Below, in pieces: positions 1 to 64,000 of a stretch of 64,000 nt of DNA. Source of the stretch: Owenia fusiformis (Eukaryota > Annelida > Polychaeta > Sabellida > Oweniidae). The position numbers and the translations under genes are program-made. The notes under the pieces were generated by a model. The model had not been told where the DNA came from. It saw only the letters and a list, made by a program, of their open reading frames with translations, and ran no database searches. The stretch covers positions 20,135,564 through 20,199,563 of the forward strand of contig CAIIXF020000007.1 in the NCBI GenBank assembly GCA_903813345.2, given 5' to 3'. Position 1 is the first letter of the stretch. Every line of letters begins with the position of its first letter.

Positions 1-28
1 TAAGAGGAACGAGAGAAACAATACTTAC

Positions 29-58
29 GGTCATAGTGGAATCTTCATTAGCCGCCAT
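29..58 (-). CDS. First coding exon of a gene running off the left edge
   Basis: On the minus strand an ATG in a good context (AAAATGGCG) opens ten codons, MAANEDSTMT, that end exactly at a strong donor, GTAAGTATTG (rest of the intron lies outside the window). The upstream side (59-130) is locally GC-rich with several CpGs (CTCCGGAGCG type words), as expected of a 5' UTR or promoter. The product cannot be identified from ten residues. The reading rests only on the start context, the donor and the GC change, so a chance match is possible. Confidence 0.4.
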
Positions 59-640
59 TTTATTTCGCTCCGGAGCGTTTCCGCGTACACGAAACGCTCC
101 GTCGTGCATGTAGGAGCGTTTGGGTTATACACCATGTAGCCTGGGCCTCGTTTCTTATCTGACATGTCTTCTAGCATAACTAGGTTAGGCTAGGTCTAAC
201 CTCCATGATCATTTTGCCTTTGATGCGTTAATTTAATCGTTCCGCAGGTTTCGACAAGCGGTAATTAAACCCTGAAAACATGGTAATATTACACAAAGAA
301 TGTGATTCAAGCATGCATACATACCTTATGAATACATACACACCATCCCGTATCCCCCTTAGACCCTATTGATGCATAATTACAGAGGTTAAACTCAATA
401 ACGGCCCCAAGAAAATTCATAATAGTAAAGAACGCCGTTATTGAGTTTATTATGTATTGTGATTTGATGACCGAAAATCCAGTCTTAAAAATGATGACAT
501 TCTCATGTTCAAGAAACGCTGCGACCTGGCTAACACAGTAAACTGGAAACGCTCCGGTACTAGTCTAGAAATATATAGTTTAGGAATTAGCGGCTTGACT
601 TTCCTTTTCAGGAAGAGAAAGAAAAGATCTATTATAGACA
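59..640. other. Gene-free left flank
   Basis: Presumed 5' flank of the edge gene. The first 80 bases are CpG-rich with imperfect inverted GGAGCGTTT/AAACGCTCC words, which may be part of a promoter or a small hairpin element. I see no convincing coding sequence in the rest. Confidence 0.4.
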
Positions 641-745
641 GACGGATGGACTGACTGACTGACGGACTGACAGACTGACGGACAGACGGACGAACGGAGG
701 GCTTCACTATATCCCTAACGAACTTCGTTCGTTCGGATAATAACA
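640..745 (-). repeat. GACGG/GACTG simple repeat at end of a dispersed repeat
   Basis: An impure run of GACGGACAGACTGACT-like words (640-700) leads into CCCTAACGAACTTCGTTCG. Read on the minus strand this is CGAACGAAGTTCGTTAGG followed by GGATATAGTGAA and CCGTCCGTCTGTCC-type repeats. The same order of words recurs at 24897-24960 on the plus strand, so this is the end of an interspersed repeat family and not just a microsatellite. Confidence 0.6.
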
Positions 746-1714
746 TGTTCCTTCCTTCAATATTGCATGGAGCAGGAGTCCTCCTTCCAAACACAAGCTG
801 CGAAATGAAGAAAAATTTTAAGTCGTATCAAAACCAAGCTGGTTTATCCATTCTTAGCCTTAAGTGTTCCCCAGCTTATGAAGCCCTTGTCTGCGATATG
901 GGCTGGCGTCCAATTGAAAAGATTTTTCAAAAACGTCAAATTGACTACTTTTGGTATCTAAAGAATAAGAACTTACAAACTCTAGTATCAAAGGTTTTAT
1001 CTGCCCCTTGGAATCATATTCAATAAATAAAGAATCTAATTGGAAGTGTGTTTCTAACATAGCAAATATATTAGTGCACCATGGGCTTGATAATAAATTG
1101 AATGTTAATGCTGAAGAATGGTACTCATGCTTTCTCAATATTCCAATGAAATTACTACTAAGGAATTGTTTTCATCAATTTGCAACCGATCATCCCTATC
1201 CCTTTTTATCAATGTTAAGAGACATGTCTTTCAAGAAGCTTAAGAGTACCTAAAAAATCCATTCAACTTCCAAGGAGCAAGACACAAATTCTTAGCTAGG
1301 TCGGGTTGCTTTAAATTAGAATCAGACCTTAAAAGGATGAATAAAAGTGATGACTTATGTAAATTATGTCCCTCCAATTCTTTTGACTCTATGACCCATC
1401 GCCTGTTTCTTTGCCCCGTCCTCCATAATTAAAGAAACCTATTCATTAACAATTTAATCTCTTCATGTGACGTTGCCCTTGTAGGTGAATACTTATCAGC
1501 GAACCTTAATGATAAGCTACAATGGATTATTGGCGATTCACTTTACTTAGGCACATGGGGGCAGGACCAAATAAAAAAATTGAGAAATGTGTTTCCTATT
1601 TTTTAAAGGAAATGTATTTTTAATGATTTTAACCAGCTACTGTATGTATGTATTTTAGGCTCTTTGGATGCACTGTAAAAGCGTTCTATACTAATAAATA
1701 AAAAATTTAAAAAA
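745..1714 (+). mobile_element. Decayed 3' end of a non-LTR (LINE) retrotransposon
   Basis: Three overlapping plus-strand reading frames together give the C-terminal tail of a non-LTR reverse transcriptase, separated by frameshifts near 1020 and 1255. The first stretch (745-1026) holds SPAYEALVCDMGWRPIEKI, which resembles the conserved 'LGELGW-PLE' region after the RT domain. The last (about 1277-1430) ends with a zinc-knuckle-like CKLC-x9-H-x4-C followed by a stop. An A-rich tail with AATAAATAAAAAA closes the copy near 1690-1714. The 5' part is missing, as usual for truncated LINEs. The clade cannot be named from this piece. Confidence 0.7.
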
Positions 1715-2620
1715 TGCACGTACAGGAGACTATAATTTCTAGTTAATTCTGTCCCTGAGACAACTTATTCTTAATATTCTAGATGTACATGTCCAAGGTG
1801 ACCATATTTTCTGGTTGCCTCTGTCCCCGAGACAATTTATCCTTATTTTTCTACTTATATAGTTTTAATTTTATAATTTTTTACGTCTCACGCTAATAAG
1901 AATAAAAATTTCAAAGTACATATTACTAAAAACAAAACATTTAGTCCAGCCGGCATTCGGCTTATGAGAGACTGAAACATAGTTAAATACTTGTTATTTA
2001 AAGTTGTAAAATCTAAAATTAATCAATAAAAAACTTAGCTAATGTTCGTGTGAGGTTTTCTTTGTCATGAGACTAGATAGCTGATCAAAGTTAAGTATGT
2101 GTAAACTGGCTTTCATATCTTTATATGTCGGGAGATTATGTCGTCTACTTGCATTTGTCTAGAGACTATAGAAACTGGGCAGTATAGGCCCATTTGTACA
2201 GTAGTGTATACATTAAAAAAAATTATATTAGATTATGTGAGCATATTGTCATGCATAATTGCACTCGATTCACTGACTTGAATCATTACTAGAGATATAG
2301 CACAACGGGACTCATCAAGCCCGTTTGATTTTTTGTTTGTGAAAGAATAAATTCCCTTGGTTTTGGGTGACATAGCGATATTACATGAACGGTCTTGTAT
2401 GCCAATGAACTATTACTTATGCAGAGATTTCATTTATATACATATCCGTGGACATTTATAACCAGAAAATATGGTCCGGTGTGATTAGTTGGACATTTAT
2501 AACCAGTGAAAATATGGTTCGGTGTGACTAGTTAGAGACCATAATTTGGTATTTAAAGTCCGCCCTGGACACCCAGTTCTAGCAAACGGACTAAAATATC
2601 TAAGGAAATATAGTATATTT
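1715..2620. other. Repeat-rich intergenic stretch
   Basis: No gene seen. A 41-45 bp unit containing GGACATTTATAACCAG, AAATATGGT and CGGTGTGA is tandemly duplicated at about 2449-2540. A reverse-complement relative (ACCATATTTTCTGGTT) lies at about 1800-1817, and CTGTCCC(T/C)GAGACAA occurs twice at 1748-1850. The two sides could be ends of one decayed inverted-repeat element, but I could not define its borders. Confidence 0.45.
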
Positions 2621-2844
2621 AGTTATATTTATTTACATATTTAGTACGGTCTATATAAACATTGACACAGGTCCTGGTTTTCCTATGGCCAGACTCATAT
2701 GTGCATAAGAAAAAACTATCAAAACACTTTAACACACATTGTCTCTGTCTGCAGGTCTGCCAATGCCCCCAAAACGGGAAATCGATCCCGTTATGTAAGT
2801 AGTTTGTTGGCATCATTCGTTCATTGTCCAGCATATCAGGGGAT

Positions 2845-3537
2845 TCACAGCTTTGACGTCTTACCATTCGGTAATAAACTAGGAATATGTTTATTCATAA
2901 ATTCCAGGGGGAGGTCACTTAGGTCCCTGTACATAATATATGAATCTGTCCATCCTTTATTAGCAATATAACCAGTACGTGGTATCCTAGCAAGAATCTC
3001 TGAGCCTGTATCACTTTTAAGACCACCGGCAACATTCAACACTGACTTACTTGTTGCAAATGTGTCACCCATAGAACCTTCATAGCCCAACTCCTTGCAA
3101 AATAAAGCATGGAGAAGTAACAGCTTACTGAAATTCCCCTTTCCTCTGTACTGCTTGTCCACGAGCATTGGCCCCGCTCCTATGTTAGGAAATGCTGAAC
3201 GGACAAACCTACAGGGAATGACAGCCATCGATCCAACTAAATGTCCCTTCACCTTCATGCTAAATAAATGGCCCTTTCTAAGCTTGTACACAAAATGGTT
3301 GAACGTTGGATATTCATCTATCGCATAACCATCACCTTCATTTTGTGCTTTAACAAACATATCATAAATAGGTTCAATGTCTTCTTCAGTTGCATAGTCA
3401 ACCATAAGTTGAGCTCCGTTGTGAGTGATGCATTGGCGAGGTAGGTTGTCTATTTTCTTGGTGTGGTTGTTCAACGTGATCTGAGATATATCTGGATCTG
3501 GCACTATCACCTTAGAAACTCTATATTCGGCATTCAT
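2845..3537 (-). CDS. GNAT-type N-acetyltransferase, single coding exon
   Basis: The 230-residue protein has the outline of a GCN5-related acetyltransferase: an N-terminal helical part with GDGYAIDEYP (68-77), strands around HLVGSMAVIP (99-108), and the acetyl-CoA motif A, QYRGKGNFSKLL (129-140), which matches Q/R-x-x-G-x-G/A. GYEGSMGDTF (151-160) is a family signature shared with the neighbour at 3756-4484. The likely reaction is acetyl transfer from acetyl-CoA to an amine; the substrate cannot be told. The ATG sits directly after TTTTTTGTTCTAG, so an intron in the 5' UTR is likely. A minus-strand AATAAA lies at 2628-2633. No signal peptide or membrane segment is visible, so it is probably cytosolic or nuclear. 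Confidence 0.75.
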   Translation of the reverse strand: MNAEYRVSKVIVPDPDISQITLNNHTKKIDNLPRQCITHNGAQLMVDYATEEDIEPIYDMFVKAQNEGDGYAIDEYPTFNHFVYKLRKGHLFSMKVKGHLVGSMAVIPCRFVRSAFPNIGAGPMLVDKQYRGKGNFSKLLLLHALFCKELGYEGSMGDTFATSKSVLNVAGGLKSDTGSEILARIPRTGYIANKGWTDSYIMYRDLSDLPLEFMNKHIPSLLPNGKTSKL

Positions 3538-3755
3538 CTAGAACAAAAAATGTACTCTTCAATCTAGGGCTATTTTGAATGGTTGAGGCTAGGATAAAAT
3601 TATTTATCTCTTTCTGACACGTGGACATGAACTATCAAATCAGAGACAAAGCATTCTTGCATTTTTGTCATGAATTTCAATGAGAAAAATTCCTGAAATG
3701 GAAAATACTTCTGGTCGTGAACAGTAAAATTCACTGTTAGCATTCTATTACAGTT

Positions 3756-4484
3756 TCAATATGACCAGGCGGGACACAAATCACTTACTTTTTCATCAAT
3801 ATCCTTGAACAATTTTACAACAGCAAAGCTGTTCACCCAGCCTGAGTGCTTCAGCTTTGATATTTTAGGTAGTTCTCCGAGCAGCTTCCAATTGTGACGA
3901 TCTAAAATCGTGTGTAAGACCTTTTTATTGTTTACAAACGTCTCTCCTAGGAACCCTTCATAACCAAGAAGCCCTGCGTACTTCCAGAAAATCTCTGAAA
4001 TAATCTTATGATATAATCCATGTCGTTTCACAGAATCATGAAACACTGTGTTTCCTCCACAGTAAACAGGATTGACGCCTCTGCAGAAACGGCTGGGACA
4101 GGTATTGAAAAAAACAACCACCTTTTTCTCTGGCTGTTGGTATAGGACAAACGGCACAACCGAGTCGTGACTCATGTAGTTGATAAAAAATTCAAGGTTT
4201 GGGTAGTCGTCTACGCCATAGCCATCATCCCTATCAATCGTGGTCTGGAACAGATCATACGCCTCGACCAATTGGGAGTCTGTTGGGATATCAATTATGT
4301 AAACACCATTTGAAGTATGAAGCTTTTCAGGAAGATTAGGCAACAGTGGATAATACAATGTTTTCTTTCTCTCCATTGCTGTTTTGCTGTTTTGTTGGCT
4401 TGATGAATAATGTCGGCTTGTAAAGCACTGTGGGGACGCAACAAGTTGTTTTACGCTTTGCAGTCGGATAATCCCTCTAATCAT
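3756..4484 (-). CDS. GNAT-like protein with mitochondrial-type leader
   Basis: This 242-residue protein is a paralogue of the one at 2845-3537. It shares DDGYGVDDYPNLEFF (86-100), LLGYEGFLGETF (172-183) and SGWVNSF near the C-terminus. The first 37 residues (MIRGIIRLQSVKQLVASPQC then FTSRHYSSSQ) are basic, serine-rich and free of acidic residues, which suggests mitochondrial import; a second Met at 37 could start a leaderless form. The acetyl-CoA loop is degenerate: where the neighbour has QYRGKG this protein has SVKRHG, losing the Gln and the first Gly. Activity is therefore uncertain. TTTTATTTCAG just upstream of the ATG suggests a 5' UTR intron. The head-to-tail pair, about 220 bp apart, looks like a local duplication. 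Confidence 0.7.
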   Translation of the reverse strand: MIRGIIRLQSVKQLVASPQCFTSRHYSSSQQNSKTAMERKKTLYYPLLPNLPEKLHTSNGVYIIDIPTDSQLVEAYDLFQTTIDRDDGYGVDDYPNLEFFINYMSHDSVVPFVLYQQPEKKVVVFFNTCPSRFCRGVNPVYCGGNTVFHDSVKRHGLYHKIISEIFWKYAGLLGYEGFLGETFVNNKKVLHTILDRHNWKLLGELPKISKLKHSGWVNSFAVVKLFKDIDEKVSDLCPAWSY

Positions 4485-4499
4485 AACTAAACTGAAATA

Positions 4500-7400
4500 A
4501 AATAATATTGAAATGGAATTCTGATTGGAAATCGCAATCCTTAGATTCTTTAAAGGAACTTACACAGTGGATATCAGTTAAGCACTTTTCCTCATTTATG
4601 AAGAAGCGATTGGCATTTTGAAGTTTATACCATTCCAAAAATCCCTCCCAAACAGTTATCTATTGACCAATGGTTCCCAAAGCTCCATTAAATATTAGCA
4701 TTATTCTCTGAATAATATTTTAGGCCTACTCAGAATTCCAGGACTTGACGCCAACTCTACAATTGGAATTATATATGGGAATGCATCAGTTGAAAAGTTC
4801 CCTTTGAATTTGTAAAGAATTTGACTTGACATCCCTAAATTGACAAATAAGCTTAGTTTAGTCTTATTTCAGGACCCTGGACCCCCCTATCTTCTGTTCA
4901 TCAACGGTGTTGGAGATGTGAATAATGGGGGTCCGGTTCTTTTCGGTAGCATCCATCATAATTTCAGAAACCCTAAACTCTTATCACTTAGGCCTACCAG
5001 GATTTTAATCACTACACTGTCATTGTGACTTATTCCGGCAAAACTATCAGATTGATTTATAGTCTATTGATTTACGTACGTTACCAAATGTCATAATTAA
5101 GAGTATCTAAACTGCAATTTAGATCACCCGAGAAGGGATCGAGAATTTAAACATGAACATTTGTAACTTGACTAGCCGGTGAACTTGAAATTGTGACGAA
5201 CGAAGGTGTGGTGAGCACGAAGAGACGCAATCCCCGGGACGTAATCATGTATGATTTTGGGTTTAACCATGGGCTTTCCCTCTTGAAAGCCCGTAGTTTA
5301 ACTGACGATATTTCCCATTCCCCCCAAAAATTCGTTATTTTTACGGTCATGGGAGCGTTCATTCTAGTATAAACGTTGCGCATTTTTAGTGTAGATTTAA
5401 AGTCCATTCAGAGATAATCTGCGCCAGGTTCGATTTCTGGTTCGGTTTCACGCATGCGTAAAATGATAATATACCAACCAAAAAGCGAACCTGGCGCGGA
5501 TTGCCCGAGGTTGTCTCTTAGCCTACTCAAACGACAGTTCTTGAATCGCTTGATTTGGGTCTGTCATCAGGCCTATCCAACATAGCAATACAAATATTAG
5601 CCTACCTTACTTATTACACGCGAATGTTTAGATCTACAAATCATTTGCAGACTCTGAAGCAGAGACATGTCTGTCTGAATGAAATTTGAGCCACCTGAAG
5701 ATTTCGATTGTCTACCTTTCTGATTTTGACAGACAGATGCACGTGTGTAACCCTTGTAGAACGAATATTACTTAATACTCACCGAAGAATGAATATCAGG
5801 TCATGGTTAGGGTTTACGGCCTTTATCTACCTGGGAAGTTTGGTATCAAAGTTCAGCTTCAAGACAGGTTTCGAGATGCATGTAATATACGAACGGCATA
5901 TTTCTTCTGTGTCAATAAGACCACAAAACGTTTCTAATTCTTACACTGCATAGACTTGGGTTAACATGTGTAAACGCGTTCAGCCTTATAGCCTTATGTG
6001 CATAACTCCCGGTAGAACAGAACCTATGACTCTAAGACATGTCAAAGGATAGGGTACCGTAAGTTGGGAATTCCAACCGGATTATGATTCACCGTTACTA
6101 CCTTCCGACTTCGGGGAACCATAAGGCCAAAACATTGAATCGAAGACACGTCAGAGAAAACTAAAAGATAAGGATTCACTGACTCATTAGACTGTTTTCA
6201 CAGGTTATATGGACAATTGGACATATCCAGCATAGTGAGAAAGGGACTGTCTTTGGTAAGGCCTACTAGATACTGTATATATTATTCTTTGAGCCTATGA
6301 TCCTACTACAAAACGATCTGGCCAATATCTGTGACAGAGGGGGGAATTTATTTTGAAAATTAAATGCCCATTTTTGATAATTTGGCCTAAAATTAAAAAA
6401 TAAAGCCCAAAAGGCCAAGTAATGCCCCAAAGGCCTACTACTGATTGCCTCTGAATGAGAATTGGCTAGAGTCTCGACTACCCTACACAGTTTACACAAT
6501 ATTTAGGCCCCGAAATAGAGGATCCGCCAGTGAGTCCCGGGCCAAGCTTGCATTTAGATATCGAATTATCCTGTCTGACTTAAAAGCTTTCCGAGTATTC
6601 AGCTCTAAGGATTTGAAGCTTGCATTTGAAAATTGAGAGATGGACCCAGGATGAACCAAGTAAAATAGAATCTGTCTTAAGGTTGTAGGCTAGCGGATAC
6701 ATTTTCAGCACACAACAGACCTTTTCAATAAACCCTGCCACCTTTTGGTATATCATAGAAGAAATTATTGGCTAGATTAATGATGTAATTGGTTGTACTT
6801 TTTCAGAGTTTAGTCCTATTTTGTTTCGGGACAGATTACTTCCTATGACCTTATCAATCTAGCCATTAGTCTATTCAAGCTATTTTGATATAAAAAAGTG
6901 GCACAGAATATTGGAAAGGTTTATGATTGATTAAAGAAATGGAATGGTACCAGTAATAATATCCGATCGGTTAAAAACACAAGGCACACGTGACTTAAGA
7001 TTTTTTAACTGCATTCTGGTCGCCCAAAAGTTATTTTTCATTTGAATTGCTCATCCAATTTTGACCAAATCACATCTTTAAGTAAAAAACACTCAATATC
7101 ACTTCACCATTCCCTTGCTTGCACCAAACCCTGATGAAAGGTAAATCTTAGACCTGCCTTGCCATTATAGGTCTATGATTCAAAATGATGTTTACATTTT
7201 GGTCTCACCACTCTCAGTCACGTCATCTATGTCAATGTCCCGCAACACATAAAATTCACATTGTTGTCACTCAACTTTCCATGATTTTGCCATTTTGCCT
7301 CTTAAACCTGCCTTGGCATTATAGGTCTTATATATGACCAAATGAAATGGTGCGAACGAAACGAAATAGTACAATGTCTTGATTTTTATTATGGAATCAC

Positions 7401-7790
7401 CTCGAAAATCTTCTGATGCAACCAAACGTTTCCAAGATTACCATTAAGGCATTTCACGGTAATGAAACTTAAGTCAATGATGCATTGTAATGTTGTATCG
7501 ATAAATGGCATGTCCTTAGACACTCTAAGTCCAGTAGTAGACTACAGGAGTAGCCTAATTACAGGTACTAAACTAAGACTTATAACTCAGGGGATAAAGA
7601 TGGTTGAAAAATCTTGAGTCTCATATTTCAAACTGAGGGGATATTGAGGGTTTCCTCTCATTATAACTGGTTGTGGTTCGGGTTTCTTTTCCTACTGAAG
7701 TTCCCCTTTCTTCGTCATTGATGATTCCTATTCCTATTTTTATTTATTTAAACAGTGCTCAGCTTGATATTTGTAGGAAAGTCCTGAAAG
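4500..7790. other. Intergenic region between GNAT pair and helicase gene
   Basis: No gene recognised. It contains one palindromic element (5409-5517) and a pair of short direct repeats, AGACCTGCCTTGCCATTATA-like, at about 7151 and 7303. It should include promoters for the minus-strand GNAT gene and the plus-strand helicase gene. TATTTGTAG at about 7766-7774, just before the helicase start, may be the acceptor of a 5' UTR intron. Confidence 0.5.
5409..5517. repeat. Palindromic (hairpin) element
   Basis: The left arm has GCGCCAGGTTCG and the right arm CGAACCTGGCGC, flanked by matching GAGATAATC / GGTTGTCTC ends. Arms of roughly 40 bp with a short AT-rich centre suggest a small foldback MITE. 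No target-site duplication could be fixed. Confidence 0.5.
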
Positions 7791-7799
7791 AAATACAAG

Positions 7800-10700
7800 A
7801 TGGCAGAACCAGTGATCTTCCAAAAGTTTTTGCTAAGGCTGAGTAAAGAATTCAGTCCTGAAAATATCCAAGAAATTAAATTCTTATTACTCCCCGATGA
7901 GCATGAAGACGAGCCATCGACTGGAGTCGAACTGTTAAGGCGACTGCAAAAACATGGGAAGTTGAGTGAAAACAATGTGGAAGGATTCATTAGTTTGTTA
8001 CGGGATATTGACAGAGATGACCTAGCTGAGAAAGTGAAAGAGTATAAAGGTAAATTACGTCATTATGCAACGTAGACTATACACTCCCCTCCATAAGTTT
8101 GGCAACATTACAAACTTTCAATAAATATTCAAGGGTAAAGAGGCTTTAACACGTAGTCCAATGGGGGAGCTAAGGTTGCCAAACTTATGGAGGAGAGTGT
8201 ACGTATGTATTCAGCTTTATCAAGATAGTACGCTCATGTAGGGTGACCTTTTTGGCTTTATTTTATAAAATAACTAGATATTCCAGATACTTTTTTTTAT
8301 TTGTTTGTAATCATGTTAGGATCGGATACTGCCTTAGATTAGATTTAAAATATAGGATTTATACAAACGACAAAGCTTTGAGGCGAAAGGTGTAATCCAT
8401 ACTACACAAATCCATATGTGGCGAAATAATACTGCCTTTTATTTATTTTCAGTCGATTTATTTTCTGTTCTTATTCTATGACATTAAAATACTAGTATCT
8501 TAATTGTTCTGTATTGAATCTCCACGATATCAATGCATATAATGTTTGTTTCTATCACATTTTAGTGAAAAACATTAACCAAGGACCAATTGGAGTTGGT
8601 GCTTCTGTCGCAAATGTCAATGTAGCAATGTCGCAATTTAGCAATGCAACAAGGCAACAAGTCTCCACACCAATGGCTGTCGAACACGATGAAGGTGTCC
8701 ATAATACTACGCTGGAAAATGCAACAGAAAACACATATAACACATATGCCAGTGAGAACCTTTCAACTGGCTTTGTTCTTGAGAGTGATTCACAGTCAAC
8801 TAACGAGAATGTTACTGTGGCAGCATATGATGGTAATATTATGGACGAACCAAAATCATCTTATTTCGATGAGAATCAAGTAAAAGACCTCAGTATATCT
8901 ACTATTGGGAGTAATGCTGAAATCTTGTATCTTCAAGGACCAATGGACCAAAGTATCACAGCTGCAACTTCTCTGGCGAACGTTGAAGCCTTTGGATCCG
9001 ATTACCACAATGATCAGGTGCGAGAGTCAAGTAGCTCGATCGTATCAAGTAATGCTGAAATTCCAGCAGTATATGATGGTGCGTTAATGGACGAACCAGA
9101 ATCATCCGAACCACCCCTTAGCACCCCAATGGACATTGAGCAAGAATCACGTGTCCTCAACAATGCTGAAGTTGAACTTCACAACTATCAAAAGTGGCTT
9201 GCTTCGCCTAGTTTAAAGAAATCAAACACAATCATTTGTTGTCCAACAGGAAGTGGGAAAACACTGACTGCAGCACATATATGTTATGAACTGCGAAAAG
9301 AGGCAATGATTTTGAATAAGGAAAAGGCATTTAAGACAGTTTTCATTGTACCCACAAGGAATTTGAAACAACAGCAAATGGACAATTTTGATATGATGCC
9401 ATTCGAACCGAACACTCTTGAAGTACTTGATGATATGGCGGACGTTTTAGATGTCATTAAAGCTCGAGACATTGTCTTTATGACCGCTAAAGTGCTGGTC
9501 AATGCACTCGAATATACAAGACTTGAAATAACTGATTTGGACTTGATCATCATGGATGAATGTCATCACACAGACAAGGGTCACCCCTACAACGAATTGA
9601 TGCAAAACTTCTACTTGGTTGAGAAGGCGAGACAAGTCGATCAACGAGGATCTTTACCACAGATTCTAGGCCTGACTGCAACACTTGGAGTTGGTAAAGG
9701 TGCACGCCCAATTGAGCACTGCATCAAGATGTGTGCGAATTTGGATTGCCTAACGGTTACTCATCTCACTAAAGAGGAGCACCTGACAGAATTAAAGCTC
9801 CACAGACCCCCATTGAAAGCGGACGAGATAAGAGCTGTTCCATCAAGATCCTCTCGTGATCCATTTCTTCTGTTACTACACGACTTAATGGACCATATTT
9901 GCGAGAAATATGGGCTTTCATGTGAGCATGCAGAGGGTTCACAAGGATATGAAACTTGGACTGTTGAAACCAGGAACAATGCAGAAAGTGCACAGAACTG
10001 GGAACGTGCAGCTGCAGCGTCGTTTTTAAAGATGTACACCAACGCTATTGAGTGTACGTATAATCTCCGTAGACGAGATGGATTGCGTCTAATCAAGAAT
10101 AAGTTAATTGAATTGTGTCCAAAAGGTCAAACAGAACAGCCATGGGAGGTTGAACTACAGCGTAGCTTGGACGAGAAGATGGACTTGCTGATAGAATTAT
10201 GTGATGATAAAAGAGATGAAAACCCAATGGGGACGGACTTGGCGAACTTGCTAATCAAGCTTATCGGTAATCCAGATGCGAAAGGTTCGTATATACGTTT
10301 CTTTGAATATACTTTTACTTTGAATTGGTTATATTATTTATTGTGATCTTAAACATGTAGGACGCAATTTCAGGTCTCATACTGACACGGACAAAATATT
10401 CAACACAAGCTTTACTAGAGTTCATTAATGAGTCGGCCATTCCCAATGTGCGGGTGGGAAGGATTATTGGACAAGGCCAGGGAAGCAGTCAAGACTCCCA
10501 GACTGATAAACGTCAATTGAAAGTCTTGGAAGACTTTAGAAACGGCAGGTTTTTAAATACAAAGCAAATTAACAAGTCTTTATTCGTCCTTCTTATGGAC
10601 GAGATGATATTAAAGGTTAAAAACTCAATTATCAATGACATTAATGTTTTTAGATTTTTTCATTTAGGTACTATAAATGTGCTTGTTGGCACTGATGTTG

Positions 10701-11828
10701 TGCAAGAAGGCCTTGATGTTCCGAGGTGCAATTTCGTAATTCGCTATAACTTTGTTTCCAATGAAATTGGATCTGTGCAAGGAAAAGGACGAGCTAGGCA
10801 CGTTGATAGCGTTTGCTACTTAATTGTACCAAAGGGATCCATAAATGAAGCGCGAGAGAGGGAGAATACACTAAAGGTTGAGCTGATGAAGGAAGCCTTA
10901 AAAGAGCTAGACAGAGAAAAGAGAGACATTTTAGAGGAGAAAATCAGAAACAAACAGGTTGGTCAAATACGTTTAAATGATTAGAAAGGACAAAGGCGTA
11001 AAAGAATTTTAAAGATAAGTTAAAAAAGAAACACAAGATGGCAGAACCAGTGAATTTTTTTAAAACAAATGTTGAAAGATGGCATTATAATACTAACTGA
11101 GAAAAACGAAGTATCAATCAAAGTGAAATCAATTTATCAGCAGATTTATGCACATGAGTATAGCCTCCAATTTGTTTTATAGAAAGAAAATTGGGATGAG
11201 TACCTTTTGAAACAACGAGAAAAGAGAACGAGGGTGTATGATATAACCCCTGATGCTGTTACGCTGTTTCACAAAGGGGAGTGTGGAGTAGAACTGTGTA
11301 AGGGAAGTGATATCATCAGGAAAGGAACTGATTATATTTGCATTGCTCCAAGTTTCATCAATGATAAAATTAAGGAAAGTCCAGTGTGGCGGCAGAACTT
11401 CAGATACGACTCGCTTATAGGTAAGCTATATAGTATTTCTGAAATTATGGCAAACATTTGCTTGAATAAGATTTGTGATGTTTACAGGTGAATTATAGTA
11501 AAATGAGAAAGCCAGAGGGAAGAGGGCGTTTGTAGTCTGAGATCAATGGGAAGCAGCAGAATGTCTGGATGTGCCCAAAAAGGCAAAATAAATTCATAAA
11601 TTTCCAAAAATAAATATTTTGTTTTGATGAATTATAGGAGCTATTGAGTGCAAGAAGTGTGGCAAAAAGCTTGGAAGTTTAAAGGAATACAAATTTGGAG
11701 GAAGGAGAAAGGGACATATACTAGCGAATAAAAGTGTTATGTATTCCGTAAATGGAAAGAAGACGCTTGAACACATAAAGCAATGGTCAAAGGTGGGATG
11801 GCAGATCCAGGAGGAACCACTCGATTAG
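7800..11828 (+). CDS. RIG-I-like helicase with N-terminal death-effector-like domain
   Basis: Six exons: 7800-8049, 8566-10284, 10374-10544, 10668-10957, 11183-11420, 11638-11828 (2859 nt, 952 residues). Residues 1-83 look like a death effector domain (FQKFLLRLSKEFSPENIQEI, ending RDIDRDDLAEKVKEYK), not a CARD. After a Ser/Asn/Glu-rich linker come helicase motifs: CPTGSGKT (309-316), DECHH from 414, LTAT (453-456), a helical insert, LILTRTKYSTQ near 658, GTDVVQEGLDVPRC from 721 and QGKGRARH (751-758). Exons 5-6 give the C-terminal RNA-binding domain with CKKC; in the first zinc pair one Cys appears replaced. RLRs sense viral double-stranded RNA in the cytosol; a DED would imply signalling through DED partners (inference). 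The intron after 10544 would be GC-AG (donor GCAGGT); other introns are GT-AG. AATAAA lies at 12244-12249. Confidence 0.85.
8080..8201. mobile_element. Tc1/mariner-like MITE in helicase intron 1
   Basis: A 122-bp element with near-perfect inverted ends: ACACTCCCCTCCATAAGTTT then GGCAAC at the left, and GTTGCCAAACTTATGGAGG then AGAGTGT at the right. 'CTCCATAAGTTTGGCAAC' resembles Tc1-type ends. TA dinucleotides lie next to both sides but not as a clean duplication. It has no coding capacity. Confidence 0.7.
11026..11060 (+). pseudogene. Ghost copy of the helicase start in intron 4
   Basis: AAACACAAGATGGCAGAACC followed by AGTGAATTTTTT repeats the sequence around the true initiation codon at 7800 (AAATACAAGATGGCAGAACC, AGTGATCTTCC). 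The match covers roughly 30 bases including ATG GCA GAA CCA GTG, then decays. It suggests that exon 1, or a whole neighbouring gene copy, was once duplicated or recombined into this intron. Confidence 0.5.
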
Positions 11829-14273
11829 TTGTAAAGCAAAAACTGCATTGTCTTTCACCTTAGAAATTTCTGGTTGACATTTGTCTGAGATTGCAATGTC
11901 TTAGAAATGGAATTTAGGTGATGAAAAACCACATATGACAACATTGAAAACGCCTGCTGGTACCCTTTGCAGTCATTCAACTTCACTTAAAAGAGAGCTT
12001 CGTCTTCAAGTAGTTGTCGTTTTTAAGTAGACTGCACGCAATGTAGCCCATTGGGGGATTTTGAATTGTATATGTGATATATAAGGTATATATAGATGGT
12101 GACACTGGTCAATATTAATATCATAATTATTTATTTATTGATTGTGCATGTATATAGCACCATCTTTCTATAAATTATTTAAATTAAACTGAATCACCGA
12201 ATTAAATTAAATTATGGATTGAATATGTGAATGAATGGCTTTAAATAAACATGACATGACTTTACAAATATATGCGTGCAGTTTTGTTTTACTTGACGTG
12301 AGGTTTGACGTGAAGTATTTTGATAACCCCAAACATGCTTCCAAAAATGTATATACTTATTTGTCGAAGGCCATTCTGGTAAAGAGTGGGATTAACCCCA
12401 GAGTTCAAAGATGACGTAGGCTTATAATGTAGGCCCAAATGCCCTAATAAGAAAAAAGTAGTTTTCAAAAATGAATGTAGTCCCAACACAATTGTGATCA
12501 TGACGAGCCAGTAAGCTAGTATGTAGGCACAGTTGTCATCTTATTGCAATTTCTTCTGAAAATGCGTTTACTTAGGTTATCTGAAGGAAAATTTCGAATC
12601 AAGTGGCGTATTAAAATTGCCTTCATTTTTGTGAATTTCAATTTCTGTCGGCAGAGAGAGAGGGGGTAGTGTCACAATTGACCAATTATTTCAAAAAGTA
12701 GATGTTTGGCCCCTATTGAGTTTAGTGTAAAAATGTAGCTTAGACATAGCTTTAGAACCTCAGATAGGCCAGTGAGGCCACATAAAAAGTCAGGCGTTTG
12801 CCTTTTGCCCATTGACTAGTATGGTGACGTGAATTAGGGCAGTTTGGCCGTAAATCTGTATTGAGATGACCAACGTCTCTGATCGGTCAAAATCGACAAA
12901 CAAAAATGGCGGATTCAAAATTTTCTAATAACGTTTCGAATAGAATTATGTAAATTTCTGGCGTGTTGACCAATATCATAGCTTGTTATTTCACATCAAG
13001 ATAAAGAAAAATGTAAGTAATATGCTTAAATCGATTAAAACATCACACCGACGCGTTATTTTCGAAAACAAACTGGTGAGAATTTGCGCAAACGAAGGTG
13101 GTACGCAAGAGAGACGTAACATGTCAGTCATCGCTAAAGCTCTGGGGCTTTCCCTCCTCTTATTCTGGTATTAGAATTCTCCATCATAGCATTAAATAGA
13201 TGTCACCTCTACATATAAAATGAGTGAATGAGATTCGTAACGTCAATTCTTTTCCTCGAAGTTTACCCTTTGTCTAACTTTTAGATAATATTACAACAAT
13301 ATCAGTAAATAAACAAGTTAAGTAGCATCTTTGATTTGCCACATGTATTTTCGAGCCTCCTTTGACACATTACAGATTAAAACAATTTAAGAGTTGTAAG
13401 GTCATCAAATGACGATTAGGCTCGAGTAACTATCTGAAAGATCGTCGCAATGTCACTTTTGTCCACTGGCTTCTCCGTCAATTTGATTTTCAAAACGTTC
13501 TGCCTACGTTTCACGAAAATGAGATGGGTTTCGGATATTTCAGTTGAATCTTCAACTGTTTTTAATAGAAACCATTTTTGAGATATTAATTTTTGAAGGG
13601 TTCAGAGCCCATTGAGGTGTGTACTGGAGTATAAGAAATTACTCCTAACATTTTATACTTAGCTTTCTGCACTTTGCTGGCACACTTTATGCTTTGAATT
13701 GTGTGCCTTCTATCTTCATCCCATCGATCGTTCCTGATCATAATAGATACAAGTATAGAAATTAATTATTATTTAATATAAAATTTAAAAAAAACAATGC
13801 TTAAAAGGGCAATTTTTTGTATATAAAATGGAAATAAAATACATTCATAATGACAAAGTTGCACTTCACTTTGGTACAATAGCATTAGGCGTATATTTCC
13901 AAATCACTTACCATATACGATTAATAGAAAATATGCCCAAAATTTTGAATAAACTAAAAATTACAAAAGTTATATCCATTATTTCTCATTCAAATCATTT
14001 TGATATTAATAAAAGCCATCTTGAAAATGGTAGATGATAAAGTATAGTGTTCAGCATTTAGTTTCCACTCAGCAGAATATTGTGCAATACTGTTCGCTTA
14101 CCGTTCAACATTTCATATATTTTCAAATTGTACTAAGATGTTCGTATTTATTTTTCACTACACATTTGACACACTACACATGCCATCCATTATATCAGTA
14201 TTTTGTATACAAAATGAAACACGACGATACGATCGCATTGACGATACGATACGACATACCGAAATATACTACA

Positions 14274-14520
14274 CAGGCATTGGCGTAGTCAGTGCGATCG
14301 CACCCCCCCCCCATAACCAAAATAACCTAAAAACATGAAAATACGAAGAAAGGAGCTTTAAAAATGCTTTTATCTGAAGTTTAAGGAAGTTGCATAAATC
14401 TTTGTAAAATAAAATAAATCTTATTTTTTTGGCTTGTTTATGCAACAATCGCACCCCGGACTGAAACCCGAACTGTTTTGGCGATCGCAGCCCCCTGACT
14501 GAAAGCTGGCTACGCCCCTG
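14274..14520. mobile_element. hAT-like non-autonomous element
   Basis: The left end reads CAGGCATTGGCGTAGTCAG and the right end CTGGCTACGCCCCTG, inverted with respect to each other; GCGATCGCA words lie inside both ends and a C10 tract near the left end. 'CAGGGGCGTAGCCAG' is a typical end of hAT-type elements in animals. Related sequences occur at 20486-20686 and 33838-33918. No 8-bp duplication was clear. Confidence 0.5.
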
Positions 14521-16865
14521 ACAGGGTACTAATGATCGACCAACAAGAAACGCACACTTAATACGGGCACATGGTAGTGTAAACTCTGAGGCCCACAGGC
14601 TCTTAGTCATCAGATGAAGCTCTTTTCTAAAGACGCGAAATCAAACTATTGAATGGTAGGAGATGGGGTCAGTTTTTGATGAACACTTAACGCCACTTCT
14701 TAAAGTTCACAGACTATAGGATAATTGCTTAAATTGGAAATATATATATGCATTCTTTCACAAGTGTATTAAATATGATGATTCAAAAGCTCTTCAAATC
14801 AATGGTAGATAAATGTTATCAATTAAAATGAACACGCTTACAATAACTAGCACTTAGACAAAAATGAATTAATATTAAAATCTAATAAATTTATATTAAA
14901 AGTCTGAGCATTGTTATAAAAGACTAAAATTTAATGAACAAGACGGTTGCTTATTGTCTCATATTAATGTAAAAAGTTCAATTCTGGAAAAATATCTATC
15001 TGGTTGTAGCATCGAAAAGCGTACAAAAGAATGACTATTAGTAGTTGCTCTAATTTATACGCTACAAATCAATATGTAAGCAGAACTCCGAGTTTAAAAA
15101 GTTCAGACCAGTGATAACCTAAATTACCTAAAATGAATATATAAAATACAATTGGAAATATTTTTATTCACACTTGTAGAACGATATTTAGTTATCTTTG
15201 CGTGTGGCTGTATTGTGTTTTCCTAATTACCTTTCTGTTTCTATTTTACTACTTAAAGGTGTAAAGGTAAATCAGAGGCTTACATTTATTTTCCTCTTGA
15301 CGTTTCTAGATGTTTATTTCTTAAGTTTATGCTATGTAAATTTGGAAATGCATGTCTGTCGCGTGGCTGTCGCACAAGAAGTACTTTTAAATGCAACACG
15401 TGTTTACAGAACAGTACTAAAAGTAGAGATGAATTCTTTAATACCGATCGAATATTGAGAGTAAAACAATAAAAAAGGAATCGGTCGGCAAAATGTTTTG
15501 CTAACGGGACAAGCTGTTGCTAACTCCAATTAAAAACATGGTAGAATCTGGTAGTGATTGATTTTTCAACACACATCGATTTTAAGATTAACATTTTGAT
15601 AATACAACAGATAATTTAAAATGACTAATGGATGAGCTATACACCGTGTGTTAAATATCATTCTCCTGATAACCCAACGTTTTCAAAAAAGTAAATCAAA
15701 GTAAAACAACAAAAAGAGATGAGACACATTAGGCAGATGCATAAAATCTAATCTGCCAAAATGGTACCAATTAAACAGTGTTTCTAAGAGGAGCTATCGG
15801 GTTCCTAAATAATGTTGCCATGTCAATAAACGAAAACATAAAACATATAATCAATTCCTGCATCTGAGTAATTTACCTGAAATGATATAGCACTACATTT
15901 TAAGAACTTTTTAAAATTACATTTTAATCTGTTATTTTGGTTGTCATTTTCCTTGTATTTTATTCATACAAGAAAGCAAACAATATAAAAAGCATCATAG
16001 AATTTTTCGAGTATTAGCTTTCCCAGAGGTTTACATTTAGGTGCATATACATCACCATATTTATAACGCAAATGTATGATACTTATGATGAAAGACTGTG
16101 ACTATAATCTGGAGATTAAACACTACAAGTGTGCCATGCTTGTTTGGAACGACGTTGTGAGTCAATAAAGGACACTCGAGACAAATTCCCCCGTAGTTTT
16201 AGCACATCCTTGTGTCGATCTTGAGCAGCACAAGGAAATAGGGGATTTAAAAAACTGCATAATTAGAAACGCAAAATAATTATTGAGTCGAATGGTGTAT
16301 TTATTTAAGAGAGATACTTAAGTGGAGTTAAAAGATTATCAGGTCGTGTGATATTTAAAAGGAGATCACATGAGAAATTTATGGAATTATACTATTGTCT
16401 TTGTTTTCGTTTAAATATACCCACCCTTATAAATGTTCGTTTTTGTTGATTTAGACCAAAATTAATTGATCCCGCAAGTTTATTTTTTAATGCGAATATA
16501 GTGAACGTGTTCCTTTAATTACAATGGTACTTTTGAGTAGTAATCAAATATTGTCCTACCAGGGAAATGTTATTCAACAATCTGATTAGCGATTACACCA
16601 TACGTTAATTAATTATCCATTGAAATGTTGTGATTAAATAAGATCGAGAAGTATATGGGTAGAACATCATTAGTGCATTGTTTATATTTAATAAATGTCA
16701 CACCTTTATTAATATGATTTGATTCAGGGCGTTCACCTATAATAATATTTTCTCAAGCAGTGAGTTACTACGTATTTTTTATTTATCCTATACTTAGTAG
16801 TGTTATAGGTAAATAACATATGGGAATATAATCGATATCTGAGCGGAGCGGGATATATATATATA

Positions 16866-17362
16866 TGTATCTCATACTTGAGTGGGTTTGGGGTAGATAT
16901 CACCCGGGAATATATATCGTATCTGAGGAGCGGGCAGGATATATTGTATATGTCCCGCTCCAGGCCAAATGCGGGGAGATATAATATATCCATCCCGCTC
17001 CCAGGAATTTTTCAAAAGTTTAAAAAAGTTTAGATATCAAAAGTTTTAATTTTAAAATTTAATTTTTTAAAGTTTAAATGTTACAATTTCATTGTATTGA
17101 ACAAAAAGAATATTACGAAAATGTTAAATATAATTATCTTGTCATTTGAAAAAGGTGGAAAAGGTTATATCTACCCTAAACCCACTCACGTATGAGATAC
17201 ACCAGTTATGCACGGTCGGTTTGGATACATGGAATATCCCTTGGGATATACAATACATCTTCCCTCGGTCTCTTCGGTCCCTCGGGAAGATATATTTTAT
17301 ATCCCTCGGGATATTCCCTGTATCTAAAACCTCCCAGTGCATAACCCCTATATATATCACCC
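16866..17362. repeat. Dispersed palindromic repeat, copy 1
   Basis: About 500 bp, closely matching 62222-62713 in order and orientation. It carries internal inverted pairs: ATACTTGAGTGGGTTTGGGG (16874-16893) against CCTAAACCCACTCACGTAT (17174-17192), and GGATATA/TATATCC words around CCCTCGGTCTCTTCGG. No protein is encoded. Conservation over the full length in two distant places suggests a mobile foldback element. Confidence 0.7.
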
Positions 17363-17627
17363 GCTCATCAGCAATACCCGGGAATTTCGTCCGTTGCTTT
17401 TTGGCACTATTGGAGAGATATTATTTTCAGATACTGTTAAATATGAAAAGCAGTTGAATTTTTAAAAAAATGTTAAGAACTTCAAATTGAGATAAAATAT
17501 TCATCTTTTGATTGTTATTATCATATGCATACATTAGGGTTCTATAACATTCTATGCATATACTTAATCCTCATAATCTACTAAGTAAAGGATAAATTAG
17601 TTATTAAATGCTTGATTTTTGATACAT

Positions 17628-17748
17628 GATATTTCCCTCGGTAAATACAATATATCAACCCTCGGTCCCTACGGTTCCTCGGGTAGATATATTATATTTC
17701 CCTCAGATAAACCCTGTATCAAAAACCTCTCATTAAATAACCTCTCCA
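17628..17748. repeat. Dispersed palindromic repeat, partial copy
   Basis: It holds ATTTCCCTCGGTAAATAC, CCCTCGGTCCCTACGGTTCC and AAACCCTGTATCAAAAACCT, which match the right third of the repeat at 16866-17362 and 62222-62713. It lies only 270 bp after copy 1 and may be a truncated tandem neighbour. Confidence 0.6.
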
Positions 17749-19076
17749 TATATTTTATATGCATGCTTTATATCACAATACTCACTTGATGATATACAGA
17801 AATGCCAATAAATTGATGTATCATTCAGTCAATGTTGAGCAATATTAGCACTGCTATACTGATTGGAGGAACTGTATTCCTCGAATACCGTCCCTGAACG
17901 TACCTTTTGCATTCGTTCGACTACGCTTCTTAAAAGAGAGCTTCGTAGTTTATCAATAGACTCTGCGCGCAGGGTACCCTGAACCGTGAGTCTTGTTCTT
18001 CTACTCGTATATATAAATGTTATATTTAATCACTCCAATGATGAATTGGGAAATAAAAGATACATACATGACTTGACATGATATGACATGACAGTATAAA
18101 AGTTCACTACTTTGTTGTAAAATATGTGAGCACAAGTACTTAGTGCTCATTAGGGAAAACTAAAAACATAACCAGACACAAGAAAAACGACCCACCAATA
18201 TCCCAAACTATGATTTAACGTACAAGAAACGAAGTCTAGCTTCCCATCTTTCCATATTTCATGATCCATTATCGGAATCCAGAAAAGTACAAAAATGTGG
18301 AATATATAATTCTTACTGAAATTAACAAAAGAAAAGAACAAACAGACAAATGGAATAAAAATATTTCCTATTTCCTGCACATCAAAAATAAATGTATTCA
18401 AGACAAATTAATATGCTTTAAATGTTCAAATGTTACAGCTACCCCTAGCTCATGTAGCTAAGTTTATGAAATGATTTGAAATTAGCTGCCAATTTTATTA
18501 TAAGATTCATCTTCTTGCTATACGTCAACAATATTCCACGATTTGTTTCACTAGGTTATAATTTAGCAATAATGGCTAGAAGTTGCAGATTTTTGTGCGT
18601 TGGATCGTCGTCTCTATTTTAGTTTATTTCTGATAGTACTTTTCTGACTAAGATGTTTCGTTTTTTACTTGATTTTGTGTTATATTTCAACAAATGAAAA
18701 ATGACGATTACATACACATGCATTATTTTGCTTCCTCTTTCGTATGCATTCTCGAGCTACCTATTCTATTTTGACTATAGAGTTCCTCGATCCAGAAATG
18801 TTGCATTCATTCTTGTGGAAGGAGCATGTCGATTGAAATCGCGATTGCATTATTCTAATCATGGCTTATCTGAAAGCATTTAAATTACAGGTATATTAAC
18901 TTATTATTCTTTCAGCTAATATTAAACACTTTGAGGAATATTTTAAATCTTTAAATCATCTTTTATCTATAAAATTAATTAATTAAGAGTTATTGTTTTG
19001 TGGGATAGTTTCAGGCATATTAAGATTACGTTTCATAAAAAACATACTGGTATCTGAAAGTTTATACACGGAATAT

Positions 19077-20179
19077 ACGAGGGTCATTCAACAAAACAAC
19101 CTACAAATGCTCTCATTTTCATGTTTATCGAGGAATCAAATTTCGAAAGGATCTGTCATCCCAAGTGTCACTATAAATAAGGTATATATTCAATGTAAGA
19201 ATATGTGGAACATTCTTATTAATTAATGAAGGTTATGGTGTTATCTCACTGACTGTTATCTCCATACTCCAGGGAAAATAAAAATAAAAAACAAAATTAT
19301 GGAAGTTTGACTAACTATCAAAAGTCAAAGGTTAGGGCCACAATTGTTTAACAACATTCTTTATCATATTTTCATATTTTAGGTCTTATAAATGATGATT
19401 TTGCACACAAGAATGTTTGTTTTCAGAAATGTACTGACTTGACCTTTTACAGGGTCACGATGACCTCAATAATACATGGATGCACCTGAACACTATGCCA
19501 TAATTTAACTTCTTACTATAAATACCATATTACATGTCAAGGGATATGGATCTGGGATGAAGGTGATGTGTGTGTTGTTAAAAAAACTGACCCAATATGT
19601 TAAGTTTATTCATTCTTAAAGTTGCATTGGGTTTCATATATAACGATGAGAGTACCCAGAGCAGTATTTTAGTCTAAATCTATGTCAATGCCAATAGCCA
19701 TTGTTTTCTGATAGAAAACAGCTAGAAATACAGATTTGTTTCAAATCTCTTTCAATGTCTACAGCAATTTATTCTATTTTGTCTTGAAGCATTGGTGGAG
19801 GATATTAAAAGATCTAGAGTGAACCATTGGTCTAGTAGAACGTTATATAAAAATGATCTTAGGTATTGAAAGAGAGTGGTTATAGTTAAAGTCTCCAACT
19901 TTTTTCTGGACGATGTTTGGCGTCTGTAACAATTTGTGTTCTGTGGTGTTCAATTGAATACTGTAACTTTACAAGTACAAAATTACAAAAGTTACAAAAT
20001 TTATTATATTTTGCCGACATTTCAACATGCAAACTGTCCTTAATGTCGAAAAATCGAGTTGATTCCACATAAACACATCCTTGGTCCAATTGTATTTCAC
20101 TTCACATATTAGTACATGGCAGTGAAGGCCGATCTCGAAGGAGTCAAAAACACCCTAATATTTATTGAACGACCCTCAT
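19077..20179. mobile_element. Mariner-like element remnant
   Basis: The left end reads ACGAGGGTCATTCAACAAAA and the right end, reverse-complemented, ATGAGGGTCGTTCAATAAAT. Such GAGGGTC-TTCAA ends are typical of mariner-type elements, and TA lies at the left border. At 1.1 kb it is near the size of a full mariner element, but I recognise no transposase frame, so it is either heavily decayed or a non-autonomous derivative. Confidence 0.5.
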
Positions 20180-20485
20180 GATGTATGTGTTAATATATTA
20201 AAATTATGAAAATAAAAACAAAAACTTTATCATAGTTTCAGACACGATTACAATCTCAAATAAATAGGGGACAATTACTGAAAAAAGCATGATACTAACA
20301 TAGAACATAAGAAACATCTTAAAAACAACCCTATATAAAAAATAAAATAGCCAACTAAAAAGAAAAAAGTCATGAGAAATTGTCATAACTTTTCTAACTC
20401 CTTCAGTTCTTGTCATGCCTAAAATTTTGAAGCAATGGATGTCAATATGAATTTCAGTTCTATTAAATTTTGACACTTTTGCATC

Positions 20486-20686
20486 ATGCATTGGAGTAGC
20501 CAAGGGAGGTGCAATGGGTGTAGGCACCCCCCCCCCCGCCGCCACAAAAAAGGAAAAAGTAATTTTGTAAAATTTGTTGAAAAGGTATACTGGAAAAGGT
20601 AGATTGAAATGCGTAGAATGCTTCGCTCGCAGTAATGCAAACCCAAAAAATCGCACTCCCCTTTACAATTGCTGGCTGCGCCCCTG
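20486..20686. mobile_element. hAT-like element, second copy
   Basis: It has CATTGGAGTAGCCAAGGGAG at the left, a C11 tract, CTTCGCTCGCAGTAATGCAA in the middle and TGCTGGCTGCGCCCCTG at the right. The outer ends are imperfect inverted repeats and match the copy at 14274-14520; the central block matches 33838-33918. Short open frames crossing it are not genes. Confidence 0.5.
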
Positions 20687-20689
20687 TCA

Positions 20690-22560
20690 TACATGGACCT
20701 TGAACTACCTCCATATTTGGTGAGATATCTCAACCCCTTTCTTAGATATTACATTTGGGATCGTAAAAATGTACGGACGTGATGATATACTCACTGAACA
20801 GATTGTCTCTAACGTATAAACAACATACAAAGTTAAAAATCTTTGCAACACGGCTTTAATTCATATGAATCAAACTGTATTAATAACAAGTCAATTAACA
20901 CTGAGTCATGCTATGATTATATGAAATCCAAAATTTAAAAGTGAATTATTGTCACATTGCTCAAATGCATGGGGTAGTTTTGAGCATCTTTTGAAAGGCT
21001 ACATGTCTGGCAATTTTTAACTAGCCCTATAACTTACTTTCAAAACGTGGCAAATAGACATGTTGGATCCCGGGAGATGGATAAGATGGCTACATATTGT
21101 CAGGTATTCGACTTTTGAACATGTTGAATCGATTGCATTGAATTTTTATTTTCTTATATTTTTAGTCTTAGAACTTCATTAGCCTTCTATTGTATCGTAA
21201 AAAGGACATTGAGATGGTTATTATTGTATTGAATTGATGAAAGGCTGAAGATATTTGCTATGATGTTAATTCATTTCACATTATTTTTTCATTAAAATGT
21301 TATTACAATGATGGGCTTTTAGACTTTCACCTGTTTTTCTTTTAAAGGGTTCTTCATATGGTTTTGATTGATTATAAGTAGGGGTTTTCTCTTAAACTTT
21401 TGTGTTTTCTTAAGCTGCAGCTTTTGTGTTTTCTAATTTCTTTTATATTTTAAGTGTATTTTATTGGCACTTTTGTTGAATGAACCATCTCAATAACCTC
21501 AAAACGTATTATTAATTAAAGAAACGCAAGAAAATGGAATACTTACAAGCACTGCCCGTCACAAACATTCAAGGAAAAGGCCACTACCCCCGGGCCCTAC
21601 CCCCGCAAATGTTTAGTGAGGATTTTATGTGATGTTAAACTTATTAGACTAGGATGATTCCACATACTATAATATCATTTATTTCAATAAATATATCAAG
21701 GCATTAACATGCAAAATGTCACCTCCTGACATTTATTACAGACGGCGATCTCCAAACGCTGAATACCGTCCACAAAAATTGGGAGACTTTAATAACAATA
21801 TAGCACCACTTGAAGTGGTGACATAAAAATACTTCAATATTTTCCAGGATTGTGGCAAGTCCTCCACTAGCTAATAAAGGACTTTTTATTTGATGACACC
21901 ATGATATCTTGTATCATGAATGGACAAATTAAGGGTTTCACCAAATAAATCCTTGCACTACTAATTGTTATTTAGGCCAAATGAAAGTGAAAGTTTAATG
22001 AATGAAGAACACAGCTACAATTTCCTTTTTATTAGGTATCATCTTCATATATAATGAATAATATTATTAAACAGCCAGCATAGCTTCGCTTATATGACGA
22101 ATTTCAATTCAGAACTGACCGTTGGTTCCGCACCGCACGCACATGATATTCACACCTAGCCTTTCTGAACTCATAGTCTGCGCAGTCGGTTTTAACTTCA
22201 GACACAATTACTAACCCAATTGGGTCACTTTTTATATCTCGAATAAAGTGTTTTAAGTAGGTATTTTTTATAGGATTTGCCAAATATATCATAAAATAAC
22301 ATTTTCTCAATTTCCAGCACATCTTTATTTTATATTAACCGGTAAAATGTATTTTACAAATATCATAAAATTGCTCTCTTTGGTTTTAGCATGTGCGTAA
22401 AACGCCGAGGATACAAAAAGATTTACTTAAGCTGCTATGAAACGTGCAATTCAACCTATGCTTGATGAACAGAATTGTCAATAGGCCGTCTTTGTTGATC
22501 TACGTCATTAAATCTTGTTCTCATTCACCCTTGAGAAAATAAAAAGACAAACACGCGTAC
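20690..22560. other. Gene-free stretch downstream of the bHLH gene
   Basis: AT-rich, no gene recognised. Holds one dispersed repeat copy (21738-21828). The end near 22584 carries TTTTATT, a minus-strand AATAAAA, which probably serves the bHLH gene about 250 bp further right. Confidence 0.45.
21738..21828. repeat. Dispersed repeat ending in a GTGGTGACATAAAAA hairpin
   Basis: The order TTACAGACGGCGATC..., AATTGGGAGACT, AACAATA, then the small palindrome CACCACTTGAAGTGGTG followed by ACATAAAAAT recurs at 60897-60990 and, more diverged, at 37547-37664. The fixed 3' end, a hairpin followed by ACATAAAAAT, suggests one mobile family. Confidence 0.6.
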
Positions 22561-22836
22561 TTTCTCTTGAGCATCATATATACATTTTATTATGCAGATT
22601 GGAAGACAATTTGGCAATAAACATAAATACATATAACTAATATATGATATTACTCATGAATCTTATTTTAAATTCACGCAATGGAAACAATTTATACATA
22701 ACATATTCATATTGCACGTTCGGCACGCTGCATTTAAATACTGCATTAAACAAAGTTTAAATAAAAAATATAGACCCGGTCAATGTCATCAAATGTTCAC
22801 AGACCCTATAGTTCACAGATCTAAGCTGTTTTTGAC

Positions 22837-23613
22837 TTACGAATTTTCATCTTCATCATCACCTTCCATGGAACTGTTTAATGACGCTTCATTTGCGTCG
22901 TCTGCGATTTTTTTCAAACTGTTCCATCCAAGTCCTTTAGAATGTAATTTAATGTCACTTGGTTCTTTGCCGTCGACGATCTGTGCCATGAATGATATAT
23001 AAGTGATTGCTAGACGAAGTGTTTCGATTCTAGATAGACGTTTTTCGTATGCAAAAGTCGGTACCTGTTTGCGCAAAACGTCAAATGCTTCGTTTAGGTT
23101 GAACATGCGTCGCCTCTCGCGTATATTTGCAGCGCGTCTTTGAGCAATCGTTGCAACTCTGCGTCTCTTCGGCTTCCCGTTGGGTCCATATTTGATTCGA
23201 TCATCAGATGTGTTCGTATATGTCGCAAGTGGCATGAATGGATTAGGATACCCATAACTTTGACTGTGTCCCCAATATGCTGTATTTTGTAAGTTCTCGG
23301 GCGAAGGGTAGCCGCTGTTGTATACCGGTGCGATGTTTTCAGCTCCCGGTGGACTGGTCATTGTGTTATCGTATGTACCGTTTGATTCCTGGTGATGCTC
23401 GTGTGAATAACCACCATTGTGGTAGCTGTTCATATCATAGTAAGAAGAATAACCTGCGACAGAGTTCACTGAAGTGTTTCTTACATGCATCGCTTCACTA
23501 TTCTGATTGTATGCTTTATTTTCAGCGGACGGTAGATAAAGTTCTTCTTGGTTCTGATTTATAACAGATGCAGTCATTTTATCGCAATTTTGAGATTTCG
23601 CAAATCGTTTCAA
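22837..23613 (-). CDS. Fer3: Fer3/FERD3L-type bHLH transcription factor
   Basis: An intronless 258-residue protein. The basic helix-loop-helix domain spans about 153-210: basic region [20 protein letters not shown] (158-177), loop with [15 protein letters not shown], second helix [15 protein letters not shown]. The combination [10 protein letters not shown] and [18 protein letters not shown] is diagnostic of the Fer3/FERD3L branch, next to Ptf1a and Twist. The N-terminal 140 residues are rich in Tyr, Asn, Ser and Gly (likely transactivation or disorder); the C-terminus is acidic (EGDDEDENS). It should bind E-boxes as a heterodimer with an E-protein and act in neural or other cell-fate choice (family knowledge). 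A second Met at 13 is a possible start. A TATA box lies about 260 bp upstream and a polyadenylation signal near 22584. Confidence 0.93.
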
Positions 23614-23871
23614 GCTGCTGTCGGTATGCTGTCAGAGTGTCAGCTTTAATACTTTCATAAATCTAGTCAGTTGACTTTTTCCAATATCGTAACACTTTCA
23701 CCGACAAATTTTCGTTTAATAATGTTGGTTAACTGTATAATTTACTCTTTCATCTTCTTTATTAAACAGTAACCACAAAATGAAGTTGTTGGCAAAGTCA
23801 AATGCGTGGTTAGATTTGCTTTTTTGCCTTCGAGTTCCGAGTTCCAATGCCTCAATGCGGTCTGGCAGTGA

Positions 23872-23879
23872 TATTTATA
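23872..23879 (-). promoter_or_regulatory. TATA box of the Fer3-type gene
   Basis: On the minus strand GGGTATAAATATCAC gives a good TATAAATA about 260 bp before the ATG, predicting a start site near 23845 and a 5' UTR of roughly 230 nt. The flanking 200 bp are more GC-rich than the surrounding intergenic DNA. A CANNTG E-box (CAATTG) lies upstream near 23949. Confidence 0.65.
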
Positions 23880-24896
23880 CCCAACTAGAAACACCGCGAC
23901 ACGTGCCTCGTTACAATACCCATGCGTCTTAAATTGTTATTCAAATTCAATTGAAATGATCAAGTATTTATTTTACAATAATAGGAATTGCTTTGTCGAG
24001 TGCTCTTTCCGTCAAGCTTGCAACGTCAAGATCTGGTTAATGATTCTGATTGGTTGATTAATGATCTGCTGAAATGAAATAAAAAGCGAAATTGAGGTCC
24101 CGTGTAAATATCCATAAACAGTCGTACTAAGGTTTTAGAGGAGAGAAGTGCTATTTGATATAGCTCGATAAAGTGGTATTCTGCAGATATACAAAGACCA
24201 AAAGTGTACATAAATATCAAAAAGGGATATCCTTTGATGAATACAAACAAACAAACAAACATGCAATCACTATAAACCATAATAAAATGACAATGAAACC
24301 CAATTCTTTAGCTCCTTTTTATAAGAGCAATCAAAATACATATATTGTGGCAGTAACATTACATCTTTAAAATATCCCAAAAATGAAATGGACGACATAC
24401 AGTATGTCGACATATTACTGAAAATAAGAAAATGACGATTTGATTTGATTTGATGTCCTCAGCATAATCCTGTATTTGCCTAGCTTAGACAAAACATCAT
24501 CTCATACGCGTACAATTAAAATGGAGATATAATTTAGAACACGAGGCAACATTCGAAAAAGACATGCAAACATTTCACCAAAAGAGTTAACTAAAAGTAT
24601 GATGGCCAATGGAGTATTTGATTTGAGGTAGAACGTTCAGTTCCTATTATTTTGTTAAAAATGTTAATGTCCTTAAGTTCAGGTAGTCAAATCACATGCC
24701 AGACAACTGTTGCGCGCTGATCTCTGTTATCATTCTAAAAATTAACATTTGTTCATTACTATATCGATTAATTCGCAGCAGCTTTTCAATTGACTGGTTT
24801 ATCAATTTGGAATAAATAATTGTATTAGGATAAGATGTAATTCCATAACAATAGAGTGTTTAATTTACCGGTAACGTCTTGTGTTTGCATCTTATT

Positions 24897-24960
24897 ATCC
24901 CAACGAACGAAGTTCGATAGGGATATAGTGAACCCCTCCGACCATCCGTCTGTCCGGAAA
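24897..24960 (+). repeat. Dispersed repeat end, CGAACGAAGTTCG family
   Basis: CCCAACGAACGAAGTTCG, then ATAGGGATATAGTGAA and CATCCGTCTGTCCGG, matches the reverse complement of 660-745 word for word with few changes. The other end of the element was not identified; GGACGGACGGAATGC at about 26270 is a candidate. Confidence 0.55.
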
Positions 24961-27900
24961 ATAACTCGAATACTAGTGGGTTGGTTTTCTTTATGTTTGT
25001 TGGGAAGATGGATGTAGTAAATAGTTTTTTACCCAAAGTAATTTTTCGCGAAATGATTCACTTCTAACGAAAGTAACGATTATTATCGAATATCAGAAAA
25101 ATCAAAATGACTGCCCAAATCAGGATTTTGCTATATTTTAGAGATCTCTTCCATGTATTGTTCTATCAAGCATCATTGTATTACAAATATTGTATTGTCT
25201 TTATGATTTGTGCCTTTTATACTTCCAAATCATAAAAGTCACCGAAATGATTAATATTGGTGAAAATTTTGATACATCTCCAATGTCAAATCAAGGATAA
25301 ATATTATATTGTGACATAATACAGATTAATAAATAATTTGCTCGTTGGGGTTTGCTACTCCGCAGAGCTGCTGTTTTCTAGTTTTAAGTAGAATGAACTC
25401 GAACACACGGCAAGCTTAGAAATTGCATGATAAAACATATAATAGGATATATGGCATTCGCAAGTGTGTTTAGAATTAGTAATTGTAAATGTTTTGTTCG
25501 TTTAGCGTTTCTAATACAATGTGAATATAGGGCAAACTAGGGACAACTACTCTTTCACGTGTGTGTATCATCGTGACATTTATCCAACACTTTTTAAGTT
25601 TTATTTTATTGGTATATGGTGTTAATATTGGGCTTTCGTTAAATATCAATGCGCAATAAATTTGCTTGGATATAGTAAACGGTTTAGCAAGGTAAATTCT
25701 GATAACAAATATCACACTGAAAAACTTCCAAAAAATCCAATCCCACGGGACCATTTACATTTCATTTATACTGAAGTTATTACACCACACGCTAAAAGAA
25801 CAATTCAAATGTACACAGTTGCTCACACACTTGGAATATTGGAAACGTCACAAAAACACACTCTCTTATGAATAACAGCTACCAAAGTCTTGGTAATAAT
25901 TGAATGAAGGTATAATGCAAAGATTATTGTTTTGTGTTCAGTTACGAATGTTATTCTGGGAACTCTTAATTAGTCTCATAATAACGCTCTTCTCCCAAGA
26001 TCGTCTGTGGATTATAAAGGAATAATTCATGGAAAATTTTATTTACACGTTTAGCGTTTGGTTTATTTTTTCTAGCCAGATTGTTAACAAATATTTGAAA
26101 AATCTACATACATTAAATTGAATCTAAGTAAAATAAATGGTAACATTTTCCATATATTGCTCATGGTGTACTCTTCAGCAGAGGTCATATTCCAATAAAG
26201 CATCAGACTATGTTACTTGAGCCAAATCTGACAATCGGTATTTGAGTTATCGTCGTGACATGCCAACGGACGGACGGAATGCTTCTTTATATTTCTACCT
26301 GTTGACATAATCAGATAATTCAAGGAGTCCGATTGTTGGTAAGCAAGGACAATCCTGTGATTGATGTTTAATTATATCTATATGCCAACTGCACCTATAT
26401 GCCAACTGCAACACTGCGAATCTTCAGTAAAGGTGTTGATTAGTCGATTTTATGATAAAATTTATATTTCATTTATTTTTGAGATTCGAAAATCAAATTA
26501 GCGGTTGATTTTGTATTTGATTAGAATCATTTTGTATTATATATAATATATCCATTAAATCAGACAATGTTGAATATTGAATCAAACACATTGCCTTTCT
26601 TTAATGTTTCATATCTATGTCTATAAACGTCATCTATTCATAGAGCTGCTATCGTTTTTTCACACATTGTCTGTCGTGTATGACTTATGCTGGTGGAAGA
26701 TTTGTTTTATAGCAGCTACATCTAACTCATTCTATAAAATCACCATTTCCATTAGTGGGCCCTTATTACTCTTCATTAGATATAATAGATTTATATCAAA
26801 AAGTTTTACCCCGGGGTATATTTATGAAGAGTTTAAACTGAGGGGTGACACCAATTTCATGATGAATTAGTCAAACACATTAACCATGCATGCTTCTTTT
26901 AATGTTTTCACACTTCCATTAGTGTTATAACCATTTGATTTGTAAAATACAACATATCTAAATAGATTGATCACACGCAAATTGATAATTAAAACATAAC
27001 TTTTATTTTATTTTTGAGATTTATTGGATGAAATGAATTTATTTTAATTGTTAACCCAGACGCGCTCTAATATAGGATGGGGTTCCTTCCAATTTTAAAT
27101 ACTATACGAAATTCAAAATGCCATCTCGCATGATGTAAAACTCATTGAATTTATTTAAATTATGTATGCGTGTTAACGAATTACGAAACCTAATTCTAAT
27201 TCTAAAAATTATAAAACCTAAATTAAAAATCAGAACACTCATTGCACCGACAATAGATTTTGAAAGAAACCTTACTGACTATGTCAATACAATTGCATCT
27301 TTACTTGTCATGTTGTTTCTAACTTCTTTTACGCAAGAGGTTTTTAAGGTCTGTCGTTGGTTCAAACTAGATGCTGTTTAGATTTTCAAAACTTGGTGCA
27401 ATTTCAGTATCATATGGAGATTGAGGGGTTTTAAGCCTTTTAAGTATGAACCTTGAGAGTATATAGGTTGAGCTGTTGCTATGATTAAATCATCGACATC
27501 TGTCTATACTTATACATCTTATTTAATTAAACTAAATGTACATCAGATTCTAAGAGAAATGCATGCACATGAGCATCTATAAGAAGCGTCGTATTTTCTT
27601 AGAAACTTCAAAGTCTCGTGCTCCTGCCACCAGCATATTACAGTGTGTAATAATTAACACATTGTTTACGAATGTATATTTGAATAAATGGCATTCACAT
27701 TATTGGTAATATTTTGATCGATCGAAGTCTTCGCATTTCAACTTTCTTAATTGACGATTACTTACATTGTTTAGGTTGTAGTGTGCTTCTAATTTCATCC
27801 GATGTAATTAAGTTAAAAAACACAAGACATGTCAACCTTAGGTTAAGATAGACAGATTGCTGGTGGTAGGTCTATTGTAGACATTGACCGTGCAGGGATA

Positions 27901-30900
27901 GGTTACAGAGCAAAATGTACATCAATCCATGGGTGAAATAGGGACATCAATCGGTGAATATTCAACCCACATATCTGAGCTGGTTCAACAAGTGACTTTG
28001 GCACGCTGTTGACACCTTTAAGACCATCCACTTTACTTAGTTTTGAAGGCTTGACATCTACAGACGCGAAGAAGTATGTTTTAATGAATTATTCAATATG
28101 TTTCTACGCAGATTACCTTGTACAAAGAGTATCATCCATGAACGAGCATCATCGTATTGATGTCTGGGTAGGTTTTCAAGTGGACGTATACGGCAACAAG
28201 ACAATGGCTTGCTGGTATCTTTTGGTATTTCATATCATTCCCAATACCAAATGAAGTGTTCAGTGTGCACTGATTGATGGGCCATCAACATAGTTTAAAC
28301 TTAATGAAATACAACAAATATTCTTAAAAAGATACCAATCAGAAATCTGAATTAATAAATTTCAAATATTAAGGAACGTTGGTTATAGGTTACAAAAACA
28401 TATTACCTTCTTGTTGGACGTTGTGTCATCTGCATTATGAAAAAAATGATAACCAAATAAACTTGTCAACATCTGATTGCAGACGTACGTACATTAATTG
28501 GACATGTTGATGATGCTTCGAGCAGAGCATCAATTAAATGGAATTAAATAATGCAAGAAAAAAACATAATATGGGTGGTGCTCTGTATGTGTGTGTTATG
28601 GGGGGAGGGTTGACAAAGTGATTTACACTATATTGTCTGTTATCCTGAAGTAACTAGGCGAGTAGTAACATTCTCCTTGGAACGAAACCCTCTTTTGATT
28701 TGTGAAGTTCATTTTTTGAAAGGTATCTGAGGATTTTTATAAAGGAAAGTGTTTAAAAACTGATAGAGCTTGTGGATAATTATGTGGTTCATCGATTGAA
28801 AAATAACGTAGAAAATTCCACATATTAAAGATATTATTAGCTATTCTGAGTTATCAGTCTCACTTTATCTCAGTATTCCAAAGGATGATAACTTGCTGTG
28901 GATCCCACAATGGATATTAACCTTCAAATCTGATTCTCTGTACCGCAAGTTTCGGGGCCAAGTCTGTGAAGCTCGCTTATAGAACCAAAATAAACTATTG
29001 GAAGAGTAGCTCCTCATCTAACCTCTACATAAGGAACACCAAAGTCACATCAATTAAAACCCCCAAACCAAAATCTGTCGCTTTCTTGCGTTTCCCTCAT
29101 TTGTGCATTGTCTTTCATGATCCCTTTTCATTGCTTGTTAATTTATTGTATGCCTTATATTTTTGTTCTCAAACGCCGACATTTGTGCTTTCGGCTTCTC
29201 TTATATTTTAAAAATAAGCTGTAAAAATTGAAATAGTGTATAACAATATACTAAATACTATTTTCTAGATAGTTCATGATACAGTTTTAAGTGTGTTTTT
29301 TCCTTATTAGTTATAAAGTCATAAGGTCGTTTTCCGGAAAAACTGACTATACTTGTTACTGTATCATCATATTTTCCGTCCGGTATTCTATTTTGTTGAA
29401 GAAGTGTAAAATAAATCCGTCATTGTTCCACGTTTCCCTATTAATTTTGTCTGTTCCCATGTTCCTACTCATTTTCAAGTGCTGCTCTTTGTGCAGTTTG
29501 ACTAAATAATGAAAACAAATGTGTGAAAAACAAGTCATTATTTAACAATTAACAAATCGTTGAAAAAACTTAACTAACAAATCATATTAGTCCTATTGTT
29601 TGAGGTACATCTATCTTAAGTTACATTTTCAGTTTTAATCATACGGTCAAAAATTCAAGTATATGCGATATCATATATCAAGTGTTTGTTATTTATTTCA
29701 TTTCAATCTATTCGGCACAACCGCTTTAACAATACACGTATCCATGTTTTTCATTCCTCATTCCAAAATTATTGTATATTAATTGCTAAATAAATCAAAG
29801 CTCAAGTTTTGTATTATTGTTCTCATGGAATCTCCGGAAGATAATCGTGCAGTCACAAACGTCTGGGATTAGTTTTATTGGCCACGTGATATAAATACAA
29901 AGCTTCTTTATATCATTCTAGCACACAAACAATAAATACAAATAACCAGTGGAAATAGATAGAAGGGTCTTTATTCCATCTTCCCACCCTTATTATATTA
30001 CTGTAGTGTGTATAATTAATGCATGCTCAGATAAGATTCAGCTGCTATTGACAACAAACAACAAAAAAGTTGTATTGTTTTTATCTGATCAGTTGCAATC
30101 AGCTATTAACGTTTCAGTGTCAGTTTTCGTAGTTGATAGATTCTTTTTAAATTGACCATTTTATAGAATATCAGATATTAAAGTCGTTATGACCAACAAG
30201 GTGACAAAAGTCACAATATATGGTCACATGTTGAATAATTAGCGATCTCAAGAATGGTCAGAATATGCAACAAGCTAAATTAAATGACATCACTCCACAC
30301 CTGTGTAGTCGGCAGATCTGAGCAGACGAGATTTTAATACAATTGACATCAATGTAATTTTGCCACGAAATTAGATTCTTGAATTATCAATGAAATTTAA
30401 CGTATGCTGAGTGTCAGGAATCGCTTGACCCTACGGCAGATAGTACCCAGAGGTCATTTCGCATCTAACCTGCCATGTTGACATAAGCTAGCGGAAAAAT
30501 AGATCCTCGAAATTTCATTTTGGGACAAAGCCTATTAATTATCGCATTTCTTTTATGGAAATTGAGGAAAGAATTGTCTATTATTATTACAGTTTCACCA
30601 CAACGGATTGATTCTAAATCCCGATTTATCCATCTCGAAGAAGTCATTTTCATTTTCTCTCGAAATACAATATACCGTCAAGAGTAACTACTTCAAGTTG
30701 TATTAATTCACTATTATTCCAAACATGAAGATAAGCCTTATCACAACATCCGCATTACGATCACAACAGTAAAAATAAGTTAATAAAATCCAGATGAAAT
30801 GAAAAATACAACAGAACAAAAATATATATTTAAAGGTATTATAAGTAGCTGTTGTATTCCTGTGAAGAACGCGTGCCAGAATCCAGCGTCGTAGTGACCA

Positions 30901-33837
30901 GTATCAACGAGGAAGAGGTAATTAACTGAAAATGACAAGTTAATAAAAGGTTTTTCAATCAGGGTAGCTGATCCCCGATGGCTAATCTCTTAGTAATAAA
31001 TTGACCTTTCCGACCAAATATATTAATGATAATAAGATAGCAAGCAATACAGTATTTACATGCTACTCAATTATACGTTGACAGCTCAGAGCTTTGATTC
31101 TCTTGATTAGATTCAAAACGCACAAATAGCAATATCGGAAAAATAATCAACATATTAACCCATGATAATAGCTCATTAACAACCCACAAAATAGAAAGGA
31201 AATATCAAGTAGTTTAATTATCTTAATTTCAAAATTACAACACGCCAATTGTAATCTATCTATATTCCAACCTAACTATCTTCCTCGACAATAAATCAGA
31301 CACGAGAAGGAACAACATAGACGAGCATCAACTTAATCGCGTCACTCTCTCAAAACCGCAATATTGCCGCAACAGTTTTCGCTTACACATTTAAGACAAG
31401 AGCTCCACAACTTAATTAAAATCTGATTATGATTCGAGGTTTTCTATAAAAGAGGTAATTGTAGATATAGTTTGAAACACAAAATACGGGCTTTTTTGTT
31501 GAAAATTAATTCTTGTTTTTGTAGTCATTAAGAATGGCTATATTTCTGCTTATACAAATACAAGCTCTATCATAAGTAACGATTCAGATATTATTGTGTC
31601 GGAAAATAAGCACCTTGATATCAAATTAAATATTTTGATAAACGCTTTCGTACTAATAGATGAGCAGCTATACAAGTGTAATTATTAGTTTTATAGTTAA
31701 AGAATAGGATCGACCGGTGCTAGTAAAATTATTGACGTTGACAAAAACTATTGAAACCAAAGTAAGACGAATGGATTAAATAAACGGTAAAGTGTGCCGT
31801 TACCCCAGAGCGACACTTGGATGAGGCGGGCCGAGCACGTACATGCTTATAGTCGTTATTATCTATACCATTGAAAGAGAATGCATCCATCAAATTCAAA
31901 TCACTGCTCAACATCAATGCAACTCCAACTGTGTTGTTTTGCTGTTTTTATATGGAGTTACCATTCGCTCAATGATTGGAAAGATGATTAACGCGCCGCC
32001 ATTGCAATATTCAGCGGAATGATCACTTTTTAATTAAATCCTTGACTTTTATTTTAGCGTTTTGTAATCATTGAAGAAAAGTGTGTCGAATTGTTGTAAG
32101 GAGGGATTGATTTACGATTATTTGTGACGCGGGTTATGGCGAAGACAAATCAATCACGCGTTCTAACTGTTCGATCAACCACACGGCCGTGAAAATAGTT
32201 CTCTTGTCACACGCCAAACTTCGCCATATAATATTTCAAAATAACTAGTAGATAGGATAATGATATCCTTTAAGCAGAAGCCGTTTGATGATATGCCACT
32301 GGTCTAAAACATAAGCCAGACGGTAACATCAGGTATATGTCATGTAGCTAAATTAACAATATTTATTGGAAAAAATCCGAGAGAAATTGTTGTTATTGTA
32401 GTGTTGTGACGTCTGGTCTCATATTACTGTAAACATAGGAGAGATGCACACGCCTTTGATAGTACGCCACGGTAAAACTGAAACCCTAATCTTATCTACC
32501 TAATTGGGGAGTAATATGTAGATGGCTGTTTTAGTTTGCCAAAGATCAAAAACTAGCATCATACATACGGCTTGTGCATCTATCTAGTCAGCATGAGACT
32601 TACAAATGCGTTCACATATATTTTTGTCACCGTCTGAAATTAAATGCGGGATCCCGGTGAGAAGCTACTTGTACTTTCAAGCAGGTAGACTTCGGATTCA
32701 GCGGAGCGTGCCATCTTGATACCATACAAGAAGAACGAATCAATTGTCCCTAAGATTGAATTAATTCGCAATTTGTAGATTAGCCGTTTTGTCATAAACT
32801 CTTTTATCACCACAAATTGTTGTTTCATTCATAAGATTCGCTTTGAGAATGTCCATAAACAAACGCAACAAGTTTGACGATGTGTATTTCAAAGAGCATC
32901 GCCATACAAGGGCCACATGTAGCACATTCTCTAAGCCATTTGCCATAATACACACATTCTACAGAATCAAACAATTAGATTGATAAACTACATAACGTTC
33001 TATTTAGGCAATCGTTCATTCACTATTCGTGGTCGTTTAAGGGTTTTATAATGAGTTTATAATTAATGACAGATCCACAACGACTGTCATGCACAGAGTG
33101 AAAGTCAATGAATTATGAGCCAAATTTCACGAACATTTCACATAAAATGTTCAACAGTGTTTGGATCTGCGCTTGCCTCATTATTGAGGTTCAGAGTATT
33201 AGGGATTGGAGCATCACGCACCTGTAGCTCGTTACGGTACAAATATACACGAACTTGGTAATAAATCAAGAAAATTATGAAAAGAAGGTTAAAATCAAAT
33301 GATCTATTGCGAAGAACAAGATATAAAACACTATATTGTATTCGATGGTTTAATTTTAATTGTAAATGTAAAACTCCATTTAGAAACGTGTTTGTCAAAT
33401 TCGAAATTTTAGGTTTCTATGAAAATGTTAATATTAATTTCTAGGTCGGGGTAGTTTCCCAATAAAAACCCAAATTATAATATCATAAAATCATATTTTT
33501 GCATTGAACAGATAACAATTGTTATGCTGCACATATTCTAAATTGTGTAGACCCCCCACAATAGATTCAAACCTCCAAAAAGAAATTCCATCCACTAAAT
33601 CTATTTATTATTCAAGTCTAGTGGGATTGCTGAACGGGTATCTTGGTCAACTATGTTATCCGATCTGAAATAGCAATTATTTTGGTGAAAGCGGCAACTA
33701 TCTTTCTGCACCTGAGTAATTCCAATTTCTAATTAATATTTTTTTACAACTTTATATATAACACTCCACAGACACCCAAAGAACATATGCTGGTATGTAG
33801 TAATTAATTTAACGTATGTATGTAGAGAACATTTCAA

Positions 33838-33918
33838 AGAAGGCGGGTTTTGATTTTTTGGGGTTTGCATCACTGCGAGCGAAGCGAGCGCACACAGGAG
33901 GGGGGGGCACCCATCGTA
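33838..33918 (-). repeat. Partial hAT-like repeat, third copy
   Basis: ATTTTTTGGGGTTTGCATCA, then CTGCGAGCGAAGCGAGCG and a G9 tract followed by CACCCAT, corresponds to the reverse complement of the middle and left part of 20486-20686. Truncated at both ends. Confidence 0.5.
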
Positions 33919-34904
33919 CAAACAGACTAAAGTTAGGAACGCAGTTCAATCATGTTACTTTACAAATTTCTTTATAACGTTGACATTGGTTCAAAACGTT
34001 AAGAAACAATTTGTTCTTAAACATAAAGCTATCATTTGATCGTGAAATTAATTTATCATTAACTTTTACTTTTCAATTCGGACTGATACAAAGTCGCAGT
34101 TACACAAAGAAACGTGGCTGTATCATTAAAATAACCTAAATCTGCAATTTCCCAAGTTTTAATTTCAATGATTCCATTTAGACTGTACATTAAACTACAA
34201 TAAAATGCACATTAAACCCCGATGTCGTGTCGGTAAACGAACATTTTCTTACACGTGACTATATTTCTTAATTAAGATGAGATTTGATGCTCGTCATAAC
34301 GTCTTGTCATTGGAAGTACCCTCATTATGGTGTATGCTTAAGAAAGTGACATAAGTAGCAAAGTAAAATAGAGACTGAATTCTTAAGATTGTTAGCTAAG
34401 ATTGAATTGTCTACACAATATTACCATTACATCCAAAATACTTCAACCATCGAGCACAAAGTGTTATAGACAACCACGTGCGTTGGGTTTAATTGCTCTA
34501 AAAGCAGGGATGTACAAACGCACACAATAACCACTATACATGTGTATTTTACTTCACCAACTCTCTATTTTGGATATATTGGAGAATATTTTCCAGCTTG
34601 AATACTTTTCAAATATCCAAATCATTTTGTTGTGGTATTGTTCAGTGTTCAAGGCCAAGGAGGCCAACTGTGTATAAAATAGTATTAGCAGATATATTTT
34701 TATTAGAATACACTATTGTCACACAGGGTAAACTAATTCTTTCGTAAGGGTATGTTAATTTGATTCAGGGCACTTCACTTTACTGTTTGCTTTCTTTATC
34801 TAAAATTAATTTTTTGGGGGTAAAGCGCAGCATTCACTGGCAGAAAATGCAAAAACTAAAAATTGTATATTTTGAAAATAAACACGAGGGTAGGACTTAT
34901 ACAA

Positions 34905-35335
34905 TATGTAACATATCTGTGCCATCATATGACAAATACAAAGTGTAACACATCTGTGCCATCATAGGTCGTATACAGAATGTAACATACTGTATCTATG
35001 TCATAAAAGGTCTAATACAAAATGTAACATATCTGCGTCACCATAAGACTTACAAGATATATGTGTCATTAAAGTCGAGTGTAACATATCTGTGTCTTCA
35101 AAGAACTAATTCAATTTGTGTCATCTTAGGTCCTCATTAGTCTAATGTAGAATGTTACATCTTTGTTATCATAGAACTAATACAAAATGTAACATATCTG
35201 TACTTATCATAGGACTAATTATAGAACTAATTCAAAATATATGATATTTGCGTCATCGTAGGTCCTCATTAGTCTAATGTAGAATGTTACATCTTTGTCA
35301 TCATAGAACTAATACAAAATGTAACACATCAGTGT
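34905..35335. repeat. Degenerate minisatellite
   Basis: At least nine imperfect units of about 40-50 bp built from AATGTAACATATCTGTGTCA, TCATAGGACTAATAC and shorter variants. Two blocks containing CCTCATTAGTCTAATGTAG recur 125 bp apart, showing a higher-order duplication. It ends about 480 bp upstream of the first lipocalin promoter. Confidence 0.75.
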
Positions 35336-35823
35336 CATTCTTCATAGTCTGATTGGTTTTGGTTCCGGTTTTACTTTCGATATTGTTTATTATAATGTTT
35401 TAATCTACAGCAATATTTTGATCAGTGATTCTCCTGGAATGACATTATTCAGAGCAATAACTCAATTACAAATAAAAATAACACTTTTCAGAAAAACGAT
35501 GCATGCTCTTTTGATGACATCTATCTAAAGCGCGAGGAGATAACTACAATCATATGTGCTAGTTAACTAGTGTAATAACTTCCATCAACTTATACTTTAA
35601 CTAGGAAAATGAAGAGGTCAAAATGCCGAACACCCTCCCCCACGCATTCTGATACTCATCACATCGCTTTGTTAAAACATGGCTGAGGAGAAATGAGATG
35701 TCATCGTTCCTATCAAGTATCAAGACGTCCTCAAAATTTGTTCAGTTTTATAGGTTTGTATCATTATTACTTATCTGTTATGATAAATACCTTTAGATTA
35801 TCAGTGGGTTCGTTATCTGATTA

Positions 35824-35871
35824 TTACACGTGCTTGCGAACGTGAAACGGATGTATATATATATATTTATA
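35824..35871 (+). promoter_or_regulatory. Proximal promoter of lipocalin gene 1
   Basis: TTACACGTGCTTGCGAACG followed by TGAAA (35824-35847) and, 7 bp later, a TATATATA run (35854-35871) lie 45-95 bp before the ATG. The first block is matched in 21 of 24 positions at 37879-37902 in front of lipocalin gene 2, where it also precedes a TATA-like run. Conservation in otherwise diverged flanks points to a shared control site; the binding factor is unknown. Confidence 0.6.
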
Positions 35872-35916
35872 TGTACGTGTTTCACTTTCTCATTTGGTAT
35901 ATTGATCAAAAGTGTC

Positions 35917-37368
35917 ATGTTTGGTGTATTGGTAAGTGTCTTCGCTTTGTTTTATCTAATATTGCCGTTCATATTTTGCCACAACTCTGAGTCACAATTG
36001 TTATGAACATTGAAATTAACATTTTATTGATTTATAGATTTATAGGACATTGCATAATCTCAAACTAAAATCAGAATGCATGAAAAAGCTTTGGTGAGAG
36101 AGTATACACGTATTGAGCAAATAAAAGAAACTACACCTAAAATAAAAACTTTATTCTGTGGAATATTGAGGATATAAACTGGTAAAAAACATTACAACAA
36201 TCACATCGTTATAAAATGTTTCTTAATAATTTGCAAGATCCGCTTCAGATATTTTTACATTTGACTTGGAATATCTAAATATATGTTTCTTTGTATTAGG
36301 TATTCGCACTGGCAGTAGCCACCTCGCAGGCTTTCCTGTTCAACAATCCAACATGCAGATTTCCTGCTCCTGCAAAAGGTTTCAAGCCATCTATGTACCA
36401 AGGTAGATGGTATGAAGTTGGAAAGATCCAAACTGCTGGTGGAGCAATTTTCCAAGAAGGTTGTCACTGTTCTTACACAGAGATTGAACCAGTCAAAAAC
36501 AAGACTGACGGTGAACAAAAAGTTGAAAACTTCTGCAGAAAATATGGCCCCGACGGCGAGCGAAGTACCGTCGACGGTTAGTTATTTAAAATGCGTTTTA
36601 CAGAACAGTGTGCACATTAGGTGATCTTATTCAACTCGCGTATGATCGGCAGTACACTCATATCTTGTCAAATAGTTTGAAGGCCTCATATTATTGCATA
36701 GGGGCAATCTCTGCATCTCTTACCAATTAATAGGTAGACGTTTTGAAAAGGAAACACATTTATCTACCTACCCAATCATATACATAAGTATATAATTGCA
36801 CTTTATGATGATTTTTCATTTCAGGAAAGCTTTTCAATATGAAGCGACCAGGAGAATGGCAACAAAGTTTCTTCCCATTTGTGCCTCCTGTAAGTACAGA
36901 TTCTTTATGACGAGGTTAGAAATAGGCCTACACTCTTTGCATCAATGACCCAAAGTTCCCCTTTTCTATACCATGAGACATTCACAGAAGGCAAATGGTA
37001 ATGAGAAAAGTTATTGTCCATAAGCCAAAACCATTGTTCAAGACTTTATTTGAAGTGTTTATTCCAGTGTTTTTGATCAGAGACAACACGTCGGATAATA
37101 CTACATTTGGTTCAGTTGCATAATTCTATGCTTTTAGGTTGATTATCGCATTATTGTAATTGATGACAAAGGGGCTGAATATGCTATCGAGTATGACTGT
37201 GGGACCACGCTATCCGTCACAAACTATTGTATTCACATTCTATCAAGAACTCCAACTCTCAACGAGGAAACCGTACAAATGCTTCTCAAGAAAGCTAACG
37301 AAATGGACTTGAACCCAGAAAATCTTCCATTTGAAAGAACACCAATTGAAAACTGCAAATATGATTAA
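35917..37368 (+). CDS. Secreted ApoD-like lipocalin, tandem copy 1
   Basis: Four exons: 35917-35931, 36300-36576, 36825-36889, 37138-37368 (588 nt, 195 residues), all GT-AG. The first exon has only five codons. A signal peptide (MFGVLVFALAVATSQA) precedes the mature chain. Lipocalin signatures: G-x-W in MYQGRWYEVGKI (37-48), DYRIIVID near 121 as the second conserved region, and ILSRTPTL (153-160) as the Arg-bearing third region, as in apolipoprotein D and insect relatives. Seven Cys in the mature part allow disulfides. The barrel should carry a small hydrophobic ligand outside the cell; the ligand is unknown. TATA lies about 50 bp upstream. Its exon 4 is almost identical to that of the next gene. 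Confidence 0.9.
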
Positions 37369-37546
37369 ATATAAATCATGAATATAAATGTTGTTGATCG
37401 TCGTATTTTCTGTATGTGTCAATTTCTATCTACTCATTGTATACTCATAGGAAGTAATTAGGTCATGATAAATGTATTGTAAAATGCCTCTCAATAGAAG
37501 GGATCTAGGGAGATGTTCTCCATAGATTAGAAAAATATTAATGCAA

Positions 37547-37664
37547 CGGCATTTGTTACAGACGCCGACCGCCGGACAATTTTTTACCGACACCGACCGC
37601 CATACACCAAGCGCTAACCGCCAAACGCCGTTCCCAAAAAGTTGGAGACTATAACAATGGCACA
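37547..37664. repeat. Diverged dispersed repeat copy between the lipocalin genes
   Basis: TTACAGACGCCGACCGCC, a run of CGCCGACCGCC-like words, then AGTTGGAGACTATAACAATG. This is the family seen at 21738-21828 and 60897-60990, here without the terminal hairpin. Confidence 0.55.
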
Positions 37665-37878
37665 ACCTGAGAATAGAGAATAATACAGAGATAGTCAAAA
37701 CTAAATTGATTATAATTTCACTCTAATGTTGAAGCTTTAATGCGTGTTTCTTATGTCAGAGGACATGTCAAGTCTGATGTTACAATTTGAGCTTTATCAC
37801 CACGCACATGAAGGCCATATCGAATGATCAAAAGATTAGAAATCGTATATCTGAATTATCATGCTGGTTATCTTATTG

Positions 37879-37934
37879 TTACACATGCTAACGAACGTGA
37901 AAGGGGTGTGAGAGGGGTGTACACGTATATATAA
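37879..37934 (+). promoter_or_regulatory. Proximal promoter of lipocalin gene 2
   Basis: TTACACATGCTAACGAACG followed by TGAAA (37879-37902) is the counterpart of 35824-35847. TATATATAA at 37926-37934 lies about 55 bp before the ATG. A GGGGTGTGAGAGGGGTGT direct repeat sits between them and is absent from copy 1. Confidence 0.6.
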
Positions 37935-37985
37935 CCTTAGTCTCAGATATAACATTTAATAATTTGATATTTGATCAGCAGCATC

Positions 37986-39341
37986 ATGTTTGGTGTATTG
38001 GTAAGTAGCAACATATTATTATTTCAATAACTTTGTCACACTTTGTTTTTAGATTAGTTGTTGCTATTTAAGTTCTAGTTTTTTGCTAATTTATGTATCA
38101 TATAGGCCTAGTTGTGCTAAGGATCTTCCTGATTAATTGATATGATTTATATTACTGCTGGAAGTTGTTAATTTTATGCAATGCTGCCCTTTGTTTTTTC
38201 CAATTAATAATGTCTGAAAAGTTTTGTCTTTGGTGTCAGAACTTTTGTTGTTTATGATTCAGAATATTTTTGTATAAATCTTTGTTTTCTCATTTACAAC
38301 AAAAATATCATTTAAATACTTATCTAGCATGTCTTTCTTATCATAAAGGTATTCGCACTAGCAGTAGCCACCTCGCAGGCTTTCCTGTTTAACAATCCAA
38401 CATGTAGATTTCCTGCTCCTGCAAAAGGTTTCAAGCCATCTATGTACCAAGGTAGATGGTATGAAGTTGGAAAGATCCAAACTGCTGGTGGGGCAGTTTT
38501 CCAAGAGGGCTGTCATTGTACTTACACAGAGATTGAACCAGTTGCTGACAATACTGAAGGGGAACAAACTGTAGCCAACTTCTGCAATAAATATGGCCAC
38601 GATGGCGAGGTTAGCACCATCGATGGTAAGATAGTTAAAAGTAGTTGAGTTTTACATGTCAAAATAATTACCACTAACATAATGTATAGGTGATAATGGT
38701 AAATTCTAAGCATCCTTACTGACTATACGCATCCATGGAAAAAATGTTGGAGAAATATGTTGTTTATATGTAGCTTTTATTTTCAGGAAAGCTTTTCAAT
38801 ATGAAGCGACCAGGAGAATGGCAACAAAGCTTCTTCCCATTTGTGCCTCCTGTAAGTGCATATTCTCAAATTCATATTCTCATTGAAGCCCCTCGTAGAA
38901 TTTAACTTCTTCATTTGAATATTTGCTATGACATTTCCTTGGTGATTAAAAACTAGATTTATAGAGAAAAATGAACATCATGTCTGTCTAGGATGAAGGA
39001 CGGGGTCCCATCCCTAAAACATGTGATCTTATTAGGAGAAAATCTTGTGTTACATTATATCTATCGAGAGAGTAATGTAAAACGATTTGACCTTTTTCTG
39101 CTTTTAGGTTGATTATCGCATTATTGTAATTGATGACAAAGGCGCTGAATATGCTATCGAGTATGACTGTGGGACCACGCTATCCGTCACAAACTATTGT
39201 ATTCACATTCTATCAAGAACTCCAACTCTCAACGAGGAAACCGTACAAATGCTTCTCAAGAAAGCTAACGAAATGGACTTGAACCCAGAAAATCTTCCAT
39301 TTGAAAGAACACCAATTGAAAACTGCAAATATAATATGTAG
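37986..39341 (+). CDS. Secreted ApoD-like lipocalin, tandem copy 2
   Basis: Four exons: 37986-38000, 38349-38625, 38787-38851, 39108-39341 (591 nt, 196 residues), with lengths and phases as in copy 1 except one extra codon at the end (…CKYNM). The signal peptide and the residues MYQGRWYEVGKIQTAGGA are unchanged. Exon 4 differs from copy 1 by a single silent base up to the last codons, and the first 160 bp of exon 2 by three silent changes. The last 115 bp of exon 2 carries about 25 changes, many altering residues (VADNTEGEQTVANFCNKYGH), and the introns are largely unrelated. AATAAA at 39358-39363 gives a very short 3' UTR. Confidence 0.9.
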
Positions 39342-39342
39342 C

Positions 39343-39363
39343 TTTATTCATTCCTCAAATAAA
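39343..39363. terminator. Interleaved convergent polyadenylation signals
   Basis: AATAAA at 39358-39363 (plus) serves lipocalin 2, whose stop ends at 39341. TTTATT at 39343-39348 reads AATAAA on the minus strand and lies 76 bp beyond the stop of the B-box gene. The two 3' UTRs would overlap by tens of bases. Confidence 0.55.
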
Positions 39364-39423
39364 GAATGTATGTCATAAAACAAAACCAGTTATGAGTAAT
39401 TAGGCGATGATAAATTGATGACA

Positions 39424-41356
39424 TTACAATATTTCCACTGAAGTCGAATCACTTGGCAAACCGTAGAAGACTTCTTCCGAATTATTACGAATGCTTTTGT
39501 CAGTTGATATTTTAATTTTTGGGACAACACGAATACTAAATTTTCCATCAAAATGTCTCAAAGATTCAGTTTCCATCTTTTTAGGGTCAAATGTAAAATA
39601 AGGTTTGTTTGTTGTAAGCAATTCCTGCCAGGCATTTCCTGAGTCAAGCTGAATTTCGTATTCAAGATTTCTGCAATTTACTTTATTAAATGGTGGTGTC
39701 CATTTGATTTCCTCTTTTGGAGATATCTTTTTGGAGTGGACTTGGTAATTGTCTTTTAGAATTTGAACTTTACCAGGAATTTCAAGGATTTCCAATTCAC
39801 CAATTGCTTGTTGTACATCTTCAAAGCTTGGCGAAAAAATAGTGTTCGACTCCTTTAATAGCAGAAAGTGTTCAGTCTTTTGAAGTCGGTCAAATACTTC
39901 ATTTGCTTCTTGTACAAAAGCAAACGACTTTCCGGAGGATTTTTGTAACATATTTGCCTCATTGATCACACCTTTTGCGCCTTGTAGTAACTGCTCGCGT
40001 TTATTTAAGTTGTCGTGGCATTTAGCTATGTCATCAATCATATTTTTCTCTTTGGCTTTTAGCATTTTTTTCAACGTTGCGAACTGCTGCTTGACATTTT
40101 TGGTAAGCTGATTGATTTTGACGTTTTCGTCCGACGAGATTTTTCCAAACCCACGTTGCTGAGGTTGAGACACAGCTACTGAAAAATCAATGGAATACGG
40201 ACCTATTATTCTCATTTTCTCACATAGTTTAACCATATTATACTTTTTATTCTCATGAGAGATTATGAACTTATCACAATTGATGATAACATACGTCAGT
40301 GTTAAAGAGAATTGTATACATGTATAAGCTTGGGTATATAGCCTTACATTGTATTAATACCTACCCTGCCCTAACTATGTATGACTAAGACGTCGATTTT
40401 TCATCTAGCAAATACATGTGCTCGAAAACCAAATACTAAGATAAATTGCGCAATAACACTGGATTATTTGTATTTACATATGCATCATATCAATATGCAT
40501 GATATTAAATATATGTACTGAGACAATTAAGACTGTGACACAGTTTTTGAACTAGATACATCTAATACACCACCTTCAACAGCCGCAACTCCCTTTTTCA
40601 GCACATCCTTCTTTTCTTCAAAAATCTCCTTCAGTTTCCTCATATCAACCACAGTGTTGTGGTACCTGCACTCGTGTTGGGCACAATAGCAGCATATTGG
40701 TTTGTCACAATCCCTGCAGTACATGTTGTATTTTTCTCTATTGTGGAAGGAGCATAATGCACTGAACACCTTGTGGGGACTTTTATAAAGCCGTGTGGCA
40801 TTGTCAACCTGTGGAAGCAACGCGTCACTGGAGGTCTCGCCGCCTCCGTATTCAGCAGGTCCAGGAACGGCATCTGGTGTGAAATGATTATTATCATATC
40901 TGAAATGATGGGTACAACGTCGTTAGATACACTGACGTTTATATTTTCGAATAACTGGTTTATTCAATTTTTCTACATAATGGTACATACAATGATATGA
41001 TATCTACGAGTTGAAAATATTATATCAAAAAATCAAATTCATTCAAAAATATTACACCGATTTTCATGAAATAGAACTATCTCTGGCTGTAATCGTACAG
41101 GTGACACAATAATCGTAAGATAAATGCCTATGAACAGTTACTAAAAATATGACATAATCCAAAATAAGTGCATCGATTATATAACTTCAATGTAAATGTG
41201 TAATATCATGATCTCCTGGAATCACAGTACATATATCCACCTCTCAATTGGTTCTTCTATCAGTTCCCTTAAAAGAATTGCTAAACCTACCTATTGTATA
41301 GCAAATCACAAACGTGCTCCAACTTACATATTTTCAAGGATGTATTCTTGATCCAT
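39424..41356 (-). CDS. B-box/coiled-coil protein lacking a RING (TRIM-like)
   Basis: Three exons on the minus strand: 41356-41328, 40899-40571, 40178-39424 (1113 nt, 370 residues; the exon 2 donor could be 3 bp earlier). After a short acidic N-terminus comes a B-box type 2 zinc finger, residues 59-90: C-x2-H-x8-C-x2-C-x4-C-x2-C then His residues (LCSFHNREKYNMYCRDC, KPICCYC, HECRYH). A Lys/Glu-rich coiled coil follows from about 96 to 220. The C-terminal 90 residues, from IKWTPPFNKVNC through YEIQLDSGNAWQELLTTNKP to FSIRVV, resemble a fibronectin-III-like fold. No RING precedes the B-box, so ubiquitin ligase activity is not expected; scaffold or regulatory roles are typical of such proteins. 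Convergent with lipocalin 2. Confidence 0.75.
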
Positions 41357-42796
41357 GGTGTGCAGAATGAAACGAAACTCGCTCTGGAATGAAAATGAAA
41401 CAATATAGACTAGATAGTCAGATTGTATATTACACAGTTGATTGTTGCCTTTAAGCACTAGTATTTGGAACCATACTTCTATTTTATCCTTTTATATTTT
41501 GAACTGAATATACTTTAGAATTGTTGTATCCTGCAATACTTCATGGAGAGTCTCAGAGACAACAGGATATCCACCTTCTAAGGCTACCTGGCTACATAGA
41601 TTGACACATTTGATTATTTTTGAATATATTAATATTGCCTATCAGATCTCTGATATTTTGTGACTTTGGAGTAAAAAAGAATAAACCTCAAGTCAACTGT
41701 CACGTTCTGGTTCTCCAACAAGTGAGATGAAACACTTTGACAAAGATGCAAGGTATAATAACCATTTAAAAAGACCAATATAATTAAATTAAAATACCTG
41801 TTTCTTTATCTTTCGATCCAGGTGTGCATTTGTGGTTAATTTTGGTTTCGAAAGGATTCACCTCGCTAAAATACGCGAAAAATGCTAATCAACGAGACAG
41901 GTATCATTCAAAACATATTATAATCAGGTCAACGCTATTGACGATAAGCGGGTGTTTTGTGTGCATTTCGCTTTGAATCAATATAAGGCATAGACGTTCT
42001 ATTGATCTTCATTCTTGCAATATTTGCGCATGCGTGTTTTAAGGTATAAAAAGTGATCTTAATAACTGTGCCGTGTAAGTAAACACTAAACAAATGCAAA
42101 AATGAAAAACGAAACACTTTAAATTATGCTACTATCTCTGGTTCAATAATAAATTGTGCTATCCGTCATTTTCATCTTTAATTTGGTCAGTAGGATTTTC
42201 CATTGTGTCTTTTTTTTCGCAAAATTGCCAGACATATTAGAGAGATATATATACGTGTACGTTAGCTACAAAACGACTACTTTGAACAAAAATGCAACTT
42301 CTGAATTGCATTTGACTAGTATTCGAGTACGCCTTTTGGATTGATGAACATTTTTATTTAGAGCAATATATTGGGCACATTTTCAGAAAAATTCAAAAGA
42401 TTCTGTTCAGTGACCTTTCCTAAGCTCCTACTTTTAGGTATTTTCCAGTCACATTTTCAGAGGGCTGTATTGGTTATTTCATCATGTTTAGGGTCATTCT
42501 GACCATGTACATTGTGATCCTTGTCCGGTAAATGATATATGGAACTATTTGACTTGACTGTTATCTTTGCTCAAAAATGTCTAAAAATGCCACAATTTTG
42601 TCACTTCCTGTTTTGTCATTTCCGGTTAAGTACCACGGGACCTTAACCTTTTAATTAAGATACGTGCACAATTGTAAGCACATTGGTTGAAAACTTGTTG
42701 AGTTAATGACCAAAAAGAGCCGAAACCCTGATTTTTCCAAAATAAAAATGGCCGTCATTTTGGAACGAGGCGGGCTATATTGAGACGCCACTAAAA
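41357..42796. other. Gene-free flank upstream of the B-box gene
   Basis: Should contain the promoter of the minus-strand B-box gene; no clear TATA seen close to the first exon. Otherwise unremarkable AT-rich DNA. Confidence 0.4.
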
Positions 42797-43540
42797 CTAG
42801 CCGTACACTAATTGGACATGATGGGAGATCAAGGGAGTTATTGAGTAAAATATTTTCATGTGACATGAAGGGACAAGTTCGGACATTCCCATGGGACACC
42901 CTTGGGACACCAGGGGACATTGTCCGATTTTGTCTCAAGTTGTCCCTTTATGTCCCAAGAAAAGAATGAACATGTTAATTCTTTTCGAGGGGCATTTCTG
43001 GACAAATGAGGGGCATTTCATCACTTGATGATCATATGACCATTTTCGGACAGAATGGCGCTATATTCCAGACATCGTCGGACAAAATGGGACAACGTCG
43101 GACAGTGTCCCATGATGTCCCATGAGACGGACATTGTCCGACTTTGTCAGTTTTGTTCGAATTTGTCTGTCGTTGTCCGAGGTTATCCGCCGGACATCAT
43201 TGGACAATGTCCAAGGTTGTCCTGTTTTGTCAGATGCTGTCCTGATTTGTCCGAAAATGGCCATATGATCATCACGTGACTCAATGCTTTTGAATTTGTC
43301 CCGAGTTGTCCACAGAAGAAAAATGACACTTGAGTTCATTCTTTTCACCGGACGTAAATGGACAAAAACGGACACATGTGGACAATTGCGGGCAATATGC
43401 GGTGGACAACTCCGGACAAATATGACAATGCCCGGGCTTGTCCGCTGAAAATGTCCGAGATCCTGGTGAAAATATTTTACTCTATAACTCCCTTGATGTC
43501 CGAGTCCCGGTCCGAGTTTATCCGGCAAGTGTATGGCTAG
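42797..43540. mobile_element. Foldback element packed with GGACA/TGTCC words
   Basis: The ends are inverted: CTAGCCGTACACT at the left and AGTGTATGGCTAG at the right. Further in, CAAGGGAGTTATTGAGTAAA + ATATTTTCA (42832-42860) is matched by TGAAAATATTTTAC + TCTATAACTCCCTTG (43467-43495). The interior is a dense field of more than thirty GGACA or TGTCC pentamers, many as GGACATTGTCC-like palindromes. It has no coding potential; the long minus-strand frame across it is an artefact of the word bias. No target-site duplication could be fixed. Confidence 0.65.
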
Positions 43541-43644
43541 CTTTATGGGACAATTGACGACGTTATATCCGGCGTTACACACGGCAAGACAGGTGGGCGA
43601 TGACAATAGCTCTGCACCATGTGAGCTCGTGGAAGATTTCGAAC

Positions 43645-46006
43645 TACCCTTAGCAAAAGCGCATGGATTTTTTTCCATGCAAAGCACATGCAAAGTCCAT
43701 GCAATCTGAAAAGATCCATGCGAATCCATGCAAAAGAGGAAGTTGAACATAGAACCCATGCACTTCACTTGTCCATGCAATCACCATGCATTCTCCATGC
43801 GAATGAAAATGTAGAAACATTTATCCATGCAATCACCATGCAAAACACATGCAACACGCATGGACATTGCATGGTATCTGCATGCATGCAAACACCATGC
43901 AATTTCCATGCAGGCTGCTTGTATAAAATACTCTAAGAGATTGGTATCCATGCTAGTCCATGCAATACTGCATGGTATTTGCATGGTCATCAATGATTGG
44001 TTAAAGATTCACGCTATTTTTAAACCAAAAGAAATATGACTGACAAGGAATGTTCAACTGTAAGAGATTCAGGTAATTTTTATGATTTTAGAACAATAGT
44101 TTGAAAATGACCAATCAAATATAGATTCAGAAGTTGCTGACATACTTGGACATTCTGCATGTCTATTTTGTGAGAGGTTAATTGCAAGTATTGCTGTGGT
44201 TATTCCAGTTTAGATAGGCAAATTTTCTTTTCTTTATGAGGCCAAAGGAGCACGTAGGTTATCACAAACAATTTCAAACGATTCTAACTTGAATTAGGAA
44301 TATTTTCTGATCATGAACATGGGTGTATCTTTTAGAACCATTCATTATCTTCAAGAAAAGTATAATGATTATTTAGTTAATCAGACCTACGTGATATTGA
44401 ATGGGCAATGGACCAATCAACGTACTTTTTCAAAAATGTTGACCTAATTTTCACCAAAACTGCAACCTTTTATTATATTGTTGAATAATAAAATGTGCTT
44501 TGAGACAGGTTCGATTTCCTAAAAGGAAAAGTTGATTGCTCCAGGGACTTTAAAGATACTGAATTTGGATGACCAAAATGAACTGAAACCAATGGATAGC
44601 ATGAGATTTTTCAATGGAGAAATAACATGGGGAACACTTATCTTAAAGCAATTAAGTTCTTTCAAGAACTATTTGATACATCAAAATAAAGAATAGTAAT
44701 GCATTAAACATTGTAAAAAATGATTGCATTTTTGGTGAAAATGGGGTCAACATCTTTGAAAAAGTGTGTTGATGGGTTGATTGCTAGTTAAATATCTCCG
44801 AGTTTGTTTGACTTTATTATTACTGTATACAATTTTCTTTGAGATAATGAATTGATCTAAAAGATAAACCTGTCTTCATTGTCAGAAAATAGTCATCATC
44901 CAAGATATAACCTTCTGAAATTGATTGCGATAACCTACATGCTCCTTTAAAATATTCACTATTCAGACAGTAACCTACGCGCTCCTTTAAAATATTCACT
45001 ATTCAGACAGTCAAAATGGTCAAGCATAAATGTGTTATGTATGATCAATTGTACCAGCAACAGTAAAAATATACTTGTATTTTGTAATGATTATGAAGAT
45101 AAATACTGCTGCACCTAGAGGGTCCTTCATTATCATGAATAACTGTGAGCCTTCTGGCAGTAGGTTCTTATCTGGATGAAAATTATAAAACAGGCAAGAT
45201 TACTTCATCACAGAGAATTCTTAAATCTTCAACTGAAGGATTATCTTTATAGCGTTATAAGGTAGGACTGAAAACCCGCCCGATATCCCGATCACCCGAT
45301 GTCCACCATTCAGTCATTTTCGCAAGAAAGCTGTGACTCACCTGAATGAGCAATTATTGTGTTTGAGCATTCTCAGATTTAAAGATACATTGTGCTATAG
45401 GTTTCTCTCCCAGAAAATCAGTGAAGTCATTTATGGAATTCCCTTGGCCATGTGACGAAATGAAAAACAGATTTTGGCCATGTAAATCCATGCAAAATTG
45501 AATGGGGATGGTTTTCATAGAAAACCATGAAAATGCATTCAATTTTGCATGGATAGTGCGCGTCCCTCAATAACAATATTTCTCGCAGCCTGCATGGACT
45601 TTGCATGTGGATTAACGTGCTTTGCATGGATTTGAATGGATGTCGCATGGACTTTGCATGGATTTGAATGGATGGTTAATGGACCATGCAAAATTGTATG
45701 TGGATTGCATGGTTTTCATATAAACCCATGCAGATGCATGCAATTTTGCATGGACATTGCATGGAATATTTCTCGCAGTCTGCATGGACTTTGCATGTGG
45801 ATTAACGTGCTTTGCATGGATTTGAATGGATGCCGCATGGACTTTGCATGGATTTGAATGGATGCCGCGTGGACTTTGCATGGATTTGAATGGACTTTGC
45901 ATGGTATTTGTACAAATGAGTTTCAATTTTGCTGCATGGTGTATTGCATGGAAACGTCGCAAGGACTTTGCATGAACTTTGCATGCATGCGGTTTTGCTA
46001 AGGGTA
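43645..46006. mobile_element. 2.36-kb foldback element with CATGCA subterminal arrays
   Basis: Terminal inverted repeats TACCCTTAGCAAAAGCGCAT (left) and GCGGTTTTGCTAAGGGTA (right). Inside each end lies an array of CCATGCA words (43660-43995) or their complement TGCATGG (45590-46000). Further in, a second pair of arms is also inverted: GGAGCACGTAGGTTATC at 44248 against GATAACCTACATGCTCC at 44930, and TGTTGACC...TTTTCACCAAAA (44438-44460) against TTTTGGTGAAAATGGGGTCA (44730-44749). The whole unit is one imperfect palindrome. No transposase is visible. The clade is uncertain. Confidence 0.65.
44931..45010. repeat. 40-bp tandem duplication
   Basis: TAACCTACATGCTCCTTTAA AATATTCACTATTCAGACAG is immediately repeated with two changes (CGCGC for CATGC). 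It lies at the inner boundary of the right arm of the foldback element. Confidence 0.85.
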
Positions 46007-46015
46007 CCAATGCGT

Positions 46016-46066
46016 TGACAGACAGACGGATCGACGTACAGACGGACGGACAGACAGACGGCAAGA
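46016..46066. repeat. GACA/GACG simple repeat
   Basis: A run of GACAGACGGATCGACGTACA followed by GACGGACGGACAGACAGACG directly after the end of the large foldback element. Similar runs occur at 640-700. Confidence 0.7.
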
Positions 46067-46069
46067 AAA

Positions 46070-48200
46070 AACAATACATTTGAAATGAATCTAATCACTA
46101 ATCACATTTTCTTAAAAAGAACAAACTACACATTTGAAATGAAGTCAGTGCAGTTCGAAGAAAAATGCTTCCCAAGAAAACCATACAATTATCAATGCCA
46201 GTATCGTTTTATCAATGGATCAACTATTTGTCACATAAAGTTTGTTCATTTGTTTTTCACCTCCAGTCCACACTTCAAGACTAATCAAATATAAGATTTA
46301 TGTTTACGCACATTAATTCGTTTCATTGCTTTGACTTGATGGATTTTCACTAAATAGACTCCCGAAAAGATCATTTAAAACAAATTATTCTTATGATGTG
46401 ACATCTGTATATGAAAAGAAACTAGTGTATCAATTTTATGTCACCAACTGACTATTGTTTTTGCTTTCTGACTTTTGACATTCTGTTGTAAAATAATTAA
46501 CAAATGAGTGCCAGGGAGATATTACATATGGACATCTCACATATGTTTTCTTAATTGATTAATTAATCAACCTGACTTTAAAACAATTTTTTAAATAATT
46601 ATTCTTTTCCTGTTAAAACATTATGGTAATTAATTTGTTTTAAAATATCAATACCTCAAATTGTCATCACATTTTTATCGAATACAATATCTACATTCAG
46701 TCGTTGTCTCCATTTATAAGGTATGTACAAATCATATTGTTAATATTAAGAGAAGATAACGTATCAACTGCTTTATCAAAATGTCTCTGAGAGAATTCAC
46801 AGGTGCCATCGAATGGTAGCAATAAGAAAAAAGTATATCTTTTCATAATCAAAAGCAGCCTACATGGCAATGTTTTGTATTCAATCTACGCTTCATAATT
46901 TGATGAATTGATTCGAGTTTTTCTTTTTCATTGAAAATGGAATGGATTATGGGGGTTTGGCCAATGTATTTAAAAATGTTTATATTCCCTTTAGCATATG
47001 TCATAAAAATGCTTGAGTCCTAATTACCTGAACATTTTCCACAATCGGAACAACATACAATTTGGATCATCGACAGATCAACACCTTATTCTAAAACTGT
47101 TACCGAGTGTCAAGTTCAAGTTATAAGAGGTCCATACACATCTTAAAATCTTGACTTCAGTTCACTAAATATATAAACAGTACAGTATTATTCAAAGATT
47201 TGTATCAAAGTCTATTGATGATACGCCTACAAGAAATTAGTAAATTGTTATGACTTTTTAAAAAAATTGTTGTAATTTAGAATAAGAGCCAAGTCCTTAT
47301 GATAAATAACATCTAAGCCAAATTACAGGTCTTAGAAGCGGAAAAAAATGTTGGGCCCCAAAACCAAAATTTTGAGGGATTAAAGGCTTCAAAAGACCTA
47401 GAAATAAAAATAAGGCCTTACCAAAAAGGCCCACTTTGGGCCTTTTTTCGGCCCAAATCTTTTTGGGCCCAACTTATTTTCTAGGCCCACTCAAGGGGGG
47501 GGGGGGGGTATTCCTGATCAAATCCTGACCATATCCTGATCAAATCCTGACCATATCCACGATCAAATGTTTTTAAAAGCCACACAAAACAACCTTCCAA
47601 TAATTTACCAATTAATTTTTATTTTCAAATTCATTTGGTACGCGCTAGCGTATTTTCGAAACAGGTGCTACGCACGTGAATTATTAAATCAAATGTCTGT
47701 AAGAACACACAATCATTGCATGATCTTACTGGTTTTGCCTAATTTTGACTTAGTTTACATGCACTTTTAGAAATCACGGACCTTTCATATCATTTTCAAA
47801 CACTATATACAGTTCAAGTTGCCAGATTTAGGGTTAAAAGGACCAGTGTCTTTAAGCCCCTATATTAGACCCAAGATATTTAGAAGAAATTGTACAGGAT
47901 ATCAGAGGGGACTTTGTTTGATAGCCAAATCCAAAAATTAGGTTATTCTGACCTTTATATTTCAAAATAAAAAATAACCTGTATAAAATGGCCTGTTGAA
48001 GGAAAATCACTCTTTTCACATCATTATTGTCACTGTCTCTATTTATTAACAAAATAATCATTTTTTATAGTCGTTAAGACTTTTTTAATTGATCCTATCG
48101 GTATTATCTTACATAACGGTGACATAGCATAACGGGCAACATTCGAAAACACAAAATATAACAAGTCAAAAATGCAAAAAATATTGAATAGTGATCTCCT
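46070..48200. other. Gene-free stretch with low-complexity DNA
   Basis: No gene seen. At 47340-47510 a purine/pyrimidine-biased block of GGGCC, AAGGCC and GGCCCA words ends in a G14-type homopolymer (about 47495-47508). It is followed by two copies of a 22-bp unit, CCTGATCAAATCCTGACCAT (47515-47560). Confidence 0.45.
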
Positions 48201-48205
48201 TTATA

Positions 48206-48768
48206 GGGTGTTCAAAAAAACTGGAAACCCTTACATCATTTTCCTAATATCTTTGTTATTTTAAGAAATAACTTTGCACATTTGTACATCACTCAATTTC
48301 ATACCAGCCTACCATATTTCATGACCATCTGATTAATAGTCAGGTGGTGTTACGGCACTTTAAAGAACATTCTCGGTGGCCACTATTGCGCTGAAGACTA
48401 ACCTGCACATGTCCAAAATGTCCCAACCTATGGGGATATGGCAGAGATAGAGTGTATAATAATCACCCCAGGGCAATTGCAGACCGCAAAAGCGAAATCA
48501 TCTGTATCATTCAGGCCATACCTGCTGAGAAATGCATTCTGGTCATTGACAGCTGTGCAGGTTTGCCTCCAGCGCGACGATGGCCAAACTTGAAGCATGT
48601 TGTTCAAAGTGCTGTAAAATTATGACTATTTGTCTGATGGTCATGAAATATGAAAGAGTGGTAGGAAATTGAATACTTTACAAATGTGTGAAGCATCAGG
48701 GAGTAATTTATTTTATAATGACAAAGATATGAGGAAAATGCAGGGTTTCTGTTTTTTTGACCACCCTG
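48206..48768. mobile_element. Internally deleted mariner-type element
   Basis: Inverted repeats of about 140 bp: left GGGTGTTCAAAAAAACTGG and ATTTCATGACCATCTGAT, right the complement of CAGGGTGGTCAAAAAAACAG and ATTTCATGACCATCAGAC. Both ends are flanked by TA, the mariner target site. Between the arms a plus-strand relic reads VYNNHPRAIADRKSEIICII, then QAIPAEKC and a stop 28 codons on, resembling the C-terminal end of IS630/Tc1/mariner-type transposases. It is therefore a deletion derivative that kept the transposase tail. Confidence 0.7.
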
Positions 48769-49204
48769 TACTTCATTGAGATCAATTGTGTTTCTTCTGC
48801 ACAATAAAGCTGAACTAATCTTCTAAATAGGAACTTTAGTATGATAAGCCAGTGAACATTGATAATATAAAAAAAACTAGTCATTGACAAAAATGACGCC
48901 GGTCACATGAAGATTAAATGATTGTACAACAATCATCTCAATTTTGCATGTACATTAATATGAATGCATAGAATGGAATTACATGTTATTATGTTGTTTA
49001 GAGCCATGGTAAAATATATGCTTCTCTAGAGGGCAGGCTTCAGTGCAAGCATATAGATATTAGTTCATGAAATGATTATATGAAATAAGAAAATATACTT
49101 GATTATATAAAACACAATTGTCACAATCATTCTAAGGAAATTTCAAAATGGCTGACATTTTATTTCATGCTGAAAATTGCATAAAAGTTCCATTTTTGCA
49201 CAAC

Positions 49205-49299
49205 GCCTGGTCCTTACCTAGATTTTTACATATCTCAAGAAGTACCTTAGAAGTACACTATTCCCGTACTACATATAACTTTCTAGGTAAGAACCAGGC
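49205..49299. repeat. Short hairpin repeat
   Basis: GCCTGGTCCTTACCTAGA at the left and TCTAGGTAAGAACCAGGC at the right form an 18-bp inverted pair with one mismatch around a 59-bp loop. Probably a tiny MITE remnant; no coding sequence. Confidence 0.5.
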
Positions 49300-50052
49300 A
49301 TTATATGAACAAAGCAAGAGTTTATCATGACTTTCCTCCCTCTAAAAATAAGTAGATCAACACAATTGCAAACATAACTTAACCCTACTCACTGACTTTT
49401 GAAATATGACTATTTATGTGTACAAAATATTAATCCAATGAGTGTATAGAGTGACACAATTGAACAATGGGACATCTGCCAAGTTGGATTTATACTTTCT
49501 GGAGACATTTTCTGAGACTGATAAAAAATTTCAAAGGAATTGATACATACCTCCCAAATCAACCAAAATATACCTATATCAGTAACCTTGAATGTTTTTT
49601 ATTGCTATTTCTTGTAATATTTATCTCCGATTTGATCCTAGATATCAAGGATATTAACGACATTGCATTTTTCAAAAAATGTTAAATGACCCCAGGGGTG
49701 TCTTTAGCCATTCGCTCTTTTAATATCATACAAGTTGTATTTAATTATAAAAATAGATTAGTGTCGCCATGGGCTTTCAAGAGATAGCCAATGGTGTCGA
49801 TGAACGAAGAACTTGCGCTGATTTCATAAGGAGGCTCATTTCCAAAATCATTGAAATGAAAAAATGAGAGATCATTGATGTAAAAGTACATGTAATCCCA
49901 AAACGAATTAGAAACTTTAGTGTAATTCCAGGAAATGTTGATCTCTATGTCTAGGTACCAAACTAGTTCAGAGATTCGAACAGTGGTGCTTTTCTAAGAA
50001 AATGTATTATCAACAAATTCAACCTCAGCACTCAAAATGAATTCTTGGTGAT

Positions 50053-50265
50053 TTAATGGATGTGTTCTTGTACAACTATAGCATTGTCTGTGTCATAGTC
50101 TTTATGATGCTCAGCATCTGTAACTTCCTCTATCAAGTATGAACTGGCTGTGCTTATGAGTGGCTGTGTATTAATGGTTTCAGTCTCAAAGTCAATGCCT
50201 TCCAGTGTATCCCCAGACAGACGCAATAAACTATGACGTTCTCCAGGTACAAATGTATCACAGCA
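50053..50265 (-). CDS. Alternative terminal exon C of the NRAMP-type gene
   Basis: After the acceptor ATTAATTTTAG, 70 codons run to a TAA at 50053-50055. The tail starts CCDTFVPGERHSLLRLSGD and is acidic (ETETINTQPLI, EEVTDAEHHKDYDTDN). It begins with the same Cys-Cys as exon B and joins in phase 0. YLIEEV and PLI are plausible sorting-type words, but this is speculative. AATAAA occurs about 450 bp downstream (near 49600). Confidence 0.65.
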   Translation of the reverse strand, partial: CCDTFVPGERHSLLRLSGDTLEGIDFETETINTQPLISTASSYLIEEVTDAEHHKDYDTDNAIVVQEHIH

Positions 50266-53200
50266 CTAAAATTAATGAAATATTTATATCATGAAAATAC
50301 AATGCCGAAAATACAATACAATTTACTATGCCGATAGTGTTATTAAGTTAACAAAGGCATACTTTTGTATTTATATCAATATCAAGGAAAATGAAATAAA
50401 TTGAAAAAAAAATGAAAATACAATTGAAAGAGAACCAAGCGTAACAGATAATATTGATAATAGATTCAATTAGTAACTTCTGAGCTTTATATAGTAATGT
50501 AATTTTAAGAAAGCTGACTCAATAATCTATACATTTGAGAAGAACAATAGTCACATTTTTAGAGCCGAATATGTTTGAAAGATGCAGAATGGCTGCCAAA
50601 GAAATCAAAAACAAGTAACAGAGTTTGTCAAGTACACCTGCAGTTGTCCTTCCAGATAACCCAAAATCAATACTGAGGCAATCAATACTTTAGGCTATGA
50701 GCTCCCAGGGTGTACCCAGCAAGCCATCAATCACGAATCAAAGTTGAAGCAATGAGTAGGGGATGAGGTGTGGTGGAAAATAAATGGAAGGAAAGAAGGG
50801 AGTGAGAGTTCATCCTGTATCTGTACTAAAAACCATAGCCAATCAATAGAGATAATAGAGATTGGGTGTTTGGCAAAAGGATGGAAATGAGATGAGAGCC
50901 TTATCCTAAAGGGAAACAATCTGAGAACTGATGTGCTACTTATCTATGACATCACACAGCCTCATCTACATGTAAATCAACTGACCAACCAATGCATGTG
51001 TATGAAATCATTATAAAACAGTTATAAATTAGGTTTATTTTATTTCATTTCTATAAAGCATATTCATGGTATAATTTTTTAGGTTTGGCCCCATCATTTC
51101 TATCAAGCTCAACAGAACTTAAGCAAAGCAATTTCTGCAAGCTTCCATACATATTGCACAGAAAATAAAGCTACTAGATTATTAAAATCTTTTTAAATTT
51201 TGGAAACTACATCTTATACAGATGGATGGATGGTCTGACTGACTTACAGAGGAGTTCCATAGGAAAAAATCATTCTTTAAGTGATACTGTATAAATTATT
51301 TTGCAATGTGTAAAAAAAACACATGACACAATGAATTGTGAATGATTTACACTGTTCCACAGCTGGATGACTCTAACTGCAGTTAGCTTCATTCAAGATG
51401 GTTGCCGAAACTCTTTCTTTTTCGATAAGCCTCCCATTTCAGCTAAACTAAGTTGAATCTTGATTCTCTAACAACCGCGATATTAGAGAATTTTGAAGAA
51501 AATGGCTTCACTTAGAATTACTCTAACTGAAGTCGATGATGATGTAATGATGACGTGGATCATCAACTTCATTTAGAGCCATTCTTAGTTTTTTTTAAAT
51601 TCTCTAATATTGCAGGTGACTGAGCATTCATTTGTGGTTGAATACAATCTTAGTTTTATCAATTTGCACGGCGAAACTTTAGGAATCAAGATTCAGCTTA
51701 GTTTAGCTGAAATAGGAAGTTTATCCAAAACCAAAGAATCTCGGCAACCATCTTGAATGAAGCTAACTGCAGTTATAGTCATCCAGCTGTGGAACAGTGA
51801 TGGTGGTTTGTTTCCTAGACTTTGCATCGATGCAACACAAGTTATGCATTGTTGAATCATCCTACAAAGCATGAGTCCTGGGTTTAAATCCTTCAGCACT
51901 AACCATTAAATCCTGCAAAAGCACCTGGCTTGTTATTCCCTATGATACTATTTATAGATTTTCACTGAACAATGAAAGTCATCAGTTTCACGAGAATCTA
52001 TAAATAGACAGGGTGCTTTAGAGTGGATGCATGGTTGATTATTCAATGCATTGCAATTAGATGAAATGCTTTTTCTGATGGCTGGAATCAGACACATCTT
52101 GCCCTGCTACCAGTGAGAATCAGTATATATGCAATAATAAAGTCACCATGACCTTCCCCTAGTCATAGTGCTATCAATCTTGCAAAATAGTATAATAGAA
52201 CACTATAAAGTGAAAGCATTATCCAGGTGTAAATTTGTCAGAACACAATAACATACCAGTGGTACCTATTTTACATTTTAAATATTAATGAAAACCTTTA
52301 TACTGCAATGTATACAGTATTTGCTGTCAGGCACTGATGTGCGTTTCTTAAACCATAAAGCAAGCAACCCACATTACCTAAGTTACCAAGTGTTCTAGAT
52401 TTGATATAGAAGGTCCTTCAAAGAATACTCAAAAAATAATTAGTCTATTCATTAAACTTGAGCACTACCCATATTTCTGATACATGTAGTCGTTTCTTTT
52501 ATGGTAATGGGTGGTCTGTGACTCAATGACCTGCCATGATAATTCAGTATATGGTAAGCACCTAAAGAATAAATCTTAGGCAACATCATTTATGGCTTAT
52601 ATACATAAGGGCGCCCATCGCCCAGTGTTTCACCCACAGCTTGTACGAGTATGTACCCCCCTTCCAGAAATGTTTGTACAATCTTATCCATTGTTTCAAG
52701 ATAGACATAAATCTTTTCAAATATATTTTTATTGAGATTTCAAGGATGGTGGATGGTTAGTAATGTCTAGTTTTGTTCAGGTAGTAATAGATAGAGGGCC
52801 CCATGGCACTAAAACATAGACTCCCATACACGTACACACACATTACAGACAGAAAGCGGTGAATTATAGCATTTATTATGGAATTATATTTTCAACATTT
52901 TATACTGCATTCAAACTTCCTTCATACATCAACATACAAAAATCCTTATACATATTGCACATATATGATATATAATGCTTAAAAATATGTAAAATGTACA
53001 TAGTATTTTCCATATAAGGCCTAGGTATTTGTTTTGCTTTGGATATTGGCAATATTGAAGCTAGCTATGTAAATGATTTATAGCTGGTTAAAGGAACACT
53101 GTCTTTTTCATTCAGGCCTGAACTCAATTTTCTCCACAATATAACTTATATGTTCACATCATCTTCTAGGCTCATCAAAAATACAGCCTACTAAATCATA

Positions 53201-56200
53201 TTAGTGATATGTTCATGTTCATGCGGTACAAACTTCGACCGTTAATTTAAATTTTTGACCTACCAGGTGTTTGAAAACCAAGGATTGCATGTCTAATACT
53301 GCACCATTTTTCTTCAAACTTGTTCCATTCAAAGCATAACAAAAATGCCTTTCTGTTGGTACATTATTCTGCAATACAGAGTCCCTACTTTCAGCGGCAT
53401 TTGGGTCCCCAGCTGTGAGAAGGGCTTCTCACAACTGGGGACCAAAACGCTGCTAAAACGAGCGACTCCTTTCAATAAAGCAATGTACCAACAGAAAGGC
53501 CTGGTAGGTCAAAAATTTAAATTAACGGTCGAAGTTTGTACCGCGTGATGTTGGGTATAAATCAATACATACAGACATAACCACTTTAATTTATCACAGA
53601 TTTCAATGGAATGAAAACAAGCACACAGAAGGACATCAAAACAGTTTGTGTCCATGTGATATATGTGCAAAACAGCTGTATAAAGAAACCATTAAATAAT
53701 TTGTTAACCCTATCTACAATGTACATAAATGCTGAAATGAATGAAATAGATAATTCTCAACCAAATAATGATCAAGATAATCATGGCTTGTCGCAAATGA
53801 TTCCAAAATGAGGTGACAGAGCAAGTAACTTAAATATGAGTTTGTTTGTAATTTGGTGAATTCGGTGGATTTGAAAATGTGCCATATTAAGCCTCCATCA
53901 AAATCTTTGGGAATAAAAATAAACATGTATGACATAAATACCATTTTCGGATACTCAGACTTCAAAGATGAGAAACAATACATCAGTAGTATAATATTTC
54001 ATCAGAGGACCTAAATATGAGTTCTATGAATTTTATGAAGAGCACATCTGTGATTTCAATTGTCTGGAGGTTATGGTCTAATACTACATACATGTATGTT
54101 CTTTTTGTCAGTGCACTAAAATTCCCTAAATTATGTATGTGCAAACATTTATATATTTAGATCAAAATCTATTTGCTCCAGAGTATTTCACTATTCATTT
54201 TATTCCATCATTTTCCATACTTTTCCAGAGGATCATTTTTAAAGTCAGGTGTGGCTATATGGCCATTGTCTATGGAAGATGTTTCAGCTGAAGAGTTTTC
54301 AGGACTTGTTTGTTCAGTGAGCTGATGGGTATCTATATCGTTGGAGTCTGATTGGAGCTCATAGTTTATGGCTAAAGCTGCAGGACAGCACTGTAACATA
54401 ACAAACCACAGCTTAGCTTATATCTTACATATCAGATCTTATACCGTACTTCCAGTATTTTTCAAACTTATCACAATTGTGGAAAAATTGCGAAAAATAA
54501 TCGTCAAAAAAAAATTGTTCTCAAAATTCGTGAATTTAAAATTTGTGTTTACAGGGAGTAGAGTATAAGTCTTATAATATACAAATAATGCTTAACTAAA
54601 AATATTATATATAAGATCTAATATCAACTATTGAATAATGCTTAACTAAATAGTTTATGCATGAATGCTTTTTCTTTGGATCAATATAAAATCTTATAAG
54701 AGTAATTAATACTTGACGCTAAGCGAAAATTAATATCAAGGGGAAAGGGATATGCAACATAACATAAGTTACAAAAATCAATTTGAAGCCTTAATCATCA
54801 TATGTAATGTACATTGGGAATGTTTCACAAGGAAGCTTGACAAAGTCATATTCATTTTTCTTATTTAGCCCCATTTCCAAATAAAGCAAAATTGCACTGT
54901 ATAAAAAACAACAACTATGAATGATTTACTTAATTAGATAATAATTTAAATCATGATTTGCATTCATTGATTTGATGGATGGACAGCTCAGTGGTGGATT
55001 TGAATAAGTAATACAGTTCATTGGCTAGGAAGTACATATACATTACTCTCTTACCAAAAGAATCAATCGTTTAAATGTTCTACGTGTTACCAATCATTAA
55101 GATGCTAACAAGGCCAAGACAAATGTTCTGATTGTTCTAGCCAACATGTATAGAAACTTATGTTGCTGACCAATGGCTTGACAAGGTTCAGGAATTTATA
55201 ATTTATATAAAGAGTGTAAGAGAAGCTCTCAAGTTAAAGATGACTTAATAATTCTGAAATGTTCCTTTTCTAAGATTGCACATAGATGGCAGCATCTTGC
55301 TAAGTGCAAGTGGTCTGAAAATTACAACAGTGAATAAAAAAGGCTAAACTATATGACATAGGTAGTGTGTGATAGATCTGTCTACTGTATCTATGCATAG
55401 AGTTAAATAGAGTGATCAATGCACTGCATATTAGCCTATATGAATATCTGAGATATTTTACTCAGCAACAAGTAACCATTGTTAGGAAAACACATAAGAA
55501 TAACTTACCGTAGAGACAGCTAACTTTCTTGCCCCCAGGGTCACTAGGCACACCCATGTCTGTAAAGTGAATAGTATCACATCTAGTAGTTACATATGGA
55601 ACCTTGGGGGGGGATACCAGAGAATATGACATACTGTAAGGGGAGACAAGAGACTGAGCCACTTTCTAAAAGGTAATTATGTGTTGTCATCAAGTTAATA
55701 ACATGCTTCAAACTATTATTAGAATACTCTACATTCATCAAATCTTATTGGGGGGCCCTTATTTGGATATATAAGAATCTACATGTACAGAGAGATTGTA
55801 GCTACTAAGTTTATCCCAAGGGAATATGTGTATATCTCCTACAGGACCACATGACTGAGAAAGGGAAATACATATTTCCTGAAGGATAAACCTGAGTTGT
55901 AACTAGAACCATGGACATATATAATATACGTCCATGCTAGAACCAACCATACATAACAGATGTATCCATAGAATACCTTGTTCAAAGTATCAAACAATTA
56001 AGAGTGGAGCGAGAAGGAGTAAGAACAGATTGAGCATACCAGGATAATTTTCACTTTCTATTCATGTTTAAAACTATCTATAATTTGCCAATAAAATTAC
56101 TAATCTAACAATGTGTTTGTACACATACAATCATACATGTACAAATATTCTGTATGAAGAAAAATATTCCATACATCTTTGTATAAATACCTGTAATGGC

Positions 56201-57224
56201 TATATTTTAGTAGTAATGTTATTAAGTTAACATTGGCATATGTCTATATTTTAGTAGTAATGTTTATTAAGTTAACATTGGCATATGTCTATATTTTTGT
56301 AGTAATGTTATTAAAATAACATTGGCATATGTCTATATTTTAGTAGTAATGCTATTAAGTTAACATTGACATATGTCTATATTTTAGTAGTAATGTTATT
56401 AAGTTAACATTGGCATATGTCTATATTTTAGTAGTAATGTTATTAAGTTAACTTTAGTAGTAATGTTATTAAGTTAACATTGGCATATGTCTATATTTTA
56501 GTAGTAATGTTATTAAGTTAACATTGGCATATGTCTATATTTTAGTAGTAATGTTATTACGTTACATTGGCATATGTCTATATTTTAGTAGTAATGTTAT
56601 TACGTTACATTGACATTTGTCTATATATTTGAAGTAATGTTATTAGGTTAACAGTGGCATTTGTTTTCACATGTATATAAATAATTCAGTATTGAACAGA
56701 AAAATCAAAGTCATATCTAATTCTCTCTTGGTACATCTGATATATCGTCCTTGCTATCAGGACACAATCATCAAAGCAGCTGGGTGCAAACAAAGCTGAC
56801 ATAATTTCCCGATTTGCCAATAATTATGGTCGAATCGGACCCCTTAATATTCAAGCATTTCACATTATTTTATAGAACGGGTCAAGGTGTCAGGTGAGTT
56901 GCACATTGGACAAACTCTATTTACGTGTGGTTCTGAGTAACGCCCAACATCTTCACCTACTAGAAGACATATCAACTTGCATTTATATATCATTTCTGGC
57001 TTATATTTGCAAAATTGGAACCATATATAATAGGTGATCGGGTGAAATGTGAAACATTACTTACTAAATATCCTATGAAGAGTAGATACAATAGAAGTGC
57101 AATAGCAATGAAGAGATACAGGGCCCAGTGCTTCACAGGCATGTCACGTATATACACAGCAGCAAAGTACATGTTAATGGCTAGGACAGCTATAGTCAGG
57201 AGTATTGTCACTATCTTTGATGGC
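50053..57224 (-). CDS. SLC11/NRAMP-type divalent metal transporter, 3' part
   Basis: The minus strand carries the 3' exons: 57224-57065 (53 codons plus one base), 55559-55509 (17 codons), then a choice of terminal exon, 54390-54208 or 50265-50053. The first encodes the last two membrane segments: KIVTILLTIAVLAINMYFAA, VYIRDMPVKHWALYLF, LLYLLFIGYL. The second adds TWVCLVTLGARKLAVST. The order INMYF-x-x-VY-x-RD and YL-x-W-x-C-L-x-x-LG matches the C-terminal end of vertebrate SLC11A2/NRAMP. The family moves Fe2+/Mn2+ with protons across endosomal or plasma membrane. Donor GTAAGTAATG and acceptors GTGTATTTCAG, CACTTTACAG are good and all joins are in phase. No exon for earlier segments was found up to 64000; they may lie beyond, leaving the Cys-rich gene nested, or the locus may be a partial copy. 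Confidence 0.8.
50270..51349. other. Intron DNA of the NRAMP-type gene
   Basis: AT-rich DNA between the two alternative terminal exons. I see no further exon. The two palindromic elements in this long intron are listed separately. Confidence 0.4.
51350..51799. mobile_element. 450-bp palindromic MITE
   Basis: The ends are long inverted repeats: CACTGTTCCACAGCTGGATG at the left and CATCCAGCTGTGGAACAGTG at the right, continuing with CTGCAGTTAGCTTCATTC and CAAGATGGTTGCCGA on both sides. A second inner pair (AGCTAAACTAAG / CTTAGTTTAGCT) and a third (ATTAGAGAATTT / AAATTCTCTAAT) continue towards the centre. No coding sequence. The CACTG terminus recalls CACTA-type ends, but the flanks show no clear 3-bp duplication. 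Confidence 0.75.
53223..53544. mobile_element. 322-bp palindromic MITE
   Basis: GCGGTACAAACTTCGACCGT, TAATTTAAATTTTTGACCTA and CCAGG at the left are matched perfectly, inverted, at the right end (about 45 bp). Inner arms CCTTTCTGTTGGTACATT / AATGTACCAACAGAAAGG and GGTCCCCAGCTGTGAGAAG / CTTCTCACAACTGGGGACC continue the symmetry. The near-perfect arms imply a recent insertion in the NRAMP intron. Confidence 0.75.
54208..54390 (-). CDS. Alternative terminal exon B of the NRAMP-type gene
   Basis: After the acceptor TTATGTTACAG, 60 codons run to a TGA at 54208-54210. The tail starts CCPAALAINYELQSDSND and is Ser/Thr/Glu-rich and hydrophilic, as expected of a cytosolic C-terminus. It joins in phase 0 to the 17-codon exon at 55509-55559. 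An AATAAA lies only a few bases after the stop, so the 3' UTR is very short. It is nearer to the membrane exon than exon C, so using exon C requires skipping this polyadenylation site. Confidence 0.65.
   Translation of the reverse strand, partial: CCPAALAINYELQSDSNDIDTHQLTEQTSPENSSAETSSIDNGHIATPDFKNDPLEKYGK
56201..56655. repeat. 44-bp AT-rich minisatellite
   Basis: About ten units of TAGTAGTAATGTTATTAAGT + TAACATTGGCATATGTCTAT + ATTT, one of them truncated (near 56452) and the last ones more diverged (TTACGTTACATT). It lies in the intron between the NRAMP membrane exon and the 17-codon exon. Confidence 0.85.
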
Positions 57225-57693
57225 CTGAAATACACAATGGAGATTTACAATGGGATTGCAGAGAATGGCATGCCTTGTACATACACAGCAGCAAAGTTCA
57301 TGTTAATGGCTAGGGCAGCTATAGTCAGGAGTATTGTCACTATCTTTGATGGCCTGAAATACACAATGGAGATTTACAATGGGAGTGCAGAGAATGGCAT
57401 GTCTTGTACATGCACAGCAGCAAAGTTCATGTTAATGGCTAGGACAGCTATAGTCAAAAGTATTGTCACTATCTTTGATGGCCTGAAATACACAATGAAG
57501 ATTTACAATGGGAGTGCAGAGAATGGCATGTCTTGTACATACACAGCAGCAAAGTTCATGTTAATGGCTAGGACAGCTATAGTCAAAAGTATTGTCACTA
57601 TCTTTGATGGCCTGAAATACACAATGGAGATTTACAATGGGAGTGCAGAGAATGGCATATCTTGTACATGCAGAGCAGCAAAGTACATGTTAA

Positions 57694-58285
57694 AGTGTCT
57701 TTCTAAGACTTAGAAGGAGAAATTTGAGATTTCGAGCCATATGTCTCAAGAAAATGCTCTTACCTTTCTAGTAGGATGAGTTCAGGTGCCAAAAACAGCT
57801 GATCAAAGGATATATATCATTTTCTAATTGAAAATTTTTGTTGAGCCCTGCATTTTTAACACTGTTTTGACAGGAAGTCATACCCAAAATGAAAACTGAA
57901 TAAAACAACATTTATCCTAAATGTACATCAAAATACTTACTCAGACATGCAAAATGTTATTATTAGTAGTAATGCTGATCATTTTTAAGAAATTTAAGCA
58001 TGTAAATAAGACTTTTTTCGTCCATAATTATATACATAAAGAATTTCTTCCCTCAGAAAGCTCTGGCACTGTGGTGTAGTGGTTAGAGCATTGGGCTCTA
58101 CCAGAATTTTATTCCAAGAGATCTGGGTTCAAATCCCAAGGGTGGAATATGTTTTTATTCTTTATTTTTGTTTTTTTTCATTTTGATCCACAATATTTCT
58201 AAAATAAATTTTTATATATGGCACTCAAACCATATTTAGTATTTCCAAGGGTTTTAATTTTTAGATGAAATGATAGAAAGTTACT
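57694..58285. mobile_element. 592-bp insertion with TTAA duplication
   Basis: It interrupts a repeat unit: the unit's TTAA appears at 57690-57693 and again at 58286-58289, and removing the insertion restores the 129-bp register exactly. The ends are imperfect inverted repeats (AGTGTCTTTCTAAGACTT at the left; AGTAACTTTCTATCATTT as complement of the right). TTAA is the piggyBac target site, although the ends do not start with the usual CCC; a 3-bp TAA (Harbinger type) is an alternative. Contains a tRNA-like segment. Confidence 0.7.
58065..58146 (+). repeat. tRNA-like (SINE head) sequence
   Basis: TGGTGTAGTGG (A box, perfect to TRGYNNARNGG) and GGTTCAAATCC (B box, perfect) are spaced 53 bp start to start, as in a tRNA gene. 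The T stem forms (TGGG/CCCA). The acceptor stem (GGCACTG with AGGGTGG) does not pair and the anticodon arm is poor, so this is probably a tRNA-derived repeat and not a working tRNA. Confidence 0.6.
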
Positions 58286-58840
58286 TTAATGGCTAGGACA
58301 GCTACAGTCAGGAGTATTGTCACTATCTTTGATGGCCTGAAATACACAATGGAGATTTACAATGGGAGTGCAGAGAATGGCATATCTTGTACATGCAGAG
58401 CAGCAAAGTACATGTTAATGGCTAGGACAGCTATAGTCAGGAGTATTGTCACTATCTTTGATGGCCTGAAATACACAATGGAGATTTACAATCGGAGTGC
58501 AGAGAATGGCATGTCTTGTACATGCACAGCAGCAAAGTTCATGTTAATGGCTAGGACAGCTACAGTCAGGAGTATTGTCACTATCTTTGATGGCCTGAAA
58601 TACACAATGAAGTTTTACAATGGGAGTGCAGAGAATGGCATATCTTGTACATACACAGCAGCAAAGTTCATGTTAATGGCTAGGACAGCTACAGTCAGGA
58701 GTATTGTCACTATCTTTGATGGCCTGAAATACACAATGGAGATTTACAATGGGAGTGCAGAGAATGGCATATCTTGTACATACACAGCAGCAAAGTTCAT
58801 GTTAATGGCTAGGACAGCTATGGTCAGGAGTATTGTCACT

Positions 58841-59299
58841 GGAGAGGTTAAGCTTTGCATATAGAAACTGAACCTGTACGTATCACTCGACCATATACAA
58901 ATTCATGTAGCCTTCTCATATAAATAGCCGTTCAAATCCAGTGTTTGTTTAGACTACACCATAGCGTGTAATGATTCTATAGTATGTCATTGATGCGGTT
59001 TTATAGCTGGTTTTCTAATACATATTTTAAACGAGCTCGTTTCGTAAGATTTTTGGCGCTAAATCATGCATGACATACATCATTGTGTTCAGCAAGAATT
59101 CAACTGTGCATCAAAATCAAAATTGACAGCATAGTGTTCAATAGACACGAGTAAAATGGTTCCCGTTGACCCAACGTCAAATTTCAAATCTCCCGTTCTA
59201 AACCCAAAACTCTGAAGCTGAAAGAGTATCTGAAGTAGACTAAGCGCGCATAAAACTATGAGCGCTCGATATGAAAAACATCGTCAGCTTAACCTCTCC
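58841..59299. mobile_element. 459-bp MITE with ACT duplication
   Basis: Inverted ends GGAGAGGTTAAGCT at the left and AGCTTAACCTCTCC at the right (14 bp, perfect). ACT precedes the left end (58838-58840) and follows the right end (59300-59302), while an uninterrupted unit has a single ACT there. Removing the element and one ACT restores the 129-bp period. The 3-bp duplication fits Harbinger- or CACTA-like elements. No coding sequence. Confidence 0.8.
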
Positions 59300-59550
59300 A
59301 CTATCTTTGATGGCCTGAAATACACAATGGAGATTTACAATGGGAGTGCAGAGAATTGCATGTCTTGTACATACACAGCAGCAAAGTACATATTAATGGC
59401 TAGGACAGCTATAGTCAAGAGTATTGTCACTATCTTTGATGGCCTGAAATACACAATGGAGATTTACAATGGGAGTGCAGAGAATAACATGTCTTGTACA
59501 TACACAGCAGCAAAGTTCATGTTAATGGCTAGGACAGCTATAGTCAGGAG

Positions 59551-60214
59551 GGTAACTGGTCAACTCGTACCCAAGACAAGTCGTACCCAAGACAACTGGT
59601 ACCCAAGACAACTCGTACCCAAGTATATATTTTGTTTTGAATCAAGCGTTGGACTGGGAATGTGAATAGATATATACATATTATAATTGTAACATACTGT
59701 TCAGAATAGTTTAAAGTTTGAAGAAGAATTTTCGGAAGAAATTGATTTAATTTTGTGACATTTTGAACTGGGTGTCAATTTATATTGACTATAATTTTAT
59801 ATTGGTCACAGATTCGGGATGTTGGAGTGAATAGACATATGTTTATTCCACATATTCATAATCATTTTTCAAAATATTGTATGTTTATGAGTGTTTGGAA
59901 CAAGTGTCAGATCTCATGTTGTAATTATATTTATTTATATATATGTTTGACAAAAAAATGTTGAGAACAAGCGCTTCATGCACTTCTTTTATTTAATAAA
60001 AAAAATGCTTTACTGGTCCATTGAGAAAAAATGTCTTCTAAATTCCCCAAAAATATTGAGGCTTATTTGATTCACATCATAACATGAAAGCATTACAAAC
60101 TCAATTTTTCCCTAATATGCACCCATAATACTGAAAATAATCTTGGGTACGAGTTGTCTTGGGTACCAGTTGTCTTGGGTACGAGTTGTCTTGGGTACGA
60201 GTTGACTAGGAAGC
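59551..60214. mobile_element. 664-bp hAT-like element with 8-bp duplication
   Basis: Flanked by GTCAGGAG on both sides (59543-59550 and 60215-60222), present once in intact units. Ends: GGTAACTGGTCAACTCGTAC at the left, GTACGAGTTGACTAGGAAGC at the right, inverted apart from the outermost bases. Next to each end a 20-bp word, ACTCGTACCCAAGACA with ACTGG variants, is repeated about four times in mirrored orientation. 8-bp duplications are typical of hAT elements. No transposase. Confidence 0.8.
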
Positions 60215-60513
60215 GTCAGGAGTATTGTCACTATCTTTGATGGCCTGAAATACACAATGGAGATTTACAATGGGAGTGCAGAGAATGGCATGTCTTGTAC
60301 ATGGACAGCAGCAAAGTTCATGTTAATGGCTAGGACAGCTATAGTCAAAAGTATTGTCACTATCTTTGATGGCCTGAAATACACAATGAAGATTTACAAT
60401 GGGAGTGCAGAGAATGGCATGTCTTGTACATACACAGCAGCAAATTTCATGTTAATGGCTAGGACAGCTATAGTCAGGAGTATTGTCACTATCTCTGATG
60501 GCATGAAATACAC

Positions 60514-62126
60514 AATGAAGATTGAAATCTTAAGTCAGATTTGAAATTTTGAGAACTTGTAGATGATTTTGAATAAAAATTGATCAATTTGAAGCAAGTT
60601 GAAAAATACCTTTTTGATGTTTTTTTTACTTTGAGAGGGTCATTATAAAGAAAGGTCAAATCTAAAGTCAGATTTTAACTTCTGAGAACTTGTTGATGAT
60701 TTTAGAAAGAATTTGGTCAATTTGTAACAAGTTGAAAAATAACCTTTTCGACCTTTTTGACATTGAGAAGGTCCTTGAAGGTCAAATCTCAAATCTAAAG
60801 TCAGATTTGAACTACTGAAAATTTGTAGATGATTTTGGAAAAATTTGAAGTCAGTCTAAACTATATTTGTTAAGTCATTGGAAGATTTTAGAATTTGTTA
60901 CAGAGGCCAGATACCCAACGCCAACCACCTACCGCCATCTCAAAAATGGAGACCATAACAATATGTCACCACTTCTGGTGGTGACATAAAAATCAAAAGG
61001 AGATGGCTTCATGCTTGTCTGGGTGGCATGTTTTGGCTATCTTGGAGGCAAGAAGGTCAAATGGTCAATTGTTTACCAGTTATTCTACAAAGTCTATTAT
61101 AGATCTACATGACCTTCAAACTTCAATGACATTTTAAAGGGCCTACTCAAAATTGCCAAACACAATTTAACTGACAACGTACATGTAGTCTGCACCATGT
61201 TTACTTTGAAAATACATGTAAATGTCAATCTGTGCTGATATATTTTGATCTGTGCATTCCGGAAGTTTATCTACTAATCAGGTCATTAAACTTCGGCAAT
61301 TGTTTTGCCAGAATTTATTTTATTGCAAATAACATCTCTGTGTTGACAAATTAATTTTCTTTGCATTGTATCGAATTTCAGAAAATATTGGCAGCCAATC
61401 ATGCATTAGAATAGAACTAAAGGATTATGAAGGGATTATGAAGGTATCTAATATTATTTATTTAGTCAGAACTTCAAAATTATATTACAAATGATTTAAA
61501 AACATGACACTAGCTATGAATATATAAGGTAAGTATTATTGTTTTCCTTCATTATCTTGAGATTCGGAAGTAAGTGATTTTACCATTTACAACTAGCTAT
61601 ATTTCGCTTATATTAATGCAAAAAGTGGATAAAGGAGAAGTTTCGCAGAAAACAGTCATGGAGTCAAGAATCTGGTGCAGTTAATGAGTGACATGGTGTC
61701 AGGTTGACTTAGGTCTAATATCTATACCGTATTTATATTTGAAGCTGAAGGGGTGAAATCATTGAAACTCATTTAAGATGTTCACTGGACAAACAATATA
61801 AACTATATATTTCTTTGATCATATACATATAAGGTTTAATCATAACGTGTTATAAGAGATGAAAGAAAAATGTAACTAAGTAGTTAGTAAACTTGATATA
61901 ATTGTACTGGGAAAAATAATATTTTAGTATCAGAAATCTACTTAGAGATATACGGAGATTCCTGTCATGCACTGCACAATTGGCCTATAGCAGTCATAAC
62001 TCTGCAATTCAAAGCTTTTACGTTCTCACAATTTAGAAAACTGTACCATGCTTAACTATTTATATATTACTATTTTGTTTGTTGTTTCTAGGTTCATCTT
62101 AGTCTTATTGTGACTCTCCAGACAAC
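60514..62126. other. Gene-free stretch upstream of the Cys-rich gene
   Basis: The first 380 bp hold three imperfect copies of a roughly 110-bp unit (GTCAGATTTGAA, GAACTTGTAGATGATTTTG, CAAGTTGAAAAATA) at 60530-60860. A dispersed repeat lies at 60897-60990. A TATA-like TATTTATATATTA at 62056-62068 sits 60-70 bp before the Cys-rich gene's ATG and is its best promoter candidate. Confidence 0.5.
60897..60990. repeat. Dispersed repeat, third copy with hairpin end
   Basis: TTACAGAGGCCAGATACC, CGCCAACCACCTACCGCC, AATGGAGACCATAACAATAT, then GTCACCACTTCTGGTGGTGA followed by CATAAAAAT. Same family as 21738-21828 and 37547-37664. Confidence 0.65.
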
Positions 62127-63771
62127 ATGGTGGCATTTGTAACAATCCTGTTACTGGCAGTGGGATGTGTTGTGCCTTTTTCACAAGGACTGTATGTTTA
62201 ATCATTGACTTTAATATCATTATGTATTTCATACTTGAGTGGGTTTGGGGTAGATATCACCCGGGAATATATATCATATCTGAGGAGCGGGCAGGACATA
62301 TTGTATATGTCCCGCTCTAGGCCAAATGCGGGCAGATATAATATATCCATCCTGCTCCCGGGAATTTTTTCAAAAGTTTAAAAATTTAAATTTCAGAAGT
62401 TAAAAATTTTTCAAAAAGTTTAAATGTTACAATTCTATTGTATTGACCTGAAGGAATATTATGGAAATGTTAAATATAAATTGTGCTTTTACAGTATAGG
62501 CCTATCTTGTCATTTAAAAAAGGTGGTAAAGGTTATATCTACCCCAAACCCACTCAAGTATGAGATACACCAGTTATGTACGGTCGGTTTTGGATACAGC
62601 AGGAAATATGTGTATCTCCCTCGGTCCCTGCGGTTCCTCTTGAGATATACATATTTCCCTTGGGATAAACCCTGTATCCAAAACCTCCCAGTACATAACC
62701 CTTATATATACAATGGAATAATAATATTTCCCCACTGATTCATAATATTCAAAGTTTTTTTTTTCTCAAGATCCGGACAGTGAATTTTCATAAATATTTC
62801 CTAAACAATTTTCATTTCATGAATGATCACTATTTTTTTGAAAAAGAGAATCTCAATTGTGGAATTTGTTATCTTTCACCTACATTTTTTCGCCACTGAA
62901 GTTCTTCCTTAAAAGTAATAAATATGACTATGTGTCATATGTAGGGACAGGAAAATGTAAAAAAACAGATGGCAAAAGATGTTTTGAACAGACTACCTTT
63001 CCCTAAAAACAGTATATAGTATTGTTAGAGTAATACAGGGTGTTCAGGAAATACTGATTTGTTAATTCTGCAGTTGTCATAGCAAAGCGAGTAGCGCTAA
63101 GGCGGAGCAGGTAGAATAACTGTAGTATACATGTACAAACATATTTTTCATTAGTTATTTCTTTTTTCAGAACTTCAAGGTTTACTTCTGCTTCAAAGTG
63201 TTGGCCTCATATAGAAGGATGCAATCCTGATGAACTATGTTGCAAAGACTCAAAGACTGATGTTAAGTATTGCCTCCCAAGGGGTGAAGCCAGTACTTGC
63301 CTTCAAGCAAGTATAGGGTATGTATGAGTATAGTATAGTGTAGTGAAGTGCAGTATTGTATGAAAATTGGACATTGAAAACCATGTTCAATTAGGTATAA
63401 GTGAAATGGCCTAAGACAGTGCCTTGACTCCGGATGGGACAGTAACATTTGTGCCCTACTTCATTTATTTAAATTAAAAAGAGATGACACTGTTTCATTG
63501 GTGTAAAGTACAAATATCTGAAAAAATAAAATGTGACCACTATTGAATCAAAAGAAACTTTACATTTAAAATATGTTCATATTGTCCTTTTTTATTTTGA
63601 AGGACGAAGATCCGACCAGTTGGCACCATGATATGTCGTTCAAAGGGCAAGCAATGTCCAGGAAGTGACTTATGTTGTATGGACACTATAAACAATGAGT
63701 TTTTCTGTGCCAGTAGCTATCATTATAAGAATCCAGACCTAATATGCATGAGCGCAAGAATCTATAGTTAA
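62127..63771 (+). CDS. Secreted protein of two six-cysteine modules
   Basis: Three exons: 62127-62191, 63171-63317, 63603-63771 (381 nt, 126 residues), GT-AG introns in consistent phase. A clear signal peptide (MVAFVTILLLAVGCVVPFSQ) is followed by two copies of one module: C-x6-C-x5-CC-x9-C-x8-C (KCWPHIEGC, ELCC, YC, TC) and C-x6-C-x5-CC-x9-C-x12-C (ICRSKGKQC, DLCC, FC, IC). Each module is essentially one exon, so the protein arose by exon duplication. Spacing with a central CC recalls inhibitor-cystine-knot and colipase-like folds, but I cannot assign a family or function; secreted hormone, inhibitor and defence roles are all open. The last residues ICMSARIYS follow the final Cys. Intron 1 hosts a dispersed repeat (62222-62713). 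Confidence 0.75.
62222..62713. repeat. Dispersed palindromic repeat, copy 2
   Basis: Full-length match to 16866-17362: ATACTTGAGTGGGTTTGGGG, GAGGAGCGGGCAGGA, CCCTCGGTCCCTGCGGTTCC, AACCTCCCAGTACATAACCC in the same order. Internal arms AGTGGGTTTGGGGTAGATAT / ATATCTACCCCAAACCCACT are perfect here. It sits in intron 1 of the Cys-rich gene. Confidence 0.75.
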
Positions 63772-63916
63772 TACAAATCAAGTGGAGATTAATTTGAAAT
63801 ATTGAGTATTTTATATGTATATATATATTGAGTAGCACATGTACAGTAGATAGATACACAATTAATACTTAGTTGAGACACCTATATATTCATGTAAATT
63901 GGAGTTATGTACTGAG

Positions 63917-64000
63917 AGGTTTTGGATATGGGGTTTATCCTGAGCGAGATGGAGAAATGGCAGGAGATATGGAGGTTTTGGATAAGCTCAAAATCAGGAT
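63917..64000 (-). repeat. Dispersed palindromic repeat, edge copy
   Basis: GAGAGGTTTTGGATATGGGG, TTTATCCTGAGCGAGATGG and GGAGGTTTTGGATA resemble the reverse complement of the right end of the 62222-62713 repeat (ATCCAAAACCTCC). Cut by the window edge. Confidence 0.5.

Follow-up and report, generated by a model that had tools for sequence, protein, structure and literature searches.

Upstream of one of its exons, an NRAMP2-like gene of Owenia fusiformis carries a tandem array of truncated copies of that exon, each with a splice acceptor, and the locus therefore raises the question of whether these copies add something to the transcript, interfere with its splicing or are merely carried in the intron. 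A preliminary description of the 64,000-nucleotide stretch of DNA analysed here (the window) had left three options, namely inert array, splice decoys or optional membrane-segment exons; the anatomy and the intact NRAMP gene behind these options held on analysis, but the optional exons found no support in the sequence. We argue that the array is very probably a near-neutral minisatellite lying across an intron-exon boundary, produced by a founder duplication and unequal exchange, and that splicing normally takes place at its last acceptor.

Nine exons of the host gene were modelled by eye with canonical splice sites, in a model that leaves out the 5' end of the gene. Nramp-family exons are present on the same strand just outside the window (C7:20199733-20205227), and exons 5-9 form a single reading frame up to the stop when the copies are left out. 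The modelled protein matches the NRAMP2 chain 9f6n_A (human-type, solved; E 4.9e-66, query residues 1-180), and NRAMP1 chains are matched also. By the model the array-bearing intron is 6,943 bp long, from C7:20199730 to window position 57225, and is followed in the window by these exons:

57065-57224, minus strand: authentic 160-nt exon for TM11 and the following segment, acceptor ATTGTGTATTTCAG, donor TTA/GTAAGT (in-frame model, 9f6n_A match)
55509-55559, minus strand: next downstream NRAMP exon, 51 nt (gene model)
54208-54390, minus strand: last NRAMP exon, with the stop codon (modelled)

The product of the exon at 57224-57065, PSKIVTILLTIAVLAINMYFAAVYIRDMP..., lines up with the INMYF stretch of NRAMP2, a segment which we take to be TM11. 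As judged from the frame of the modelled exons and the NRAMP2 match, the authentic exon and the gene are intact beside the repeats. The next NRAMP intron holds a second tandem array at window 56196-56664, with a period of about 44 bp and about 11 copies, which makes no contact with an exon. In the C1 NRAMP paralog an intron lies just after VYLQ, inside the region that forms one exon in the C7 gene. The searched stretch of this paralog (C1:40960500-40967500) gave no match to the array unit beyond 11-13 nt and contains a single short 15-bp tandem repeat only.

Tandem Repeats Finder reported the array as four blocks of a 129-bp repeat (57138-57693, 58286-58840, 59299-59550 and 60221-60523) with 95-96% matches. 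When the flanks of the three insertions that separate these blocks were joined by script, each insertion being cut out together with a single copy of the duplicated target site (TTAA, ACT and GTCAGGAG), the repeat was restored exactly and gave exactly 12 full 129-bp units with no indels, from window 60502 down to 57225. In gene sense these units run head to tail and in register directly into the TM11 exon at 57224. The unit corresponds to the exon start over sites 1-87 and, over sites 88-129 (42 bp), to the intron end with its acceptor. Twelve 129-bp copies upstream of the exon, each with about 87 bases of exon start, had been proposed earlier, and both the repeat scan and the joined units bear this out; the single continuous array that had been assumed gave way to one split by three transposable-element-like insertions. 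In gene order the array and its surroundings read as follows:

60525-60993 (end approximate), unstranded: dispersed repeat adjoining the array, with an internal 133-bp tandem core
60503-60523, minus strand: partial unit of 21 bp from the end of the intron part, where the array begins upstream (from the tandem-repeat joining)
60374-60502, minus strand: most upstream full unit, acceptor broken (CAT)
60245-60373, minus strand: unit with CC at the donor
59444-60244, minus strand: unit split by insertion 3 within the cassette, GT donor
59551-60214, unstranded: insertion 3, 664 bp, with a 16-bp repeat in inverted arrays near both ends and the 8-bp target-site duplication GTCAGGAG
59315-59443, minus strand: unit with a complete AG...GT cassette
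58724-59314, minus strand: unit split by insertion 2 within the cassette, GT donor
58841-59299, unstranded: insertion 2, 459 bp, with perfect 14-bp terminal inverted repeats GGAGAGGTTAAGCT and an ACT target-site duplication
58595-58723, minus strand: unit with a complete AG...GT cassette
58466-58594, minus strand: unit with a GC donor
58337-58465, minus strand: unit with a GC donor
57612-58336, minus strand: unit split by insertion 1 within the cassette, GC donor
57694-58285, unstranded: insertion 1, 592 bp, with a TTAA target-site duplication and imperfect terminal inverted repeats (10 of 12)
57483-57611, minus strand: unit with a complete AG...GT cassette
57354-57482, minus strand: unit with GC, not GT, at the donor
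57225-57353, minus strand: exon-adjoining unit with a complete AG...GT cassette, its 3' end being the acceptor of the real exon
57015-57713, 58289-58864, 59258-59665 and 60257-60544, plus strand: antisense open frame through the units

The array was found at this locus only. A 21-bp piece of the intron part of the unit matched 12 times in the window (up to 3 mismatches) against none in any of 100 shuffles, and one unit searched against the whole 498-Mb assembly at E <= 0.001 gave 15 matches, all of them inside the array. This rules out the unit as a dispersed repeat, and no second array locus was found by the search in this assembly, which represents one haplotype. The three insertions, by comparison, are dispersed elements: the left 307 bp of insertion 1 occur in at least 39 other places in the assembly at 98-100% and its right part, from 58000, in at least 39 at 91-98%, while insertion 2 (97-98%) and insertion 3 (91-99%) have at least 39 other places each. 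Since these elements match elsewhere at 91-100%, the array is older than the insertions. Within insertion 1 the stretch 58060-58150 looked tRNA-like by eye; ARAGORN, in its bacterial setting, found no tRNA gene in the insertion.

At the upstream edge, the adjoining dispersed repeat (60525 to about 60993) is found in at least 39 other places in the assembly at 79-84%. In its family the tandem core measures 133 bp and the right end is hairpin-like (GTCACCACTTTTTGGTGGTGAC). A pattern from the usual left part of the family is present in 6 of the 8 copies examined, and a pattern search of window 53000-64000 did not find this left part. Because the left part is missing right at the start of the array, the original upstream flank of the array, and with it the founding breakpoint, has probably been lost; a deletion may have been the cause. 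A blastn-short search (E <= 1) found no further remnant of the array past the flanking repeat in the stretches searched.

The units differ from each other by 4.3% on average, with 20 variable sites across the 12. Over sites 1-55 the exon is identical to the array consensus, from which it departs at sites 56, 74, 78 and 79. The differences at sites 74, 78 and 79 are common to all 12 copies, as would follow from the multiplication of a single founder copy or from changes that the exon underwent afterwards. Only 3 of 12 copies retain the conserved tyrosine codon at site 56, the INMYF tyrosine being replaced by N in eight and by K in one. Among informative pairs of sites 14 of 28 show all four combinations, a mark expected of exchange between units. 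Private variants are most numerous in the unit at the exon-side edge (3), and the unit at the far edge has 2, as do two inner units.

Signs of coding constraint on the copies were sought with the consensus as reference, in tests to which 20 variable sites give low power. Synonymous changes were not in excess, either in the cassette (4 of 10 against about 28% expected, P 0.29) or across sites 2-87 (6 of 17 against 26% expected, P 0.26). The density of variable sites is alike in the cassette (10/69) and the remainder (10/60; P 0.81), and the longest stretch without a variable site, which covers 22 sites around the acceptor, is no longer than chance would readily give (P 0.38). The most variable site of the array is base 71, the second base of the donor (T in seven units, C in five). 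All three insertions fell within cassettes, although their placement alone is not significant, a cassette taking up 69 of the 129 sites. On the opposite strand the unit consensus is free of stops, and open reading frames of 232, 191, 135 and 95 codons pass through the blocks, since a unit length of 129 bp is divisible by three and so leaves the frame open from one copy to the next. Antisense coding was ruled out, as 20 of 21 changes are replacements in a single-change count and the three insertions break the frame.

Each of the 12 units ends with GTGTATTTCAG, and in the last unit this is the acceptor of the real exon. The preliminary description had placed an acceptor in each copy; AG was in fact present in 11 of 12, in each case with 14 letters identical to the real acceptor, and CAT stands before the most upstream copy. 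The GTATGT donor that it had seen in the copies occurs in seven, while four have GCATGT and one CCATGT. Likewise, of the in-frame 69-nt cassette that it had proposed for every unit, the length and the phase stood, and a complete, uninterrupted AG...GT cassette is present in only four copies (59443, 58723, 57611 and 57353). The upstream exon ends in TG/GTAAGT and the TM11 exon begins with G, which completes a W codon, so that a cassette of 69 nt does not shift the frame, as a modelled inclusion also showed; the cassette is free of stops in all 12 copies. Read in the gene frame with the copy donor unused, every unit meets TAA. Against the U1 consensus the donors of the copies match at 3-5 of 9 bases and the eight modelled real donors at 5-8 of 9; the GT copies (5 of 9) thus equal the weakest real donor, and one modelled real donor of the NRAMP2-like gene is itself GTATGT.

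These features bear on two functional readings. If some cassettes were included as optional exons, a 23-residue TM11-like helix would be added and the membrane side of the C-terminus changed. The preserved junction phase, the open cassettes and the four copies with both AG and GT are what such exons would need; however, eight of 12 copies are incomplete, the second donor base is the most variable site, most copies have lost the INMYF tyrosine, there is no excess of synonymous change and an in-frame length arises by chance one time in three, and we consider this reading highly improbable. Its extension, in which the array would serve as a bank of nascent exons, with at least one of the four complete cassettes spliced in to yield NRAMP forms with a further TM11 helix and the C-terminal topology reversed, and with the usable number varying between individuals along with minisatellite length, would be a very long shot. 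It is also very unlikely that the 11 intact extra acceptors compete as decoys with the real one and so lower or regulate NRAMP output. Such an effect is proposed because a transcript that entered a copy and did not use its donor would meet TAA within that unit, and the shared 14 letters of the acceptors agree with it; yet the acceptor shows no higher conservation than other parts of the unit, and for the amphioxus cases of the same anatomy no aberrant mRNA is reported (PMC3902484).

That the array could be an artefact of assembly is close to negligible. Tandem repeats are prone to mis-assembly, and one comparable amphioxus locus is reported as aberrantly assembled in the draft genome (PMC3087553), but here the units differ from each other, and three insertions of different kinds, each with a target-site duplication, interrupt them. 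Even so, the number of copies in the assembly may not be exact.

The passive minisatellite remains by far the best account. One tandem duplication of the intron-exon boundary would have given the founder copy, unequal exchange would then have multiplied and partly homogenised it, and the three dispersed mobile elements inserted later. Because every unit brings an acceptor and an exon start, such an array can grow harmlessly: gain or loss of units would always leave a complete exon at its gene end, and the gene would not be broken. The previous exon would usually be spliced to the last acceptor, which is expected to be favoured since it alone is then followed by a full exon with a GTAAGT donor, and the copies would leave with the intron as near-neutral passengers. 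The variable donor base, the small number of complete cassettes, the insertions within cassettes and the lack of a constraint signal all suggest near-neutrality, and the frame of the gene without the copies, together with the same anatomy in amphioxus, where regular splicing is reported to be undisturbed, argues for passivity. Against this stand the 11 intact acceptors and the donors of the GT copies, which score no lower than the weakest real donor. The absence of indels in 12 units is also a little tidy for neutral DNA and counts a little against the passive reading, its probability being 0.35 to 0.015 for assumed indel-to-substitution ratios of 0.05 to 0.2.

An array grown from an exon-intron junction had been called unusual, and so it is for most genes, but its kind is already published as the 'mirages' of amphioxus, known from Adh3, the globins BflGb6 and BflGb9, TnC and PGBD5 and described as minisatellite-like tandem duplications of an intron-exon boundary (PMC3087553, PMC3902484). 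The BflGb6 units are 150-160 bp long, consist of an intron 3' end and the 5' part of an exon and number 3 or 6; many mirage repeats carry splice signals, exchange between units, length variation and RNA were shown, and regular splicing was reported not to be disturbed (PMC3087553, PMC3902484). The NRAMP array is likewise a set of head-to-tail repeats, 12 of 129 bp, whose unit spans the boundary like that of BflGb6, with 87 bp of exon start and 42 bp of intron end with a CAG acceptor. It differs in its twelve units against 3 or 6, in the gene concerned, in its three mobile-element insertions and in its host, O. fusiformis, and it is known from the DNA of one haplotype, whereas the amphioxus mirages are known from length variation and RNA too. 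A search for mirages that covered mostly open literature gave only these two papers, which are on lancelets or include them.

Intron gain by tandem genomic duplication has also been reported (PMC4974935, PMC2891723). The NRAMP duplication similarly includes splice signals, but here an existing intron was lengthened, and the TM11 exon is continuous, with no new intron in the coding sequence. Dscam-type genes possess tandemly duplicated alternative exons, with exon copies within an intron. The NRAMP intron resembles them in holding tandem copies of exon sequence, but unlike theirs these are truncated exon starts, most of them without both splice sites complete, and coding constraint was not seen in them. 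Taken together, the NRAMP array is a true and tidy case of the mirage kind, and probably a passive one. It shows how an intron can lengthen harmlessly from its own exon edge, since each added unit brings an acceptor and an exon start, and it offers a ready test of how the spliceosome chooses among a dozen identical acceptors. If its host is not a lancelet, boundary-spanning minisatellites would extend beyond the group in which, by the published accounts available, they have been described.
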